Assembly: GCF_900099675.1 (NCBI RefSeq)
Contig: NZ_FNDQ01000004.1
Span: 1 to 64,000 of the forward strand
DNA: 64,000 nt
Direction: 5' to 3'
Origin: Myroides phaeus
GTDB taxonomy: Bacteria; Bacteroidota; Bacteroidia; Flavobacteriales; Flavobacteriaceae
Of the stretch, positions 1 to 64,000 are shown piece after piece. The notes beneath the pieces are model-generated. The model searched no databases. It saw only the letters and a list, made by a program, of their open reading frames with translations, and was not told the DNA's origin. The position numbers and the translations under genes were made by a program. Numbering within the stretch: the stretch's first letter is position 1; each line of letters opens with the position of its first letter.

Positions 1-1
1 T

Positions 2-67
2 CGCATTAATTTAAATGGAATGAGCCCGGTAGAATACCGAGCTCATTATATTAAAAAGATTGCATAA
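2..67 (+). CDS. IS3-family transposase orfB, C-terminal tail (partial)
   Basis: Only the last 21 codons and the TAA stop are inside the window. They read RINLNGMSPVEYR and end in KKIA. A closing 'N.MSP..YR' block is typical of the C-terminus of the IS3-family OrfB (DDE/rve) transposase, which joins the element's ends to target DNA. The family call is supported by the terminal inverted repeat that begins four bases after the stop. The catalytic core lies outside the window, so I cannot say whether the element is intact. Confidence 0.75.
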   Translation, partial: RINLNGMSPVEYRAHYIKKIA

Positions 68-70
68 CTT

Positions 71-95
71 CGTCCAACTTTTTGGGGTCAGTCCA
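71..95. mobile_element. Terminal inverted repeat of an IS3-family insertion sequence
   Basis: Read on the minus strand this stretch starts TGGACTGACCCC and continues with an A-run and GTTGGACG, the form of many IS3-family (IS150-like) ends. It follows the transposase stop directly, as expected for the right end of the element. The IS therefore ends about 15 bp beyond the stop codon of the convergent minus-strand gene, leaving that gene whole. The target duplication cannot be checked because the other end is missing. Confidence 0.75.
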
Positions 96-109
96 TTCTC
101 TCTTTTGTT

Positions 110-601
110 TTAATCTGTATCGTCTATTCCTCCTACATCGGTGATTTCTCCGTTTGTAAATCTAAACTCTAAGCCGTGTTCATTATCTAAAGCATACCTG
201 ATAGGCAATATTATAATACCTCCTGCTAATAAACGGATATACAGCAATTCTCTGATATGTGGATTGTGTTTTTCTATCGCATCTATTCCTAAAGGGGGTT
301 CTCCTGACTCTGCTTCGTCTTCATAATAATGTGCATAATAAGCACGATAATATTCGTATGCTCTCTCTTGTATCGCTTTTAAATACAAATCTATGTTTTC
401 AACAAACAACTGATATGTTTGCGCCATTTCGGTCAATTCTACCTCTGTTGGAGGCACTTCTACTTCTTCTCCTTCCTCATCATACGCTGGTCCCAAAAAG
501 ATTGTTACTTCTTCTGAAAAGAAAGAGTGTGAAAACAAAACGGAAGTTGAATATCCTGCCCAATCTTGTTCTATTGTCTTAAAATAAACGTGTTCTACCA
601 T
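110..601 (-). CDS. Conserved hypothetical protein, acidic (163 aa)
   Basis: I do not recognise this protein with confidence. It is acidic, with an EEGEEVEVPPTEVE stretch near residue 45 and a Tyr-rich segment (YEYYRAYYAHYYEDE) near residue 82. There is no signal peptide or membrane segment, so it is probably cytoplasmic. The layout loosely recalls small DUF6985/DUF2004-type proteins, some of which are immunity-like, but this is only an impression. The frame can be extended to a TTG at 634, which would overlap the upstream lipocalin stop. I prefer the ATG at 601, which leaves a 16-bp gap. An IS end abuts its 3' side. Confidence 0.7.
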   Translation of the reverse strand: MVEHVYFKTIEQDWAGYSTSVLFSHSFFSEEVTIFLGPAYDEEGEEVEVPPTEVELTEMAQTYQLFVENIDLYLKAIQERAYEYYRAYYAHYYEDEAESGEPPLGIDAIEKHNPHIRELLYIRLLAGGIIILPIRYALDNEHGLEFRFTNGEITDVGGIDDTD

Positions 602-617
602 CGTCAAATTATGTTTC

Positions 618-1151
618 TTATTTGTTGTGTTCAATCCACAATAATCTACTTGTATCGTAGCCAGTACGCTCAGCTATTTTCAGGTATTCTTCTTTGATTG
701 TATCAGGAATCGTTTTTGCGCGTGATAAAATCCACAAATAATCTAAATCTTTCCCCCCTATCAATGCAAACTGATAATTTTCATCCAACGCTAAAATGTT
801 GTAACCTGAGTAAAAAGGACCAAAAAAAGACACTTTTAATTGTCCGATATTTTCTTCTCCAACAAACTTTGCCTTTCCTTCTGCTACTTTCCACTCTTCT
901 GTAAAAGGATTATATCCCTTATTTACAACGCGTATTGTCCCATCTTCATTTAAACTATAATTCGCCGTTGTATTATTCAAGTCTTTTTCAAACTTAAAGT
1001 CAAAACGAGCTATTTCATACCAACTTCCCAAATAACGCTTAACTTCAAAGTTTTCAATTGGTTGAGCTTGTTCTGCTTTTTGTTGGCACGAACTAAACAA
1101 CAATATAACTGCACTAAAAACTAATAATAAACTTAAATGTATTTTTTTCAT
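618..1151 (-). CDS. blc: Lipocalin family lipoprotein (Blc-like)
   Basis: A 177-aa bacterial lipocalin. The N-terminus is a lipoprotein signal (hydrophobic run ending LLFSSC), so Cys22 should be lipidated and the protein anchored in the envelope. The mature part carries the lipocalin signature GSWYEIARFDFKFE (about residues 43-56) followed by beta-strand-rich sequence and the conserved late motif LDYLWILSRA. Blc proteins bind lysophospholipids and fatty acids and are linked to membrane maintenance under stress. The length matches E. coli Blc (177 aa). The downstream gene starts 16 bp after its stop on the same strand, so the two may be cotranscribed. Family assignment is firm; the ligand is inferred. 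Confidence 0.9.
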   Translation of the reverse strand: MKKIHLSLLLVFSAVILLFSSCQQKAEQAQPIENFEVKRYLGSWYEIARFDFKFEKDLNNTTANYSLNEDGTIRVVNKGYNPFTEEWKVAEGKAKFVGEENIGQLKVSFFGPFYSGYNILALDENYQFALIGGKDLDYLWILSRAKTIPDTIKEEYLKIAERTGYDTSRLLWIEHNK

Positions 1152-1195
1152 AATGTCTACTTATTAAATGAACTAATCTCTTCGTATGTAACGGA

Positions 1196-1882
1196 TTATC
1201 CGTAGTGATTTACAAGTAACACGTTTTTATTCTGTTTGTCGTAATACAAACAATTGTCGTTACCATCTGTAAAAAACTCACTACCTATTGTGTAACCAAT
1301 GGCTTCAAACTGACCACTTGCCGTAGCAGCACAATGCGTGTCAAGACCTTCTAAATCAGTGTACACATAATCGCTTTCATCGGCCTTACCCCAACCGTCA
1401 ATAACTTGTCTAAAACGACCAAACTTCCCACTGCGTTGATAGTCTGCTTTATTGATTGAATACTCGTAAAACGTTTGCAGGTAATACTCTACATCAAAGT
1501 CCCCAAGGTTTAAATCACACAACTTCGACAGTATTTCATCTATATACTCTCCTATTTTCTTCTTGCTGTTTAAATACGCAATGCCATTAGCTGTAAAATC
1601 GGCTGCTATAATCGGATATACTTGCTTTGCTACTTCATATCCCTTATAAACAGAGGTTTCTCCTGCAAATACATACTTGCCATCTTGTATGGAAAATCGG
1701 GTAAACTGCCTGTTATTTTCTTGTGAATTTACCTCCTCATCAATCCACATTCCGTTGTGAGATACAAAGTGTAGCTGCTCATTTAACGCAGTGGTGATTG
1801 TGCACAAAGGATAAAAGACTCCCTCTAATTCACTCGTAGCAAATACTTCTGAATAAGTGGGATATAGCGTTATTTCAAACAT
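1196..1882 (-). CDS. Hypothetical protein (228 aa)
   Basis: Not recognised. The protein is soluble, acidic, and has no signal peptide or membrane helix. The C-terminal segment (GSEFFTDGNDNCLYYD followed by VLLVNHYG) looks like paired beta strands, somewhat like the end of SUKH-type immunity domains, but the resemblance is too weak for a call. A purine-rich AAGGAAG lies just before the ATG at 1882, one of the better Shine-Dalgarno-like sites in the window. The lipocalin gene starts 44 bp downstream on the same strand. With the 110-601 gene it forms a small group of unassigned proteins beside an IS end. Confidence 0.7.
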   Translation of the reverse strand: MFEITLYPTYSEVFATSELEGVFYPLCTITTALNEQLHFVSHNGMWIDEEVNSQENNRQFTRFSIQDGKYVFAGETSVYKGYEVAKQVYPIIAADFTANGIAYLNSKKKIGEYIDEILSKLCDLNLGDFDVEYYLQTFYEYSINKADYQRSGKFGRFRQVIDGWGKADESDYVYTDLEGLDTHCAATASGQFEAIGYTIGSEFFTDGNDNCLYYDKQNKNVLLVNHYG

Positions 1883-2227
1883 TGTTCTTCCTTTTGATTA
1901 ATTGCAAATATATAATCTTAGCCTAAAAAGAGTCTATCATCGTTTGTTTTTATTTTAAAAACGAAATCTGTAATGTGTAATGTGTAAAACAAATGTCGAT
2001 GTACGTGATGCGTGAAACATAATACGTAAAACGTGATGCGTGAAACGCTATTAGGAAAATACCTAACGCATAATTACAACCCTATCTATCAGTGGAGATA
2101 CGAAGTATCGCGTCTAACATTTACACAGACACAAACGATAACGAACAAAAAACAACTGCTCTATCTTTGCAGAATTACTATAGAAAAACCACAGAAATAG
2201 TCTAATTTTGCAGCAAATAGTAAAATA
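1883..2227. other. Divergent intergenic region with ACGT-type degenerate repeats
   Basis: This gap lies between divergent genes. At 1970-2046 it holds short degenerate repeats; the 16-mer ACGTGATGCGTGAAAC occurs exactly twice (2003-2018 and 2031-2046). The reverse complement of the same motif family recurs near 34200-34470. The rlmF promoter elements occupy the end nearest 2228. Confidence 0.6.
2162..2210 (+). promoter_or_regulatory. Tandem Bacteroidota -7 boxes upstream of rlmF
   Basis: TATCTTTG (2162-2169) and TAATTTTG (2203-2210) both fit the Bacteroidota sigma-A box TAnnTTTG, and each is followed by CAG. No good -33 TTG is visible at the usual distance from either. The second box is 17 bp from the rlmF start codon. 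Confidence 0.45.
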
Positions 2228-3136
2228 ATGAGAGACGCAAAGGCAACTAAAAAGAAATTACACGAACGAAATAAACACCAAGAGCTTTACAACTTTGACA
2301 AGCTAAAAAGCTATGTTCCTGAATTAGAGGCTTTCGTTATTAAAAACCCATCAGGGGTTGATACTATTGATTTTGCTAATCCGGAGGCAGTACGCTTGTT
2401 AAACAAGGCTATTTTAATGAAGGATTACAAGATAAAGTTTTGGGATATGCCTAAAACAAACCTATGTCCTCCTATTCCTGGTCGCGCTGACTATATTCAC
2501 TACATCGCTGATTTGTTGGCAGAAGGGAATAATATGCAGATTCCGACCGGAAAAGCAGTGAAAATTTTAGACTTAGGTATTGGTGCTAATGCTATTTATC
2601 CAATTATTGGAGTGGCTGAATATGGTTGGCAATTCGTAGCTTCGGAATCTGAAAAACAGTCGATTGATACTGCTTTGCATATTATAGACAACAATCCGCA
2701 TTTGAAAAAAAGCGTAAATATTCGCTTCCAACCGAGCAAACGCAACATCTTGAAAAACATTATTCAAGAGAAAGAGTACTTTGATGTGGTAATTTGTAAT
2801 CCTCCGTTCTTTAAATCGCGCGAAGAGGTTATGGCTAAAACTACTCAAAAACTAAAAAATATTGGTAAAGAAGTTATCGGGCGACCTGTACAGAACTTCA
2901 GTGGACAAAACAATGAATTGTGGTGTGACGGTGGTGAAAAAGCTTTTATTACAAACTATATTTACGAGAGTAAACATTTTAAACGACAGGCTATTTGGTT
3001 TACAACATTGGTGTCTAATAAAGACCACTTAAAACCATTGCAAAACCTATTGAAAAAGGCAGAAGCTAAAGAGGTTCGCGTAATTACAATGGAACAAGGA
3101 AATAAAGTTAGCCGTATCTTGGCTTGGAAATATTAA
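2228..3136 (+). CDS. rlmF: 23S rRNA (adenine(1618)-N6)-methyltransferase RlmF
   Basis: A 302-aa homologue of E. coli RlmF/YbiN (308 aa), which transfers a methyl group from SAM to N6 of A1618 in 23S rRNA. A Rossmann-fold SAM site is visible at ILDLGIGANAIYP (about 114-126), and the N6-adenine methyltransferase motif IV reads CNPPFF (about 191-196). The late segment SGQNNELWCDGGEKAF is also typical of RlmF. The N-terminus is basic, as expected for an RNA-binding enzyme. The gene is monocistronic, with tandem -7 boxes upstream and a hairpin terminator just past the stop. Confidence 0.93.
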   Translation: MRDAKATKKKLHERNKHQELYNFDKLKSYVPELEAFVIKNPSGVDTIDFANPEAVRLLNKAILMKDYKIKFWDMPKTNLCPPIPGRADYIHYIADLLAEGNNMQIPTGKAVKILDLGIGANAIYPIIGVAEYGWQFVASESEKQSIDTALHIIDNNPHLKKSVNIRFQPSKRNILKNIIQEKEYFDVVICNPPFFKSREEVMAKTTQKLKNIGKEVIGRPVQNFSGQNNELWCDGGEKAFITNYIYESKHFKRQAIWFTTLVSNKDHLKPLQNLLKKAEAKEVRVITMEQGNKVSRILAWKY

Positions 3137-3141
3137 AATAT

Positions 3142-3177
3142 AAAAGCTCATTTGAACTAACTAATGAGCTTTTTTTA
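3142..3177. terminator. Intrinsic terminator after rlmF
   Basis: Perfect 11-bp arms (AAAAGCTCATT / AATGAGCTTTT) enclose a 10-nt loop and are followed by a T-run on the plus strand. It lies between convergent genes and may also serve the glycosyltransferase on the minus strand. Confidence 0.85.
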
Positions 3178-3212
3178 TATCTATAACAATCTATTTTTAC
3201 ATAATTAATTTC

Positions 3213-4223
3213 CTACTTAGACCATTGTTTTAAAGTTCCTTTAAAATACATAAGAGACATACAAAAATCAAAAGCTTCTATTTTATTCTTTTTTAATAAC
3301 TTTAAAACAGAGTTTTTAACAGCTGATTTGTAGGTATAATCTTTAAATAGTTCTATTCCACGTTTAGGTAAACTATTTAACATACTGATGCGCTCTTTTT
3401 TAGAATATCCACTTTTATAAAATGTTGAAAGCATCGTTCTTAGCAAACCATTTGTGTAATCTTTAAAACAAACTAAATCCTCACTGTTTTGATTTAGCTT
3501 AGCAATATCAATACAATGAAAATAGTACTTTAAAAAAGCTATATAAACAGCTTTAATCGATGTATAACGTTGTTTTTTTCTTGACAATGAATTTGGATGA
3601 TATACATAATAATATTCTTTTTTATTATTAAAAAACACCTCTTTACAATGCTCTAAATAACTTAAAATAAACACAGTATCCTCATGAAGCACTATATTCT
3701 TATCAAAGAATATAGCCTGCTCTTTTAAAATCGATGCCTTAAATAACTTTCCAAATAAAAAACCAGTTTTATGTAACTTATACTCGTCAAATAAAGTTTT
3801 AAAGTCAGTTATAGAAACAATTTGAGGAGCCATTTCTTTTGCTACATCATAATCAAAACCAACTGTATTAAATCCATGAATAATTAAATCTACATTTGTC
3901 TGTTCATAGTCTGTTATAAGACTACTTAAGTAATTTTCAGAAACATAATCATCACTATCCGCAAACACTATAAAGTCGCCTTTACAAACTTCTAATCCTC
4001 TATTTCTTGCCATTGAAACTCCTCTATTCTCTGTATTAATAACAACAATACGAGAATCCTTTAAAGCATAAGCCTCACATATTTCTTTCGTCTTATCTAT
4101 AGAACCATCATTAATAATTATTAATTCAAAATCAATAAAAGTTTGATTCAATAAAGTATCAATACATTTCTCTATTGTTTTTTCTACATTATAAGCAGGT
4201 ATAATTACGGATATTATCGACAT
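3213..4223 (-). CDS. Glycosyltransferase family 2 protein
   Basis: A 336-aa GT-A-fold glycosyltransferase that moves a sugar from a nucleotide donor to a surface glycan or lipid. The N-terminal domain shows IIPAYNVEKTIEKCI (about 6-20), the NDGSIDKT nucleotide site (about 38-45), NRGVSMARNRG, and the metal-binding ADSDDYVS (about 88-95). The C-terminal half is basic and amphipathic without clear membrane helices. The acceptor cannot be read from sequence. It stands alone rather than in a polysaccharide cluster and is visibly richer in A/T than its neighbours, with poly-Lys/Asn/Ile codon use. Both facts suggest later acquisition. Confidence 0.9.
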   Translation of the reverse strand: MSIISVIIPAYNVEKTIEKCIDTLLNQTFIDFELIIINDGSIDKTKEICEAYALKDSRIVVINTENRGVSMARNRGLEVCKGDFIVFADSDDYVSENYLSSLITDYEQTNVDLIIHGFNTVGFDYDVAKEMAPQIVSITDFKTLFDEYKLHKTGFLFGKLFKASILKEQAIFFDKNIVLHEDTVFILSYLEHCKEVFFNNKKEYYYVYHPNSLSRKKQRYTSIKAVYIAFLKYYFHCIDIAKLNQNSEDLVCFKDYTNGLLRTMLSTFYKSGYSKKERISMLNSLPKRGIELFKDYTYKSAVKNSVLKLLKKNKIEAFDFCMSLMYFKGTLKQWSK

Positions 4224-4345
4224 TACTTTTCTTTTCTGATGATTATACTAAGATTTTCACTTAGTATCTCTTTTGGATTATTTTATTGCAAACATATTTA
4301 TTATTTTCTTATTTAGTAGCATACATTTTCAGTAAAATATAGTCT

Positions 4346-4379
4346 TAAAAAAAAAGCTGTGAGAATATCACAGCTTTTA
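4346..4379 (-). terminator. Terminator of the DASS transporter gene
   Basis: Arms AAAAGCTGTGA / TCACAGCTTTT (11 bp, perfect) enclose a 5-nt loop. The A-run at 4347-4355 becomes a U-tract on the minus strand, just after the transporter stop. Confidence 0.85.
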
Positions 4380-4392
4380 TTGTCTATATATC

Positions 4393-5868
4393 TTACCAGA
4401 ATCCTAAGAATTTCCACCAAGCTCCACCGATAATAATCCAGATAAGCAGGTTGACAACACTCATAACAAATCCTGTTTTCCACCACTCACCCAGTGTAGT
4501 ATATCCTGATCCAAAGATAATTGGAGCAGTACCTGTTCCGTAGTGAGTTAATGACATCATTAAAGATGATGAGAAACCTAATGCTAAAGCTAACAACATT
4601 GGAGGTGCTCCTAATGCGATACCTGCTGCGAAAAACGCCCCAAACATCGCTGTAATGTGTGCTGTTGTACTTGCAAAGAAGTAGTGTGAGTACACATAAA
4701 CTAATAACAAGATAATCACACCTACAATCCAGCTTACTCCTAAGTGGTCAATACCTGTTCCAACTGTAGTTGCTAACCAAGATACCAAACCTAATTTACC
4801 TAAGAAACTCGCCATCATTACTAAAGCAGCAAACCATACTACTGTATCCCAAGCTCCTTTGTTTTTCAAGATATCATCCCAACTTAACACTCCTGTTATG
4901 ATTAAAATAGCTAATCCCACAAAAGCTGCTGTAGTTGGTTGTATCACAAAGGCACTACCAAATATCATCGCTGGTACACCTGCCCACATAATTAACAACA
5001 AGATAAATACACTTAATGTAATTTTCTCAGCCAATGAAAAAGGTCCTAAATCTTTAATCTGCGCTTTTGCAAACTCTGGTGCGTCTGGTGTCTTTTTAAT
5101 TTCTGGTGGGTAAAGGAAAAAGATAACCAACGGCATCACGATTAATGATACAATTGCGGGTACAAACGCTGCAGCTGCCCAAGTCATCCATGAAATGTGT
5201 TGATTTGGGGATGTCCCATCATAAATCAAGCTTACAATTAACGGGTTTGGTGCTGTTGCTGTAATAAACATCGCTGATGTAATTGGGTTAGTGTTGTAGT
5301 TTACTAACGCTAAATACCTACCGATTTTCTCTGTAGAACCACGCTCTGGTTTAGAACCAAAACTTGAAGCAATTGAACGCATAATAGGGTGAATAATTCC
5401 TCCTCCACGCGCTGTGTTACTTGGTGTTACAGGAGCTAAGATAGTCTCTGCAAAAGCCATTGAATAGGCAATACCTAATGTCTTTTTACCAAATAATGAT
5501 ATTAAAAAATAACCAATACGTGCTCCTAATCCTGTTTTACTCAAACTGATGGAAATCATAATTGATATACCAATTAACCAAATAAGGTCGTTTGAGAAAC
5601 CACTCAACGCATCTGCTAATGCTGCTTTTGAGTTGCCAGGATTAGTAACTCCTGTTATGGCTACTAATGCAATAGCTACAATGGAAACCCCTCCAATAGG
5701 TAGGGCTTTTCCAATAATCGCTGCAATTGTTCCTACAAATAATGCCAACAAATGCCAAGCATTTGGACTTACTCCTTCAGGAACTGGAACTAAAAACCAA
5801 ATAATTAATGTTAACGCGACAGCGACTAACGCTGGTACTGGTTTAATGGGGTCTAATTTACTTGCCAT
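4393..5868 (-). CDS. DASS-family dicarboxylate/citrate anion transporter (SLC13/CitT-like)
   Basis: A 491-aa inner-membrane transporter of the divalent anion:Na+ symporter family, which carries C4-dicarboxylates, 2-oxoglutarate or citrate. About 12 hydrophobic segments span the whole length. Diagnostic motifs are TPSNTARGGGI (about 149-159), NTNPITSAMF (about 192-201), ASTTAHITAMF (about 400) and HYGTGTAPIIFGSGY (about 441-455). These resemble the bacterial 2-oxoglutarate/malate translocator branch (CitT, TtdT, YflS) more than the eukaryotic NaDC branch. Whether it is a Na+ symporter or an exchanger cannot be read from sequence. It is monocistronic, with an unusually long upstream gap of about 950 bp and a strong terminator. 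Confidence 0.9.
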   Translation of the reverse strand: MASKLDPIKPVPALVAVALTLIIWFLVPVPEGVSPNAWHLLALFVGTIAAIIGKALPIGGVSIVAIALVAITGVTNPGNSKAALADALSGFSNDLIWLIGISIMISISLSKTGLGARIGYFLISLFGKKTLGIAYSMAFAETILAPVTPSNTARGGGIIHPIMRSIASSFGSKPERGSTEKIGRYLALVNYNTNPITSAMFITATAPNPLIVSLIYDGTSPNQHISWMTWAAAAFVPAIVSLIVMPLVIFFLYPPEIKKTPDAPEFAKAQIKDLGPFSLAEKITLSVFILLLIMWAGVPAMIFGSAFVIQPTTAAFVGLAILIITGVLSWDDILKNKGAWDTVVWFAALVMMASFLGKLGLVSWLATTVGTGIDHLGVSWIVGVIILLLVYVYSHYFFASTTAHITAMFGAFFAAGIALGAPPMLLALALGFSSSLMMSLTHYGTGTAPIIFGSGYTTLGEWWKTGFVMSVVNLLIWIIIGGAWWKFLGFW

Positions 5869-6744
5869 CTTACTCTCAATTTTTGTCTTAAATACAATCT
5901 TTTAAATAGAAAGAAACTGTTGTCTATTTTAAACAACAAGAATCTAATTAACCAAAACATTGCATTAAACAACAATCGCATTTCAGAGGAAATGGAAACA
6001 CCTTGTACGTACTCTTTTGCTAACAAAGGTTGTACTAAAGGCAATAGGGACTTTATGAAGTCTTAATCACAAATAGGCTTTGGCAATAGGTTCTTACTTC
6101 TATCTTTTTACCTTTTTTCATTATATAGCAACAAACAAGCCAAACATATTTATCCTTAACAGATTTTTATATTTTTTTATTCGTTTGCTTAAAATAATTG
6201 AATTACAACTCAAAAAAACGCTGATATCAAGCCTTTTTTGACCGTAATTACTCAAATGAGTTTGATGTAAAAAAACAGAAATAATTCTATGCAAAAACAT
6301 TAAAGATTATAATTTTCAACACACTGAAAAACAAACATTTAAAACCAAACCCATCCTTAATTATTTCATTATTAAAATTACAAAAAAACAATGAAACCAA
6401 GGGTACAATATGCGAAAAATATTATGTCTTATATAATAAAATAAACTATATTGAAAATTATAAGAAAAACACTCCTTTTTAACTACCTTGCTACTAAAGG
6501 CTTATAAATAGAATAGAAGTTAAAGGTATTATTTAGAATTGTTGTTTTTTTACATTTATTACCTTTTTTTATACTAAAACAACTCTATTTTGTGGTTTTT
6601 TAAGCTCATTATGACGTAGAATGGCACAAAAAAGACTATTCAAAAAAGATATTTATGCGTAAACGCAAGCCTACACCCTCTTATTTCTCTCAAATAGCAT
6701 CTAATACACTTCCTTTATTTGTACTCACAAAGGTATATAAACAC
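5869..6744. other. Long AT-rich intergenic region, no gene seen
   Basis: About 880 bp upstream of the DASS transporter. I found no ORF with coding character, no tRNA and no strong hairpin. A 9-mer GGCAATAGG occurs twice near 6041 and 6081. The length suggests a long leader or regulatory region, but nothing specific can be shown. Confidence 0.4.
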
Positions 6745-6772
6745 AAAACCCTTGTAAAATTACAAGGGTTTT
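6745..6772 (-). terminator. Terminator of the PH-like membrane protein gene
   Basis: Arms AAAACCCTTGTA / TACAAGGGTTTT (12 bp, perfect) enclose a 4-nt loop, 45 bp past the stop of the minus-strand gene at 6817. Confidence 0.8.
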
Positions 6773-6816
6773 GCGTTTATAAAACGTATGTTCAGGAGTA
6801 CATCTCTCCTAAGAAA

Positions 6817-7356
6817 TTATATTTTCGTTAAAGTCAAACTCTCGTTCAACACTTTAAACCATTCGTCACGATCGTTTACTACAAACTTAAACTCATGACC
6901 ATTTATTGTACGTACCAATAAACTATTATTTATAATAAACATCGTCTTTCGTTTTTCTATACTTTCAATTCTATCTAAAGTCAGTTTAGTAGTTCCTGTT
7001 TTTAGATTTTCTTGAAATAATTTAAAAACAAGCTGTTTATTGGTCAAAAACAACTTCCCCTCTAAATTACGAAACAAGTTAGCAACTCCATAGGCTATTA
7101 GCTCTTCACCTTCTTCTAAATCAAGTTCTATTTCTTTGTCAACCTTTTTAGAAAACTTGTTCATTGTAAAATCAAATAATAGAAACCAAAAAATACCAAA
7201 AGAAACAGATTGTATGGCATAAGACCTAAACGTACCTAATTCGTCAAAAATTAAATCTATAACCACTAATGCTATAGCATAAGCCACTATAGTCATAACA
7301 ATAGAAATAGTCTTTGCTAGGAGACTTACCTCAATCTTATCTTTTCCGATCTTCAT
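6817..7356 (-). CDS. Membrane protein with C-terminal GRAM/PH-like domain
   Basis: A 179-aa protein with two membrane helices near residues 14-33 and 42-62. They are followed by a charged linker (KKVDKEIELDLEEGEE) and a beta-rich domain. That domain (VANLFRNLEGKLFLTNKQLVF, residues about 90-112, and a late helix DEWFKVLNESL) has the strand order and 'G.L.LTN..L.F' core of GRAM or bacterial PH domains, which bind membranes or proteins. No enzymatic motif is present. It is a single gene with its own terminator. The fold call is moderate; the function is unknown. Confidence 0.75.
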   Translation of the reverse strand: MKIGKDKIEVSLLAKTISIVMTIVAYAIALVVIDLIFDELGTFRSYAIQSVSFGIFWFLLFDFTMNKFSKKVDKEIELDLEEGEELIAYGVANLFRNLEGKLFLTNKQLVFKLFQENLKTGTTKLTLDRIESIEKRKTMFIINNSLLVRTINGHEFKFVVNDRDEWFKVLNESLTLTKI

Positions 7357-7424
7357 CTTGTTGTGCTTTAGATTTCTTTAACAAATATAAAGAAATACAA
7401 CTATTTAATTTATAATAAAATAGC

Positions 7425-7466
7425 AAAAAAGAGAAGGGATATTCGACATTTCGAACACCCCTTCTC
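7425..7466 (-). terminator. Terminator downstream of the permuted-papain lipoprotein gene
   Basis: GAGAAGGG pairs with CCCTTCTC, with a second inner pairing (TTCGA/TCGAA). The U-tract is on the minus strand (7425-7430). A separate 8-bp hairpin (CGGTGGTT / AACCACCG, 7490-7513) lies between it and the gene. Confidence 0.75.
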
Positions 7467-7553
7467 AAACTTAAAAAACTCAACGTTTTCGGTGGTTTAA
7501 GATATAACCACCGTGATATTTTATACTACAATCAGTAATCCTTGTTTTATAAT

Positions 7554-8162
7554 TTACTCTATTTTTTGGAAAATTGACGCATTGTAAATGTCGTCTAATC
7601 CATAAAAAAGCACTTCTTTGTATTGTAAAGTTGGTCGAATCACTGTCGAATCCAGCGCTTTATTAATACTCATAGCAACTAATTCTGAACAATACAACTT
7701 ATCGTCATTCGCACTGTCAAACTCTAAATCAAATGCTACTTTAGCTTTGTAATACGCTGTAGCTTGACTTACCACTGCTTGTTGTTGTGAAGCGGATAGC
7801 ATATTCGCATAAAAAGCATATGCATCTATATCCTTTAAAAATGCTGTAATTGATTCTCTTAGTACTTCCCCTTGACCAGTGAGTTCGCTTGCTTCAATGT
7901 GAATAACAAATAAACTATCACCTACTTTATCAATCAACCCAATGTGAGAATACTTCTTCTCGTGTGAACCGAGTTTCCTAAAAAAACTGGAAAAATACCC
8001 ATTGCCTTGACGAACAACAATATCTCCTTTATTCAACGTTGCTGGTAGTCGTAAACTATCATCTACTTTCTTAGAAGAAGTACATCCTATGGAAAGCACA
8101 ATAAAAAGCAAATAAAGCCCTTTTAAGCAATTTATTTCTTGCTGTCTATATGTACCAACCAT
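7554..8162 (-). CDS. YiiX/YebB-like permuted papain (NlpC/P60-type) lipoprotein
   Basis: A 202-aa lipoprotein (signal ending IVLSIGC, lipidated Cys about residue 27). The mature part belongs to the permuted papain-like YiiX/YebB family of the NlpC/P60 superfamily. It shows LNKGDIVVRQG (about 44-54), the catalytic-type His in YSHIGLID (about 71-78), and the catalytic-type Cys in KLYCSELVAMSI (about 155-166). Such enzymes are thought to cleave amide bonds in lipids or peptides at the envelope; the substrate here is unknown. The ATG lies inside the upstream DUF4878 gene with a 31-bp overlap, which implies translational coupling. No alternative start preserves the signal peptide. Confidence 0.85.
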   Translation of the reverse strand: MVGTYRQQEINCLKGLYLLFIVLSIGCTSSKKVDDSLRLPATLNKGDIVVRQGNGYFSSFFRKLGSHEKKYSHIGLIDKVGDSLFVIHIEASELTGQGEVLRESITAFLKDIDAYAFYANMLSASQQQAVVSQATAYYKAKVAFDLEFDSANDDKLYCSELVAMSINKALDSTVIRPTLQYKEVLFYGLDDIYNASIFQKIE

Positions 8163-8470
8163 TTACCATCAATCTTCACTACTTGCATCTCCTCTTCTTT
8201 CCCTTCTTGGTTTTTAAATTTTACCCACGCTTTGTTATCAACGATAGAATCTTTTATAAACTCAAATTTATAATTAGGCTCAATAGGCGTACCTCCTACT
8301 GAAGCTGCAAAGTCAACTAATTTCCCTGTTGATTCTGTAGCGTATTTCTTAGCTTCATCCACTTTCCCTTTAGCCATATTCTCAGTAAAGTTCTGCACTG
8401 TATTTTTGGGACCATTTGAACACGACACAAATAAAAGTGCTGCTCCTGCAATTGCAATTATTTTTTTCAT
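8132..8470 (-). CDS. DUF4878 domain lipoprotein
   Basis: A 112-aa lipoprotein with signal MKKIIAIAGAALLFVSC, so Cys17 should be lipidated. The rest fits DUF4878, a small cone-shaped fold shared with NTF2-like proteins: a helical part (NTVQNFTENMAKGKVDEAKK, residues about 23-42) and strands ending VVKIDGKWLVHID. DUF4878 proteins have no established biochemical role. It is the first gene of a two-gene operon with the overlapping permuted-papain lipoprotein, so both may act together at the same membrane. Confidence 0.85.
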   Translation of the reverse strand: MKKIIAIAGAALLFVSCSNGPKNTVQNFTENMAKGKVDEAKKYATESTGKLVDFAASVGGTPIEPNYKFEFIKDSIVDNKAWVKFKNQEGKEEEMQVVKIDGKWLVHIDSKK

Positions 8471-8977
8471 TTTAGCATTTTTTAAAATCTCTTTAAAGAT
8501 ATAATTTTTTGTTAAAACAATAAAACAGAAAAAGCCATCTTTTCAGATAGCTCTTTCTTAACACTTACTTTAATCTACTTCCTTTTCAATACTATTATAA
8601 TTCAATTACACACATATTGAAAATGAAAACAAAAACAATAATTAAATATTTTCTTGTTCCTTACTAAGGCGAATTTAACACACATAATGCGAACCTCTTT
8701 ACGGAAAACCTCATCCTACTAACTTTCTATCTAAATTTATTTTAAAAAAACTGTTAGCATTCACATTAAATACTAATCATCAAACACTTACATTTATTTT
8801 CCAAAAAAAAACTTCTTAAAAATATTTTTTTTAAAAGTGAAAAATATTAAGAGTACACTCCTGAGGTCATACCTATTCTACTATAAAACTTGCATTGATT
8901 TGCTTTAACGCTGGTGGAATATAGCCAAGAAACATAGCTATTATTGAAAGTTTAAAGAGTATGTGAAAATTTACTCC

Positions 8978-9017
8978 AAAAAAAAATCCCCGATTAGAAT
9001 TGGAAGCCTAATCAGGG
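8978..9017 (-). terminator. Orphan intrinsic terminator (minus strand)
   Basis: CCCCGATTAG (8988-8997) pairs with CTAATCAGGG (9008-9017) with a single mismatch. On the minus strand it is followed by a 9-base U-tract. The nearest upstream gene on that strand ends 260 bp away, so it probably closes an unannotated transcript. Confidence 0.65.
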
Positions 9018-9110
9018 AAAAAATCAGCAGTTATAACAGTAGCTGCTAACGGTTGCAATATTACGCATAAATCCCGTCTGCACAAGCGTTTCTAACAAGT
9101 ATTTTTAAAT
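9018..9110 (-). ncRNA. Candidate small RNA ending at the orphan terminator
   Basis: The ~90 bases upstream of the orphan terminator hold a small hairpin (AGCAG / CTGCT arms near 9027-9048) and are less AT-rich than their surroundings. A weak promoter (TTG, 20 bases, then TAATTTAA) lies further upstream on the minus strand. There is no match to a family I know. This is mainly an inference from the terminator. Confidence 0.25.
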
Positions 9111-9276
9111 TATTTTTTAATGTTTTAACTATCAACTATATAAGAATAAAAAAAAAGTAATATTAAGCACGACTTTCTTACTTTTCAGCAATAAATACAA
9201 TGTTTTAGTAGGGTTAACGTGTCTGAAAAAAGCGCATTTTATCTATTGACTACTATAAAAGTATCTAAACACACGC

Positions 9277-9828
9277 TTATTTTTGTCCCCCAATAGCATA
9301 TTTTACACGCTCGCCAAAGCCAGGAGTAGCATAACCGACTACTTTTTCCTCTATGACAGCCCCTTCTTTTTCGTAGATAATACTTACAGAGCAGTCATTA
9401 TTTACATCCACCCAAATCGTCTTACTTTGTCCTTTTGCTAAAGAAGGTATTGTAAAGTCTTCACATCCTGTCATTTTTATATTAGTTAAAGGAACTCCAG
9501 TTTTGTTTGTAAACGTAATACGTAAATTGCTTTTAATCACAAATCCTACAAACATAAATGACAATAAAAATGGTATGTTTATCAACATAACCATACAAGT
9601 ATTATACAGTTTCTTACGGTCTCCTCTACTCTTAATTATCTTAAAAACTAACCTTCCTAAATAAATAACATTCACTAAAATCAGTGCCCCAATAATGCCA
9701 TAGAGGAAGTCTAAAAATTCCGCAAGCCATTGCGGACTAATATATATTAATACTAATGTTACTAATGAAGTAACAAATAATAGCATAGCTAATTTACGCC
9801 CTATTCTACTGTCTTTTTTAGTTTTCAT
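9277..9828 (-). CDS. Small multi-pass membrane protein, unknown
   Basis: A 183-aa protein with three predicted membrane helices (about 13-31, 38-58 and 85-106). They are followed by a roughly 75-residue beta-rich tail (TFTNKTGVPLTNIKMTGCED through KGQSKTIWVDVNNDCS) that probably sits outside the cytoplasm. The tail resembles small Ig-like or 'conserved beta' modules found after membrane helices, but I cannot name the family. No catalytic motif is seen. It is a single gene. Confidence 0.7.
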   Translation of the reverse strand: MKTKKDSRIGRKLAMLLFVTSLVTLVLIYISPQWLAEFLDFLYGIIGALILVNVIYLGRLVFKIIKSRGDRKKLYNTCMVMLINIPFLLSFMFVGFVIKSNLRITFTNKTGVPLTNIKMTGCEDFTIPSLAKGQSKTIWVDVNNDCSVSIIYEKEGAVIEEKVVGYATPGFGERVKYAIGGQK

Positions 9829-10066
9829 AATCTTGTTTTTGGTAAGTTTAAGGTACTAATTAATTTATAATACTTATCTACATTTTATCACATTTAACCT
9901 TTTTTATTTCTAAAAAATCTAAATATTGTAAATTCTTATTGCAGAAATAAATCAATAGTTATTCCTTTATTTATACTATTAGTGCTCTTTTGTTTTTTTA
10001 AATTAACATTTGATATATTAAAACTTTCAAAAACTACAGCCTACTCGTATATTTTATCTGTATCTT

Positions 10067-10074
10067 TAACTTTG
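10067..10074 (+). promoter_or_regulatory. -7 box upstream of the HigA-like gene
   Basis: TAACTTTG fits TAnnTTTG, 45 bp before the start codon at 10119. No convincing -33 TTG is present. Confidence 0.4.
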
Positions 10075-10118
10075 TAAGTTTGTATGATACAAAGCTTTAA
10101 CCACTTAAAAAAACCACT

Positions 10119-10361
10119 ATGAGAATAAAACCTATAAGAACTGAAGAAGATTATCACATTGCACTGATTAGAACTAAACTCCTACAAGGCGCTGAAGTTA
10201 ATAGCCCTGAAGCAGACGAGTTAGAGGTTCTGAATATACTAATAGAACATTATGAACGTGACAACGCTCCAATGGGTATGCCAGATCCTATTGAAAGTAT
10301 AAAAATATATAACGAGTTTTTCAACGAAAATACTGACTACAAAAACAAGGATACGGAGTAA
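10119..10361 (+). CDS. HigA-like antitoxin N-terminal domain, lacking the HTH
   Basis: An 80-aa protein matching the N-terminal part of HigA-type antitoxins. It shows IKPIRTEEDYHIAL (about 3-16), SPEADELEVLNILIEHYE (about 29-46) and PDPIESIKIYNEFF (about 55-68). In full-length HigA this region precedes an XRE helix-turn-helix. Here the sequence diverges after 'SIK' and stops, so the DNA-binding part is absent. No HigB-like toxin ORF lies beside it. It has its own -7 box and a strong terminator, so it is probably expressed rather than debris. It could be an orphan antitoxin remnant or a free-standing dimerisation module. Confidence 0.7.
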   Translation: MRIKPIRTEEDYHIALIRTKLLQGAEVNSPEADELEVLNILIEHYERDNAPMGMPDPIESIKIYNEFFNENTDYKNKDTE

Positions 10362-10420
10362 TTAACTAACCTTCTGTTAGCCCATCGCTATAAACCTTGT
10401 GAGCATTAAACAATAGGCAT

Positions 10421-10459
10421 AAAAAAACACTGACGAAAAATACGTCAGTGTTTTTTTTT
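10421..10459. terminator. Bidirectional terminator between convergent genes
   Basis: CACTGACG and CGTCAGTG form an 8-bp stem extended by A/T runs on both sides, giving U-tracts in both directions. It serves the HigA-like gene and the porin. Confidence 0.9.
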
Positions 10460-10535
10460 ATCATAGATTATCTTATTTTTTGCTTTACGTACAAAGACCT
10501 ATACCCCCTTTTAATTGATTGTCCTTCGTTTTTAA

Positions 10536-11630
10536 TTAAAACAAAGGAATCATCCATCGTACACCAAGTGCTATTTGATGCTCATTTTTATCTGCTGGCT
10601 TTATATCGTATTTCTTGTAATCGTAATTATAGAAGTTATAAGCAGCATATAAGCGTAAGGCTTGAAATGGTGCTTTTTCAAACGGATAGTATTCTACTGC
10701 TGCTGATACTCCTGACAATGCATAGGACACGTTATTGTCTAAATCACTTCTGTAGTTATACATCGCTTTAACAATTGGGGTTAGCTTCTTTGTTTTATAC
10801 TTAAACGTGGCACTGGTTACGTTATCTCGTACGTAGGCTAAACCTGTATCTGGATTATGACTATTTAATTGTACGTCGTTCAAGTTGTAACTTCCATACA
10901 CCCAATCCATCTCTACCATCAACTTGTCAAACGTCAATCGGTTTCCAATTGTAATCCAACTGTAGTATTTCTTGGCATCGTGTTGCATCAACCCATAGCC
11001 ATAACGGGTTTTCAAGTGCTTGTTAAACAACTCTCCTTCCCATAAAAACAATCCTCCGTAAGCTTTGTTTTTATACTCCTCTGCAACGAATTGCTCTCCT
11101 TGTGAGACCACTTGCAATTTATAAGATTGCCCTGCACGTTTATAAGTTACACTCGCTCCGGGACTAAACAACTGAGATGAGGCGATGATATTGGTAAACA
11201 TATACAGCTCAGCACTGTTGTATGATAGCTCGGTTGACCCCCAAGCGATGAATTGTTTACCCGCACTTACGGTCCAATTGTCGTTGATATTATACTCCAA
11301 AAAGGCAAACTCCAAAGCCTTTGATGCAACACTCTCATTTAAACGGTAACGCAATGAATAGGTCAACTTATCGTCGTAAGTTCCCTTTACGTAAACACGC
11401 GATTGCACAGTTCGAAACTTGCTGTCTGAGGTGTTTTGACTGGTGAATTTAGTGTAGTTCTCAAATTTACTGTCTAAAAACACGTCTATTTTATTTTTTC
11501 CTTTACCACCAGAAACTGTTGTAGTGGGGGTTATAGACCCGAATAGCTTTTCTTCTTCTTTCTCAGTTTCTTGTGCGAAAACAGATAGGGAATTAAATAT
11601 GAAAAAGCAAAATAAATACTTAATTCTCAT
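10536..11630 (-). CDS. Outer-membrane beta-barrel porin
   Basis: A 364-aa outer-membrane protein with an N-terminal signal peptide ending SLSVFAQ. The rest alternates short amphipathic strands with aromatic girdles, for example GTYDDKLTYSLRYRLN and YDWKIT-like repeats. It ends in a terminal strand finishing WMIPLF, whose final Phe is typical of BAM-assembled barrels. The segment VSAGKQFIAWGSTELSY (about 115-131) is characteristic of porin families related to DUF1302/OprP-type barrels. Substrate specificity is not readable. It is monocistronic, and the 836-bp region upstream contains a separate promoter-and-terminator RNA unit on the same strand. Confidence 0.8.
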   Translation of the reverse strand: MRIKYLFCFFIFNSLSVFAQETEKEEEKLFGSITPTTTVSGGKGKNKIDVFLDSKFENYTKFTSQNTSDSKFRTVQSRVYVKGTYDDKLTYSLRYRLNESVASKALEFAFLEYNINDNWTVSAGKQFIAWGSTELSYNSAELYMFTNIIASSQLFSPGASVTYKRAGQSYKLQVVSQGEQFVAEEYKNKAYGGLFLWEGELFNKHLKTRYGYGLMQHDAKKYYSWITIGNRLTFDKLMVEMDWVYGSYNLNDVQLNSHNPDTGLAYVRDNVTSATFKYKTKKLTPIVKAMYNYRSDLDNNVSYALSGVSAAVEYYPFEKAPFQALRLYAAYNFYNYDYKKYDIKPADKNEHQIALGVRWMIPLF

Positions 11631-11790
11631 AAATAGGTTAGTTTTAAAAAGTTTAATATACGAAATACCTTGATAGTATTAACATATTTTTATGTTTCTA
11701 AAGTACAGTTTTCACAAATTATAAAGCGCACAAAAGCAAGAGCACTGCAAATACAATGCTTTCGTATGATTACTAAAATTCGTACTACTG

Positions 11791-11832
11791 TAAAATTAAA
11801 GAGGGTAACAATACGAGATTCGTATCTACCTC
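11791..11832 (-). terminator. Terminator of the candidate small RNA
   Basis: Minus-strand stem with outer pairing GAGGTA/TACCCTC (one bulge) and inner ATACGA/TCGTAT around a 3-nt loop, followed by TTTAATTTT. Confidence 0.65.
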
Positions 11833-11993
11833 TTGTGTAGAAGCTTGTTGTATGGGCTTACTACAGGAACCGTGCGCTTGGGTAGAACGCTTACAGATTC
11901 CCAGGGGGTTTAGCTAATTGCGCCATTGTAAAGTTGGGTAAAATAACAGACTCTATGCATCGCATAGTGGGTATAGCCTGCGTAATCTATGTG
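11791..11993 (-). ncRNA. Candidate structured small RNA gene (about 200 nt)
   Basis: A block richer in G/C than its AT-rich surroundings is framed on the minus strand by a near-ideal promoter (TTG-N20-TAGCTTTG, 11997-12027) and an intrinsic terminator (11791-11832). Between them lie CTATGC/GCATAG (11953-11967), a six-pair CCTGGG/CCCAAG-type hairpin (11877-11905), and a long-range pair GCGCCA/TGGCGC (11920-11925 with 11992-11997). The last pair overlaps the promoter edge, so the exact 5' end matters. There is no ORF with coding character. Its length would suit a 6S-type RNA, but I could not match it to a known family. A long porin leader is excluded only if the terminator is efficient. Confidence 0.6.
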
Positions 11994-11996
11994 GCG

Positions 11997-12027
11997 CAAA
12001 GCTACAAATTAAATAGTTTTCTCACAA
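11997..12027 (-). promoter_or_regulatory. Bacteroidota sigma-A promoter for the small RNA
   Basis: On the minus strand TTG (12027-12025) is followed by exactly 20 bases and TAGCTTTG (12004-11997). This is a full match to TTG-N17-23-TAnnTTTG and one of the two best promoters in the window. Confidence 0.7.
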
Positions 12028-12466
12028 TAGAATTGACATTTTGTAACAAAACACCTTTGCTAAGCATACATAAATTGCTCCTAACAAAACAACCTTACCT
12101 TTTACAACCCCCACGTCCAAAAAATAAACAACGTTTATTAGAGCGCATTTATCTCGCTTTTTCTAAAATTATAGTCGCTACTTCATTTAATCCTCCTCTT
12201 TAAGGCTATCGTTCTTACTTGTCGTTCTACAACGCAATGCTCTCAATACACAGGCGTAGATTACCTAAATCAAGCGAAGTTCAACATTAATCGCAATACA
12301 CCGCTTCTTATGTTTAAATAGCCAACTCCTCTAATAAATAACATAAACATTATCAATCCGTATGAAGTGACACAGCGCAATAGCAACACATCTACTTTGA
12401 AAGAATATGCCCTTGATTTTTTCGCTTGTGGAAAATATTCAATATTTTTAAACGAAAATAGACAAT

Positions 12467-12877
12467 ATGCAACGAATAGTATATATCACACTTTTTGCCT
12501 TGTTTACTTCTCTCTCTTTTGGTCAAACAACAGAGGAAGAAGATGGAGTATCTACTGCTTATGAAATCATTTATGTCAACCAAGTGAAATTAGACAAGAA
12601 GGTCTTTTTACAAAATGCTAATCTGTACTATTACGAAGAAGAACACGCCTTTTTATTGGAGGGATTAACAGATAAGCAGACTGTTGGTAAGTGTTTATTT
12701 GAGTACTCACACACTGAAAACGGAAAAGACTACTATGAGTTTTACGACAATGATTATGAGTATATCGACGATGTAGAAAATGGTGTACTTCTATTCAGAA
12801 GTCTCCCTAAAAAAATCAAGAACAGTGAAAATACAATGTATAGAGAGATACGATTAGAAGCAGACAAGACTAAGTAA
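12467..12877 (+). CDS. Secreted hypothetical protein (136 aa)
   Basis: The N-terminus is a clear signal peptide (IVYITLFALFTSLSFG then QTTEEE), so the protein is exported. The mature part is short, acidic and Tyr-rich (NLYYYEEEHAF, DYYEFYDNDYEYIDD), without Cys pairs or a catalytic motif. I do not recognise a family. It is a single gene; the nearest hairpin downstream is about 130 bp away. Confidence 0.7.
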   Translation: MQRIVYITLFALFTSLSFGQTTEEEDGVSTAYEIIYVNQVKLDKKVFLQNANLYYYEEEHAFLLEGLTDKQTVGKCLFEYSHTENGKDYYEFYDNDYEYIDDVENGVLLFRSLPKKIKNSENTMYREIRLEADKTK

Positions 12878-13426
12878 GACTTTTATATCGCTTCATAAAC
12901 AATGCTTTTTTACACCCAATTTCTAAAATAATACCGAAAAGGTATGTTTTATAAATATTTATGTGTATCTTTAAAATGTTGTGTATTAGTATGAATTTTA
13001 ATGAGGAATCACTTTTTATATTTCGATATATTAAGTGATTTTTTTTATGTTTATACTTTTGTATTTATGCCTGAATGATTAACAATACAGCACATCAACT
13101 ACTCAGACTATTTATTTTAGGTCTTATCACTAAAATACTCTTCTTCTTTCAACATACTTATTGCATTGCAAACAAGAATACCTGCTCACAAAGTAAGTTG
13201 TACTAAATCCGAAAACATACAAATCCTATTGCCATTTCCCTATTTTCATTATAGCGAATAGAAAGCATACCAGTTGGATAGAGTACTGTTCACTTGCTAC
13301 TTGGCAGATAGCAATAAATGCTGCCAGACTTTATAATTATTGTACACAGCACACTTCTTCTGTTTCCAAATTAAACAACTGCCGATTACAACATCTATCA
13401 ATCTTTACTTCAACTTAATACAAACA
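12878..13426. other. Intergenic region, no gene seen
   Basis: No coding ORF is visible in this stretch. It contains one terminator-like hairpin on the plus strand (13007-13046). The rest is low-complexity AT-rich sequence. Confidence 0.4.
13007..13046 (+). terminator. Terminator-like hairpin downstream of the 136-aa secreted protein
   Basis: AATCACTT / AAGTGATT arms with an inner A/T pairing are followed by an 8-base T-run on the plus strand. It is 130 bp beyond the nearest stop, so it may end a long 3' UTR or a separate short transcript. Confidence 0.55.
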
Positions 13427-13466
13427 AAAAAGCCTTAAAAAGGTTTACACACTTTCTAAGGCTTTT
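13427..13466 (-). terminator. Terminator of the pyrR-to-smr gene run
   Basis: AAAAGCCTTA / TAAGGCTTTT arms with a U-tract on the minus strand, just past the Smr gene stop. Confidence 0.85.
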
Positions 13467-13499
13467 ATTTGGTTGTACAACAAGTTGCACTTATTTCTT

Positions 13500-14060
13500 T
13501 TATCTATTTACGTTCTGTTTGAAGTAAATCTGCGTTGCTCCTAAACCATACTTTTGGTAATTTGCATCTTCAGCAACTACTTCTGGATAGCGACTAAACA
13601 AAAACTCTAACTCCGTTTTCAAAACTCCCTCACCTACACCGTGAATAAACACAATACGAGGTATCCGATTGCGAATTGCAAACTCTACTTGCCCCCTTGC
13701 GGTTTCTAATTGCAGTGTGAGCATATCGTACTTCTCCATACGTTTATGGTCTTTTGTCAATTTCTCAATATGCAAATCAACTTCCATAATAAACTCATCT
13801 TTACGAGAGCGCTTTTCCTTTGTAAACGAGCGTTTGATTGGATCAACCTTATCTTGTAAAGCAGCGTTAATAGAACTACGCGTACTTGCCGAGCGCATAT
13901 CTACTTCATCTTCTTTCGCTATTTTCAACAACTCATTCGCTTGATAATTCAAGATAAAGCCGTCTTTTGTTTCAATCGTTATATCATTACCAGACACTTT
14001 AGTAACCACTCCCTCTTCATCTTCGTCAAGTACCTGTACAAAATCTCCTTTATTTAGCAT
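13500..14060 (-). CDS. Smr domain protein (MutS2 C-terminal-like nuclease)
   Basis: A 186-aa protein. The N-terminal ~50 residues form a small beta module (KGDFVQVLDEDEEGVVTKV), as in DUF2027/Smr proteins of this phylum. The C-terminal half is an Smr domain with the diagnostic VDLHIEKL (about 93-100) and the nuclease-type IHGVGEGVLKTEL (about 138-150). Smr domains act as DNA or RNA endonucleases, with roles in suppressing recombination and, in some lineages, rescuing stalled ribosomes. It overlaps the upstream membrane gene by 11 bp, so translation is probably coupled. It is the last gene of the run that begins with pyrR. Confidence 0.9.
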   Translation of the reverse strand: MLNKGDFVQVLDEDEEGVVTKVSGNDITIETKDGFILNYQANELLKIAKEDEVDMRSASTRSSINAALQDKVDPIKRSFTKEKRSRKDEFIMEVDLHIEKLTKDHKRMEKYDMLTLQLETARGQVEFAIRNRIPRIVFIHGVGEGVLKTELEFLFSRYPEVVAEDANYQKYGLGATQIYFKQNVNR

Positions 14061-14307
14061 CTTCTTTCTTGTCTAATGTTTCTGATTCATCTATTTCTTC
14101 TCCATTTAGATCTCTTTCTTCAAACGGATGTTGTCTATTGTGTGTGTTACTTGGTGTTTTTTGCATCAAGCGCATCATTGAATAGAAAAACAATCCCACT
14201 CCAATTACCTGTACCCATACTTTTGGATGCTCTTCGTATTGTTCCACCAAAGCCCATCCCATAAAGAATAAGGTAACGATAGATAATAATATTTTTACTT
14301 TTTTCAT
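14050..14307 (-). CDS. Small membrane protein (85 aa)
   Basis: Two hydrophobic helices (about 5-21 and 31-46) are followed by a charged, disordered C-terminal tail rich in Glu and Asp. No family is recognised. It sits 7 bp downstream of pdxH and overlaps smr by 11 bp, so it is firmly part of the operon. Its conserved position between pdxH and smr is the only clue to function. Confidence 0.75.
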   Translation of the reverse strand: MKKVKILLSIVTLFFMGWALVEQYEEHPKVWVQVIGVGLFFYSMMRLMQKTPSNTHNRQHPFEERDLNGEEIDESETLDKKEDAK

Positions 14308-14314
14308 ATCTTTT

Positions 14315-14962
14315 TTATGGAGCTAAACGTTCTATTTTCCAGTCTAATTGGTCTTCTGTTAATGTATATCGAATACGGTCGTGTAGTCGATTTGGACGTC
14401 CTTGCCAGAACTCCATTGATACAGGACTTATCACAAAACCTCCCCAGTTTTCAGGGCGTTTTACTTCTTTTCCTTCTGCTTCTTTTTCTAACGTTGCTAT
14501 CGCTTGTTCTAACACATCGTGCGAGGGAATAACCTCACTCTGATTAGATACAATTGCCCCTAACTGACTCCCCAAAGGGCGTGAGTAGAAATAATTATCT
14601 GACTGTACATCTGTTGCTTTCGTAGCTATCCCTTTGATAATTACCTGACGCTCCATTGATGCCCAGAAAAACGATAAACATATGTGTGGGTTCGCCAATA
14701 TAGCCTTCCCTTTTTCTGAGTCGTAATTAGTATAAAACACAAAACCGTTCTCGTCATACGATTTCAACAGTACCACTCTCGACTTCGGAAAGCCATCAAG
14801 TCCTATTGTAGAAACGGTCATTGCATTCACCTCATCTACTCCTCCAAAATCCTCTACTTCGTAAAACCATTTTCTAAACTGCATCATTGGATTCTCATCC
14901 ACATCACTTTCCAACAATACGTTCTTCTCATACGATTTTCTGTAATCACCTAAATCGCTCAT
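14315..14962 (-). CDS. pdxH: Pyridoxamine 5'-phosphate oxidase
   Basis: A 215-aa FMN enzyme that oxidises pyridoxine or pyridoxamine 5'-phosphate to pyridoxal 5'-phosphate, the last step of vitamin B6 synthesis and salvage. It shows the FMN-binding core (SRVVLLKSYDENGFVFYTN, about 61-79), the dimer-interface strand NPHICLSFFWASMERQV, and the C-terminal PROSITE-type block RPNRLHDRIRYT (about 190-201). The last residues, WKIERLAP, match the family's usual RLAP end, so the gene is complete. It lies 11 bp after rnz in the same operon. Confidence 0.95.
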   Translation of the reverse strand: MSDLGDYRKSYEKNVLLESDVDENPMMQFRKWFYEVEDFGGVDEVNAMTVSTIGLDGFPKSRVVLLKSYDENGFVFYTNYDSEKGKAILANPHICLSFFWASMERQVIIKGIATKATDVQSDNYFYSRPLGSQLGAIVSNQSEVIPSHDVLEQAIATLEKEAEGKEVKRPENWGGFVISPVSMEFWQGRPNRLHDRIRYTLTEDQLDWKIERLAP

Positions 14963-14973
14963 ACTTATCTCTT

Positions 14974-15882
14974 TTATAGGTCAAACTCCTTACCGTCATC
15001 AGCTAATAATATCTGACCAGAGTAAACAGTTTCCGCCTCTTTTTTAAACAATTTAATATCGTTATATCTCGTAGAATAATGTCCCATAACCAATGTTCCC
15101 GCATTGGCTAATGTTGCAATTCTACCCGCCTCTTTAGCCGTACAATGCTTTGTTCGCTCTGTATAATGTTCTTCTGAATCTAAAAACGTACTCTCGTGAT
15201 ACAACACTTTTACGTTTTTAATAATCGGAACTACAGCCTCAGAGTACTTTGTATCTGAACAAAAAGCATAACTCTCTGTCGGATCTGGATCATACGAAAT
15301 ATCCTTATTTTTAATCACCTCACCACTGTCAAGTGTAATATCTCCACCGTTTTTAATCTTTTGGTAATAACAACGGTCAATTCCCAAGTCCTCAATTGCC
15401 CCAATGCGCAACTTGCGTTCTCCTGGTACACTTTCAAACAAATATCCGTTTGTATAAACACGGTGGTCTAACGGAATAGTACGTACAATAACCTTATCAT
15501 CTTGAAAGATTACTTTACTTTCCTTACTTGTTTGTTCGTGAAAGTACAAATTATATCCGGTAAATGAATTAGATAATCGAAGTTGTAGTAAAATAACCTC
15601 CTTAATCCCTTTAGGACCGTAAACGTGTAAGTCCGCCTTGCGGTTTAGCAACATAAACGTAGAGATTAAACCGATTAACCCATAAAAGTGATCTCCGTGT
15701 AAATGAGAGATAAAAATGTGGTTAATACGTTGGAATTTCAGCTTCTTTTTTCTCAACTGCACTTGCGTTCCTTCACCTGCGTCAATTAAAAACATATGTC
15801 CATTCATCTCTAAAACTTGAGAAGTTGGGTTTGTAATAGTTCGGGGTGTAGCGGCATAACAGCCTAATATGGTAAGTTTCAA
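14974..15882 (-). CDS. rnz: Ribonuclease Z (tRNA 3'-processing endonuclease)
   Basis: A 302-aa zinc metallo-beta-lactamase-fold nuclease that trims the 3' trailer of pre-tRNAs before CCA addition. The key metal motif is SHLHGDHFYGLIG (about 61-73), and further ligands lie in CSDTKYSE and the late MGHYSTRY. The start is uncertain. The open frame runs to a GTG at 15936, but the family begins at the LKLTILGCYAATPRT block, here encoded from a TTG at 15882. I use that TTG because it gives the usual length (about 300 aa). Its 3' end is 11 bp from pdxH. Confidence 0.93.
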   Translation of the reverse strand: MKLTILGCYAATPRTITNPTSQVLEMNGHMFLIDAGEGTQVQLRKKKLKFQRINHIFISHLHGDHFYGLIGLISTFMLLNRKADLHVYGPKGIKEVILLQLRLSNSFTGYNLYFHEQTSKESKVIFQDDKVIVRTIPLDHRVYTNGYLFESVPGERKLRIGAIEDLGIDRCYYQKIKNGGDITLDSGEVIKNKDISYDPDPTESYAFCSDTKYSEAVVPIIKNVKVLYHESTFLDSEEHYTERTKHCTAKEAGRIATLANAGTLVMGHYSTRYNDIKLFKKEAETVYSGQILLADDGKEFDL

Positions 15883-15942
15883 TGTACTGCTTATTTCAAA
15901 TTTCAGGTTGTAATTTACAAAAAACAGCAACAGCACACAAAA

Positions 15943-15975
15943 AGAAAAGGGCCTAAATTACTTTAAGCCCTTTTT
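15943..15975 (-). terminator. Hairpin between the unknown gene and rnz
   Basis: AAAAGGG / CCCTTTT arms extended by an inner pairing around a 4-nt loop, with U-tracts on the minus strand. It lies in the 99-bp gap before rnz, so it could end the pyrR-pyrB transcript or attenuate read-through. Confidence 0.7.
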
Positions 15976-15981
15976 ATATAT

Positions 15982-16323
15982 TTAAAATCCTAAATCTCTT
16001 TGGATTTCGTCCATTTCAATCAAATCGTGCGCCTCTTGTAAGGTTGGCACTACAATTAAGTCGCCATCAAACTCGTTAAAGTCAATGGCTGATACTACAA
16101 TAACAAAAGATTTATTAGCCTCTTCCATATGGCTGATAGCTAACTCTTCAAACAACTCAATATCTTCTTCGGCTATTTTAGCCCCCAAATGTGTCAAGTC
16201 AATGATAAGGTTATGTGCTGTAAAATTACTTTCGTATTGCTGACTAAGCTTTTCTAAAAAAGCAGCTACCTCAGCTTCATTACTACTAACAACAATGGTA
16301 TGTCCCTTTTCTTTTATTTTCAT
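15982..16323 (-). CDS. Conserved hypothetical protein, possibly STAS-like (113 aa)
   Basis: A small soluble protein with alternating strand and helix (GHTIVVSSNEAEVAAFLEKL, then NLIIDLTHLG, then FVIVVSAIDF). This order is compatible with a STAS/SpoIIAA-like fold, but no phosphorylation-site motif is obvious, so the fold call is tentative. The open frame extends to a TTG at 16332; I use the ATG at 16323. It lies 48 bp after pyrB. Homologues beside rnz are common in Flavobacteriia as far as I know, sometimes mislabelled as ribonuclease Z. Confidence 0.7.
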   Translation of the reverse strand: MKIKEKGHTIVVSSNEAEVAAFLEKLSQQYESNFTAHNLIIDLTHLGAKIAEEDIELFEELAISHMEEANKSFVIVVSAIDFNEFDGDLIVVPTLQEAHDLIEMDEIQRDLGF

Positions 16324-16371
16324 TGTATTCAACTTACTTTATTAATCTAACAAAAAGCTAAATTAACGAAT

Positions 16372-17298
16372 TTATTTAATTTTTGAAGCCAAAAGGTAAA
16401 TAACTGCCATACGTACAGCTACTCCGTTTTCAACTTGGTCTAAGATAACTGATTGTTGCGAATCTGCAACGTCTGAAGTAATCTCAACCCCTCTATTAAT
16501 TGGACCAGGGTGCATTACTACAATTTCTTTATTTAATGAATCTAACAACGCTTTGTCTAATCCAAATTGTTGAGAATACTCTCTTGTTGTAGGGAAATAA
16601 CTAAAATCTAAACGCTCGTTTTGTACACGTAACATATTTGCAACATCACACCACTCTAACGCTTTTCTCAAGTTTGACTCTACCTTAACCCCTAAACTTT
16701 CAATATGTTTCGGAATTAATGTTTTAGGCCCACATACTCTAACCTCAGCTCCTTGCATTTGCAAAGCAAAGATATTAGACAAGGCAACTCTCGAGTGAAG
16801 AATATCTCCTACAATAACCACTTTCTTTCCTGCTACATCTCCTAATTTCTCGCGAATAGAATAACTATCTAACAACGCTTGTGTTGGGTGTTCGTGTGCT
16901 CCATCACCCGCATTAATAATACTCGCCTTCACGTTTTTAGATAAGAAGTGTGCTGCTCCAGCATTGTTATGACGCATAACAACCATATCTACTTTCATTG
17001 CCAAGATATTATTAACCGTATCAATAAGTGTTTCTCCTTTCTTCACAGACGACTGTGCGGCAGAGAAACTGATAACATCAGCAGATAAACGTTTTTGGGC
17101 TAATTCAAAAGATAATTTAGTACGAGTACTGTTTTCAAAAAAGATATTAGCGATAGTAATATCTCGAAGGGAAGGAACTTTTTTAATCGGACGATTGATT
17201 ACTTCTTTAAAGTGATCCGCTGTTTCGAATATTAAATCAATGTCGTTTTTGTTAATATATTTAATTCCTAAAAGGTGGTTTACGCTTAGTTCTTTCAT
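16372..17298 (-). CDS. pyrB: Aspartate carbamoyltransferase catalytic subunit
   Basis: A 308-aa ATCase, the committed step of pyrimidine synthesis (carbamoyl phosphate + aspartate to carbamoyl aspartate). The carbamoyl-phosphate site reads FFENSTRTKLSFELA (about 52-66) and SSVKKGETLIDT follows. The aspartate-domain motifs GDGAHEHPTQALLDSY (about 130-145) and MHPGPINRGVEI (about 263-274) are intact. Length is normal. It lies 26 bp after pyrR on the same strand, the classic regulator-plus-pyrB arrangement. No pyrI regulatory chain is adjacent. Confidence 0.96.
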   Translation of the reverse strand: MKELSVNHLLGIKYINKNDIDLIFETADHFKEVINRPIKKVPSLRDITIANIFFENSTRTKLSFELAQKRLSADVISFSAAQSSVKKGETLIDTVNNILAMKVDMVVMRHNNAGAAHFLSKNVKASIINAGDGAHEHPTQALLDSYSIREKLGDVAGKKVVIVGDILHSRVALSNIFALQMQGAEVRVCGPKTLIPKHIESLGVKVESNLRKALEWCDVANMLRVQNERLDFSYFPTTREYSQQFGLDKALLDSLNKEIVVMHPGPINRGVEITSDVADSQQSVILDQVENGVAVRMAVIYLLASKIK

Positions 17299-17324
17299 TT
17301 TACTTTAATCAGTAGTTTAGGTAG

Positions 17325-17873
17325 TTAGTTTTTTTCGCTTTCTTGTAAGAATACATTATCATTCAGTCCATCTTCAGACCAATGTACGCGTACAGTTTCG
17401 TCGTCAAAAGCATCCACCTGTCTTCCTCTATAATCAGGTTGAATAGGTAAATGACGGCTAAATCTACGGTCTATCAATACAAGTAATTCAATGTCTAAAG
17501 GACGACCAAAAGACTGAATAGCCGTGAGTGCGGCACGAATACTACGCCCTGTATAAAGTACGTCATCAATAAATACCACTTTCTTGTCCTCGACTAAGAA
17601 ATCTATTTGTGTTTTATTCGCTTCTAAAGGTTTTTCATTTCTTCTAAAATCGTCACGGAAAAACGTGATATCTAAGAACCCTAACGGAATATCTGCAATA
17701 CCATATTCATTCTTTAAAATATTTTTAATGCGTTCTGCTAAATATTTTCCACGTGGCTGAATACCAATAAGAAGAGTGTTCGAAAAATCAAGATGTTTTT
17801 CTACCAATTGACAAGCCAAACGATGTAGAATAATGTCAATCTCTTTTGAAGTAAGTAATACTTTTGGAGTCAT
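17325..17873 (-). CDS. pyrR: Bifunctional pyr operon regulator / uracil phosphoribosyltransferase PyrR
   Basis: A 182-aa type I phosphoribosyltransferase-fold protein. In other bacteria PyrR binds pyr mRNA leaders to cause UMP-dependent attenuation and has weak UPRTase activity. The PRPP loop is VVFIDDVLYTGRSIRAAL (about 92-109), and GIQPRGKYLAERI and VLIDRRFSRHLPI are typical. The reading frame extends to a TTG at 17909, but the ATG at 17873 gives the usual N-terminus (TPKVLLTSKEI). It heads the run pyrR-pyrB. I did not find a convincing PyrR-type anti-antiterminator in the leader. Confidence 0.94.
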   Translation of the reverse strand: MTPKVLLTSKEIDIILHRLACQLVEKHLDFSNTLLIGIQPRGKYLAERIKNILKNEYGIADIPLGFLDITFFRDDFRRNEKPLEANKTQIDFLVEDKKVVFIDDVLYTGRSIRAALTAIQSFGRPLDIELLVLIDRRFSRHLPIQPDYRGRQVDAFDDETVRVHWSEDGLNDNVFLQESEKN

Positions 17874-18066
17874 ATAAAAAAGAGTTGTGTTTGGGGGGTA
17901 AAAATACAATTAAATATGGTTTACCACTAACTTTATTAAAAAAACTATCGTAAATAATGCTTTTTTTAATCTTCTTAATTGTTTTAAAAAACCTACTTTT
18001 GAGTAAATGCGTTAGGTAATCTATTATAAATAAATTGAATACCGTATTATTTGAAATTTATCCGCT

Positions 18067-18873
18067 ATGAAAAAAATATTGTTATTTTTATTGTTCGTTT
18101 TTACAAGCCAACTTGGCGTGGCACAAACACAGCAAAACAACAAAAGAATATCTTTTGACGACATCTCTAAAAAACAATGGGTTGTACAAGACAAGGAAAA
18201 GGATCTACAATTAAAGTTTAACGGAAGTAAAATTATCTTGACAAGAGTTAGTGAACCTGTTATTGTGGGACAAGAGAAAACAATTGTTGCTCTTATTCCT
18301 GTTCCTAAAATAAATATAATCAACGGCAATATTCGTATTAAGACAGGTAAACCATGTATTCCTTCAAACCAGAATAATAAACCTCTTTCTCCAATTGAAA
18401 AGGATGTGTTGAAATTATTAACTAAACGCAAACTATACCTAAATGCGAGCAACGAGAGTCTGTTCTTTATTGAGAATATTGAGCACTTTCAAGAGTTTTA
18501 TAGTGAACACAAATATCGAATGACGCAGTTCTTATCTAAATTTATGTGGCAACTTATTCAACTTGATGGCAATACTGACGTAAACACTACTATTACTGTT
18601 GCTTTTGACTTTGCTCAACAGCTGCTTACAGGTACGATAGATGGTGTTCCTTTTGAAAGTAGGTTGCAAATCAATGCTACAGATAGTACGTTTTACTTTG
18701 AACCTATACAGTTCACAACTAACTTCACTAAACCATATACAGCTCCACAGAAAGCGTTTATCAGTAAATTTGACAATACCTTCTTTCACTTTGACATTGC
18801 AGAACAAACAGTAAACTTTTACAAACACAACCAACTGGTTATGATGTTTGGTTTAGTAAAAAAAGAAGATTGA
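18067..18873 (+). CDS. Secreted hypothetical protein (268 aa)
   Basis: The N-terminus is a standard signal peptide (KKILLFLLFVFTSQLGVAQ), predicting export. The mature protein is beta-rich with an early repeat-like segment (KQWVVQDKEKDLQLKFNGSK). That segment slightly resembles lipocalin or META-type 'W...' modules, but no family can be named. There is one Cys in the mature part and no catalytic motif. It is a single gene, divergent from pyrR. Confidence 0.75.
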   Translation: MKKILLFLLFVFTSQLGVAQTQQNNKRISFDDISKKQWVVQDKEKDLQLKFNGSKIILTRVSEPVIVGQEKTIVALIPVPKINIINGNIRIKTGKPCIPSNQNNKPLSPIEKDVLKLLTKRKLYLNASNESLFFIENIEHFQEFYSEHKYRMTQFLSKFMWQLIQLDGNTDVNTTITVAFDFAQQLLTGTIDGVPFESRLQINATDSTFYFEPIQFTTNFTKPYTAPQKAFISKFDNTFFHFDIAEQTVNFYKHNQLVMMFGLVKKED

Positions 18874-18998
18874 TAACTGACTATAAACAAAGACAATAAA
18901 AAGAGAACACAGTAGTCTAATCACAATAAGCAGATAGGACAACCGTGTTCTGTCGAATAAATGTTTTAACTTAGTGCGCAAATATTCAAGATAGTTTT

Positions 18999-19541
18999 AT
19001 GAAAGCTTTAATTTTTAATGGTTCTTTAGACGAAGAAGCATTCCGCACATCGCGACGTATTGCACAGTATTACGCTGATCAATTCACAAAGGCTAACGTA
19101 GAAGTACGACAAGTTCACTTATCAGATTTTCAAATCCCTATATTTCAAGCTAAATTAATGGATAACGTACCACAGACGGTACACAATTTCGCAGACGCTT
19201 TTAGAGAAGCTGATGTAATGATTTGGTTGACCCCACTATATCACGGGGGAATGACAGGGGTTATGAAAAATGCTATTGACTGGCTTGAAATTACAGCAAA
19301 AGATCAACCTGCTTACCTAACGAATAAAGTCGTGGGATTTACTTGTTGGTCTGCTGGAAACCAAGCGATGCAAGGTATTCAAGCGTTAGATAATATTGCT
19401 AAGGCATTGCGCGCTTGGTCATTGCCGTACTCTATCCCAATGAGTAATTCGGACTTATACGAAAACAACGACATTGCGGATGCCTACAAGAAGAAAATGA
19501 GTATGATGGCAAACTTACTAATAGAAAGCCAACAGCGATAA
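18999..19541 (+). CDS. NADPH-dependent FMN reductase family protein
   Basis: A 180-aa flavodoxin-fold oxidoreductase. The FMN phosphate loop reads FNGSLDEEAFRTSRRIAQYY (about 5-24), and LTPLYHGGMTGVMKNAIDWL (about 76-95) is the characteristic FMN-binding segment of the NADPH-dependent FMN reductase family. Such enzymes reduce FMN, quinones or azo compounds using NAD(P)H in the cytoplasm; the physiological acceptor is not readable. It is a single gene with a perfect palindromic terminator starting at its stop codon. Confidence 0.9.
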   Translation: MKALIFNGSLDEEAFRTSRRIAQYYADQFTKANVEVRQVHLSDFQIPIFQAKLMDNVPQTVHNFADAFREADVMIWLTPLYHGGMTGVMKNAIDWLEITAKDQPAYLTNKVVGFTCWSAGNQAMQGIQALDNIAKALRAWSLPYSIPMSNSDLYENNDIADAYKKKMSMMANLLIESQQR

Positions 19542-19581
19542 AAAACAAAGCCCCTATTTGTACAAATAGGGGCTTTGTTTT
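19542..19581. terminator. Perfectly palindromic bidirectional terminator
   Basis: Forty bases form an uninterrupted inverted repeat (centre GT|AC at 19561/19562) with the GC core AAAGCCCCTATTTG. It overlaps the end of the FMN-reductase gene by its first base and has A/T tracts on both sides. Confidence 0.9.
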
Positions 19582-20524
19582 ATCAAAAAAAGAGAAGCAT
19601 CTCCTCTTCTCTTTTGTGAACAATGTAAAATTATATTGGAATTCTTTCCAATTTTAAAACAAGCATTTTTACTTTAATTAGGCACTCTTTCTTGATTTCA
19701 GCTTGTTAGCTTTTGTTTTATACAATTAAACAAACCAAAGAAAGGATCTCATTACTGTAATTAGCTCTTTAACACAGAGTTATTAAGTCTATTATAAAGA
19801 GCTATTACAAAACAGAATATAATTATTCTGGTTCTCTGATGTTGTATAATGTTCATTACAATAAAAAGGAACTACATTTCTTTTACACTGGCTATGTGCT
19901 GAAAAATAATTGTAATAATCATAACTACAAGCTAATCTTTATTTTTTAATTCTTGGGTTGTTTTGTCGTACCTATTTTGTACTTACCAAATGTATTATAG
20001 ATTTACATCACAAACAAATTCAACAACTTACACTAAAAACAAAGCCTTTGCATATCGCGATTTATCAGCCCTTTTAAATTCGCTTTTTTTACTATTCATT
20101 ATTGTTTTATTTGCACTTAAAAATAACTTTATAAAAGAGTTATTATACCAGAGTTATAAATGACCTAATTTTTATGCTATAGATAACCTATTTATACTAT
20201 ATAAAATATAATTTATTCCTGCATACTATGTTAATCTATTTCATTCACAATTTATGATTATAAAAATAATATTTAACAATAATTTAACTTAAATATATTG
20301 TATTAAAACCATTACTACTCCTAAAAAAACCTTTAAAGTGATCTATTAACATAAAAATCACAATTCAAAGACAATACATTGTTTACAAAAAGCGATGCTC
20401 AACTCCTTTTTAAAAGCATTTGTTTTCAAAAAATACGCTTCTAAAAGATAAACATATAAACTACTTTATGAATATTTGTGTACGCTACCTTTTAAAAAAA
20501 GGAGAGCTAAAAACACCCAAAAAG
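19582..20524. other. Long intergenic region, no supported gene
   Basis: About 940 bp of very AT-rich sequence between convergent genes. One short frame (about 57 codons from an ATG near 19990, with one hydrophobic segment) is open. It lacks a ribosome-binding site and codon bias, so I do not call it. No tRNA or strong internal hairpin is seen. Confidence 0.4.
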
Positions 20525-20558
20525 AAAAGAGGGTGACCTTTTGGAACACCCTCTTTTT
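20525..20558 (-). terminator. Terminator of the PorE-like gene
   Basis: AAAAGAGGGTG / CACCCTCTTTT arms (11 bp) around an 11-nt loop, 18 bp past the stop on the minus strand. Confidence 0.85.
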
Positions 20559-20575
20559 ACTATATTTCACACAGC

Positions 20576-22495
20576 TTATTTACTCAAAATAATAAACTCT
20601 GATCTTCTGTTTTGTGCATTCTCCCACTCCGAACAAGGCTCACAAATCACTTTCAACTCTTGTGATCCATAACCTTGATACTCTAAGCGGTCTGCTTCTA
20701 TGCCTTGCGAAATCAAATATTCTACTGTTGATTTTGCTCTGGCTTGAGATAACTTTAAGTTGTACTCTGCTTTCCCTTTGCTGTCTGAATGTGAATTAAC
20801 CTTAATACGCATATTTGGATAGCGCTTCATCACCTTAACTAACTTATTCAACTCCTCCTTACTTTCTTCTGTAATATCTACTTGGTCAAAAGCAAACTGA
20901 ATATCTGCTAAGCTAATCTTATCTTCTTCAATCATCAACTCATCTAACGGCCTTAGCATTACTTCAATGCTTTGTACTCCTTCGGTATCATTTCCTACGA
21001 CTTCAATTACCTCATCTAAGTAATCTGGATGAGACACCTTAATTTTATATTTCCCCTTACAGGTTATAAATTCACGTGCTACCCCATTCTTTCGCGTGTA
21101 AACCTTCCCTTCTACATTGCGTCTATCATTGATAAACTCTACTTGTACATCGGCTACGGGTTTGTTAAACTGCTTGTTTTTTGCCAATACAGAAAACTCG
21201 ATATTACACACAGGTAACGCTTTGTAAACGTCTTTACGACCAATGCGATCTGACGAAAATAGCCCTACTTCTTTTGACGGATAGTATGAAAAAGCAAAGT
21301 CATTCTTAACTGTATTAATTGGCGCACCCACATTGACTGGCTTACTACCTGGCGTATTCATATCAACCACATAGATGTCCATTCCTCCATAACCACCCCA
21401 ACGGTCTGATGTAAAGTAAAGCTTGTTGTCTTCTGCCAAGAAAGGATAATCATTTCGAGTACCTGAGTTAATAGCCGGACCTAAGTTTTCGGGTTGTCCA
21501 AACTCATCATCTTCTAACAATGCTACTCGCCACAAGTCTAACTCACCCAAACTGCCTGGCATATTGGAAGCGAAGTACAAATATTTACCGTCACTGCTTA
21601 TGGTTGGATTAGTGTACATATATCCTGCTTTTGTAAAAGGCAACGGCTTAATCTTTTTCCACTGTTTTCCTTTCAACTTCGCATAGAACAAACTCATTAG
21701 TCTGTCGCGGTGTTTTACTTCTTTATTGCTTCTAAACTTTCTATTTCTATACGCCTCAGACGCAAAGTAAAAACGCTGCCCGTCTGGCGAACTTACCGCC
21801 ATTCCATCGTGAAAGCGTTTATTTACTCTTCCTTTCACGTGGTTCACTTCAAAAGTAGGCTCTGCCTTCCCTTTAAAACTTGCAAAGTAAATATCTGTAT
21901 TGGGTTTTCCCTCCCATTTTTCGCGTACTTCAAATAGTTTACGCGGAATCTTCTTTTCGTGTTTGGTGCGATTAGAAACCATATAAATGGTATCTCCTGC
22001 ATTCATCCACGCACCGTATGTATCGTAAACACGGTCGTTCATTCCCGACTCAGCAAACGAATACCTCGGTTCTAAGTCCGCCAACAAATCGTGTGCATTT
22101 GGATTAGCTAAGAAATCCTTTGCTCTTGAATCGCCTGCTGCCTTTGCTGCAAATTGTTGCATCACTTCTTTTGCAACAACATATCGCCCATTTCTCTCCA
22201 AAACCTTAGCATACTTATAATATACCTCAGCAGGAACGTCAGGATCCTTTACAATCGCCTTGCCGTAATAACGAGACGCTTCAATGTCTTTAGACAATCG
22301 GTCATAACAATCCGCTAATTGCAAAAAGATGTAATTATCAGTTCTCACACCTCTCACCAATCGCCTATATTCCTCCGCTGCCTTTGTATACTCCGTATTC
22401 TTATAGTACTTGTCTGCCTTTTTCAAACTGGGTTTCCCCTTGGCTTGAACAGACATACTGAAAGCACATAATAGTGTTATCAATAAAATTCTCAT
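20576..22495 (-). CDS. OmpA-family protein with TPR, PD40 propeller and CRD domains (PorE-like)
   Basis: A 639-aa exported protein with a signal peptide (RILLITLLCAFSMSVQA). Domains in order are TPR-like helices (about 25-125), PD40/WD40-like beta-propeller repeats (about 150-430, with blades such as SSDGKYLYFASNMPG and EDNKLYFTSDRWGG), a carboxypeptidase-regulatory-like Ig domain (about 440-520), and an OmpA peptidoglycan-binding domain (about 530-639, motif NSHSDSKGKAEYNLKLSQAR). This exact order is that of PorE, a type IX secretion component of Porphyromonas gingivalis that anchors to peptidoglycan. Here it stands alone, without a PorP/SprF partner. Start chosen at the ATG (22495), not the GTG two codons upstream. 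Confidence 0.88.
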   Translation of the reverse strand: MRILLITLLCAFSMSVQAKGKPSLKKADKYYKNTEYTKAAEEYRRLVRGVRTDNYIFLQLADCYDRLSKDIEASRYYGKAIVKDPDVPAEVYYKYAKVLERNGRYVVAKEVMQQFAAKAAGDSRAKDFLANPNAHDLLADLEPRYSFAESGMNDRVYDTYGAWMNAGDTIYMVSNRTKHEKKIPRKLFEVREKWEGKPNTDIYFASFKGKAEPTFEVNHVKGRVNKRFHDGMAVSSPDGQRFYFASEAYRNRKFRSNKEVKHRDRLMSLFYAKLKGKQWKKIKPLPFTKAGYMYTNPTISSDGKYLYFASNMPGSLGELDLWRVALLEDDEFGQPENLGPAINSGTRNDYPFLAEDNKLYFTSDRWGGYGGMDIYVVDMNTPGSKPVNVGAPINTVKNDFAFSYYPSKEVGLFSSDRIGRKDVYKALPVCNIEFSVLAKNKQFNKPVADVQVEFINDRRNVEGKVYTRKNGVAREFITCKGKYKIKVSHPDYLDEVIEVVGNDTEGVQSIEVMLRPLDELMIEEDKISLADIQFAFDQVDITEESKEELNKLVKVMKRYPNMRIKVNSHSDSKGKAEYNLKLSQARAKSTVEYLISQGIEADRLEYQGYGSQELKVICEPCSEWENAQNRRSEFIILSK

Positions 22496-22755
22496 ATACA
22501 CATCTTAATTTTCACAACAAAGATTTTACCCTTCGCTACTTTTTATGATTTCTAATCAAAAATACTATTTATAATTCGCTTAACCTTATATATGCTAACG
22601 TCTTTTTTTAAAATTAGTTGCGTTATTTCTTAGCAAATCGTTTTTAATGGCTCTTTTAAGTAGTTTTGAAGAACCCCTAATTTCTTATAAAGGCTTTTTT
22701 AGGTAGAAAGACTCTTTACAGTAAAGCACATTAACCTACCTCAGCATAAGCCACA
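22496..22755. other. Intergenic region between pheA and the PorE-like gene
   Basis: About 260 bp (308 bp with the terminator that follows) of AT-rich sequence upstream of the PorE-like gene. No ORF or RNA gene is visible. Confidence 0.4.
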
Positions 22756-22786
22756 AAAAAAGGCGTGATAAACTCACACCTTTTTT
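22756..22786 (-). terminator. Terminator of pheA
   Basis: AAAAAGGCGTGA / TCACACCTTTTT arms with one mismatch and a 5-nt loop, with a U-tract on the minus strand. Confidence 0.8.
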
Positions 22787-22803
22787 ACTATAATTTTCTT
22801 CCG

Positions 22804-23649
22804 TTAATACTGATAGTCAGACGGAATCTGGTCTTCCATATACTCGCCTAAAACCTTGAAAAAACGGGTTGCTTGACGTACTTTTTCCAAGGCTTGGTAA
22901 TACTTCTCGTAGTCGTTATTAACCAATACTACATTGGCGTGAAACGAATATTGAAACACGCTTCCTGTAAGTGGAACCGACTGTATCTTACTTAGGTTTA
23001 AATCGTGAGAGGCAAATATCTCTAAAACACGGTTTAGACTCCCCTTTTGGTGATCGGTATAGAAATACAAACTTGCCTTGTTAAACCCTTCTACTTGCTT
23101 TGGTTGCTTGCTCAGCAGATAAAAGCGAGTATAATTGTCATATACATCGTGAATGTTTTCTGCTAACACTTCTAAGCCATACATCTCTGCCGCCAACATT
23201 GACCCAATAGATGCCACACCTTTATATTGGTTATTCTTGATATTACGCGCACACGTAGCTGTATCGTCCATTGCTAATCGCTTCCACGTTTCATATTGAT
23301 CAAGAAAGTTTTCACATTGTAACAACGCCATTGGGTGCGTACGTACCTCTGAAATATCGGCTAACGATTGCCCTTCTAAAGCCAGTAAATTGTGCTTTAT
23401 AGGCAACTTAACCTCTCCCCAGATATACAGGTCGTTCTTCGTCATCAAGGAATAATTTGGCAAAATAGACCCCGCTATGGAGTTTTCAATCGCCATCATA
23501 CCATAATTTGCTTGTTCGCTAACTACTTGTTTAACAAGTGAGTTAAACGTAGGACTGTCCACAATCTCTACTGCTTCTTCTTTAAAAAATCGGTTCACTG
23601 CTTCATGGTGAAAAGACCCTTTAATCCCTTGAATGACAACTGATTTCAT
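22804..23649 (-). CDS. pheA: Prephenate dehydratase
   Basis: A 281-aa monofunctional prephenate dehydratase that makes phenylpyruvate for phenylalanine synthesis. The catalytic domain begins VVIQGIKGSFHHEAVNRFF (about 4-22), with ENSIAGSILPNYSLM (about 55-69) and the conserved TRF near residue 169 (YDNYTRFYLLSK). A C-terminal ACT domain follows, with KGSLNRVLEIFASHDLNLSK (about 200-219) in place of the usual GAL...F block. ACT domains normally bind phenylalanine for feedback control. There is no chorismate mutase domain. It is a single gene with its own terminator. Confidence 0.93.
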   Translation of the reverse strand: MKSVVIQGIKGSFHHEAVNRFFKEEAVEIVDSPTFNSLVKQVVSEQANYGMMAIENSIAGSILPNYSLMTKNDLYIWGEVKLPIKHNLLALEGQSLADISEVRTHPMALLQCENFLDQYETWKRLAMDDTATCARNIKNNQYKGVASIGSMLAAEMYGLEVLAENIHDVYDNYTRFYLLSKQPKQVEGFNKASLYFYTDHQKGSLNRVLEIFASHDLNLSKIQSVPLTGSVFQYSFHANVVLVNNDYEKYYQALEKVRQATRFFKVLGEYMEDQIPSDYQY

Positions 23650-23912
23650 AATTAATTCTTTTTTCTGGTTAAATCAAGTTACCAAAGTTAAAAGATTCAC
23701 AGAAAAAACAGCTTTTTATATAACTTATTTTTACTATTAATTAAAGGCTACTCATTTTAACGTTTTATCCTCATTTTCAAGTGATAGCAATCCTCCTCTT
23801 TTTCTTTGTAAAAAGAGTTGTTATTTTATCCTTTCTTTTATAAATCCGTTAAATTCTACGCCTATATCAAAATCAATTCGTAATTTGGAACCTTATTAAA
23901 ACTAATAATTTT

Positions 23913-24506
23913 ATGAAAAAACTAATGTTAATAGCGGCTCTTGCCTTTGCTGTTCCAACGTTTGCCTATACTGACCTTACCAATTTAAAAACAACTATAA
24001 ACATGAAAGAAACGCCTAAAGACAAGAAAACAATTTACCAGTTTAAGGTAACAGACCTTTATGGAGAAGAGTTTGACTTTGCTTCTTTAAAAGGAAAAAA
24101 GATCTTAATCGTAAACACAGCTTCTGAATGTGGATTAACTCCGCAGTACAAACAACTTCAAAGCTTGTATAACGAATATGGTGGAGACAACTTCGTAATT
24201 GTTGGTTTCCCTGCTAATAACTTTGGGGCACAAGAGCCTGGAAGTAATGAAGAAATCGCTACTTTCTGTGAGCAAAACTACGGAGTTAGCTTTCCAATGA
24301 TGTCTAAAATATCTGTAAAAGGTGCTGATATGGCTCCGATTTACGAGTTTTTGACTAAAAAATCAAAGAATGGTTATGCGGATAGTGAAGTAGAGTGGAA
24401 TTTCCAAAAATACTTAATTGACGAAACAGGTCATTTAGTAAAAGTTGTAAACCCACGTATCTTGCCAACTGACCCTGAAATTAAAGATTGGGTAAGAGCA
24501 AAATAA
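23913..24506 (+). CDS. Glutathione peroxidase family protein (exported)
   Basis: A 197-aa thioredoxin-fold peroxidase with an N-terminal signal peptide (LMLIAALAFAVPTFA), so it probably acts in the periplasm. Catalytic Cys is in NTASECGLTPQY (about 68-79). The Gln, Trp and Asn of the tetrad are also present, in FPANNFGAQEPGS and WNFQKYLID. Bacterial members usually use thioredoxin rather than glutathione and reduce hydrogen and lipid peroxides. The usual second Cys (resolving type) may be in ATFCEQNYG. It is followed at 60 bp by menD on the same strand. Confidence 0.92.
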   Translation: MKKLMLIAALAFAVPTFAYTDLTNLKTTINMKETPKDKKTIYQFKVTDLYGEEFDFASLKGKKILIVNTASECGLTPQYKQLQSLYNEYGGDNFVIVGFPANNFGAQEPGSNEEIATFCEQNYGVSFPMMSKISVKGADMAPIYEFLTKKSKNGYADSEVEWNFQKYLIDETGHLVKVVNPRILPTDPEIKDWVRAK

Positions 24507-24541
24507 GATTGCTTAACGACGGTTTTTGCCGTGTTTGTTCG

Positions 24542-24549
24542 TATATTTG
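24542..24549 (+). promoter_or_regulatory. -7 box upstream of menD
   Basis: TATATTTG, an exact TAnnTTTG, 17 bp before the menD start codon. A matching -33 TTG at normal spacing is not clear. Confidence 0.45.
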
Positions 24550-24566
24550 GGTTTTAGTTTGTAATT

Positions 24567-26219
24567 ATGACTTATCCAGAAATAGAATTAGCACAAAGCA
24601 TTATTGAAATCTGTAAAGCAAAAAATATACAACGTATTATAATATCTCCAGGATCACGCAATGCCCCGCTTACAATCGGGTTTGCAAGTGATCCTTTTTT
24701 TACGTGTTATAGTATCGCTGACGAACGCTGTGCAGCTTTCTTTGGAATGGGAATAGCACAACAAGAGCAGTTTCCCATCGCTTTAGTATGTACTTCGGGT
24801 TCTGCCCTTTTAAACTACTACCCGGCTGTAGCAGAGGCTTTTTATAGCCAAATACCCTTGATTGTTATTTCTGCTGATAGGCCTACTCAAAAAATTGATA
24901 TCGGAGACGGACAAACAATTCGCCAACGCAATGTATATGAAAACCACATCCTTTATAGCGCTAACCTTCACGAAGAGGCTAATGTAGAGAATGATATGCT
25001 GATCAACAATGCGATTAATACGGCAATTGCTAAAAAGGGTCCTGTTCACATCAACGCGCCTTTTGAAGAACCGTTGTACAACACTGTAGACGCTTTAACG
25101 GTTACGCCTACGATTATAGATATGGAGGAGCTTCCTCCTGCTTTTAAAGATTATACTCCTTATGTAGAGGATTGGAATAAATCTGCAAAGAAACTGGTAC
25201 TTGTAGGTGTGAATACGCCACACGTACTGAGTGAGGCTATTGTCAATTGGTTAGCGAACGACCCTTCTGTGGTAGTGCTAACTGAAACGACGTCTAACCT
25301 ACACCACCCTATGTTTATTGAGCATATCGACCGTATTATCACCACGTTTTCTCAAGAGGACTTTGAAAACTTGCAACCAGATATTTTGGTTACGTTTGGG
25401 GGAATGGTTGTTAGTAAACGCATCAAGGCTTTCTTGCGCAAATATAAACCAGGACAACACTGGCACATAGACACGCTACGCCATTACGACACGTACACCG
25501 CTTTAAATAGAACGGTATTCGAAACGCCTGAGGTATTCTTTGAAATGCTTCAAAACAATACGCAACCTCTTGCTTCTTCTTATCAGGCGTGGATGTTGGG
25601 TATTGCAACGCAGCGTTTGGCTAAACACAATGCTTTTTTAAAAACAATACCGTTCTCTGATTTAAAGGTGTTTGAGGTGTTGTTTGACCAATTGCCACAA
25701 CATACCCAATTGCAAATAAGCAATAGTTCTGCTATTCGCTATGCGCAATTGCTTAAAATAGACTCATCTGTTGAAGTATTTTGCAACAGAGGAACGAGTG
25801 GCATAGACGGAAGTACTTCTACGGCTATTGGAGCTGCAGTTGCTTCTAACAAGCCAACGGTATTGATTACTGGAGATATCAGCTTCCTTTATGACAGCAA
25901 CGGGTTGTGGAACAACTATATTCCGAGCAATTTTAAGATTGTATTGCTTAATAACCGCGGTGGTGGTATTTTTAGAATATTGCCAGGACATAAGGAGAAT
26001 GAAATATTTAATACCTTTTTTGAGACTACTCACAATCATACCGCAGAGCATTTAGCGAAGATGTATGGCTTTAATTACCTTACGGCTGAGAATGAAGCAC
26101 AGCTAAAGGAGGTGTCTCATCAATTTTGGAACACTAATAATCAACCTTGTATTTTAGAGGTATTCACGCCTACACAGATAAATAATGAGGTCTTAAGCAA
26201 CTATTTTCGCAGTATGTAA
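24567..26219 (+). CDS. menD: MenD, SEPHCHC synthase
   Basis: A 550-aa thiamine-diphosphate enzyme that joins 2-oxoglutarate and isochorismate to form SEPHCHC in menaquinone synthesis. N-terminal Pyr domain: ISPGSRNAPLTIGFAS (about 28-43) and DERCAAFFGMGIA (about 52-64), with the catalytic Glu in this segment. C-terminal PP domain: RGTSGIDGSTSTAIGAA (about 410-426) and GDISFLYDSNGLW (about 436-448), with LLNNRGGGIFRILPG binding ThDP-Mg. Length is normal. Menaquinone fits the respiratory lifestyle of the group. Followed 68 bp later by the DUF2853 gene. Confidence 0.95.
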   Translation: MTYPEIELAQSIIEICKAKNIQRIIISPGSRNAPLTIGFASDPFFTCYSIADERCAAFFGMGIAQQEQFPIALVCTSGSALLNYYPAVAEAFYSQIPLIVISADRPTQKIDIGDGQTIRQRNVYENHILYSANLHEEANVENDMLINNAINTAIAKKGPVHINAPFEEPLYNTVDALTVTPTIIDMEELPPAFKDYTPYVEDWNKSAKKLVLVGVNTPHVLSEAIVNWLANDPSVVVLTETTSNLHHPMFIEHIDRIITTFSQEDFENLQPDILVTFGGMVVSKRIKAFLRKYKPGQHWHIDTLRHYDTYTALNRTVFETPEVFFEMLQNNTQPLASSYQAWMLGIATQRLAKHNAFLKTIPFSDLKVFEVLFDQLPQHTQLQISNSSAIRYAQLLKIDSSVEVFCNRGTSGIDGSTSTAIGAAVASNKPTVLITGDISFLYDSNGLWNNYIPSNFKIVLLNNRGGGIFRILPGHKENEIFNTFFETTHNHTAEHLAKMYGFNYLTAENEAQLKEVSHQFWNTNNQPCILEVFTPTQINNEVLSNYFRSM

Positions 26220-26287
26220 TTTTAACAATAATTAGTCTGTACATATTGTAATTTTCAGTACCTTGTAGTCGTTAAAAAAAAAGTTAT

Positions 26288-26632
26288 ATGAGTAAAAGAG
26301 CCGAACTTATTGAAAAGTATGCTGCAGATCTTAAAGAGAAATGTGGTGTAACTCCAAACATGGAATTATTAGAGAAAGTAACTATCGGATGTGGTCCTTC
26401 TATTTACAACAAGGATTCTTCTACAGTAGCAAGTTCTTCTGAATCAGAATTAGCAACAGTTAAAAACAACTTCTTAATCAAGAAATTAGGTTTAAAAGAC
26501 GATGCTAAATTAGATGAAGCTATTGCTAAAGTTATGGACCAATATGGTCAATCTAACAGAAATAAATACAGAGCTGTAGTATATTACTTACTAACAGTTC
26601 ACTTCAAAAAAGAAAGTGTTTATAATAAATAG
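26288..26632 (+). CDS. DUF2853 family protein
   Basis: A 114-aa all-helical cytoplasmic protein of the DUF2853 family. It is recognisable by the N-terminal SKRAELIEKYAADLKEKCG, the middle VTIGCGPSIYNKDSSTVASS and the C-terminal NKYRAVVYYLLTVHF. Structures of this family exist, but no function is known to me. It is monocistronic, with a clear terminator. It is often found near menaquinone genes in flavobacteria, as here with menD, but a link is unproven. Confidence 0.9.
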   Translation: MSKRAELIEKYAADLKEKCGVTPNMELLEKVTIGCGPSIYNKDSSTVASSSESELATVKNNFLIKKLGLKDDAKLDEAIAKVMDQYGQSNRNKYRAVVYYLLTVHFKKESVYNK

Positions 26633-26649
26633 TACTATTGTGTACCAAG

Positions 26650-26677
26650 AAAAGCCACTAATTTTAGTGGCTTTTTT
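26650..26677 (+). terminator. Terminator of the DUF2853 gene
   Basis: AAAAGCCACTA / TAGTGGCTTTT arms with a 4-nt loop and a following T-run, 18 bp after the stop. Confidence 0.88.
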
Positions 26678-26838
26678 TATGCTTTATTGTGAAGTTTATA
26701 TGCTCTAATGAATTTATTTTATCTTTTTAAGCATACTTCTTGGGCTGTTTTTATTATTTTATTAAGCTGTCTTGTATTTTGCCAAGTAACTTAGCAGAAT
26801 ACAATGTATTGTTTTTCAGCACAATAAATATCTTGTTA

Positions 26839-26938
26839 GGAACTTCTTTCGGAACAGTTGCGGAATAATGCAAGACTTGTTCGGAAAACACCCCCTTTTT
26901 CCGAACAAGTTCCAATGCGTTCCCAAATCGTTCCCAAA
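26839..26938. repeat. Phased GGAAC/GTTCC repeat array with 14-bp inverted repeat
   Basis: A perfect 14-bp inverted repeat (ACTTGTTCGGAAAA, 26875-26888; complement 26897-26910; 8-nt C-rich loop) is flanked by short motifs. Left: GGAAC at 26839, 26851 and a GGAA at 26862. Right: GTTCC at 26909, 26919 and 26930. Spacings of 10-12 bp place them on one face of the helix. It is not a simple terminator, because the stem has no U-tract on either side. Confidence 0.7.
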
Positions 26939-26954
26939 CAAAACACGTTTAAAA

Positions 26955-26986
26955 ACAAAAAAGCCAACCCTATGAAGGATTGGCTT
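26955..26986 (-). terminator. Terminator for the amidohydrolase transcript
   Basis: AAGCCAATCC pairs with GGTTGGCTT (one bulged base), and on the minus strand it is followed by a T-run. It is about 190 bp beyond the amidohydrolase stop. Confidence 0.65.
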
Positions 26987-27174
26987 AGTTTAGAAATATA
27001 AATTTTAATAATTAAGATTCAAAACACACTAAATCAAGATGCTATTAAAAAATATTTCTAAGAACAAGAATTCGCCCGAGGGCTAACTCTTCGTTAATTA
27101 AAAAAATATAAAATTGGGCTATGAAAAAAAAATTCTCTGTTACTTAAATAGCTTACTCTCTTTTCAAGAGACAA

Positions 27175-28506
27175 CTATTCTTTGATATAAACCATTTTCC
27201 CTTGGTTAAAGACTTGTTCTCGTTGTGGTAATCGCGCTACTGCTTCTGCAGAACAACTTGCTTTTACCAATACAAAACTCGCCTCATCTCCTACCTTGGG
27301 CCATTGACGCTCTCCTTTGTTTGAAAGGGGTAACACTTGGTCTTTTGTTGCTATTTGCAACGCTCTACTCAAGTGATAATCGTCTGTCCATCCGTATAAT
27401 TCCGCACAGTACTTTGCTTTTTCAAGCATATCACAGCTTCCAAATGGTTGCCAGTGATCTATGATACTATCGGTTCCCGTCATCACTTTTACCTTGTGTT
27501 TGTACAAAGTCGGTATTGGCATTGTCATCCGCCCAATAGGCACACTTGTAATTACCCCAATACCAAAGTGATTGAACTGTTCGGCAATGCTTTCCAGTTT
27601 ACTTTGTTCTATTTGTGCCAATGCAAAGCCGTGACTAATGTAGGTACGTCCTTGTAATGCTTTGTTTTCACTTACTCTTTTAATGATGTATTCAATAGCC
27701 GGAAGTCCCGTAGATGCTCCTTCGTGAAGGTGAATATCTACGCCTTTGTTGTAGTCTAAGGCAATTTGAAACATACTATCAAGTGATTTCTCCATATTCC
27801 CATCTACCGTGGTCGGATCTAATCCTCCAATGTAGTCAATGCCCATTTGAGCAGACTCACGCAACAATGCTTCTGAATCTGAATACAGAATACCGTGTTG
27901 TGGAAAGGCAACTATCTCTGCTTGAATGCCCTCTTTTTTGTTAGATAAGGCAACTTGTAGATGCTCCAAACTCTTCAACCCACTTGTAGGGTCTATATTT
28001 GTTTGACATCTTGTAAAATACGTTCCTTGACTATTCATCAGGTCAATTGCCATTTCGGCTTTTTCAACTGATTTCTCTAATAATCCCGGTAATATTCGCT
28101 GTTCAAGTGCTATCATATCCTTGACAGAATTACCCGGTCTGGGTTCTCCGTACCAACGTTCACCAAAAAACGTCTTGTCAATATGGATATGCATATCCCT
28201 TAATCCTGGCAACATTAACAATTCGCCTGCGTCTATTGTAGCTATAGAAAACGTCTTTACTCCTGCTTTGTCAATTGACTTTATAAGGCCATCAACAATA
28301 TACAAGTCATACAACTCCGTTTGAGTTCCATTTACTTGACCATTGTCATTGTAAACAAAGTTGTTTTCTAAGCGAACATTCAACAAGGCGAATTCATTAA
28401 CGTCTTCTAATTTTTGTTGTTGTTTCTTTTGAGAATAGCCATTTGAAGGGACAAACAATCCTCCCATAGCGGCAGTCGTAATCCCTAAAAATTGTTTCCT
28501 ATTCAT
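27175..28506 (-). CDS. Exported amidohydrolase, cytosine deaminase-like
   Basis: A 443-aa metal-dependent amidohydrolase. The first 25 residues look like an export signal (NRKQFLGITTAAMGGLFVPS, twin-arginine-like but with a single Arg). The TIM-barrel metal sites are visible: LPGLRDMHIHIDKTFFGE (about 99-116), the DIHLHEG block (about 240-246), ISHGFAL (about 273-279) and MTGTDSIIDHW (about 331-341). The order and the 'HIHIDKT...W' start are characteristic of the CodA/cytosine deaminase and N-isopropylammelide branch. Substrate is therefore inferred to be a cyclic amidine or pyrimidine. Directly downstream of an AraC regulator gene on the same strand (118-bp gap). Confidence 0.85.
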   Translation of the reverse strand: MNRKQFLGITTAAMGGLFVPSNGYSQKKQQQKLEDVNEFALLNVRLENNFVYNDNGQVNGTQTELYDLYIVDGLIKSIDKAGVKTFSIATIDAGELLMLPGLRDMHIHIDKTFFGERWYGEPRPGNSVKDMIALEQRILPGLLEKSVEKAEMAIDLMNSQGTYFTRCQTNIDPTSGLKSLEHLQVALSNKKEGIQAEIVAFPQHGILYSDSEALLRESAQMGIDYIGGLDPTTVDGNMEKSLDSMFQIALDYNKGVDIHLHEGASTGLPAIEYIIKRVSENKALQGRTYISHGFALAQIEQSKLESIAEQFNHFGIGVITSVPIGRMTMPIPTLYKHKVKVMTGTDSIIDHWQPFGSCDMLEKAKYCAELYGWTDDYHLSRALQIATKDQVLPLSNKGERQWPKVGDEASFVLVKASCSAEAVARLPQREQVFNQGKMVYIKE

Positions 28507-28624
28507 CGTCTTTTGAATTTATAGATTGTGGTGGTGGTCTAAAGTAACTTGTTCAAAACCTGGTTATTTATTCCATTGCAACAATCACAAAGATAAAAGC
28601 CAACGCCCAAGCCATATTGAGGTT

Positions 28625-29500
28625 TTATTCCTCTTTATTGTAATTTTTATAATTTGTTCTGAACTCCCCTGGAGTCACTCCCATTTGTCGTCTAAAAAAG
28701 TTATTGAAATAGCTGGTATCATTGAAAGACAGAGAAAAAGCAATCTCTTTTACAGACACATTAGTCGTTGTTAAAAGTCGCTTTGCTTCTAATAAGATAC
28801 GGTCCATAATAAGTGAACTTGCCGTAATTCCCAAGTATTTCTTACACAGTATATTTAAATAATTTGCTGTAATTTTTAATTCCTCCGCGTAGAAAGCAAC
28901 GTTGCTGTGTACTCTAAAGTTTTGCTCAATTAGCTTCTCAAAAGCCAAGATACTCTTGTCCATTGTATTCCAATCGATATTTGAATAAGAGCTTAAGTAA
29001 TCTTTTTGTAAGTATTTTAACAACAAGTGAAAACTCAATAAAGAAATCTCTTTATCTAACACTTTCTTTCCTTTCAAGCTCTTTTCTAACGCTTCTAATT
29101 GTGCTTTATACTTTTCGTAACTATCCTTCTTCAATTGTAAGCAGTTTGGTGCACCTAATTGAAAAAATGGCAAGGCACTATAAGTAGCATTAAGCGTTTT
29201 TAAGATCATTGAAGAAAACATCATTTGATACCCAACCGTATGTTCTTCTAACATCCAATAGTGTACTTGTTGTGGTCTTAAAAAATAAACTTGATAGTCA
29301 TTCACATTATGCGTTTTAAAGTCAATATCGTGAACTCCTCCTCCTTTTTCAACAAAGAAAACAAGGTAAAAATCATGTTTATGTGGCGTTATCAAATCAT
29401 TTCGCCCTTTCTCCGTGTGTTTAAATAATGTAATGTCCCAAGTAGCTTCTCCCAAAATATTTGAAGCTGACAAGGTCTCTATTTTTGTAGTATTAGCCAA
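28625..29500 (-). CDS. AraC family transcriptional regulator
   Basis: A 291-aa activator. The N-terminal part is a cupin-like sensor (about 25-150, with HKHDFYLVFFVEKGGGVHDID). The C-terminus is a double helix-turn-helix of the AraC type (about 200-285), ending VKEIAFSLSFNDTSYFNNFF followed by GVTPGEFR, the standard second-HTH motif. It probably senses a small ligand and controls the cytosine-deaminase-like gene that follows at 118 bp. The frame starts at a TTG (29500); no upstream ATG is available in frame, so the N-terminus is uncertain. Confidence 0.9.
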   Translation of the reverse strand: MANTTKIETLSASNILGEATWDITLFKHTEKGRNDLITPHKHDFYLVFFVEKGGGVHDIDFKTHNVNDYQVYFLRPQQVHYWMLEEHTVGYQMMFSSMILKTLNATYSALPFFQLGAPNCLQLKKDSYEKYKAQLEALEKSLKGKKVLDKEISLLSFHLLLKYLQKDYLSSYSNIDWNTMDKSILAFEKLIEQNFRVHSNVAFYAEELKITANYLNILCKKYLGITASSLIMDRILLEAKRLLTTTNVSVKEIAFSLSFNDTSYFNNFFRRQMGVTPGEFRTNYKNYNKEE

Positions 29501-30098
29501 TTGTAGTAAGATTTAAAAAATAAAGTAAATATGTTTCGAATAAAAGTATATAAAATCAAATATCTAATGAACAATATTTAGTTAAATATAACAAACATTC
29601 TCATAATGAGAATTTATATGAAGTAAAAACACATTAATAACCCTAAAAAAGTGCTTCCGGTTATTCGTGTTGAAAGTAAAAAGCTCATTCCGAAGAATGA
29701 GCTTTAAAGTGATATTAATTTAGTAAATGAATTAATTATTCGTTTCTAAGTGGAGTAAATAAATGCTTTTCTTTTTTGTTTTTCTTCTCCTCATCCTTTG
29801 CTATTACTGGGGTACCAGCTTTTCAGAAACAAAAAAACAAGCTTTTTTGTGAACTTTACTCTTGACAAATAAAACGCTTTTTTTGTTAAAACACAAATTG
29901 TTAGCGCAATTTTGTTCTTTTTTTATGTTATCGCACAATTTCTAATGCTAATCATTTTCATTAGATTATTGTTTCCTTTTACATACTGTAAACAAAAAAG
30001 TGTAAAAGCAACCACAGCGTATTAGGAGTTCATTATGATATATTCTCTATTTTCTTTCTTTCATATCTTCATAAATAATTTGCTAACTATTTGTGAGG
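29501..30098. other. Intergenic region, no gene seen
   Basis: About 600 bp of AT-rich sequence. The only notable element is an orphan 11-bp hairpin (AAAGCTCATTC / GAATGAGCTTT, 29680-29705) without a U-tract. No ORF or RNA gene is supported. Confidence 0.4.
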
Positions 30099-31631
30099 TT
30101 AATCTCCCATTACTTTATAGGTAGGGTCTTTGGCAATATTTACTTCCACCATATCTTTTGCGTTGTCTAACAAGTGATAACAGTCGTAACTCAAATGACG
30201 TAGGATTACTTTTTTATGGTGTGAGGCGTACAGTTTTGTCAATTTATTCACTGCCTCAATAGCCGACATATCAGCAATGCGCGACTCCTTAAAGTCAATG
30301 ATTACTTCTTCTGGGTCTTCTAATGGGTTAAACTTTTCTGAGAAAGTAGTTGTTGATCCAAAAAATAACGGTCCGTAGATAGCATATACCTTCGCTCCGT
30401 TTTCATCAATAGATACACGTGCACGAATGCGTTTAGCGTTGTCCCAAGCGAATACTAAGGCAGAAATGATTACTCCTACAAACACTGCTAAAGCCAGATT
30501 GTGTAGTATAATTGTGATAGCTGCTACGGTTATTCCGACAATAACATCGGCTTTAGGCATTTTAGTAATGAGTTTAAACGAAAACCACTTAAATGTTGTA
30601 ATAGCCACAATCATCATTACTCCCACTAATGCTGCCATTGGTATTTGCTCAATAACGGGGGCTCCGACTAAAATAACCAGTAAAATGGTAACGGCACTTA
30701 AGATAGCTGATATACGTGTACGACCACCTGAATTAAGGTTAACTAACGTTTGGGCTACCATAGCACATCCTCCCATTCCGCCAAAGAACCCGTTGATTAC
30801 ATTAGCATAACCTTGTGCTCTGGCTTCTTTATTGGTGTCTCCTTTGGTATAAGTGATTTCATCTACCATATTTAACGTCAATAGGGACTCTATCAAACCA
30901 ACGGCTGCCATAACCACAGAGTACGGCAGGATAATCTTAAGTGTGTCTAAAGTAAAGGGAACACTTGGCAAGTGAAATTGGGGTAACGAACCGCTTACAG
31001 ATGCAATGTCTGCTACGCGTTTGGTGTCGATTTGCAAAAAGAAAACGACTGCGGTTAGTACTAATATTGCTACTAATGACGAGGGAACTGCTTTTGTAAT
31101 TTTAGGTAATCCCAGTACAATTCCAATGGTAAGCAAGGTTAGTCCACCCATAATAAATAATGGCATTCCTGACAACCATTGCGTTTGTCCGTCCACAACA
31201 ACGGAAAATTGCTTCACCTGTGCCATAAAGATAATAACGGCTAATCCGTTTAAGAATCCATACATAACTGGTTGTGGAATAAGGCGCACAAACTTGCCGA
31301 GCTTGAATACTCCCACTAAAAACTGTATAATTCCGGCTAATATAACTGCGGCTAACAAATATTGTACTCCTTCTGTACTGATTAACGCCATCATTACGAC
31401 GATAGTTGCCCCTGCTCCACCGGCAATCATTCCGGGTCTTCCGCCAAAGAAAGCGGTTACTATTCCCATTAAGAAAGCGGCATATAATCCCATTAAAGGC
31501 GACAATCCTGCTAAAATGGCAAAAGATAGCGACTCCGGAATCATTGTCATTGCAGAGGTTAATCCGGCAAATATCTCGTTTTTATATCCGTATTTTCGAA
31601 GTGACTGAACTTCAGCCCACAATTCTTTCAT
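30099..31631 (-). CDS. SulP family inorganic anion transporter with STAS domain
   Basis: A 510-aa SLC26/SulP transporter that moves sulfate, bicarbonate or related anions across the inner membrane. The signature is GLTSAMTMIPESLSFAILAG (about 23-42) followed by SPLMGLYAAFLMG, with roughly 12-14 membrane segments. A glycine-rich segment around residue 270 (INGFFGGMGGCAMVAQT) belongs to the substrate core. A cytoplasmic STAS domain fills the C-terminus (about 415-505, DFKESRIADMSAIEAVNKL). In bacteria such proteins include BicA (bicarbonate) and DauA (dicarboxylates); which anion cannot be read here. Monocistronic. Confidence 0.92.
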   Translation of the reverse strand: MKELWAEVQSLRKYGYKNEIFAGLTSAMTMIPESLSFAILAGLSPLMGLYAAFLMGIVTAFFGGRPGMIAGGAGATIVVMMALISTEGVQYLLAAVILAGIIQFLVGVFKLGKFVRLIPQPVMYGFLNGLAVIIFMAQVKQFSVVVDGQTQWLSGMPLFIMGGLTLLTIGIVLGLPKITKAVPSSLVAILVLTAVVFFLQIDTKRVADIASVSGSLPQFHLPSVPFTLDTLKIILPYSVVMAAVGLIESLLTLNMVDEITYTKGDTNKEARAQGYANVINGFFGGMGGCAMVAQTLVNLNSGGRTRISAILSAVTILLVILVGAPVIEQIPMAALVGVMMIVAITTFKWFSFKLITKMPKADVIVGITVAAITIILHNLALAVFVGVIISALVFAWDNAKRIRARVSIDENGAKVYAIYGPLFFGSTTTFSEKFNPLEDPEEVIIDFKESRIADMSAIEAVNKLTKLYASHHKKVILRHLSYDCYHLLDNAKDMVEVNIAKDPTYKVMGD

Positions 31632-32002
31632 AGTGTTCTATTGTTTAAAAAAGACTGCAAAAATACAGCAATACTCCCCTTTTCTCCTGTTATTTAACAT
31701 TGGTATAAGTGTTATTTCAATGTGAAAACAGGTATTAAAGTTAGTGATTAAGACGAAACATCGAGAAGCCTTTGGTTTGATGGCTTGCAGTTTTTAGATT
31801 TATCGATGTGTAAGTATATTTTTTGCTGTTAGACCAATTGCCTATATATCAAGGGTAACCTCGCTTGAAAAGAAAACACAAGTTGTATTATCTGCTAAAA
31901 ACGCTTGTAAGAAAAGTTACTGTAAGGACTTGAATTTTTCTTGCTTTTTATGTTTATTGTAGTTTAATCAACTGACAAATAAACCTTAAACGTAATAACA
32001 CT
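31632..32002. other. Divergent intergenic region with nested hairpin
   Basis: Contains a nested inverted repeat (31758-31809): outer ACATCGA / TCGATGT and inner AAGCC / GGCTT. It is in the 5' leader side of the SulP gene on the minus strand, so a regulatory leader is possible. No ORF. Confidence 0.4.
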
Positions 32003-32221
32003 ATGAAAGACATTCAGATTGGACAACTTATTTTTACTAAAAAAGCGGTATTACTCATTGCTTTTCGCTTCTTTTTGTTGGGAATGGCAATTGGGGTAAG
32101 TGTTGCCTTAAAAGATGAACACGCAAATTGGGCTTTGCCTATTATTTTCTCTGGCGTAATCTTGTCTTTGCTTACTTTTAGAAAAACTACCGCAGAGAAT
32201 ATTATTGATGTAACTAAATAA
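32003..32221 (+). CDS. Small two-helix membrane protein (72 aa)
   Basis: Two hydrophobic helices (about 15-33 and 44-60) separated by a short charged turn (LKDEHANWA), with a basic N-terminus and a C-terminal tail. The 'positive-inside' pattern suggests both ends face the cytoplasm. No family recognised. It is followed by a lipoprotein gene on the same strand with its own promoter. Confidence 0.65.
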   Translation: MKDIQIGQLIFTKKAVLLIAFRFFLLGMAIGVSVALKDEHANWALPIIFSGVILSLLTFRKTTAENIIDVTK

Positions 32222-32256
32222 CGTTTGTAGAATGCCTACTTTTTTCTTATTCTAAC

Positions 32257-32287
32257 TTGTCTATTGCCTGAAAACAGAATACTTTTG
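32257..32287 (+). promoter_or_regulatory. Bacteroidota promoter of the 155-aa lipoprotein gene
   Basis: TTG (32257-32259), 20 bases, then TACTTTTG (32280-32287): a full match to TTG-N17-23-TAnnTTTG, 21 bp before the start codon. Confidence 0.65.
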
Positions 32288-32308
32288 ACAAAATAAAAAA
32301 GTAAACGC

Positions 32309-32776
32309 ATGAAAAGAATGTTAATGATAGTTGGTGCTTTGACAATGATAAGCACTGCAATGGTAGGGTGTAAAGATTCTGCTAAAAAAACGGCACAACA
32401 ACAAGCTGAAACTGTGGTTGTAGATGAAAAGGTGTTGATGGTAGATGGGGCTTATGTTTCTGAAGGATATACACAACGCGAAGAAGGATATGACTGGGTA
32501 AAAGTGATGGTTACTTCTACTGCTGCTGACGAGATTACAATTGCTATTCGCTCTCGTGAGGATATCAAAAAACCAACTTGTACTCTTGATGCGGTTGCAA
32601 AAAAAATTGGCGACCAAACGTACTTAGCGGAGTTAGAGGGTAAAAAAGTAACGTTTACTTTTACTGATAAATCGCTTGCTATTGAGGCTAAAGATGAAGC
32701 AGATAACAGTATCTTGTACTACTTCTGTTCGGGTGGTGCTTCTTTAAGAGGTACATATGAAAAAGTAAACGAGTAA
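32309..32776 (+). CDS. Putative lipoprotein (155 aa)
   Basis: The N-terminus is a lipoprotein signal (MLMIVGALTMISTAMVGC, lipidated Cys about residue 21) followed by a Lys/Gln-rich spacer. The mature domain is acidic and beta-rich, with two Cys in the mature part (KKPTCTLD and YYFCSGG) that could form a disulfide. I do not recognise a family. A textbook promoter precedes it and a terminator follows, so it is a well-defined single transcript. Confidence 0.8.
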   Translation: MKRMLMIVGALTMISTAMVGCKDSAKKTAQQQAETVVVDEKVLMVDGAYVSEGYTQREEGYDWVKVMVTSTAADEITIAIRSREDIKKPTCTLDAVAKKIGDQTYLAELEGKKVTFTFTDKSLAIEAKDEADNSILYYFCSGGASLRGTYEKVNE

Positions 32777-32790
32777 TTATCTTATGATAC

Positions 32791-32820
32791 AAAAGCACTT
32801 CTTTATGAGGTGCTTTTTTT
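32791..32820 (+). terminator. Terminator of the 155-aa lipoprotein gene
   Basis: AAAAGCACTTC pairs with GAGGTGCTTTT (one wobble), 5-nt loop, followed by a T-run. Confidence 0.85.
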
Positions 32821-32959
32821 ATACTCTTTGGTGAGCTTGTGTAAATAGCACATCTTTCTTGCTGTATTATCGTGTTAAATATATCTAAAAACAACAATGC
32901 CTTACTATAACAACAAAAAAGAATACCTACTTTAGAGAAAATACCTGATTATAAAGAAT

Positions 32960-34051
32960 ATGAAATTCGTTTTCAATACTATAAGCTTACTGATTACAGT
33001 AGCGACATTCTCTCAAAATAACGTAAATGACTTAAAAAAATCTCCTCTCTTTGCTTATGAAGTAATGGACTTAGATAATATGGAATATGCTAATGGGGAC
33101 TTGCTTTGGCGTACGTTTGAGAAGGATACTATCATCAATAATAAATCTTTTAAAAAGTATAACCTTACTAGTATAAAAAACTTCGAGAAAGACTTAACGC
33201 GCAAGGAACTTTTCTATTATGAGTCGTTTGACAAGAATATGTATGAGAAGTTAAATGACAACTTGACTAAGTTGCATTCGTTTAAAACTAATGTGGATAC
33301 GCAACAGGGGTTGTTGTTTGGTCAAAAGACGACGATTAAAGTAACCTTATCTTCTGCAATTGACGATTTAACGTTGGGAAACAATGCGGTGAGTACTTAT
33401 TCCGACTTGGCTAATCCTACAGCATCTGTAAAATTGTCTGTTCCTCATCAATGGGCTATTGAGGAGGATAATGATAATGCGAATATCAAGCAGTTGTTTG
33501 GTGATTTCTTTACTAAACTCGCTGAGGGTATTCGCACCAACAAACAAACGTCTAATAAGCAGTTAAACAAGGTTGGCGATGAGTTACAAGTGGTGTACAA
33601 CGCAATAGCTTATGATGCTATAACGGGTAAAGCTACGCGCAAGGATACGTATATCAACGATTTTAAGGTAGTTAAAGAAGTGGAGAGCAACGGTAAAAAG
33701 GGGATTGTTATTGAGTTGAGAAACTCTAAGTCTGCTGTTGTAACAAAGCAAACTGTTTTCTTGGATAACAACTTGTTTGTGTTTGACAACAATACGTCTA
33801 TTCCTGCTAAAACCTACACTCGTAAAAAAGCGTTTAACGATAATGAGGGGCTTATTCTTGAAGGGGTTACGGATATAAAGGTGGGGGGTAGAACATTTCC
33901 TACTATTCACAAATATACTACAAACGGATTGTTTTATACTAAAACATTGAGCTTTTTCCCTGTTTACTTATCTGAAAAATATGGGGTTGAGAGTAGAATC
34001 AGCTATGCGAAGATTAACAATGTTGTTTATGGTAAAAAGATTAGTTTGTAG
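32960..34051 (+). CDS. Secreted hypothetical protein (363 aa)
   Basis: The N-terminus is a signal peptide (FVFNTISLLITVATFSQ), so the protein is exported. The mature part is long, mostly beta-rich and charged, with repeated short strands (GKATRKDTYINDFKVVKEVE, GKKGIVIELRNSKSAVVTK) but no Cys pairs and no catalytic signature. I cannot assign a family. It is a single gene; the repeat array at 34114-34450 starts 62 bp after its stop. Confidence 0.7.
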   Translation: MKFVFNTISLLITVATFSQNNVNDLKKSPLFAYEVMDLDNMEYANGDLLWRTFEKDTIINNKSFKKYNLTSIKNFEKDLTRKELFYYESFDKNMYEKLNDNLTKLHSFKTNVDTQQGLLFGQKTTIKVTLSSAIDDLTLGNNAVSTYSDLANPTASVKLSVPHQWAIEEDNDNANIKQLFGDFFTKLAEGIRTNKQTSNKQLNKVGDELQVVYNAIAYDAITGKATRKDTYINDFKVVKEVESNGKKGIVIELRNSKSAVVTKQTVFLDNNLFVFDNNTSIPAKTYTRKKAFNDNEGLILEGVTDIKVGGRTFPTIHKYTTNGLFYTKTLSFFPVYLSEKYGVESRISYAKINNVVYGKKISL

Positions 34052-34113
34052 TTTGTAAGTTGTAACAGGTGGTATATATTTACTGCGTTATCACCTATCA
34101 CACTTCACGTATT

Positions 34114-34215
34114 CCACACCACCGATGTAGGGGTGAATTACTATTCACCCGCAATGTTGTTTATTTATAAACAAACCTGCGTAATCCTTATCCACAAAGA
34201 CGTTTTACGCTTCAC
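34114..34215. repeat. 102-bp repeat, copy 1
   Basis: Contains hairpin A GGGTGAAT/ATTCACCC (34131-34138 with 34143-34150, 4-nt loop) and hairpin B TTGTTTAT/ATAAACAA (34157-34164 with 34167-34174). It differs from copy 2 at one base and is the best-preserved copy together with it. Confidence 0.9.
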
Positions 34216-34220
34216 GTTTC

Positions 34221-34322
34221 CCACACCACCGATGTAGGGGTGAATTACTATTCACCCGCAATGTTGTTTATTTATAAACAAACCTGCGTAATCCTTATCC
34301 AAAAAGACGTTTTACGCTTCAC
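34221..34322. repeat. 102-bp repeat, copy 2
   Basis: Differs from copy 1 at one base (CACAAAG becomes CAAAAAG). Both hairpins are preserved. Confidence 0.9.
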
Positions 34323-34348
34323 ACATCACGTATCACGCTTCACGTATT

Positions 34349-34450
34349 CCACACCACCGATGTAGGGGTCAATTACTATTCACCCGCAATATTGTTTATT
34401 TATAAACAAACCTGCGTAATCCTTATCCACAAAGACGTTTTACGCTTCAC
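34349..34450. repeat. 102-bp repeat, copy 3
   Basis: Separated from copy 2 by a 26-bp spacer. A G-to-C change (GGGTCAAT) breaks one arm of hairpin A and a G-to-A change lies beside hairpin B, so this copy appears older or relaxed. Confidence 0.9.
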
Positions 34451-34472
34451 ACATAACGTTTTACGTTTCCCC

Positions 34473-34505
34473 AAAAAAAAGGGACACTCTATTGAGCATC
34501 CCTTT
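34473..34505 (-). terminator. Terminator of bshA
   Basis: On the minus strand AAAGGGATGCTC pairs with GAGTGTCCCTTT through two G-U wobbles, followed by an 8-base U-tract. Just past the bshA stop. Confidence 0.85.
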
Positions 34506-34513
34506 CGGTATAT

Positions 34514-35641
34514 CTATTGGCCTTTAACTGCCTTTTCGTATAATTCTTCGTACAGTGGCAACACTTTATCTATGCTGAATTTCTTAGCCACCTCACGTGC
34601 GTTCTTTTTAAAACTACATAAAGTATCCTTGTCTTTCAATATCTTCAACGCGTTTTTCACCATATTATCCACATCTCTAACATCGCTCAAGTATCCTGAG
34701 ACCCCGTCTTCATTAACCTCTGGTAGTCCTCCTGTATTACTCGAAATCACAGGTACACCCATTGCCATTGCCTCCAAAGCTGCAAGTCCGAAACTCTCCG
34801 TTTCCGATGGTAACAAAAATAAATCAGAATAAGATAAGATTGACTCAATCTCATTGCTATTTCCAAAGAAGATGATTTTGTCATAAATACCTAACTCCAA
34901 TGCCATACGTTCTGCTGTTTCCTTTTCTGGTCCATCACCCACCAACATCAACTTAGCTGGTATTTCCTTTTGGATTCCGTAAAAAATAGACACAACATCA
35001 TCAATGCGTTTTACCTTTCTAAAGTTACTGATATGGGTAATGATAAACTCGTCTTTACTTGCCATAGCACTACGCTTACACGGTGTATCGCCAGGGTCAA
35101 ACTCTTTTACTTCAATGAAGTTTGGAATAACGTGAATCTCCTTTTTTGTACCAAATAACGAATGTGTTGATTGCTTAAGCGACTCAGAAACAGACGTTAC
35201 AAAGTCTGAATTATTGATGCTAAAGCTCACCGCAGTTTTGTAATTCGGGTGATTTCCCACAAGCGTAATATCCGTACCGTGTAATGTTGTAATCATAGGT
35301 AAGTTAATTCCCTCTGCCATCAACATTTGCTTAGCCATAAAACCAGCATAAGCGTGAGGAATAGCGTAATGCACGTGTAAAACGTCTATTTTAAACAACT
35401 TAACCATATCTACCAATTTACTTGTCAAGGCAAGTTCATACGGTTGATAGTGAAACAAAGGATATTCTGGTACGTTTACTTCGTGGTAATATATATTGGG
35501 ATTTAGCAATGCCAAACGAACGGGTTGACTATAAGTGATAAAGTGCACTTCGTGATCTCTTTTTGCTAACTCCAATCCTAATTCAGTAGCGACTACTCCA
35601 CTACCTCCAAATGTTGGATAGCATACGATTGCTATTTTCAT
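34514..35641 (-). CDS. bshA: N-acetyl-alpha-D-glucosaminyl L-malate synthase (bacillithiol)
   Basis: A 375-aa GT4 (GT-B fold) glycosyltransferase that couples UDP-GlcNAc to L-malate, the first step of bacillithiol synthesis. The N-terminus IAIVCYPTFGGSGVVATELG (about 3-22) is the BshA signature. The malate-side THISNFRKVKRIDDV and the C-terminal donor site ESFGLAALEAMAMGVPVISS followed by TGGLPEV (about 282-308) are intact. Length fits the family (about 375-380). It implies that this organism makes bacillithiol. bshB and bshC are not in the window, as is usual in this phylum. Monocistronic with a terminator. Confidence 0.93.
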   Translation of the reverse strand: MKIAIVCYPTFGGSGVVATELGLELAKRDHEVHFITYSQPVRLALLNPNIYYHEVNVPEYPLFHYQPYELALTSKLVDMVKLFKIDVLHVHYAIPHAYAGFMAKQMLMAEGINLPMITTLHGTDITLVGNHPNYKTAVSFSINNSDFVTSVSESLKQSTHSLFGTKKEIHVIPNFIEVKEFDPGDTPCKRSAMASKDEFIITHISNFRKVKRIDDVVSIFYGIQKEIPAKLMLVGDGPEKETAERMALELGIYDKIIFFGNSNEIESILSYSDLFLLPSETESFGLAALEAMAMGVPVISSNTGGLPEVNEDGVSGYLSDVRDVDNMVKNALKILKDKDTLCSFKKNAREVAKKFSIDKVLPLYEELYEKAVKGQ

Positions 35642-36144
35642 AAATATTTAAAACATGTTTTTGAACTCTAAATATAAATCTATTATTCAAAAGGAATGCC
35701 GAATTATAGAAGTTCTTTAATTTTTATACTCACATTTAACATTATCACTCCTTATTGTAAGCGCTTTTATTTAAACTTACAGGCTTATTTAGAACGCTCT
35801 ACGCCTGTGATAGGCTGTCTTTCTTATTCTGATGGTATTTCACACAATACATACTTTTTTTTAACACTAAATAGTTGTCAATACCCCTATTTACCCTAAA
35901 TATCGTTGAACGTTTTATCTTGTAAACTCTCCTATTCATCGCTATTAAAGCCTTTTTTTAGGTTATTTCAAGAAAAAGACACTTTTTTTCAATGAGCAAA
36001 ACTTAACAGGTGCATAAACTTTCTACAATAAAAGTCAATAAATTATTGAGTAAATAAAAATTTATTAAAAAATTTCAAAACCAAAAGAATCAACAAACAA
36101 AAAATGCAATAAAAAACACAATTATTACACTAATATTTAAGTTC
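35642..36144. other. Divergent intergenic region, no gene seen
   Basis: Between bshA and a secreted protein gene. A short inverted repeat (ACAGGC / GCCTGT near 35779-35808) is present. A 67-codon open frame here lacks a ribosome-binding site and coding character. Confidence 0.4.
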
Positions 36145-36152
36145 TATTTTTG
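36145..36152 (+). promoter_or_regulatory. -7 box of the 481-aa secreted protein gene
   Basis: TATTTTTG, an exact TAnnTTTG, 16 bp before the ATG at 36168. No clear -33 TTG. Its position supports the ATG at 36168 over the TTG at 36150, which lies inside the box. Confidence 0.5.
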
Positions 36153-36167
36153 ATAAAAATTCATAAT

Positions 36168-37613
36168 ATGAACAAGTACATAACAACATCATTAGTTGCA
36201 TTAGCTGCTATTGGAACACAAGCACAAGACATCAACATTAAAAAAAATGTGATAAATGTAAACAAGACTCCTGTTGCAAAGATTGAACGTGAGAAATTCC
36301 GCTACAAGATTAGTAGTTTAGACGGGCAAATGTATTTTTGGGCAGAAATAGTAAATAATGCTGATTCTGACAAATTCTGGTTACAATTAACTGGTGAAAA
36401 TGGTAATATTCACGATTTTGAAAACTTGAATAAGTCTGTTTCTTTGAGTAGAGAGAAGACTTTTGTTAATGCCGTTTTTCACAGTACACAAGGCTTAATT
36501 CCTGAAACTGGTTTTAATAAAGAGAATGTTGAAGCGCTATTTAAAACTGCTAATACAGAAATATCTGATAAGTGGAAAGAAATAGACAATACACGTCGTC
36601 AGCAAAAAACAGAGGAACAAAACCTTATTAAAGAAGATAAAATTACAATTACTGTTGCTGGTAATGTACTACGTGGTGATGAGAAAATTGGTACGATTAA
36701 AACGTTATCTGAAACACAAGTTTACACGAAGCATACGGCTACAATCTTTGATATTAAAGGAAATGAGATTGCTACAGTTAAGTATGATGAAGGTATGATA
36801 ACTAATGCTCGAAACGGTGTAAAAATTAATACGTTTGACTCTAAAGCAATTGATTTATATGACCTTAACTACTTTATGGATAAGGCTGAACCTGCAAAAG
36901 CTAACCAAGCTATTATTGCAAGACTTTATGCTAATGGATATAAGTTAGGTGATATGACGCAGCAAATTAGCAATTACAAGAATGCTGAATATGCTGAGAG
37001 ACAAGAAAAACACGAACAAAAAGTAGAGGAAAACAAGCAAAACTCATTAAATATCTATGATGTTGAAGGGTATGTAATTGATAAAAAAGGTGTTAAACAC
37101 GAAGGTTTGGTTACTATTGAGTTCGAGTCTGTACAAAATAAAAGCAAGAACTCAGGAATTGCAGACCTTACAAGTTATGGAAACTCTGTTTCTATTAAAG
37201 TAGGGAATAAAAAGATGTCGTTTAAAGCGAAGGATAATGTTGAATTTGGAGTACATAAGGATCGTTTCCTTGGTTTAAGTACTTCAAGTGATGGTGGACT
37301 TAACAATTCGAATGGAGAGTTAGATCTTTTTGGTGGTTCAAATAAATTCTTACTTGTTGATTTTGAAAAGGATGGCAACTATGTGTTACACCATATTAAG
37401 ACTCCTAATGATTATTACTTGTTTATCAAAGGTCAGAAAAGTGCTATCTACTTAGGAGATAAGGCTACTTTCGGTACGAGAAAACCAGAGGATGCTAAAA
37501 AACTTTTTGACAAGTATATGAATTGTAGTGCATTAAAATATGAAGATCATAATACTGTTTCTAAAGATGGATTAATACAACTTATTGAAGCATATATTAA
37601 GGCTTGTAAGTAA
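36168..37613 (+). CDS. Secreted hypothetical protein (481 aa)
   Basis: The signal peptide (NKYITTSLVALAAIGTQAQ) predicts export. The mature protein is Lys/Asn-rich, with a central coiled-coil-prone helix (KNAEYAERQEKHEQKVEENK, about 275-294) between beta-rich parts. A segment YDVEGYVIDKKGVKHEGLVT introduces what looks like a second beta domain. No family is recognised. I chose the ATG at 36168; the frame extends to a TTG at 36150 that would spoil the signal peptide and overlap the -7 box. Ends in a strong terminator. Confidence 0.75.
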   Translation: MNKYITTSLVALAAIGTQAQDINIKKNVINVNKTPVAKIEREKFRYKISSLDGQMYFWAEIVNNADSDKFWLQLTGENGNIHDFENLNKSVSLSREKTFVNAVFHSTQGLIPETGFNKENVEALFKTANTEISDKWKEIDNTRRQQKTEEQNLIKEDKITITVAGNVLRGDEKIGTIKTLSETQVYTKHTATIFDIKGNEIATVKYDEGMITNARNGVKINTFDSKAIDLYDLNYFMDKAEPAKANQAIIARLYANGYKLGDMTQQISNYKNAEYAERQEKHEQKVEENKQNSLNIYDVEGYVIDKKGVKHEGLVTIEFESVQNKSKNSGIADLTSYGNSVSIKVGNKKMSFKAKDNVEFGVHKDRFLGLSTSSDGGLNNSNGELDLFGGSNKFLLVDFEKDGNYVLHHIKTPNDYYLFIKGQKSAIYLGDKATFGTRKPEDAKKLFDKYMNCSALKYEDHNTVSKDGLIQLIEAYIKACK

Positions 37614-37625
37614 TAATACAAATGA

Positions 37626-37656
37626 AAAAGCATAACCATTTCGGTTATGCTTTTTT
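37626..37656 (+). terminator. Terminator of the 481-aa secreted protein gene
   Basis: AAAAGCATAACC / GGTTATGCTTTT arms (12 bp, perfect), 5-nt loop and T-run, 12 bp after the stop. Confidence 0.9.
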
Positions 37657-37686
37657 GTTTATATACGGTCATTGAAGATGTAATAC

Positions 37687-38046
37687 TTACTCTTTGTCCC
37701 CTTCATTTAGCAAGGAAACATTAGACTCTGCTAAATTGTAATCATCCGCTATAGGTGGAATATGAAACAAAGCTATTCCTAACACTTCTCCTAAATGAAG
37801 CAATGTTTCAATTCTGAAATTCTCTTTTCCTTTTACCCATTTACTAACTTGTTGTGGACTAACATTCATTCGTTCAGCCAAGTCTTTTTGCTTCCAATTC
37901 AAATCTGACAATCGCTTTAGAATCAATAACGCTATCTTTTGAGATGTCCGATGCAATTCACGATTAGCTTGACGCTCAGTAATCCACGCTGCAGTATTTC
38001 CTTCATCAGGAGATACAAGTGTTAAAAACTTTTCTTTATTTGTCAT
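37687..38046 (-). CDS. XRE-family helix-turn-helix protein, probable antitoxin
   Basis: A 119-aa protein. A leading segment (DEGNTAAWITERQANRELHR, about 14-33) precedes a canonical HTH_3 domain (about 37-93): LSDLNWKQKDLAERMNVSPQ followed by QVSKWVKGKENFRIETLL. The C-terminal tail is short and acidic. It follows the unknown gene at 38053 with a 6-bp gap on the same strand, the toxin-first layout of HigBA-type modules, so it probably represses its own promoter and neutralises its partner. A 12-bp palindrome upstream of the pair is a plausible operator. Confidence 0.85.
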   Translation of the reverse strand: MTNKEKFLTLVSPDEGNTAAWITERQANRELHRTSQKIALLILKRLSDLNWKQKDLAERMNVSPQQVSKWVKGKENFRIETLLHLGEVLGIALFHIPPIADDYNLAESNVSLLNEGDKE

Positions 38047-38052
38047 GCTTGT

Positions 38053-38577
38053 TTAAATATTTAAAAATTCATAAAAAGAGTCTTCATCAAATATGCCATT
38101 GTCTTCTAAAAACAATTTAACCTGCTGTAGTTTATACAGTTCAATACTTGTATATTCTCTATCTTGCATTAGATGTTGCAAAGGCAACTTAACTGCTCCT
38201 CCTGTTATTACGTATGTTGATGAGTCTATCCTGACGGCATAGAGTCTTAGATAACGTGTTTTACCTTTCCTTAAGGACAAGTGTACAATGCGAAATTCAC
38301 GATTATCTAATTGTCTAAAAAACTTATCTAAACAAACAGGTTCTAAATTCACTATAGCAAGTAAACTCCTTTCTATTTGATAACTTTCCTCTGCAATTGA
38401 ATATGCAATAGCATAAATATTACTCTTAGGATTGATGTCTTGTCTATTCTCTTTTAAAAATTGTAATATCTTTTCTTGGTCAGTCCAAGTTTCCATTAAA
38501 CTTCTATAGGCATTTATACTTGTTGTTGAATAGTTCACTGTATAAATGTATGGTGCAAAGATAGGTATTATTTTCAT
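38053..38577 (-). CDS. Candidate type II toxin partnered with XRE antitoxin
   Basis: A 174-aa protein not assignable to a named toxin family by eye. The N-terminal half is helical and acidic (WTDQEKILQFLKENRQDINP). The C-terminal half (about 95-174) has RelE-like strand order: EFRIVHLSLRKGKTRYLRLY, RIDSSTYVITGGAVKLP, then a charged helix ELYKLQQVKLFLEDNG and a final short tail. The 'RLYAVRID...VITGGAVKL' core parallels HigB/RelE mRNA interferases but is clearly diverged. As I recall, similar proteins sit next to XRE genes in many Bacteroidota. First gene of the pair, 7 bp downstream of a palindrome. Confidence 0.7.
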   Translation of the reverse strand: MKIIPIFAPYIYTVNYSTTSINAYRSLMETWTDQEKILQFLKENRQDINPKSNIYAIAYSIAEESYQIERSLLAIVNLEPVCLDKFFRQLDNREFRIVHLSLRKGKTRYLRLYAVRIDSSTYVITGGAVKLPLQHLMQDREYTSIELYKLQQVKLFLEDNGIFDEDSFYEFLNI

Positions 38578-38583
38578 ATAATC

Positions 38584-38595
38584 AACTTATAAGTT
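38584..38595. promoter_or_regulatory. 12-bp palindrome upstream of the toxin-antitoxin-like pair (candidate operator)
   Basis: AACTTATAAGTT is a perfect palindrome ending 7 bp before the first start codon. Antitoxins of the XRE type usually bind such sites for autoregulation. Binding is inferred. Confidence 0.45.
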
Positions 38596-38985
38596 TATTT
38601 TAAAGACACTTAACTTAATACAATATACTACTATCTTATTACACAAAACACCACAAATCAAAGCATTATGGTTTCACACAGAGTACTTATCCTATTTATA
38701 CAGCTTTCTTTACTACTACTATTAAATCTATAACATTGTGACTAATTGTCAAATAAACACAAATCAACTCTTGCGTCATATTTCCCATATTTACCTTTAC
38801 ATCAGAAATATTCTGAAATATGGAAGTTTCTATTTTTTCCTTTTTTTAATGTCTAACCGATTGACCAACTACGCCAATAAACACAAATCAACTCTTGCGT
38901 CATAATTCCCATATTTACCTTTACTTCAGAAATATTCTGAAATATGGAAATTTCACAAACAACTACCACAATCCCTTAAGACCAC
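38596..38985. repeat. Intergenic region with a pair of 79-bp direct repeats
   Basis: Two copies of a 79-bp unit (38752-38830 and 38876-38954) differ at about three positions. Each ends in a nested inverted repeat: CCATATTT/AAATATGG around TTCAG/CTGAA (38908-38946 in copy 2; copy 1 has a G-side change). Between them, at 38851-38877, the minus strand reads like a tRNA D-arm (GTAGTTGGTCAATCGGTTAG), but no complete tRNA is present. No ORF. Confidence 0.8.
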
Positions 38986-39018
38986 AAAAAAAGAGGAGCT
39001 ATTACTAACTCCTCTTTT
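38986..39018 (-). terminator. Terminator of the GH3/serine hydrolase gene
   Basis: AAAAGAGGAG / CTCCTCTTTT arms (10 bp) with a 10-nt loop and a U-tract on the minus strand. Confidence 0.88.
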
Positions 39019-39038
39019 CTCTATAATCTTGTAAATAA

Positions 39039-41918
39039 CTATTTCACGATTGACTCGTAAATAACAGTCTGAATATTTTCTCTAACGTTTTCTTTAGACA
39101 GCCTATTTGTTGTTGCATCCGGATAAGTACGGTTGGCCAAGAAGATATAAACTAAATCTTTCTCTGGATCTGCCCACGCCATTGTTCCTGTAAACCCAGT
39201 ATGTCCAAAACTTGTCATAGACACACAACCACATGTTGGTCCTGGTTTACCTGCTGGTTGTGGTTTGTCAAAACCAATTCCTCTTCTACTTCCTGCTTCA
39301 CAATAAACACAGTCGTTAAACGTGTCAAATGTTGATTTAGAAAAGAAACGCTCTCCTCCATATTCTCCTTCATTCAAGTACATCTGCATTACCTTTGCCA
39401 CATCCAACGCTGAACCAAACAATCCTGCGTGTCCTGCTACTCCTCCTTGCATTGCCGCTCCCATATCGTGAACGTATCCTTGTACTGTTGTATAGCGATA
39501 GTAATTGTCAACTTCCGTTGGTGGGATTGACTCAATATCAAACTTTTGCAATGGTAAGTAAGTCAAATGTGTAATTCCCATTTTTAAGAAAAACTCGTCT
39601 TGAATTACCTTGTCTAACGGACTATTGTACTTCGATTCGATAAATTCTTTCAACGAAATAAACCCTAAGTCACTGTACTTATAGTCTTTCTTCTTTGCTA
39701 AGGGCGACTCTGCTATTTGCTTTAAGATTTCGTTGGTGTACCCTTTTTTAATGAATAAATTCTCTGATACTTGCGTAGGATAATCTGGCGTATAAAAATA
39801 ACTGTACAAACTAACGTCTGGTTTTTTATTCTCATCTAACGTACGTTTGTAAAACGGAATCCACGCTGGTAACCCAGATTGGTGAGTCAACAAATCTCTG
39901 AATGTTATATTCGCTTTGTCTGTACCTTTAAACGCAGGTACCATATTACCCAACTTTGACTCCATCGTAACCTTGTGTTGGTCGTACATCTTAATTAAAA
40001 TAGGTAAACTACCCAATATCTTCGTTAAGGATGCTAAATCATACAAGTCGGTGTCCTTTACTGCTGTTGTTTTATCATACGTATGGTAACCAAACGACTT
40101 TTGATAAACAACGTTTCCGTGTCTGGCAACCAATATCTGCATCCCTGGTGTTAGCTCTCTTTCGATAGCACGCAAGGCAATACTATCAATCTTTGCCAAC
40201 ACAGCTGGGTCCATCCCTTCATTTGCCGGACTTGAAAACCCCAAGCGTTGGATTGGCTTAGTCTTAATACCTGTTTCTACTTCATACTGACTATTAATAG
40301 ACACAGGCAACTTCCCTTTTGATCCAATTGCTCCAAATACCACTTGTGCAGCAGCTTTGTGTGCAAATGCGTTGTTCTGATAACCAATCACAACTGTTTT
40401 TATACCGTTAAACGTAGGCAAACCAGATAAAGCATATGGTTTTGCAAAAGACACCAATACCGTATTTGTTTTCTTAGCTATAGCTGCAATCTGTTGTTTC
40501 TCCTCATTTGAGAAGTTGTGATTACGCCAAGGGTTGTCTACTTTATGGTAACCAATCACGATAGTCGAAAACTTACTGATTTCATCTAAATCTGTTGGAT
40601 CAACTTTACGCACATCTGCATAGTTCTTCAACATCTCTAAAAATGTACTACCATCGTCATCTCCTAACTTCACATACCCGATACGTTGTTTTTCTAAGTG
40701 TTTAAATGGGATTAACTTATCGTCATTCTTAACAACAGTTATCGCCTCGTTATACAACTTTTGGTTTAAATCATCATATTCAGCCCCGTTTAAGTCTGCC
40801 ACTAAAGTTGTTGTATCAATGGGTTCAAACTTAGTCATATTCGACTTAAACTTGTATTCTAATATCTTCTTAACTGAATAGGCTAAACGCTGTTCAGTGA
40901 TTTCTCCTTTACTATATGCCTCTTTAATTTTTGTCAACGCAGTAGGTACGTCTTCAGAAAACAACAGTAAATCATTTCCTGCATTAAACGCAGCTAAGTC
41001 TACTTCCCCTGGTTTCAGATAGTTTGATGCCCCTTTCATATTCAAAGCATCAGTAAAAATCAACCCTTCAAAGCCCATTTCTTCTCTTAACAACTTGGTT
41101 ACGATATTATAAGAAAGTGAACTTGGTACATTGCTATCTGGTTCGTACGCAGGAATATTCAAGTGAGCAACCATAACACTTGACAAGTCGTTGTCAAACA
41201 TCTTCTTATATGGCCACAACTCTACTTTGTTTAATCTACCTTTATCGTGGTTGATTACAGGTAGTTTGTGATGTGAGTCAGTCGATGTATCTCCGTGTCC
41301 AGGAAAGTGTTTACCTGTTGCAAATACATTCTGACTTTGGTATCCTTTCGTAAAAGCAATCGCTCTATCCGTAACTATCTCACGTGTTTCTCCGTAAGAA
41401 CGCACACCAATAATTGGGTTTTGCGGATTGATATTAATGTCTAATACCGGACCAAAGTTAAACTGCAAACCTAAGCGTTTTGCTTGTTTTGCCATAGCAA
41501 CACCTAACTCTTCTATCAGATCCATATTTTGCACTGCTCCCAATGTCATATTGTACGGAAACTTGTATGTCGAATCTAAACGCATACTTAATCCCCATTC
41601 ACCATCAATACCAATTAGCATAGGCAGTGTACTCATACTTTGTAAGCGATTAGTCATATTCGCTTGTCGCACTGGACCACCTTGAAAAAAGATAAGTCCC
41701 CCTATATGTTGCTCTGTTACTAACTTTTCTAAACTTTGTGTGTGTGCTTCATTCTTGTTTGAATAAGCCGCCACCATAAACAATTGGCCAATGCGCTGCT
41801 CTAAACTAAGCGTATTATAAACGCTGTCAACCCATTGCGTTTGCCTAACCTTATCAACGGTTTTCTGTCCCATAGCAGTTGACGCTGCCATAAGTAGTAA
41901 TAATGTGAGTTTTTTCAT
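39039..41918 (-). CDS. Glycoside hydrolase family 3 / beta-lactamase-fold fusion
   Basis: A 959-aa exported enzyme (signal KKLTLLLLMAASTAMG). Residues about 30-360 are a GH3 N-terminal domain like NagZ, with the catalytic loop ATGKHFPGHGDTSTDSHHKL (about 201-220) and Asp nucleophile in IFTDALNMKG (about 288-297). A GH3-C-like domain follows (about 390-560). Residues about 590-955 form a class C beta-lactamase/serine hydrolase domain, with SLTK as the SxxK nucleophile motif (about 632-635) and a Tyr motif near YSDLG. The fusion suggests removal of GlcNAc and cleavage of peptides or esters on peptidoglycan fragments in the periplasm. Such fusions are common in Bacteroidota. Monocistronic. Confidence 0.92.
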   Translation of the reverse strand: MKKLTLLLLMAASTAMGQKTVDKVRQTQWVDSVYNTLSLEQRIGQLFMVAAYSNKNEAHTQSLEKLVTEQHIGGLIFFQGGPVRQANMTNRLQSMSTLPMLIGIDGEWGLSMRLDSTYKFPYNMTLGAVQNMDLIEELGVAMAKQAKRLGLQFNFGPVLDININPQNPIIGVRSYGETREIVTDRAIAFTKGYQSQNVFATGKHFPGHGDTSTDSHHKLPVINHDKGRLNKVELWPYKKMFDNDLSSVMVAHLNIPAYEPDSNVPSSLSYNIVTKLLREEMGFEGLIFTDALNMKGASNYLKPGEVDLAAFNAGNDLLLFSEDVPTALTKIKEAYSKGEITEQRLAYSVKKILEYKFKSNMTKFEPIDTTTLVADLNGAEYDDLNQKLYNEAITVVKNDDKLIPFKHLEKQRIGYVKLGDDDGSTFLEMLKNYADVRKVDPTDLDEISKFSTIVIGYHKVDNPWRNHNFSNEEKQQIAAIAKKTNTVLVSFAKPYALSGLPTFNGIKTVVIGYQNNAFAHKAAAQVVFGAIGSKGKLPVSINSQYEVETGIKTKPIQRLGFSSPANEGMDPAVLAKIDSIALRAIERELTPGMQILVARHGNVVYQKSFGYHTYDKTTAVKDTDLYDLASLTKILGSLPILIKMYDQHKVTMESKLGNMVPAFKGTDKANITFRDLLTHQSGLPAWIPFYKRTLDENKKPDVSLYSYFYTPDYPTQVSENLFIKKGYTNEILKQIAESPLAKKKDYKYSDLGFISLKEFIESKYNSPLDKVIQDEFFLKMGITHLTYLPLQKFDIESIPPTEVDNYYRYTTVQGYVHDMGAAMQGGVAGHAGLFGSALDVAKVMQMYLNEGEYGGERFFSKSTFDTFNDCVYCEAGSRRGIGFDKPQPAGKPGPTCGCVSMTSFGHTGFTGTMAWADPEKDLVYIFLANRTYPDATTNRLSKENVRENIQTVIYESIVK

Positions 41919-41943
41919 TAGCTGTTTTATTATGTCAAAAAAA

Positions 41944-41976
41944 AATCACCATCAAAAAACAATTTGATGATGATTT
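41944..41976 (-). terminator. Terminator of the mce-FeS operon
   Basis: On the minus strand AATCATCATCAAA pairs with TTTGATGGTGATT (one mismatch) and is followed by a 9-base U-tract, 28 bp past the last gene of the operon. Confidence 0.85.
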
Positions 41977-42003
41977 TGATATTGTAAATTTAGAGATTAC
42001 AAT

Positions 42004-42489
42004 CTACTTAAAAAAGCGTGAATGCCAACTTTCAGCTGCTGGTACTTCCCAGTATTCTCTGAATTCTCCTAAATCATTTACTAAATTATTGAAAACAATA
42101 GTGTTAGCAGAAACAGACTTAGATTTTACCATTGTTTTAAACTCTAATAAAGTTTTAAAAGCAATGAAATCTCCTGTTTTATACGTAACATTCATCTTAT
42201 CTAATAAGTCAACACCGTATTTTTGTTCTAATGATTGAATCATTCCAACTGATGCGTCAATTGAACATCCAGATGCTGCGTGTACTTCTTGGTCCACTGC
42301 AAGGATGATAAATCGGTTATACTTAATAGTGTATGATGCTTGTAATGGTGTTGCGTGAGCAGCCCACTCTTGTGTAAAGTCTGCTAAAACTTTGTCTATT
42401 TCTTGAACCTCCTCATCTGAGAATTTGCGATTTGATTGATAAATCCAAACTCGAGAATGGTCAGGCATTTCTTCAAATGGTATGTACAT
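42004..42489 (-). CDS. Conserved hypothetical protein of Bacteroidota (161 aa)
   Basis: A soluble mixed alpha/beta protein with a conserved core (PFEEMPDHSRVWIYQSNRKF, about 4-23, and ASGCSIDASVGMIQSLEQ, about 71-88). As I recall, homologues are often labelled 'ABC transporter ATPase', but no Walker motifs are visible, so that label looks wrong. The gene starts 5 bp after the HdrB-like gene, in the same transcript, so it may serve that redox complex. Confidence 0.8.
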   Translation of the reverse strand: MYIPFEEMPDHSRVWIYQSNRKFSDEEVQEIDKVLADFTQEWAAHATPLQASYTIKYNRFIILAVDQEVHAASGCSIDASVGMIQSLEQKYGVDLLDKMNVTYKTGDFIAFKTLLEFKTMVKSKSVSANTIVFNNLVNDLGEFREYWEVPAAESWHSRFFK

Positions 42490-42494
42490 AACTC

Positions 42495-43286
42495 TTATAA
42501 ATCTTCTGCATTTGCAATTAACTCTGCCACGTCAAGTACTTTTACTTCGTGTTCTTTGTCTTTAAACTTAACACCATCTGTCAACATTGTATTACAAAAC
42601 GGACACCCTGCAGCAATGATTTCAGCCTTAGTTCCTAACGCTTCTTCTGTACGCTCTACGTGAACTTCTTTGCTTCCGTGTTCTGGCTCTTTGAACAATT
42701 GTGCTCCTCCAGCTCCACAACAAAAACCATTCTGTCTTGAACGCTTCATTTCTACAAGCTCTGCGTCTAATTTTTCAATTAATTGACGTGGTGCTTCATA
42801 AACTTGATTCGCACGTCCTAAATAACAAGGGTCGTGGAATGTAATTCTCTTTCCTTTGAAGTTTCCTCCTTCAATTGTTAATCTTCCATCGTCTAAAAGC
42901 GATTTAAGAAACTCTGTGTGGTGTACTACTTCATATTTTCCTCCTAATCCAGGATACTCATTCTTTAATGTATTAAAGCAGTGCGGACAAGCAGTAACGA
43001 TTTTCTTTACTTCATATCCGTCTAAAACTTGGATATTCATCATTGCTTGCATTTGAAATGCAAACTCGTTTCCTGCTCTCTTTGCTGGGTCTCCTGTACA
43101 TCCTTCTTCTGTACCAAGAACTGCAAAAGGAACCTTTGCTTTATTTAATATCTTTACAAATGCTTTTGTAATTTTCTTTGCTCTATCGTCAAAACTCCCT
43201 GAACAACCAACCCAAAACAAAACTTCTGGTTGCTCGCCCTTTGCCATCATTTCAGCCATTGTAGGCACTACTAAATTTTCTGACAT
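42495..43286 (-). CDS. HdrB-like (Fe-S) protein with CCG domains
   Basis: A 263-aa protein with two cysteine-rich CCG domains, as in HdrB, GlpC and LutA. The motifs are VGCSGSFDDRAK (about 27), CPHCFNTLKNEYPGLGG (about 100-116), and the second-domain pair FCCGAGGAQ (about 188-196) plus CPFCNTML. These bind noncubane or [4Fe-4S] clusters and move electrons to or from thiol or quinone partners. The upstream gene is its HdrC/HdrE-like membrane partner (53-bp gap). The physiological substrate in flavobacteria is not established. Confidence 0.9.
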   Translation of the reverse strand: MSENLVVPTMAEMMAKGEQPEVLFWVGCSGSFDDRAKKITKAFVKILNKAKVPFAVLGTEEGCTGDPAKRAGNEFAFQMQAMMNIQVLDGYEVKKIVTACPHCFNTLKNEYPGLGGKYEVVHHTEFLKSLLDDGRLTIEGGNFKGKRITFHDPCYLGRANQVYEAPRQLIEKLDAELVEMKRSRQNGFCCGAGGAQLFKEPEHGSKEVHVERTEEALGTKAEIIAAGCPFCNTMLTDGVKFKDKEHEVKVLDVAELIANAEDL

Positions 43287-43339
43287 AATATTTGAATGTA
43301 TTGTGATAATCTCCCTAAGGGATTATGATTGTTAGTTAA

Positions 43340-44665
43340 TTAGTTTTCGTCTTTCCAGTTTAATCGATCCATTTGGTTATACTGCCAAGGTGCTCCATTG
43401 TTCTCAATATTTTGCATCATATTGTTTAACTCTGTTGGCGCAGCACTTTGCTCCATTACCAAATAACGTCTCATATCCATAATAATAGACAACGGACTAA
43501 TGTCAATCGGACACTCTTCCACACATGCATTACAAGTATTACAAGCCCAAAGCTCTTCTGCTGTAATATAATCATTTAACAACGTTTTACCGTCGTCTAC
43601 AAACTGACCATTATTAGCGTCCATAATTTTACTTACGTCTTCTAAACGATCGCGTGTAGACATCATAATCTTACGTGGAGATAATTTCTTCCCTGTAATA
43701 TTTTGCGGACAAGATGATGTACAACGACCACACTCTGTACAAGAGTATGCGTTCATCAACTGAACCCAGTTTAAATCCATTACGTCTTGCGCACCAAATT
43801 TCTCTGGCTCACCTTGCGGTTCTGCTGGAGCTGCAAATGGGTCTGCATTCGGATCCATCATCAACTGTACTTCTTTTTTAACAGACTCTAAGTTGTCGAA
43901 TTCTCCTTGTGGTTCTAAGTTCGCATAATACGTGTTTGGGAACGCCAAGAAAATGTGTAGGTGTTTTGAATAATAAAGGTAGTTCATAAAGAACATCACC
44001 CCTATAATATGTGCCCACCAACAAAAACGCTCTATAAAAGCTACTGTTCCAAGGTTCATTCCGTCAAAAATAGGACTAATAAATCCTGAGATTGGGAATG
44101 CTCCTGCTTCGTTATAGTGTGTATACGATTGCGTTTGTAAGAAGTAATCTGCTGCATTCATTATTAAAAAGAAACACATTAAAATTGTTTCAATATAAAT
44201 AATATTATTAGCATCACGCTTAGCCCACCCTTCCATTTCTGGTTGGTTAAAACGCTTAAGCTTGATTACATTTCTTCTAATCCAAAATACCACAACTCCA
44301 AATATTACAAGGAATGCAAGTATTTCAAAGAATCCTATTAAGAAGTTATATCCTGAACCTAAGAACGAGAACGCTCTGTGGGTACCAAATAAACCGTCTA
44401 TAATGATTTCTAACATCTCAATGTTTATAATCACAAAACCTACATATACAAAGATGTGTAGAATTGCTGGGATAGGTCTTTTAACCATTTTCGATTGCCC
44501 TAAAGCAACGCGAATCATATTTTTCCAGCGTTCTTTTGGGTTATCAGAACGATCAATATCACGTCCTAATTTAATGTTGCGGATTAGCTTCTTTATATTT
44601 TTAATGAAAAAGCCAAAACCAACAACTAATAGAAGTAAAAATAATACTTGGCCTAAATACTGCAT
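43340..44665 (-). CDS. Membrane Fe-S oxidoreductase (HdrC/HdrE-like, 4Fe-4S dicluster)
   Basis: A 441-aa protein. Six membrane helices (about 5-22, 68-86, 105-128, 153-172, 205-232 and nearby) form a cytochrome-b-like module related to NarI/HdrE. They are followed by a cytoplasmic domain with two ferredoxin motifs: SCTECGRCTSSCPQN (about 309-323) and ACNTCNACVEECPID (about 374-388). With the adjacent CCG protein it makes an HdrBC-like complex that probably exchanges electrons with the quinone pool. Some membrane His residues suggest heme binding, but I cannot be certain. Between the MCE gene (55 bp) and the CCG gene. Confidence 0.9.
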   Translation of the reverse strand: MQYLGQVLFLLLLVVGFGFFIKNIKKLIRNIKLGRDIDRSDNPKERWKNMIRVALGQSKMVKRPIPAILHIFVYVGFVIINIEMLEIIIDGLFGTHRAFSFLGSGYNFLIGFFEILAFLVIFGVVVFWIRRNVIKLKRFNQPEMEGWAKRDANNIIYIETILMCFFLIMNAADYFLQTQSYTHYNEAGAFPISGFISPIFDGMNLGTVAFIERFCWWAHIIGVMFFMNYLYYSKHLHIFLAFPNTYYANLEPQGEFDNLESVKKEVQLMMDPNADPFAAPAEPQGEPEKFGAQDVMDLNWVQLMNAYSCTECGRCTSSCPQNITGKKLSPRKIMMSTRDRLEDVSKIMDANNGQFVDDGKTLLNDYITAEELWACNTCNACVEECPIDISPLSIIMDMRRYLVMEQSAAPTELNNMMQNIENNGAPWQYNQMDRLNWKDEN

Positions 44666-44720
44666 AGTAGTAATAATTGTTTCAAAAAATTGTTAGTTGA
44701 TCTTTGTTGGTTTGTTTGGT

Positions 44721-45680
44721 TTAGTTATTCTCTTTATTCTCTTCCACTACAATTACTGTTTCTCCTTCTTTTCCTTGGTAAGGTGTCGCCTTTTTACCAA
44801 ATAATGAGAAATGAACATAACGTTTTGGATTGTTTTTCAAATCACCTAATAGCAATTCTAATTCTTTTGATGCCCCTGTAAGATTAGCGTATAGTTCTTC
44901 ATCTTTCAACAATTTACCAACTGACCCTTTACCGCTTTGGATATCTGCCATAATTTTATCCATATTGGTAGTTGCATTGTCTAATTTAGTAAACGTAGAT
45001 TGAATATCCAAAGTTTTTAAATCTGAAGATAGTGCTGCAAAGTTAGTACTCATTGTATTCAAGTTGTTCAATGTACCGTCTAACTTAGGTCCTGATGTAG
45101 CAATCATCTTGTTTGCTCCAGCTAATGTTCCGTTTAATTCGTGAACTGCACCTTTTAAGTCTGCTTGCATTTTTTCATCCATAATGCTGTTTAAAGCAAG
45201 GATCATTTCGTTAGCATTAGCCAATACTGCCTCTACTTTGTCTTTTAAAGGTAATATTTCTTCTGTTAACTTGTCGGTCATATCTTTTTGCAAGTCTCCT
45301 TTAATAAAGTCTCCTGACTCAGCAAAATTTGAATCACCAAACTGTGGATTAATCATAATTGCTTTACCGCCAATTAATCCTGGTGAATAGATTGTAGCAA
45401 CGCTGCTTTTAGCAATATCTACTTTTTGAGTCATTAATAACTCTACATTTAGTTTTCCTGTTTTGTTGTCTAAACTGATTTTAGAGACTTTACCAACTAC
45501 TAAACCGTTGATTGTAACATTAGAAGATGTTGTTAAGCCTTCTACATTGTCATACTCCACATAGTATTTAGTACTGTTATCGAAAATGTTATTCCCTTTT
45601 AAGAAAGAATATCCCCAAATAAATAGTGCAATTGCCCCTAATACTAAAATAGCTGTCTTAATTTCTTTTGATATTTTCAA
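44721..45680 (-). CDS. MlaD/MCE family lipid-transport protein
   Basis: A 319-aa protein with one N-terminal membrane anchor (TAILVLGALALFIWGYSFL, about 9-27). Next comes an MCE domain (about 38-118) with the classic core VEGLTTSSNVTINGLVVGKV (about 46-65), and a long coiled-coil tail. MCE proteins form hexameric tunnels that move phospholipids between inner and outer membranes. The expected permease (MlaE) and ATPase (MlaF) are not here. The frame starts at a TTG (45680); no ATG fits the family N-terminus (KISKEIKTAILV). Between the amidase (56 bp) and the Fe-S membrane protein. Confidence 0.9.
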   Translation of the reverse strand: MKISKEIKTAILVLGAIALFIWGYSFLKGNNIFDNSTKYYVEYDNVEGLTTSSNVTINGLVVGKVSKISLDNKTGKLNVELLMTQKVDIAKSSVATIYSPGLIGGKAIMINPQFGDSNFAESGDFIKGDLQKDMTDKLTEEILPLKDKVEAVLANANEMILALNSIMDEKMQADLKGAVHELNGTLAGANKMIATSGPKLDGTLNNLNTMSTNFAALSSDLKTLDIQSTFTKLDNATTNMDKIMADIQSGKGSVGKLLKDEELYANLTGASKELELLLGDLKNNPKRYVHFSLFGKKATPYQGKEGETVIVVEENKENN

Positions 45681-45736
45681 AACTTGTTCTTTTTAATACA
45701 CGCAAAAATAAACTTTTATTCTTTACGCAATCGATA

Positions 45737-46879
45737 TTATTTTAAAGCTTCTTCTACGCTTACAGACTTTCCGTTTTTATAAGCGACGATAAATGCTGAT
45801 TTATGTCCTTTTGCTTTAGCTTCTTGCATTAGTTTTTTAGCTGTTGCATGATCGCTTGTGCTACCGTAGAAATACTTGTTTAACTTACCTGATTTCTGCA
45901 TAGTAACCCCCTTTAGTCCACCAAAATTCTGTGGTTTTAGAGCTAATACCTTCGCACTCGCTGCAATTTGCACTTTAAATTCGACATTATTGTTATTTTT
46001 TGTTGTTGCTGTACTATTTTTAGAATTATTCTTAGTAGTAGTTGCTGTTGTAGTTGTCGTAGATTTACTTGGTGTTACTTCACTTTTATCTGCAACAATA
46101 ACGCTTCCTCCTCCGTAATACGCTGCTTTATAAGCCATAATTCCTTTAGCAATTGAAGATGCTAACTCTTTTTGACCTTTTGATGACGAAAGGTAAGCTC
46201 CTTCTGCCGGGTTAGAGACAAATCCTAACTCAATAAGGATACTTGGCATAAACGCGCCGTGTAATACCCAAAACGGTCCTTGCTTCACTCCTCTGTTCTT
46301 TCTCTTTAGGTCGTTTGTAAAACCGTCTTGTACTCTTCCTGCTAAATCAATACTTTGGTGGATGTAGTCTTCTTGGATCAACGTCAATCCAATAATAGAC
46401 TCTGGAGACGATGGGTCAAACCCTGCGTACTTCGTTTTATAGTCGTCCTCCATCATAATAACCGAGTTCTCCGTTTTTGCTACGTCAAGGTTAGATTTGT
46501 TTTTACTTAAACCCATTACGAAAGTCTCTGTTCCTGATGCTGCTTCTGAGTTTACTCCATTACAGTGTATTGATACGAATACATTACCGTTATTTTTATT
46601 AGCCAATACAGATCTTTCTCTTACTGGTACAAAAACGTCTGTTTTACGTGTGTAATACACTTCAATATCTGATTGTTTTTCTAAAATCTTCCCTACTTCT
46701 AACGCCACAGCAAGAACGATGTCTTTCTCAACATTTTTCTTGTGATTAGTACCTGTATCTTGCCCCCCGTGTCCCGGGTCTAATACAACTTTAAACTTTT
46801 GGCTTTTCTGTGCTGATACAGAAAAACAAACCAATAAAAATGCTAGTAATGCGAACAGTTTAGAACGACTGCAATTCAT
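45737..46879 (-). CDS. N-acetylmuramoyl-L-alanine amidase with SPOR-like tail
   Basis: A 380-aa exported amidase that cleaves the lactyl-amide bond of peptidoglycan for cell separation. Signal peptide (LFALLAFLLVCFSVSA). The Amidase_3 domain (about 28-250) shows LDPGHGGQDTGTNHKKN (about 33-49, Zn ligand), YYTRKTD, VSIHCNGVNS (about 100-109) and ILIELGFVSNP (about 215-225, catalytic Glu). A Thr/Lys/Asn-rich linker (about 270-295) leads to a SPOR-like domain (VEFKVQIAASAKVLALKPQN onward). First gene of the operon; divergent from lptD. Confidence 0.94.
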   Translation of the reverse strand: MNCSRSKLFALLAFLLVCFSVSAQKSQKFKVVLDPGHGGQDTGTNHKKNVEKDIVLAVALEVGKILEKQSDIEVYYTRKTDVFVPVRERSVLANKNNGNVFVSIHCNGVNSEAASGTETFVMGLSKNKSNLDVAKTENSVIMMEDDYKTKYAGFDPSSPESIIGLTLIQEDYIHQSIDLAGRVQDGFTNDLKRKNRGVKQGPFWVLHGAFMPSILIELGFVSNPAEGAYLSSSKGQKELASSIAKGIMAYKAAYYGGGSVIVADKSEVTPSKSTTTTTATTTKNNSKNSTATTKNNNNVEFKVQIAASAKVLALKPQNFGGLKGVTMQKSGKLNKYFYGSTSDHATAKKLMQEAKAKGHKSAFIVAYKNGKSVSVEEALK

Positions 46880-47002
46880 AAAAATGATATTTATAATGTT
46901 TTATAATTTGAATAAAAATTACATTTTTCAGAAAAAATATATGTAAGTTTGACACGTTTTAAAAAACGAGCTTAGTTTTACAAAAATAGCATATATATAG
47001 GT

Positions 47003-49711
47003 TTGCGAACAAATATTTTTAATATCGTTTTTATTTTATTCACTTTTAGTGCCATTTTCTCTCAAAAAAGCACTGCACAAGAATTTAATAAAAAATACGT
47101 ACCGGTTAATTCCTCTACTCCAAAAGACTCTGTAGCAACAACTAAGAACGCTACAGCAACTACGTCTGTGCCTAAAAATGAGGCAAAAAAAGATCCGAAA
47201 AAAGATGTCAAAACTGACACTTTAACGCCTAAAGAGAAGCCTCTTTTAGAGGATATGGTTTATAGAAAGGCGAAGGACTACGAAAAACTTGACTTAAAGA
47301 AGAAAGAAATCACTTTATATAACGAGGCGGAAGTAAAATACCAAGACTTCGAACTTACAGCGGGTAAAATTGTTTTTAACTACGAAACAAATGAAATATC
47401 TGCTGGGGGTATTAAAGATAGTGTGGGTAATATGCACCAATTTCCTGTGTTTAAGCAAGGGGAACAGATTGTTGAGCCTGACTCTATCCGATTTAACTCT
47501 AAAACAAAGAAAGCTTTGGTGTGGAAGTCGCGTACTTCTCAAGGGGAATTTAGAATTAAGTCTGAATTGACTAAGAAAGAAAACGACTCTGTTTACTTTA
47601 TGAAGGACGTAATCTTTACTACGGCTAAAGACCTTGACGATCCTGAATATTACTTCAAAACAAGAAAGATTAAACTTGTACCTGGTAAAAAGGTTATTAC
47701 AGGGGTAACGAATATGGTGATTGCTGATGTACCTACTCCTCTTGGATTGCCGTTTGCCTTTTTCCCTATGTCAGAGAAGGCTGAATCTGGGTTTATATTC
47801 CCAAGTTTTGGGGACACTAACCAACAAGGATACTACATTCAAAACGGAGGATACTACTTTGCTATTAGTGATAAAGTGGACTTAAACGTTTTAGGAGATT
47901 ACTACACCAACGGAAGCTGGGGATTGCGTTTAAATAGTTCGTACGCTCAACGATATAAGTACAATGGGCGTGTGTTAGTGAGGTATGAAAACAATATCTT
48001 CTCTGAAAAAGGACTACCTGATTATTCGTCAAGTAAAATGTACAATATTCAGTGGAATCACAACCAGGATAGTAAAGCTAATCCAAGTTCGCGTTTCTCT
48101 GCATCGGTAAACTTAGGTAGTAGCCAATACTTTAGACAGACTAACAACACGTATAACGTGGGGGCTTCTATGAATAATACGATGAGTTCTTCTATCAGCT
48201 ACCAACGTACGTTTGAAGGAGTGCCACAAGTGAATATGTCTTTAACGGCTACGCACTCACAATCGACAAATACTAAGGAGATTAATATGACCTTGCCAAC
48301 TTTACAAGTGAACGTGGACCGTGTGTTCCCTTTTGCACCGAAGTTTGGAGCTAAGAAAGGTCTTATTAAGAACTTAAACCTTACCTACTCTGTTCGCGGA
48401 GAAAACCGCGTTAGAACTCACGAAGATTTCTTCTTTAAAAGAGAAATGTTTGACAGTTTAAACACCGGATTTCAACATAGTATTCCTATTTCTACAAACT
48501 TTAAGTTGTTTAAATATTTCTCTGTTACAGCAGGGGGAGCTTTCAACGAGGTTTGGTATTTCAACACAATTAAAAAGGAGTACAATCCTGAAAAGAACAA
48601 GGTTGAAGATATACGCGTTAATGGTTTTGACAGTTATAGAACATATAACTTTAACGCAAGCATCGGAACTACAATCTACGGTACTTTCAACTTCAGCAAA
48701 GACGCAAAACTTCAGGCTATTCGCCACGTAATGCGCCCAAGTGTTGGATACTCATACACACCGAGCTTTGAAAAATATTACGACACTTACGCAATTGATG
48801 CAACCGGACAGACAATGCAAGAGTACACCCGATTCCAAGGAGGTATATTTGGCGCGCCAGGTAAGACAATGTCTAATATGATGAACTTCGGATTGAGTAA
48901 CACCTTTGAAGCGAAAGTTAGAGATGACGAAAACGAAAAAGGAGAAGCAAAGAAAGTAATGTTGTTAAACAGCTTAAACTTCTCTACAAGTTATAATATG
49001 TCTGCCGACTCATTAAAATGGTCTCCAATGCGTGTTAGCGCTGGTACTTCTCTTTTCAAAGAGAAAATGCAGATTAACTTCGGAGCAACGTTAGACCCGT
49101 ATGCACTTGACAACAATAACCGTCGTATTGACACATATAACATCAACAACGGAGGTAGTTTATTCCGATTAACAAGTGCAAACGTAACTGTTAACTGGTC
49201 AATGTCAAGTCAAGATGCAATGTTTGGTGGTGCTGCAAAAGACAACCAAAACTCTGTTGACAACGGTGGACGTCCGGATGATTTATTTGGTCGCTCAATG
49301 GAGTTAGGAGACAACAGAAAGAGTATGCTTGGCAATCAAGATGAAGAAAGAGATTTTGAAGGCTTCTTCAACGCTAAACTACCGTGGGACTTAACATTCG
49401 CTTATTCGTTAACCTACAACAACTCGTCTCGTCAAAATGAAATCGTAAACAATTCAGTGATGGTTTCTGGAAACGTAGAATTAACACCTAAGTGGAGAGT
49501 TGGGGTTTCAACAGGTTATGACTTCGTACAACAAGGAGTAACGTTTACACAGTTGCGATTTGAAAGAGACTTGATGAGCTGGCGTATGGACTTCTCTTGG
49601 GTTCCAATTGGACCTTACCAAAGTTGGGGATTCTTCATCGGTATTCGTTCTTCAATGTTGAGCGATATCAAGTGGGAAAAGAGAAAAGCACCAGACAAGA
49701 TTTATAGATAA
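47003..49711 (+). CDS. lptD: LptD-like LPS assembly outer-membrane protein
   Basis: A 902-aa outer-membrane protein. Signal peptide (IFNIVFILFTFSAIFSQKSTA), then a low-complexity Lys/Thr/Pro linker, an OstA-like beta-jellyroll (about 90-230, with EITLYNEAEVKYQDFELTAG), and a large beta-barrel to the C-terminus. LptD inserts LPS into the outer leaflet together with LptE. The signature 'LGLPFAFFPMSEKAESGFIFP' region (about 250-270) is typical of the Bacteroidota form. The start codon is TTG (47003), since the frame is closed upstream and no ATG precedes the signal. RidA follows at 27 bp. Divergent from the amidase-mce operon. Confidence 0.9.
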   Translation: MRTNIFNIVFILFTFSAIFSQKSTAQEFNKKYVPVNSSTPKDSVATTKNATATTSVPKNEAKKDPKKDVKTDTLTPKEKPLLEDMVYRKAKDYEKLDLKKKEITLYNEAEVKYQDFELTAGKIVFNYETNEISAGGIKDSVGNMHQFPVFKQGEQIVEPDSIRFNSKTKKALVWKSRTSQGEFRIKSELTKKENDSVYFMKDVIFTTAKDLDDPEYYFKTRKIKLVPGKKVITGVTNMVIADVPTPLGLPFAFFPMSEKAESGFIFPSFGDTNQQGYYIQNGGYYFAISDKVDLNVLGDYYTNGSWGLRLNSSYAQRYKYNGRVLVRYENNIFSEKGLPDYSSSKMYNIQWNHNQDSKANPSSRFSASVNLGSSQYFRQTNNTYNVGASMNNTMSSSISYQRTFEGVPQVNMSLTATHSQSTNTKEINMTLPTLQVNVDRVFPFAPKFGAKKGLIKNLNLTYSVRGENRVRTHEDFFFKREMFDSLNTGFQHSIPISTNFKLFKYFSVTAGGAFNEVWYFNTIKKEYNPEKNKVEDIRVNGFDSYRTYNFNASIGTTIYGTFNFSKDAKLQAIRHVMRPSVGYSYTPSFEKYYDTYAIDATGQTMQEYTRFQGGIFGAPGKTMSNMMNFGLSNTFEAKVRDDENEKGEAKKVMLLNSLNFSTSYNMSADSLKWSPMRVSAGTSLFKEKMQINFGATLDPYALDNNNRRIDTYNINNGGSLFRLTSANVTVNWSMSSQDAMFGGAAKDNQNSVDNGGRPDDLFGRSMELGDNRKSMLGNQDEERDFEGFFNAKLPWDLTFAYSLTYNNSSRQNEIVNNSVMVSGNVELTPKWRVGVSTGYDFVQQGVTFTQLRFERDLMSWRMDFSWVPIGPYQSWGFFIGIRSSMLSDIKWEKRKAPDKIYR

Positions 49712-49738
49712 TTAACCAAATAAGAAAATATTTACAAG

Positions 49739-50119
49739 ATGAAAAAGATTATAAACTCAGACAAAGCTCCAGCTCCAATCGGACCATACAACCACTCGGT
49801 AATGGTAGGTGATTTACTTTTTATCTCTGGTCAAATTCCTTTTAACCAAGCAACAGAAACACTGGTTACAACAGGAATTGAAGACGAAGCAAAACAAGTA
49901 ATGGCAAACTTAGAAGCAATTCTTGAAGCTGCTGGATTAACTTTTGAAAACGTTGTAAAGTCAACTATTTTCTTAACTGATATGAATGACTTTGCTAAAG
50001 TAAACGAGATTTACGGAAGCTTCTTCACTATCGAAACTGCTCCAGCAAGAGAGTGTATTCAAGTAGTAAAATTGCCTCGTAATGTAAACGTAGAGATTTC
50101 AATGATTGCAAGTAAATAA
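49739..50119 (+). CDS. ridA: RidA family enamine/imine deaminase
   Basis: A 126-aa chorismate-mutase-like trimeric enzyme that hydrolyses reactive enamines and imines such as 2-aminoacrylate, protecting PLP enzymes. Motifs are INSDKAPAPIGPYNHSVMVG (about 4-23), LFISGQIPF (about 25-33) and the C-terminal block with ARECIQVVKLPRNVNVEI (about 104-121), where the substrate-binding Arg is present. Length is typical. It lies 27 bp after lptD with its own terminator. Confidence 0.94.
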   Translation: MKKIINSDKAPAPIGPYNHSVMVGDLLFISGQIPFNQATETLVTTGIEDEAKQVMANLEAILEAAGLTFENVVKSTIFLTDMNDFAKVNEIYGSFFTIETAPARECIQVVKLPRNVNVEISMIASK

Positions 50120-50138
50120 GCAGTCAACACATTATACT

Positions 50139-50172
50139 AAAAGCCCTTAAATTAAGTTTTAAGGGCTTTTCT
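50139..50172 (+). terminator. Terminator of ridA
   Basis: AAAAGCCCTTAAA / TTTAAGGGCTTTT arms with a 6-nt loop, followed by a T-run. Confidence 0.88.
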
Positions 50173-50310
50173 TTTTAAATACACCTTCAGTTAACTTATT
50201 TTCCTAAAAAACCAACAGCTCCTCCCTATACAAGTCTGAACGACAATTCATCTCCTGTTAAAACAAATACAGTAATAATCGCCTTTGCATCTTGCTTTAA
50301 CCGTATCAAA

Positions 50311-50400
50311 TACCACACTCCTACCACACTTCTACCACACACCTTCGGTAAAAAGGCTTATTTTCGAGAGTGTGTGGGACAAATGTGGTAGAAGTGTCGA
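50311..50400. repeat. Phased TACCACAC repeat array with inverted arms
   Basis: TACCACAC occurs at 50311, 50322 and 50333, exactly 11 bp apart (units ending TCC, TTC and ACC). After a spacer the inverted form follows (GTGTGTGGGA at about 50370, then TGTGGTAGAAGTGT to 50399). The layout copies that of 26839-26938 with a different sequence. The rest of the 50173-50521 gap holds no ORF. Confidence 0.75.
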
Positions 50401-50521
50401 ACATGGTACTATCAAAACACGTGTTAAACTACTGCTATATTCGATATACAGAGGTATTCAAAACATTGTCTCTATTCAAAAAACTTGTTGTAAACTAAAA
50501 TAACACCTAAAAAATAAGCAC

Positions 50522-50554
50522 AAAAAAACGCTATGAAAAGCATTCACAGCGTTT
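50522..50554 (-). terminator. Terminator of the pfkA-gap-kinase-mgsA operon
   Basis: AAACGCTATGAA / TTCACAGCGTTT arms (one mismatch), 5-nt loop, U-tract on the minus strand (A-run 50522-50528 read in reverse). Confidence 0.8.
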
Positions 50555-50575
50555 ATATATTCAAGTAAATAGCAC

Positions 50576-50944
50576 CTATTTACTTATCGCATTTAAAAGT
50601 AACTGAGCCGAAGCCTCATTCGTAGCTAAAGGCACATTATGTACGTCACAAACACGCAACAACATATTGATATCTGGTTCGTGCGGGTGTTTTCCAAGTG
50701 GATCTTTAAAGAAAAGTACCATACCTGTTTTACCTTCAGCAACGCGACCAGCGATCTGCGCATCACCTCCCATTGGACCAGAAAGCATTCGTCTAACTTC
50801 AAAACCAGCATCCTGAGCCATACTACCAGTTGTACCAGTACCAATCAAAGAAATGCCCTCTGCTGTTAGTATATCGCGATTTTTCTTGATAAAATCCAAC
50901 AACTCTTTTTTCTTAGCATCGTGTGCTACAATTGCTATTTCCAT
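50576..50944 (-). CDS. mgsA: Methylglyoxal synthase
   Basis: A 122-aa enzyme that turns dihydroxyacetone phosphate into methylglyoxal and phosphate, a bypass when phosphate is low. Motifs are IAIVAHDAKKKELLDFIKKN (about 3-22), GTGTTGSMAQDAG (about 36-48) and the catalytic LSGPMGGDAQIAGRVAEG (about 54-71, with the key Asp in GGDAQ). Length is shorter than E. coli MgsA (152) but the core is whole. Last gene of the glycolytic operon, 12 bp after the kinase-like gene. Confidence 0.94.
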   Translation of the reverse strand: MEIAIVAHDAKKKELLDFIKKNRDILTAEGISLIGTGTTGSMAQDAGFEVRRMLSGPMGGDAQIAGRVAEGKTGMVLFFKDPLGKHPHEPDINMLLRVCDVHNVPLATNEASAQLLLNAISK

Positions 50945-50956
50945 AACCTACGTTTT

Positions 50957-51802
50957 TTATTTGTGATACAATATTAAACCATCTAACGGTTTCTGTATAA
51001 TCTTCCCTACTTTGATATTGTGATCTGCTAACACCTGTCTAAATTCATCTTGCAAAAAGTAAGCAACTGAACCAACAAAATGCACAGGAACATCAACGTA
51101 TTCTGGGTTATTTTTGATGTAATTAGTAACAAAGAAATCTACTTGTTCGCGTATCATTTCCTGAAAATAAGGATGATCTTTATACTCAATCAAAAACGGC
51201 AAAAAAGACGCCATATAAGCATTTGGATTCTCCTTTTTATAGAAGTTGTACTTTACAACGTCTGCATCAATATCATACTTTGCCGAGAACGCAATAGCCA
51301 AATCAATTGGCAACATTCGCAGAAAATAACTTTTCAAAAGCAAGCGTCCAAAAGAACTACCACTACAATCATCCATCGCCATAAAACCAAGCGACTGTAT
51401 GCGTTGGTGTACTTTCACTCCATCAAAATATGAAACATTTGACCCCGTACCATTAATACACACAATTCCACTTTCCCCACGATCTACCGTAGCATAAATA
51501 GCCGCATACGTATCTTCGTGAACGTGAATTGCTGTACAATTCGTAAAATACCCTTCAAAAAAGTTCCTAACAATACTATTCGTACGATCAGATCCACACC
51601 CTGCACCATAAAAATAAAGTTCTTTAACCGCGTCTTTGTTCTTTGAAATATCAGGAACAGTATTTACGCGAGTAAAGAACTCATCTAAAGAAACAACTTC
51701 AGGATTAAGCCCTAAGCTTGTTACTGAAGTTGTTACATTATTATTCTGGTCAAAGAAGATCCAATCGGCTTTAGTAGAACCACTATCAACGATTATCTTC
51801 AT
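50957..51802 (-). CDS. BadF/BadG/BcrA/BcrD-type ATPase, N-acetylglucosamine kinase-like
   Basis: A 281-aa ASKHA (actin-like) ATP-binding protein related to eukaryotic N-acetylglucosamine kinase. The phosphate loop is IIVDSGSTKADWIFF (about 3-17), and the second is IVCINGTGSNVSYFDG (about 112-127). Such proteins phosphorylate amino sugars; the substrate is inferred from fold only. It sits between gap and mgsA, 12-13 bp apart on both sides, so it is fully cotranscribed with glycolytic genes. Confidence 0.88.
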   Translation of the reverse strand: MKIIVDSGSTKADWIFFDQNNNVTTSVTSLGLNPEVVSLDEFFTRVNTVPDISKNKDAVKELYFYGAGCGSDRTNSIVRNFFEGYFTNCTAIHVHEDTYAAIYATVDRGESGIVCINGTGSNVSYFDGVKVHQRIQSLGFMAMDDCSGSSFGRLLLKSYFLRMLPIDLAIAFSAKYDIDADVVKYNFYKKENPNAYMASFLPFLIEYKDHPYFQEMIREQVDFFVTNYIKNNPEYVDVPVHFVGSVAYFLQDEFRQVLADHNIKVGKIIQKPLDGLILYHK

Positions 51803-51815
51803 TCAATCTCTTTAA

Positions 51816-52817
51816 TTACTTAACAGTATTCATTAAAATAGCCATTTCAATCATCTTAGCAGAGTATCCGTACTCGTTATCATACCAAGCGATAAATTTA
51901 TAGAAAGTACTATTTAATGCGATACCCGCTTTAGAGTCAACGATACAAGTATGTGGATCAGAAACGAAGTCTTGAGACACAACATCATCCTCAACATAAG
52001 CCATAATACCTTTTAACTCGTTCTCACTTGCTTTTTTCAATACAGCCATAATCTCTTCATAAGAAGTTTCTTTCGCTACTTTTACAGTTAAATCAACTGC
52101 AGAAACGTCAGCTGTAGGAACACGCATTGACATACCTGTTAATTTCCCTTTTAATTCAGGAATAACCTTTCCAACCGCTTTAGCAGCACCTGTTGAAGCA
52201 GGAATCATATTTACTAATGCAGAACGACCACCTCTAAAGTCTTTTTTAGACGGCCCATCAACTGTGTACTGAGTTGCAGTAGCAGCGTGGATAGTAGTCA
52301 TTAACCCTTCAACAATACCAAAGTTATCATTGATAACTTTAGCAATCGGAGCTAAACAGTTAGTAGTACAAGACGCGTTAGAAACAATAGTATCAGTCGC
52401 TTTTAATTCTTTATGGTTAACCCCCATAACATACATAGGAGCATCAGGAGACGGAGCAGAAATCAATACTTTTTTTGCACCAGCATCAATGTGTTTTTGA
52501 GCACCAGCCAAATCTTTGAAAATACCTGTACAATCAGCAACAATATCAACGTTCACCTCGTCCCATTTCAATAAAGAAGGGTCTTTCTCAGCAGTAACGC
52601 GGATAGTTTGTCCATTAACAACTAAATTTCCATCTTTAACCTCAACAGTACCGTCAAAACGTCCGTGAACAGAGTCAAACTTAATTAAGTAAGCTAATTG
52701 CTCTACAGTCATTAAATCATTAACCGCTACGATTTCAACATTATTATATTTTACTGCTTCTCTCAACATTAAACGTCCAATACGTCCAAAACCATTAATA
52801 CCAATTCTAGTTTTCAT
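51816..52817 (-). CDS. gap: Glyceraldehyde-3-phosphate dehydrogenase, type I
   Basis: A 333-aa GAPDH that oxidises glyceraldehyde 3-phosphate with NAD+ and phosphate. The NAD site is [17 protein letters not shown] (about 5-21), and the catalytic loop [12 protein letters not shown] (about 146-157) holds Cys150. Other conserved parts are [17 protein letters not shown] and [12 protein letters not shown]. The ORF extends to a TTG at 52823; I use the ATG at 52817. It lies 19 bp after pfkA in the same operon. Confidence 0.96.
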
Positions 52818-52836
52818 CTTCAAAATTTTTTAATTA

Positions 52837-53823
52837 TTAAATACTAATTATATCAGATACCCTAAGTAACTCAGCATCTATTTGTGAGTGTCCTTTTACA
52901 GCTTGCTCTAAAGGAGTTAAAGCAACTTGGTCGTTAATTAAACCAACCATATAATTGCGTTTACCCTCCAGCAAAGTTTCCACTGCCTTTACGCTCAATC
53001 TACTTGCTAACACCCTGTCAAAACAAGATGGAGCTCCACCTCTTTGCATATGGCCTAACACAGACACACGTACGTCATACTCAGGTAAATTTTCTTCTAC
53101 ATATGCACCAAGTTCAAAAACATTCTTACCAAGTCTTTCACCCTCAGCTACAAGTACAATACTTGACGATTTTCCTGTTAACTTACTTTTCTGAAGCGAC
53201 TCTAACAAGCGCTCAAGTCCCATATTTTCTTCAGGAATGATAATCTCTTCTGCTCCAGCACCAATACCCGCATTTAAAGCGATGTGCCCAGCATCACGTC
53301 CCATAACCTCAACGAAGAAAAGACGCTTGTGTGAACTCGCCGTATCTCTAATCTTATCCACCGCATCAACAACTGTGTTTAACGCCGTATCAAAACCGAT
53401 TGTATGGCTTGTTCCGTGAATATCATTATCAATTGTACCTGGTATTCCCATTACAGGAATATCAAATTCTTTACTAAGCACCATTGCCCCAGTGAAACTA
53501 CCGTCTCCACCAATCACAATTAAAGCATCAAGCTGTGCATTCTTTATATTTTCATAAGCTGTTTTACGACCTTCTTCTGTTTTAAAAGCAGAACAACGAG
53601 CTGTTTTCAAGATTGTACCACCTTTGTTAATGATGTAATTTACATCACGAGGCCCTAATACCTCAAAATCCCCTTCCACAAGTCCTTGAAACCCTCTAAA
53701 GATTCCAACACACATAACATCGTGAAAAGCACAAGTACGTACAATAGCTCTAATAGCAGCGTTCATACCTGGAGCATCACCTCCAGATGTCAAAACACCA
53801 ATCTTTCTAATCCCCTTAGTCAT
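52837..53823 (-). CDS. pfkA: 6-phosphofructokinase
   Basis: A 328-aa ATP-dependent PFK that phosphorylates fructose 6-phosphate. The N-terminal GVLTSGGDAPGMNAAIRAIV (about 9-28), GGDGSFTGA (about 104-112) and MGIPGTIDNDIHGTSHTIG (about 125-143, with the catalytic Asp) are all present. The effector and substrate residues VEVMGRDAGHIALNAG (about 172-187) also fit the ATP form. First gene of pfkA-gap-kinase-mgsA. Its upstream gap to tamB (53824-53894) is only 71 bp. Confidence 0.96.
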   Translation of the reverse strand: MTKGIRKIGVLTSGGDAPGMNAAIRAIVRTCAFHDVMCVGIFRGFQGLVEGDFEVLGPRDVNYIINKGGTILKTARCSAFKTEEGRKTAYENIKNAQLDALIVIGGDGSFTGAMVLSKEFDIPVMGIPGTIDNDIHGTSHTIGFDTALNTVVDAVDKIRDTASSHKRLFFVEVMGRDAGHIALNAGIGAGAEEIIIPEENMGLERLLESLQKSKLTGKSSSIVLVAEGERLGKNVFELGAYVEENLPEYDVRVSVLGHMQRGGAPSCFDRVLASRLSVKAVETLLEGKRNYMVGLINDQVALTPLEQAVKGHSQIDAELLRVSDIISI

Positions 53824-53894
53824 ATTTTATCGTTTTGAGTAAATTTAGTGATTAATTGCGATTTTAACAATTAAATTGTTTCTTAAAAAAGCTA

Positions 53895-56800
53895 CTATTT
53901 TGTTAAAGGGTAAGTGCTTGATTCATTTGACGTAGGCTTGCGTCTTGATTCATAAAACTTAATGAAATCACGGTTAAAATCTGAATCAGGAAGCTCCTCA
54001 GAGCGATTATTATCTTGTTTTTTATCTGATTTCTTCTCGCGTTCCTTTTTATCCGCTCTATGTAAGATTTTTGACAGCAATTCCTTAAACGTATCAAAGT
54101 CCACCTCATACGTTAGCCCCACACCTTGTGTATAACCAATCCCTTCACCGATGTAGTTAATATCATTCTCTCTATTAAAGAAACGCGCACTTAGAGAACC
54201 TGCTTCATTCAAGCGCAATAACACCTCAACATCACCAACAATCACCGACTGCTCTACTCCTCCAACAGGTACACCTAACTTACCGTTTACAGAAATACGG
54301 TCGTTTACTTTTGTAGAGAATGTTACTCCAACACGTCCTTCTGTTGTTGTGTACGGATTACGCTCTCCTTGTGCATAGTTAAGTCCCACTTTAAACTTAT
54401 CGTCTTCATCAGAGAAAATATCGTCAAAAATACTACTTGCACGTTCAAACAAACTACCCGCTAACGTTGACGATGAGTTGTCTGAAGAGAAGAACGAACC
54501 TGTTGCCAACAGCGCCATCGCTTGTCTTTCACGCGTATCTCTATCGCTCAACTTATAATCTAACTCCGATTTTACCACCGAACTAACATTAGGGAAGTTA
54601 ATCTCAAAGTCAACCTCCGGATTACTCAAACTACCGTTTAACACAATAGCCACATCCGTTGGAACTTTTCTATTGATAATTGAGTTGTCTATAATCACAC
54701 TTGGGTTAGCATCTGTGTGGTAAATCGCCTGTAAATCCAGTATTGCATTCAACGGATCCCCGTCCCATCTGATAGTACCATACTTTTTAACCACAAACTT
54801 CTTGTCGATTAACCCTCCGTATTTGAAGTTGTATTCTCCCTCATACGCTTGGAAATCTCCCCACATATTGAACTTCCCAAGGGTATTAATCTCCATCGTG
54901 ATAAATCCTGCCCCTTTTCCTTTCATAGCGTGACCAGACTCTCTATCTAAGATAATCTCAATCTCCGCATCAGGCGTAACGATGAACTCGAAATCAAGTT
55001 CTATGCCACTATTGCGGTATTTATACAAGTCTTGGTCTTTTCCAATTAAACGCAGATGCTTTTCCTTAGGCGACAAGAAGTGAATAAAGTTGTTTTCACC
55101 CGTATTCTGAGCTTCTTTAAGCGGAATCTTAATAGCCGTTCCCTTGTTTGACGTAGCGTTAATGTTAATCGCCAACATCTCAACAGGACCACTCAACTTA
55201 GCCGACCCGTTAATAAACGCCTGTCCGTAGTACAAACTCCCCTCTTCAAACTTCGTATCCAATGCCAACAAGTTAGTAGATGTAAGCCCCAAGTTAAGCG
55301 ACCAATCGTTAAACATCTTATGCGATATTTCTCCGTCCACAAACCCTTCGGTCTTGTACTTACTGTCTATAATCTTCACCTTGCGCAAAATAAACTGTCG
55401 CTCTGTCAAGTCCAGTGCTGCATCCTCCTCAAAGTTGTAATCCACACCAGTAAACTTAGACGTCATTCCGGCATTGTTCAAATGCAAACGCCCATTCACA
55501 TCAGGCTTACTCACCGTACCTTGAATAGTAATCTTACCTGAAGTCGTTCCTCGCACATCAGACACAATCGTCTGCAATAGCGGTTCTATCGCCTTCACTC
55601 TAAACCCTCTAAACCCAGATTCCAAGTTCAGATACGTCTGTTTATTCAATATATCCACGTTTCCGTTTAAATAAAAACGCTCTTCATCTTTATCAACGAT
55701 ACTTGACTCTACCGTAAACTTCTCTAAACGATCATCCCCATCTACGTTAAACTTCAAATCCCCCGTATAAACTTTATTGATAAATAGGGAATCAATACCG
55801 ATATTAGCTCTCGGCTGGAACACGTCCTTCTTCTGAGAGAAGTGAATATCCCCATTTAAGTTACCAGCAAACTCAATATTGCTAATATCCGGAGTAATCT
55901 TAGCCAAGTCCACATTGGTAAACACTAAATCAAAGTTCTTATACGTCGAATCACGTACCACCCCGTTTAAGTTTACCTCCTGTCCTTTGTGTGAAAGCGT
56001 TAATCCGTCTATAATAAAGTCTGTCAGCTTCTTGTTGAAAACCAACTTATTCTCTTTGTTCTCTTTTTCGTTAATACTCCACAAGAAATCCTTAAAGAAC
56101 ACTTCCGACTTTTTAAACCCAACCACAGACAAGTTTTCCTCGTTAATCGTGTGGAATAAGTTCAAGTTAAACTTATCCTTGTTATTCGCCCCCCCTTTAA
56201 ACTCTGAACGCACAAAAAGCGTATCGTTATACGTAAGGTTAATCAAGTTAAAGTCTGTAATCTTATACACGTTTGACTTCACACTATCAATCGACACATA
56301 CGCATTATAAAGCGGGTTAGAATTGTTTACATCCAACAGAATATTGAAAAACGAAAACTTGTCGATACCAATGCTTGGCGAATTAAAGTTTAACTTAAAC
56401 TCATTGTTATCGTTATCAATCACCCCTTCCACGTGAGTCAAAGCACTCACCGTTAATTGTGGCAAGAACACCTCAATCAACCTATTGTGAACCGTAATAT
56501 CAAAATCAAGATACTGTCCCTCCTTAATCTTATAAGGCGAGTAATTCGTGTACAAACTACCCAAGGCATTAGTAAACAGCGACTTTAAGTCTGCAAAAGA
56601 GAACTTCCCTTTCACATACCCGTCAATCGCTTCTTTAGAGCTCATAGAAATCAAGCGCTCTCTTTGCTCATTAAACGAAGAAGTCAACGTAAAGTTGTCA
56701 AAAATGTAAATATCCTTACTATTCTCGTAATGCGCTTGGTGAATTGTAAACTCTCCTGCTAAATCATCCAGCGTATTCCCGGCTGCCTTAAACTCAAACG

Positions 56801-58367
56801 CCCCACTAAACTTAGCCAACGTATCATTTACCAAGCGAAGTGCGTGCAAATCAGCATAATCGATATCTGCTTCAAAGTCGTAGTTCTTCACCTCCGCACT
56901 CAAGTCAATCACCCCATTAAAGTCCAGCTTCAAGTTAGGATCCTGACTATGTACTAATCCGCGGTAATACGGCATTTTCATAAAACCATCCACCGCCAAG
57001 CCAGTGTACTTATACTTGTTGAACACAAAAGAGAACACGTCTCCCTTTACAGAAGTATTCAGTGATTTTTGGTTAAACCCAACCCCGTCAATATCTAAGT
57101 TCAACGACGTTACCCCAAAATTGTGGTTATTGATAAACTCCCCTAAGTCAAACTGATCCAAGATCACGTTCCCTTTATAAGCAGCCTTATCCGGATTATC
57201 TAAATTATCTATTTCAACAATAGCAATACCCTTACCGATAGACGTCAGAATATGCACATTTGTATCCAACGTACGCTTGGTCAACTCTACATCCCCCTGT
57301 AAGTTCACATTACCTAAAGCAGACAATTGCTCAGGCAGTAAACTACCCAATATCTCCGGCATCAAGCCCACCAAATTATTACGCGTAACGTACAATCTAT
57401 CCACATTTGCCTTCATCCAGAACGGCTTGTCTTTATCAAACACGTTTTTAAAGTGGAACAACCCACGTACATTAGACGTATTCTCATCCACCAAGTTCAC
57501 GTTCTTCATAAAGAAGTCGTTCATCACACCATCGATATGTCCACGTACAAACACGTTTTTATTCTCAGAAAACACCCCCGTAAACACATTCAAATCAGAC
57601 GTATTCAAAGACGCATTTCTAATCTCAAAGTTCCAATTCACTTTATCTGCGAAATACTTCATATCCCCAAGGGCGTAAGTAAACTCTAAGTCCCCTTCAA
57701 TCGCCGACTTATTCGTAACGATATTCAAGTCCTTCACCCCGATACTTGTCTTCGTATGAGAAAAATCACCCGATAGGTTTTTCAACCCCATTCCCCAGTG
57801 ATCATCAAACTTTGCGTGTAAAATATTCCCATAAATATCCGGTCCTTTAATAAAGAAGTCCTTCACTTGTCCCTCAATATCCTTAAAGTCCACTGCTACT
57901 TCCGTCTCCGCAGTTTCATCCGAAATAATCAGGTGTGTTCCTTTCAACGTAACCAAAGGCGACTTCAATCTGAACTTACCCTGTCCCGGTTGTCCATCGT
58001 CAAAAGCGTTGATAAAGTGATCCAACGTCGTTTCCTCTTCCCCTTTATACTTGTGAATGCGCAAATACAGACTATCGATGTACGCATTGCCAAAAAACAA
58101 ACGTCCCTGCGTCAACTCCTTAAAATCAAGGATACGCGTTTTAAAACTCTTAATATAAAGGAAGTCGTTACCTTTAATATCTTTTGCCTCTACCCCTTTC
58201 AGGTTAATGCCACCAAAGATGTCTAAAGCCAACTTATCTATGTGAATATCAGTACCGAATTTTGAATTGATCGAGTTCATCGCCTGTTTAGCCAAGTACG
58301 TTTGTACAGGTGGTAATAGCAATGCCCCTGCTGTAAGTATAAGCAGTGCAAACAGCCCTAAAATCAA
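53895..58367 (-). CDS. tamB: Translocation/assembly module protein TamB (DUF490)
   Basis: A 1490-aa AsmA-like bridge protein. One N-terminal membrane helix (LGLFALLILTAGALLLPPVQ) is followed by a very long beta-taco of repeated short strands spanning the periplasm. The conserved C-terminal TamB/DUF490 domain (about 1050-1430) includes GTIRWDGDPLNAILDLQAIY and LLATGSFFSSDNSSS. TamB proteins carry phospholipids between membranes or aid outer-membrane protein insertion with TamA. Length is normal for the phylum. The ORF starts at a TTG (58367) inside the anchor segment; the real start may lie a few codons upstream, but no ATG or GTG is in frame there. Divergent from tsaD. Confidence 0.93.
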   Translation of the reverse strand: MILGLFALLILTAGALLLPPVQTYLAKQAMNSINSKFGTDIHIDKLALDIFGGINLKGVEAKDIKGNDFLYIKSFKTRILDFKELTQGRLFFGNAYIDSLYLRIHKYKGEEETTLDHFINAFDDGQPGQGKFRLKSPLVTLKGTHLIISDETAETEVAVDFKDIEGQVKDFFIKGPDIYGNILHAKFDDHWGMGLKNLSGDFSHTKTSIGVKDLNIVTNKSAIEGDLEFTYALGDMKYFADKVNWNFEIRNASLNTSDLNVFTGVFSENKNVFVRGHIDGVMNDFFMKNVNLVDENTSNVRGLFHFKNVFDKDKPFWMKANVDRLYVTRNNLVGLMPEILGSLLPEQLSALGNVNLQGDVELTKRTLDTNVHILTSIGKGIAIVEIDNLDNPDKAAYKGNVILDQFDLGEFINNHNFGVTSLNLDIDGVGFNQKSLNTSVKGDVFSFVFNKYKYTGLAVDGFMKMPYYRGLVHSQDPNLKLDFNGVIDLSAEVKNYDFEADIDYADLHALRLVNDTLAKFSGAFEFKAAGNTLDDLAGEFTIHQAHYENSKDIYIFDNFTLTSSFNEQRERLISMSSKEAIDGYVKGKFSFADLKSLFTNALGSLYTNYSPYKIKEGQYLDFDITVHNRLIEVFLPQLTVSALTHVEGVIDNDNNEFKLNFNSPSIGIDKFSFFNILLDVNNSNPLYNAYVSIDSVKSNVYKITDFNLINLTYNDTLFVRSEFKGGANNKDKFNLNLFHTINEENLSVVGFKKSEVFFKDFLWSINEKENKENKLVFNKKLTDFIIDGLTLSHKGQEVNLNGVVRDSTYKNFDLVFTNVDLAKITPDISNIEFAGNLNGDIHFSQKKDVFQPRANIGIDSLFINKVYTGDLKFNVDGDDRLEKFTVESSIVDKDEERFYLNGNVDILNKQTYLNLESGFRGFRVKAIEPLLQTIVSDVRGTTSGKITIQGTVSKPDVNGRLHLNNAGMTSKFTGVDYNFEEDAALDLTERQFILRKVKIIDSKYKTEGFVDGEISHKMFNDWSLNLGLTSTNLLALDTKFEEGSLYYGQAFINGSAKLSGPVEMLAININATSNKGTAIKIPLKEAQNTGENNFIHFLSPKEKHLRLIGKDQDLYKYRNSGIELDFEFIVTPDAEIEIILDRESGHAMKGKGAGFITMEINTLGKFNMWGDFQAYEGEYNFKYGGLIDKKFVVKKYGTIRWDGDPLNAILDLQAIYHTDANPSVIIDNSIINRKVPTDVAIVLNGSLSNPEVDFEINFPNVSSVVKSELDYKLSDRDTRERQAMALLATGSFFSSDNSSSTLAGSLFERASSIFDDIFSDEDDKFKVGLNYAQGERNPYTTTEGRVGVTFSTKVNDRISVNGKLGVPVGGVEQSVIVGDVEVLLRLNEAGSLSARFFNRENDINYIGEGIGYTQGVGLTYEVDFDTFKELLSKILHRADKKEREKKSDKKQDNNRSEELPDSDFNRDFIKFYESRRKPTSNESSTYPLTK

Positions 58368-58392
58368 GCGAAAAACTATTTTTTTAAATTTT

Positions 58393-58419
58393 TTGATAAC
58401 GTATAATGTTTTAAATTTG
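58393..58419 (+). promoter_or_regulatory. Possible tsaD promoter
   Basis: TTG (58393-58395), 16 bases, then TAAATTTG (58412-58419). The spacing is one base shorter than the usual range. It would give a 5' leader of about 110 nt. Confidence 0.4.
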
Positions 58420-58531
58420 CACCAATCTACCGCAGTTTAGTTAAAAAACTAACAACTCACAAATTTAATTATTTTTCGATAGGGTTCGGTAGAAATAACC
58501 TTATTAAATTATCAAAAGATAAAACAGTAAA

Positions 58532-59554
58532 ATGTCTTCAAAACCTACCTATATTTTAGCCATCGAAAGCTCTTGTGACGACACATCAGCAGCGATTATG
58601 GCAGACAACAAAGTACTATCAAACATCGTAGCCAGACAGGAAATTCACGAGGAATACGGAGGTGTAGTTCCAGAGTTAGCCTCTCGCGCGCACCAACAAA
58701 ACATCGTGCCAGTAGTTGACGTAGCTATCAAAAAAGCAGGTATAACCAAAGAAGATTTAAGCGGAATTGCCTTTACACAAGGACCTGGACTTATGGGTTC
58801 TTTATTAGTAGGAGGATCATTTGCCAAGTCGCTATCATTAGCACTTGACATTCCTCTTGTAGCTGTAAACCATATGCACGCGCATATCCTATGTCACTTT
58901 ATAGACGAAGAAGGATTTGACAAACCAGAATTCCCTTTCTTAGCCCTAACTATCTCAGGAGGACACACACAAATCGTGCGTGTAAACAGCTTCTTTGACT
59001 TAGAAATATTAGGAGAAACAACAGATGACGCCGTAGGTGAAGCATTTGACAAGTCTGCTAAAGTATTAGGCTTCCCTTACCCAGGTGGTCCTTTAATTGA
59101 CAAATATGCAAAACAAGGAAACCCTAAAGCCTTTCAATTTACCAAACCTAAAGTAGACGGACTTAACTTCAGCTTCAGTGGATTGAAAACGCAAATCCTG
59201 TATTTTATCCAAAAAAACGTAGCTGCTAATCCAAACTTCATAGAAGAAAACATCGCTGATATCTGTGCGTCTATCCAACAGACAATCATCAATATCTTGA
59301 TGGACAAACTAAAGTTAGCCGTAGCAGAAACAGGCATTAAGCAAATCGCTATCGGAGGAGGTGTATCTGCAAACTCTGGTATCCGCCAAGCGTTAAAAGA
59401 CGCAGAGAAGAAATACAAATGGAAAACCTTTGTGCCTAAGTTTGAATACACAACAGATAACGCAGCTATGATTGGAATCGTAGGATACTACCGTTTCCTT
59501 GAATCTAAATTTGCCGACTCATCAGTTGTATCAAAAGCGCGTATCGAATTTTAA
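58532..59554 (+). CDS. tsaD: tRNA N6-adenosine threonylcarbamoyltransferase TsaD
   Basis: A 340-aa ASKHA-fold enzyme that transfers the threonylcarbamoyl group onto A37 of ANN-decoding tRNAs (t6A). The start AIESSCDDTSAAIMADNKVL (about 10-29) and metal site VNHMHAHILCHF (about 109-120) are typical, with ALTISGGHTQIV (about 130-141) and the C-terminal IAIGGGVSANSGIRQAL. Length is normal. First gene of the run tsaD-rsmE-AI-2E transporter-methyltransferase-unknown, with rsmE starting 10 bp later. Confidence 0.96.
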   Translation: MSSKPTYILAIESSCDDTSAAIMADNKVLSNIVARQEIHEEYGGVVPELASRAHQQNIVPVVDVAIKKAGITKEDLSGIAFTQGPGLMGSLLVGGSFAKSLSLALDIPLVAVNHMHAHILCHFIDEEGFDKPEFPFLALTISGGHTQIVRVNSFFDLEILGETTDDAVGEAFDKSAKVLGFPYPGGPLIDKYAKQGNPKAFQFTKPKVDGLNFSFSGLKTQILYFIQKNVAANPNFIEENIADICASIQQTIINILMDKLKLAVAETGIKQIAIGGGVSANSGIRQALKDAEKKYKWKTFVPKFEYTTDNAAMIGIVGYYRFLESKFADSSVVSKARIEF

Positions 59555-59564
59555 GACCACCACT

Positions 59565-60269
59565 ATGCAATTATTCTATTCTCCTGAAATTGAAAAAGGA
59601 CAAACAACTTTCACTTTTGACAAAGATGAAAGCAAACATATTATCCGTGTATTAAGACGTAAAATGGGCGATACCCTTTATGTAACAAACGGAAAAGGAA
59701 CGTTGTTTACAACGCAAATCTCCCTTGACTCAGACAAGAAGTGTATCACAGAAATCATATCACACGAAGACCAAGCCCACACGCCTTTCCGCTTACACCT
59801 TGCTGTAGCGCCAACAAAGATGAATGAGCGTTACGAGTGGTTCTTAGAAAAAGCAACAGAAATCGGTATCCACGAGATTACGCCAATTATCTGTGATCAC
59901 TCAGAGCGAAAAGTAGTAAAAACAGAACGTTTTGAGAAGATTATTCAATCAGCTATGAAACAGTCTTTACAATATCATATGCCTATATTAAACGAGCCTA
60001 TCACCCTAAAAGAGTTCATGGCAAAAGAACACGAAGGCGAGAAATATATTGCACATTGCGAAGACACAGAGAAAGTTTTATTGAAAAACAGTATTCCACT
60101 TCACAAAAATTATTTACTTTTAGTTGGTCCAGAAGGCGACTTTTCTACGAGTGAAATAGAAACAGCCTTAGCTAAAGGGTACAAACCAGTCTCTTTAGGA
60201 CACACGAGATTGCGAACAGAAACTGCCGCATTAGTAGCAGTACACAGTTTCGTATTTGCCAATGAATAA
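59565..60269 (+). CDS. rsmE: 16S rRNA (uracil(1498)-N3)-methyltransferase RsmE
   Basis: A 234-aa SPOUT enzyme that methylates U1498 in the ribosomal decoding region. N-terminal PUA-like part (LFYSPEIEKGQTTFTFDKDE). The C-terminal trefoil-knot SAM site reads LLLVGPEGDFSTSEIETALA (about 184-203) and then SLGHTRLRTETAALVAVHSF (about 210-229). The reading frame extends upstream to an ATG-like start at 59499 inside tsaD; I use the ATG at 59565, giving a 10-bp gap. AI-2E gene follows at 12 bp. Confidence 0.95.
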   Translation: MQLFYSPEIEKGQTTFTFDKDESKHIIRVLRRKMGDTLYVTNGKGTLFTTQISLDSDKKCITEIISHEDQAHTPFRLHLAVAPTKMNERYEWFLEKATEIGIHEITPIICDHSERKVVKTERFEKIIQSAMKQSLQYHMPILNEPITLKEFMAKEHEGEKYIAHCEDTEKVLLKNSIPLHKNYLLLVGPEGDFSTSEIETALAKGYKPVSLGHTRLRTETAALVAVHSFVFANE

Positions 60270-60281
60270 CATATAAACACG

Positions 60282-61373
60282 ATGATTGATTCTAAGACAA
60301 TATCAAAAGGAATAGTACGCGCTGTACTAATACTAACAGCAATTACCCTATTAGGTCTTTTCCTATTAGAAATCAGCCCTTTATTTATCTATATCGGTTT
60401 CGCCTTTGTCTTAGCCCTAATCGGCAAGCCACTTGTTGAGTTTATGCGTAGAAGACTGCGCATCAAACGCATCATAGCCGTATCAATTACCATTACCATA
60501 TTCTTGGCTTTTTTCGTCGGGTTTATCTTTATGTTTGTGCCCCTATTTACAACACAAGCACAGAATCTATCTGTCTTGAGTACAATGCACTTACAAGAAG
60601 ATTTCAACGGATTAATCAGTAAAATAGACTATTATTTAGACGCTAAAGGGTTTAGCCTTGACAAGATTATAGCTGAGTCTAACCTAAAGTCGCAGATGAA
60701 GCTTGACTTTGTCCCTAACCTATTAAACTCCATACTAAGCCTATTGAGCGAATTCGGAATGGGATTATTTGCTATTCTATTCATTGCTTTTTTCTTTCTA
60801 AAAGACCAAGCAGTCTTAGAATACCAATTCAAAAAGATATTCCCTCCCAGACAAGAAAACAGAGTTTTAAACTCGATAGACAAGATTAACAACCTATTGT
60901 CGCGTTATTTCCTTGGTTTAGTAGCCCAAACCTTTATCATCTTTATCCTGAGTTTCATCCTATTGGTATCAGTAGGTACAAAAGGAGCCTTGATGATTGC
61001 CTTTTTATGTGCTATTTTAAACATCATTCCTTATATCGGACCCTTAATTGGAAACATATTAGCTGTGATGTTTACAATGCTTAGTTTCATAGGCGACAAT
61101 TTCACAGAAGTTACCCTACCTAAAGCATTAACCGTGTTTATCGGATTCCTAACAATACAGTTAATCGACAACGTAGTAAACCAACCGTTAATCTTTTCAA
61201 ACAGCGTAAAGTCACATCCCTTAGAAATATTCATTGTTATTCTGGCAAGCGGAATGTTCTCTGGAATCTTTGGTATGATTGCCGCAGTGCCAATCTACAC
61301 TTGTTTAAAAGTAATCGGAAAAGAGTTTTTACCAAACGTCAGATTTATACAAATCCTTACAAAAAAATTATAA
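60282..61373 (+). CDS. AI-2E family transporter
   Basis: A 363-aa inner-membrane protein of the AI-2E (TqsA/PerM) family with about eight helices. Family core: SRYFLGLVAQTFIIFILSFI (about 208-227) and the conserved IPYIGPLIGNILAV (about 250-263). The family includes exporters of autoinducer-2 and Na+/H+ antiporters, so the cargo is uncertain. Start at ATG 60282, 12 bp after rsmE; its stop at 61371-61373 is followed immediately by the next gene. Confidence 0.9.
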   Translation: MIDSKTISKGIVRAVLILTAITLLGLFLLEISPLFIYIGFAFVLALIGKPLVEFMRRRLRIKRIIAVSITITIFLAFFVGFIFMFVPLFTTQAQNLSVLSTMHLQEDFNGLISKIDYYLDAKGFSLDKIIAESNLKSQMKLDFVPNLLNSILSLLSEFGMGLFAILFIAFFFLKDQAVLEYQFKKIFPPRQENRVLNSIDKINNLLSRYFLGLVAQTFIIFILSFILLVSVGTKGALMIAFLCAILNIIPYIGPLIGNILAVMFTMLSFIGDNFTEVTLPKALTVFIGFLTIQLIDNVVNQPLIFSNSVKSHPLEIFIVILASGMFSGIFGMIAAVPIYTCLKVIGKEFLPNVRFIQILTKKL

Positions 61374-62552
61374 TTGAAAAACCATCTTTTAGCAGAAGAC
61401 GTTCAGCAATATATACAAGAACAGCTACACAGTGATATCAAATCGTTAGCCTTTAAAAAGAGTCCGTTTACTCATATAGAGATGAGCGAACTACTAACGC
61501 AAATCGAGTCCAAACAAAAGTCCAAAGACAAACTACCAACGTGGTACGCCACAGATAATATCCTATTTCCAAAGAAGCTATCCATAGAACAGACCTCCTC
61601 AGAAGAGTGTGCCAAATACAAAGCGTCTTTGGTGCAAGGCGATAGCTTGATTGACTTAACCGGTGGTTTTGGAATTGACTGTTACTACTTTGCCAAACAG
61701 GTTAAAGCAGTACAGCACTGTGAAATGCAAGAAGACCTAAGCGCAATTGTTGCTCATAATTACGCTGCCTTAGGCGTTGATAACATCACTTGCCATTGCG
61801 GAGATAGTCTTGTTTTCCTAAAAGAGAACAACAAACAGAGGGACTATATATACGTAGATCCAGCGCGTCGTAATTCTGCCAAGGAGAAAGTATTCTTCTT
61901 AAGCGATTGTACACCAAACGTACCAGAGCATTTAAGCGACCTGTTTACCCATACGAATACCATTCTAATCAAAACCTCACCCCTATTGGACATACACGCC
62001 GGTATCAGTGAGTTAAACCACGTAAAAGCTGTCCATATTGTTGCCCTAAACAACGATGTGAAGGAATTGCTGTGGATCTTAGAAAAAGGCTATGAAGGAG
62101 AAATAGCCTTAGTAGCAGTTAATCTTACCAAAGACGAACCACAATTATTTCACACCAGTCTAACCGATCAAGCGGTGGCGAGCTTTCACGCCCCACAACA
62201 ATATTTGTACGAACCCAACAGTGCCATCCTAAAAACAGGAAAGTTCGACGCGGTAAGTCAGCAATACAAGATCAACAAACTACACCCCCATAGCCAACTG
62301 TACACAAGTGAAGAGTTGGTCAACTTCCCAGGGCGTAGTTTCAAAATACAAGAAGTAATTCCCTTCAACAAGCAAAACGCCAAAACACACCTTAGCAATA
62401 TCAAGGCAAACGTAACCGTGCGTAACTTCCCGTTGAAAGTAGAAGAAATCAGAAAAAAGTGGAAAATAAAAGACGGAGGAGATAGCTATATTTTTTTCAC
62501 AACAAACTTGAAAAATGAAAAAATTATCATAATTTGTTACAAAACAACATAG
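61374..62552 (+). CDS. Class I SAM-dependent methyltransferase with THUMP-like C-terminal domain
   Basis: A 392-aa predicted RNA methyltransferase. N-terminal helical part (about 1-85), then a Rossmann SAM site DLTGGFGIDCYYFAKQVKAV (about 92-111) and a catalytic-type YVDPARRNSAKEKVFFLSD (about 160-178). A C-terminal THUMP-like domain (about 290-392, SRSFKIQEVIPFNKQNAKTH-type strands) follows. The N-terminus resembles no other frame, so the start must be the TTG that follows directly after the AI-2E stop (61374-61376). This 0-bp junction implies coupling. The RNA substrate is unknown. Confidence 0.85.
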   Translation: MKNHLLAEDVQQYIQEQLHSDIKSLAFKKSPFTHIEMSELLTQIESKQKSKDKLPTWYATDNILFPKKLSIEQTSSEECAKYKASLVQGDSLIDLTGGFGIDCYYFAKQVKAVQHCEMQEDLSAIVAHNYAALGVDNITCHCGDSLVFLKENNKQRDYIYVDPARRNSAKEKVFFLSDCTPNVPEHLSDLFTHTNTILIKTSPLLDIHAGISELNHVKAVHIVALNNDVKELLWILEKGYEGEIALVAVNLTKDEPQLFHTSLTDQAVASFHAPQQYLYEPNSAILKTGKFDAVSQQYKINKLHPHSQLYTSEELVNFPGRSFKIQEVIPFNKQNAKTHLSNIKANVTVRNFPLKVEEIRKKWKIKDGGDSYIFFTTNLKNEKIIIICYKTT

Positions 62553-62554
62553 TT

Positions 62555-63130
62555 ATGAAAAATCCCTTATTCCTAATTTTATTCTTGTGTAGCAGTGTAT
62601 TTGTCCACGCACAAAAAAAGTGTACAATAGACTATGAAATTGTAAACGACAGTACCAATGTTAGAAAGACCAATGACGTATTAGTTTATGAAGAAATAAA
62701 AGAGCGAGGCAGTAATACCCTTTTCTTTTCATTAATCAAATCAGACGACAACCACTTTCTACACGTACAATTAATTCAAAAGAGTCAGGACTTTATTCCA
62801 ATCACTTGCGTTAACTATCGCAGTATAATCTCCTTTAAACTAAACAACGGTCGCGTACTTTCAACCTACTATATAGGAGATGAAAAGTGCGATACCTATA
62901 TATATGACAAAGAGAACAAGAACAACATTCGTATTTTGTCCACATCATTCCTATTAAAAACAGAAGACTTACAGTATTTAAAAGAATCCCCTATAGAAAA
63001 AGTACAAGTTAGATATGCTAACCAAGCAATCCCATACACTATTAAAAAAGAACTTGAATCCACTCAATTAGAAGTAAACTCGCAACCATCTGCCTTTTTT
63101 ATTGACAACATCCCATGTTTACTTCAATAA
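62555..63130 (+). CDS. Secreted hypothetical protein (191 aa)
   Basis: The signal peptide (KNPLFLILFLCSSVFVHAQ) predicts export. The mature part is a mixed beta protein with three Cys (KKCTIDYE, CVNYRSI, KCDTYIYD), possibly disulfide-linked. No family recognised. The open frame extends to a start at 62534 inside the previous gene; the ATG at 62555 lies 2 bp after that gene's stop. Last gene of the tsaD operon, closed by a hairpin. Confidence 0.75.
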   Translation: MKNPLFLILFLCSSVFVHAQKKCTIDYEIVNDSTNVRKTNDVLVYEEIKERGSNTLFFSLIKSDDNHFLHVQLIQKSQDFIPITCVNYRSIISFKLNNGRVLSTYYIGDEKCDTYIYDKENKNNIRILSTSFLLKTEDLQYLKESPIEKVQVRYANQAIPYTIKKELESTQLEVNSQPSAFFIDNIPCLLQ

Positions 63131-63178
63131 GAAAAAAGTAAAAATTTATATTAATCTCCATTAATCAATTATAAAATG

Positions 63179-63212
63179 AATAGCTTTTACAACAGTAGAA
63201 GCTATTTTTTTA
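63179..63212 (+). terminator. Terminator of the tsaD operon
   Basis: AATAGCTT / AAGCTATT arms with a 12-nt loop, then a T-run. Confidence 0.8.
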
Positions 63213-63414
63213 TTTTGAAACGTCACGAAATGTCATTACAAACCTTTTAAAACTAATAGTTTACAAATAAAGTAGTACAAAATAAGAACTTAAACAACTA
63301 AAATATTTAATTATTCTAAAAATTGTCCTTGGATAACTTAAATGATTTACATATTTTTAAGAAAACAAATCCTTAAAAACCACAATGATTTAAAACCTTA
63401 AAAACAACCACACT
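63213..63414. other. Short AT-rich gap before the last lipoprotein gene
   Basis: About 200 bp with no ORF, RNA or repeat that I can support. Confidence 0.35.
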
Positions 63415-63852
63415 ATGAAGCGCTTACTAACACTCTATGTCGCTCTAATTGCAGTCTTCGGACTACTTTTTCTGCAAAGCTGTTCAGCAGAGAGCGAAAT
63501 CACCACTTTCGACCAAGCAAGAACAATGGAATTCAATCGTGTAAATCTTGAGAAGAAATGGCTCACCACATTTTATGCCTTCACTCCAGATTGCCCTGCT
63601 CGTATTCGTACAAGCTTACAATTATCATCTGTTGAAATCAACTTAAAAGACTCGCACTTTTCTTTACTTGATCGCTACAGCCTAATTGAAGACAAAGGAA
63701 CTTACAAATTTGATGGAGATGAGATTACATTACACTCATCAAGCGATGAAGTCTTAAAACTTTTAATCAAAACTTTTAATTCTGAAGAATTAATCCTTGA
63801 AGTTTTAGATCATCCTTATTTAAAAGAAATTGAGTTAATCAATATCAAATAA
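63415..63852 (+). CDS. Putative lipoprotein (145 aa)
   Basis: Signal peptide with lipobox LYVALIAVFGLLFLQSC (Cys about 23), then SAESEITTFDQA. The mature part is an alpha/beta fold with an early Trp-containing strand (NLEKKWLTTFYAFTPDCPAR, about 45-64), slightly like lipocalin-type 'KW' modules, but no family is named with confidence. One extra Cys at about 61. Terminator immediately after. It is the last gene in the window. Confidence 0.75.
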   Translation: MKRLLTLYVALIAVFGLLFLQSCSAESEITTFDQARTMEFNRVNLEKKWLTTFYAFTPDCPARIRTSLQLSSVEINLKDSHFSLLDRYSLIEDKGTYKFDGDEITLHSSSDEVLKLLIKTFNSEELILEVLDHPYLKEIELINIK

Positions 63853-63868
63853 GAGAAAATTATAATTG

Positions 63869-63894
63869 AGACCCCAAAAAGGGGTCTTTTTTTT
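63869..63894 (+). terminator. Terminator of the last lipoprotein gene
   Basis: AGACCCC / GGGGTCT arms (7 bp) with a 5-nt loop, then an 8-base T-run. Nothing gene-like follows to the window end. Confidence 0.9.
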
Positions 63895-64000
63895 GGACAA
63901 ACTTCGTTTATCAATGCTTTTAAAAAAGAGGCAGTTCCCTATTTTCAGCCCCCTTATTCACAAATTTACCCCACAAAAAAAGCTTAAAAAAGAAATTAAA

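Follow-up and report, generated by a model that had tools for sequence, protein, structure and literature searches.

The DNA analysed here (the window) is a stretch of 64,000 nucleotides from a draft genome of Myroides phaeus (G000), which totals 2.97 Mb in 58 contigs. The candidate element lies between the gene of a porin belonging to the Pfam family Porin_O_P and a divergent gene coding for a 136-aa protein, on the same strand as the porin and 160 nt 5′ of it (Table 1). The 136-aa protein has no Pfam match. Its gene differs from its counterpart in the related genome G241 at 8 of 36 fourfold sites, and distant relatives of the protein are present in G020, G181, and G319. Alignment of the porin over the named genomes yielded eight loci, five of them named Myroides, while a single-protein scan of the named genomes found nothing. 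Elsewhere in the source genome, a paralogous porin (L050, contig C47) is preceded by a long upstream region (~440 nt) with promoter-like and hairpin sequence. By eye, this region resembles its G241 counterpart, L042, and no similarity to the candidate element was seen in it.

Table 1. Features of the locus, with positions in the window.
Feature	Position	Strand	Basis or remark
Porin gene	10536–11630	−	Pfam match, Porin_O_P
Strongly conserved block	11631–12059	−	G000 versus G241 alignment; sharp upstream edge at 12059/12060
19-nt block just 5′ of the porin ATG	11642–11660	−	common to some Myroides porins lacking the element
Second terminator-like hairpin, downstream	11741–11760	−	simple terminator scan
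Predicted small RNA, ~203 nt	11790–11992	−	promoter and terminator
Terminator-like hairpin and U-rich tail, UUUAAUUUU (UUUUAUUUU in G241)	11791–11834	−	predicted fold
Inverted repeat TAGCTTTGCGCCA ... TGGCGCAATTAGCTA	11911–12004	−	arms 12004–11992 and 11925–11911
Predicted sigma-A promoter	11997–12027	−	TTG 12027–12025, 20-nt spacer, TAGCTTTG 12004–11997
Near-perfect palindrome TTTTGTAACAAAA (as read on the + strand), 5′ of the promoter	12039–12051		≤1 mismatch
136-aa protein gene	12467–12877	+	signal-peptide-like start (by eye)
Short conserved element, probable small RNA of ~70 nt	12965–13046	+	promoter-like box, near-invariant stretch, terminator hairpin

An earlier reading of the locus, made from the letters alone (the sequence-only reading), had proposed a structured small RNA gene on the minus strand, headed by a TTG-N20-TAGCTTTG promoter. 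A check of the sequence found this promoter at 12027–11997, and its consensus and spacing are identical in G241. On its own the promoter pattern is uninformative, since it is no commoner than expected by chance (six occurrences in the window versus a mean of 9.1, sd 3.5, in shuffled sequences). Among eight loci picked for matching the promoter segment, TTTAATTTGTA was seen by eye in seven. At L006, L018, L028, L029, and L032, a promoter-like stretch is followed by an ATG within ~40 nt, again as judged by eye. Such stretches before ATGs elsewhere in the genus may be taken as support for the promoter, not as proof of it, because at least one match, that at L014, appears by eye to fall inside coding sequence. 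The flavobacterial −7 box spans positions −12 to −5, as stated in PMC9723704, and the start site is therefore placed at ~11992. The palindrome 5′ of the promoter is one of two places in the window that fit its pattern with no more than one mismatch; it lies at the margin of the conserved block, where G000 and G241 do not differ, and may be a site for a regulator.

From position 11992, a transcript of ~203 nt is predicted. The G+C content of 11791–12000 is 0.43, in line with the earlier description of a body of about 200 nt less AT-rich than its surroundings. Several hairpins were also found as described, including a terminator-like one with a U-rich tail. The stem of the latter is interrupted, its predicted energy is −11.6 kcal/mol both in the window and in G241 (equal spans), and its U-run is longer in G241. 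This hairpin is absent from the output of a simple terminator scan, which detected two terminator-like sites between 10000 and 14000, against a mean of 2.0 in shuffled sequences. The downstream hairpin is a possible back-up end. As the sequence-only reading had noted, no open reading frame of 30 aa or more lies fully within the element on the minus strand; the frames inside it are 24 and 29 aa long, and a 32-aa frame merely touches its edge. On the plus strand, an 89-aa frame (11934–12203) contains three stops in G241. Thus, we found no coding explanation on either strand, though peptides shorter than 30 aa could be accommodated.

The strongest evidence for the element is its conservation, which is well beyond chance. 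The G241 copy of the element is 98% identical. Across the conserved block, which extends from 12059 to 11631, the two genomes differ at 6 of 429 positions; the predicted transcript differs at 4 of 203 positions, and segment 12000–12059 does not differ at all. By comparison, segment 12060–12399 contains 54 mismatches and 11 gap columns (~16% divergence, with gaps), and the fourfold sites of 11 neighbouring genes differ in 105 of 814 cases (12.9%). The binomial probability of four or fewer differences in 203 positions is 2.5e-8 at the latter rate, and 6.5e-6 if 10% is assumed instead. The constraint starts abruptly 32 nt 5′ of the −33 box, at an edge that coincides with the palindrome. Since it runs on continuously from 12059 to the porin ATG, the 3′ end of the RNA cannot be read from it. 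The low divergence might also stem from recent transfer or gene conversion. The conservation in close relatives that the sequence-only reading had asked for was found in a single genome, G241.

The distribution of the element is correspondingly narrow. In a DNA search of 398 genomes of the genus, the full element was present in G000 and G241 only, among the matches listed; some match at E ≤1 was obtained for 351 of the 398 genomes, all others among those listed being 47 nt or shorter. A search of 60 relatives returned the full element from G000 alone, plus one 38-nt match in G020. Covariance model R1 likewise matched only G000 and G241 in a set of 397 genomes of the same genus (an overlapping draw with stricter filters, each genome ≥99% complete), and 2 of 8 porin-bearing genomes when matches with E up to 10 were allowed, the six others giving no match. 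The element is single copy in its own genome, where the next match is 19 nt long (E 0.3). A plasmid search gave two 26-nt matches to Shewanella plasmids (E 0.2), one of which was inspected and lies inside a hypothetical gene; a phage search gave no match, and viral contigs contained no match to two exact patterns. A 33-nt segment from the 3′ end (11818–11786 on the minus strand, query positions 203–235) has 82% matches in no fewer than 21 further genomes of the genus, with E values of ~0.03–0.08 each; L030 was inspected, and no gene or element was recognised there.

The fold of the element depends strongly on where the RNA begins. The sequence-only reading had cautioned that a long-range pair overlaps the promoter edge, and this caveat turned out to be right and decisive. 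With the promoter included (11785–12004), the fold has a z-score of −4.54, and 0 of 200 shuffles were as good. When the fold was started at 11996, which is near a realistic 5′ end, the z-score was −2.45, and 2 of 200 shuffles were as good; a start at 11992 gave −2.71 (60 shuffles). The drop in z-score from −4.5 to ~−2.5 is due to the long stem, which draws on bases that lie at the start site or 5′ of it. The first arm of the inverted repeat begins with the −7 box and ends at the predicted start site, and the stem can therefore hardly form in the transcript. The repeat is only mildly unusual, since G+C-rich arms that pair exactly over 8 bp at a comparable distance are found in 10 of 532 windows and in 2.55% of shuffles.

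The promoter-included fold is strong, yet it is unexceptional in the window and register-dependent. Among 608 grid windows scored with 14 shuffles each, 22 had z-scores below −4, and the two grid windows covering the element on its strand scored −1.01 (11761) and −0.35 (11971). When the 30 grid windows with the lowest z-scores were rescored with 60 shuffles, together with 11791–12000 on either strand, the minus strand of 11791–12000 (z −4.35) ranked 12th of the 32. Stronger folds, with z-scores of ~−5.7 to −6.9 (60 shuffles), were seen at 19531–19740, 38851–39060, 6721–6930, 7351–7560, and 6091–6300. In the two available sequences, G000 and G241, none of the 67 predicted pairs shows changes on both sides. 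One predicted pair shifts from U-G to U-A, and for the transcript the four differences are enough to give G241 another predicted optimal fold. The sequence-only reading overrated the structure: its word structured has only weak support for the real transcript, whose z-score is ~−2.5 and whose predicted fold differs in G241. Structure is, at best, supporting evidence.

The location of the element would suit a long 5′ leader of the porin, in which transcription reads through into the porin unless the hairpin at 11834–11791 stops it, as in an attenuator or a riboswitch of a new kind. The shared strand and short distance, the constraint unbroken from 12059 to the ATG, and the second hairpin at 11760–11741 are all consistent with such an arrangement. 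We nevertheless consider it rather unlikely. The element is absent before the porin orthologs at L036, L037, L038, L054, L057, and L060; none of the seven porin upstream regions inspected by eye, out of eight, shows it; and over loci L036–L061 blastn gave matches of no more than 23 nt, and nhmmer none. The 19-nt block just 5′ of the porin ATG is found with 100% identity at L060 and L038, and with 95% identity at L057, and is probably part of the porin's own promoter. That Myroides porin orthologs occur without the element, and that three of them keep the block next to the ATG, speaks for a unit of its own rather than a leader of the porin. Further, no riboswitch family matches, and no similarity was detected before two other porins of the same genome, with permissive scoring that excludes strong similarity only. 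The element is thus probably not a cis-acting leader or riboswitch, which should accompany the porin orthologs: it was not seen at the six loci, and six other porin-bearing genomes had no match to R1.

The stretch might also be conserved as DNA, as an extensive control region at which proteins bind to regulate the porin, with no separate RNA being made. The constraint does extend beyond the predicted RNA, and the palindrome as well as the inverted repeat could be protein sites. This alternative appears improbable to us, given that a promoter and a terminator-like hairpin stand in the correct order on one strand, and that the minus strand of 11791–12000, a stretch that takes in some of the promoter, has the better fold (z −4.35 versus −0.81 for the plus strand). 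Moreover, ~430 nt would be unusually long for a control region. The stretch could, in principle, hold a gene for a short protein, or what is left of a protein gene, for frame 11965–11891 reads ILPNFTMAQLAKPPG, like the start of a protein at L007 that we take to be DinB-like, and a 44-nt query segment has 79% DNA identity to L007 (E 0.0014, one genome). We regard this as very improbable. In searches of 398 genomes, chance alone should produce an E-value of this size roughly every second time, and a query segment almost identical to this one matched a different, unrelated frame at L002. Neither the 24-aa nor the 29-aa frame matches Pfam at E values up to 10, and the sole change in the 24-aa frame relative to G241 alters the amino acid (Asn to Ser). 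The likeness to DinB was accordingly judged to be due to chance.

The element is best read as a stand-alone, lineage-specific intergenic small RNA gene, known to date from two Myroides-like genomes that are close relatives, a reading to which we assign a probability of about 0.6. It is preferred because of the promoter, the conserved body, the terminator-like end, and the absence of the element before other Myroides porins; the same proposal in the sequence-only reading is partly supported, with conservation in one relative only. The hint at 6S RNA, a stand-alone RNA to which the element had been likened by its size, is not supported. The 6S-Flavo model (RF01685) comprises 108 positions as opposed to the ~203 nt of the element, gave no covariance-model match to the element up to E 10, and identified the 6S-Flavo RNA of this genome on another contig (G000:C19:78522–78629, 96.5 bits). 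The Rfam/Infernal search that had been proposed, covering 6S-Flavo and riboswitches, revealed no family that fits: at the gathering threshold of Rfam 15 there was no match in the window, and for 11650–12150 the sole match up to E 10 was ceN22 (15.9 versus 45 bits), outside the element.

Small RNA genes of this kind have been catalogued in other members of the phylum. PMC9723704 lists 85 newly described independent RNAs in Flavobacterium psychrophilum, with a median length of 176 bp and 40 of them antisense, and PMC7366714 lists 124 intergenic small RNA candidates in Bacteroides thetaiotaomicron, 49 of them high-confidence. GibS and FopS of the latter species are trans-acting small RNAs of the phylum, which are mostly intergenic, and FopS RNAs repress the mRNA of an outer-membrane transporter, SusC (PMC11697453 and PMC7366714). 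Small RNAs of such promoter type and size are ordinary in the phylum, and the element would add one more. Like the Rfp RNAs of F. psychrophilum (for example, Rfp18), which are described in PMC9723704 as non-coding units of their own, of ~176 bp and with a sigma-A −7 box, the element appears to be an independent unit. It differs in distribution, Rfp18 being reported to be conserved widely within its genus (PMC9723704) and the element being found in two genomes only. The likeness to GibS and FopS lies in the predicted trans-acting, intergenic nature of the RNA, whereas FopS RNAs are ~65–70 nt long and have 14 members (PMC11697453 and PMC7366714), and the element is ~203 nt long and single copy. 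By copy number, membership in the GibS/FopS family is not supported, since that family, whose members share a 5′ seed, is multicopy.

To our knowledge, few flavobacterial small RNAs have a known role, and among the titles listed by a literature search none dealt with small RNAs of Myroides. For the element, we propose that sigma-A RNA polymerase would start at ~11992 on the minus strand and stop at the hairpin and U-rich tail near 11791, with the conserved palindrome a little 5′ of the promoter as a possible binding site for a regulator. With less confidence, the RNA may act in trans, base-pairing with mRNAs through exposed C-rich stretches. The word UACCC occurs four times in the RNA, beginning at 11973, 11940, 11884, and 11807, and the first three copies are unpaired in the fold predicted from 11996. 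For this word, the probability of four or more copies is 0.0012, while 7.8% of shuffles contain at least one 5-mer in four copies; the enrichment was noticed post hoc, and a role for it is only suggestive. The porin was rejected as a direct target, since its start region is not a favoured partner: it ranked 50th of 55 start regions by predicted duplex, with the second porin 31st and the divergent 136-aa gene 14th, in a ranking based on crude energies without accessibility that covered the start regions of one window and one paralog. Located 67 nt into the predicted transcript, UGGCGCAAUUAGCUA is largely complementary to the part of the element's promoter that spans the −7 box and reaches the start site. 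It is conceivable, if highly speculative, that the RNA feeds back by pairing of UGGCGCAAUUAGCUA with the opened promoter strand, while the UACCC copies bind an RNA-binding protein, which would make it a self-limiting sponge RNA. If the stand-alone small RNA reading is true, a constrained lineage-specific RNA beside a surface porin would offer a way into the study of post-transcriptional control among bacteria described in PMC6847099 as being without Shine-Dalgarno sequences; general ideas would not change.

A second candidate was recognised on the plus strand, at 12965–13046. An exact pattern derived for it occurs in 5 of 299 genomes (G000, G241, G146, G181, and G319), and the element is also present at the named loci L054, L057, and L060. 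Its promoter-like box reads TATCTTTA, with TACCTTTA in G241 and TACATTTA at L036. No Rfam family fits it. In an alignment of seven sequences, all 103 cells pair and two pairs change on both sides, the structure used for covariation having been drawn from the same seven sequences. Its covariation score was reached by 12 of 500 shuffles, its count of pairs changed on both sides by 136, and its count of pair types by 379; the covariation is therefore modest. The position of this element, upstream of and divergent to the porin, is kept in Myroides odoratimimus, M. marinus, M. sp. N17-2, and others, and the element is a probable small RNA, conserved more widely than the candidate at 11790–11992.
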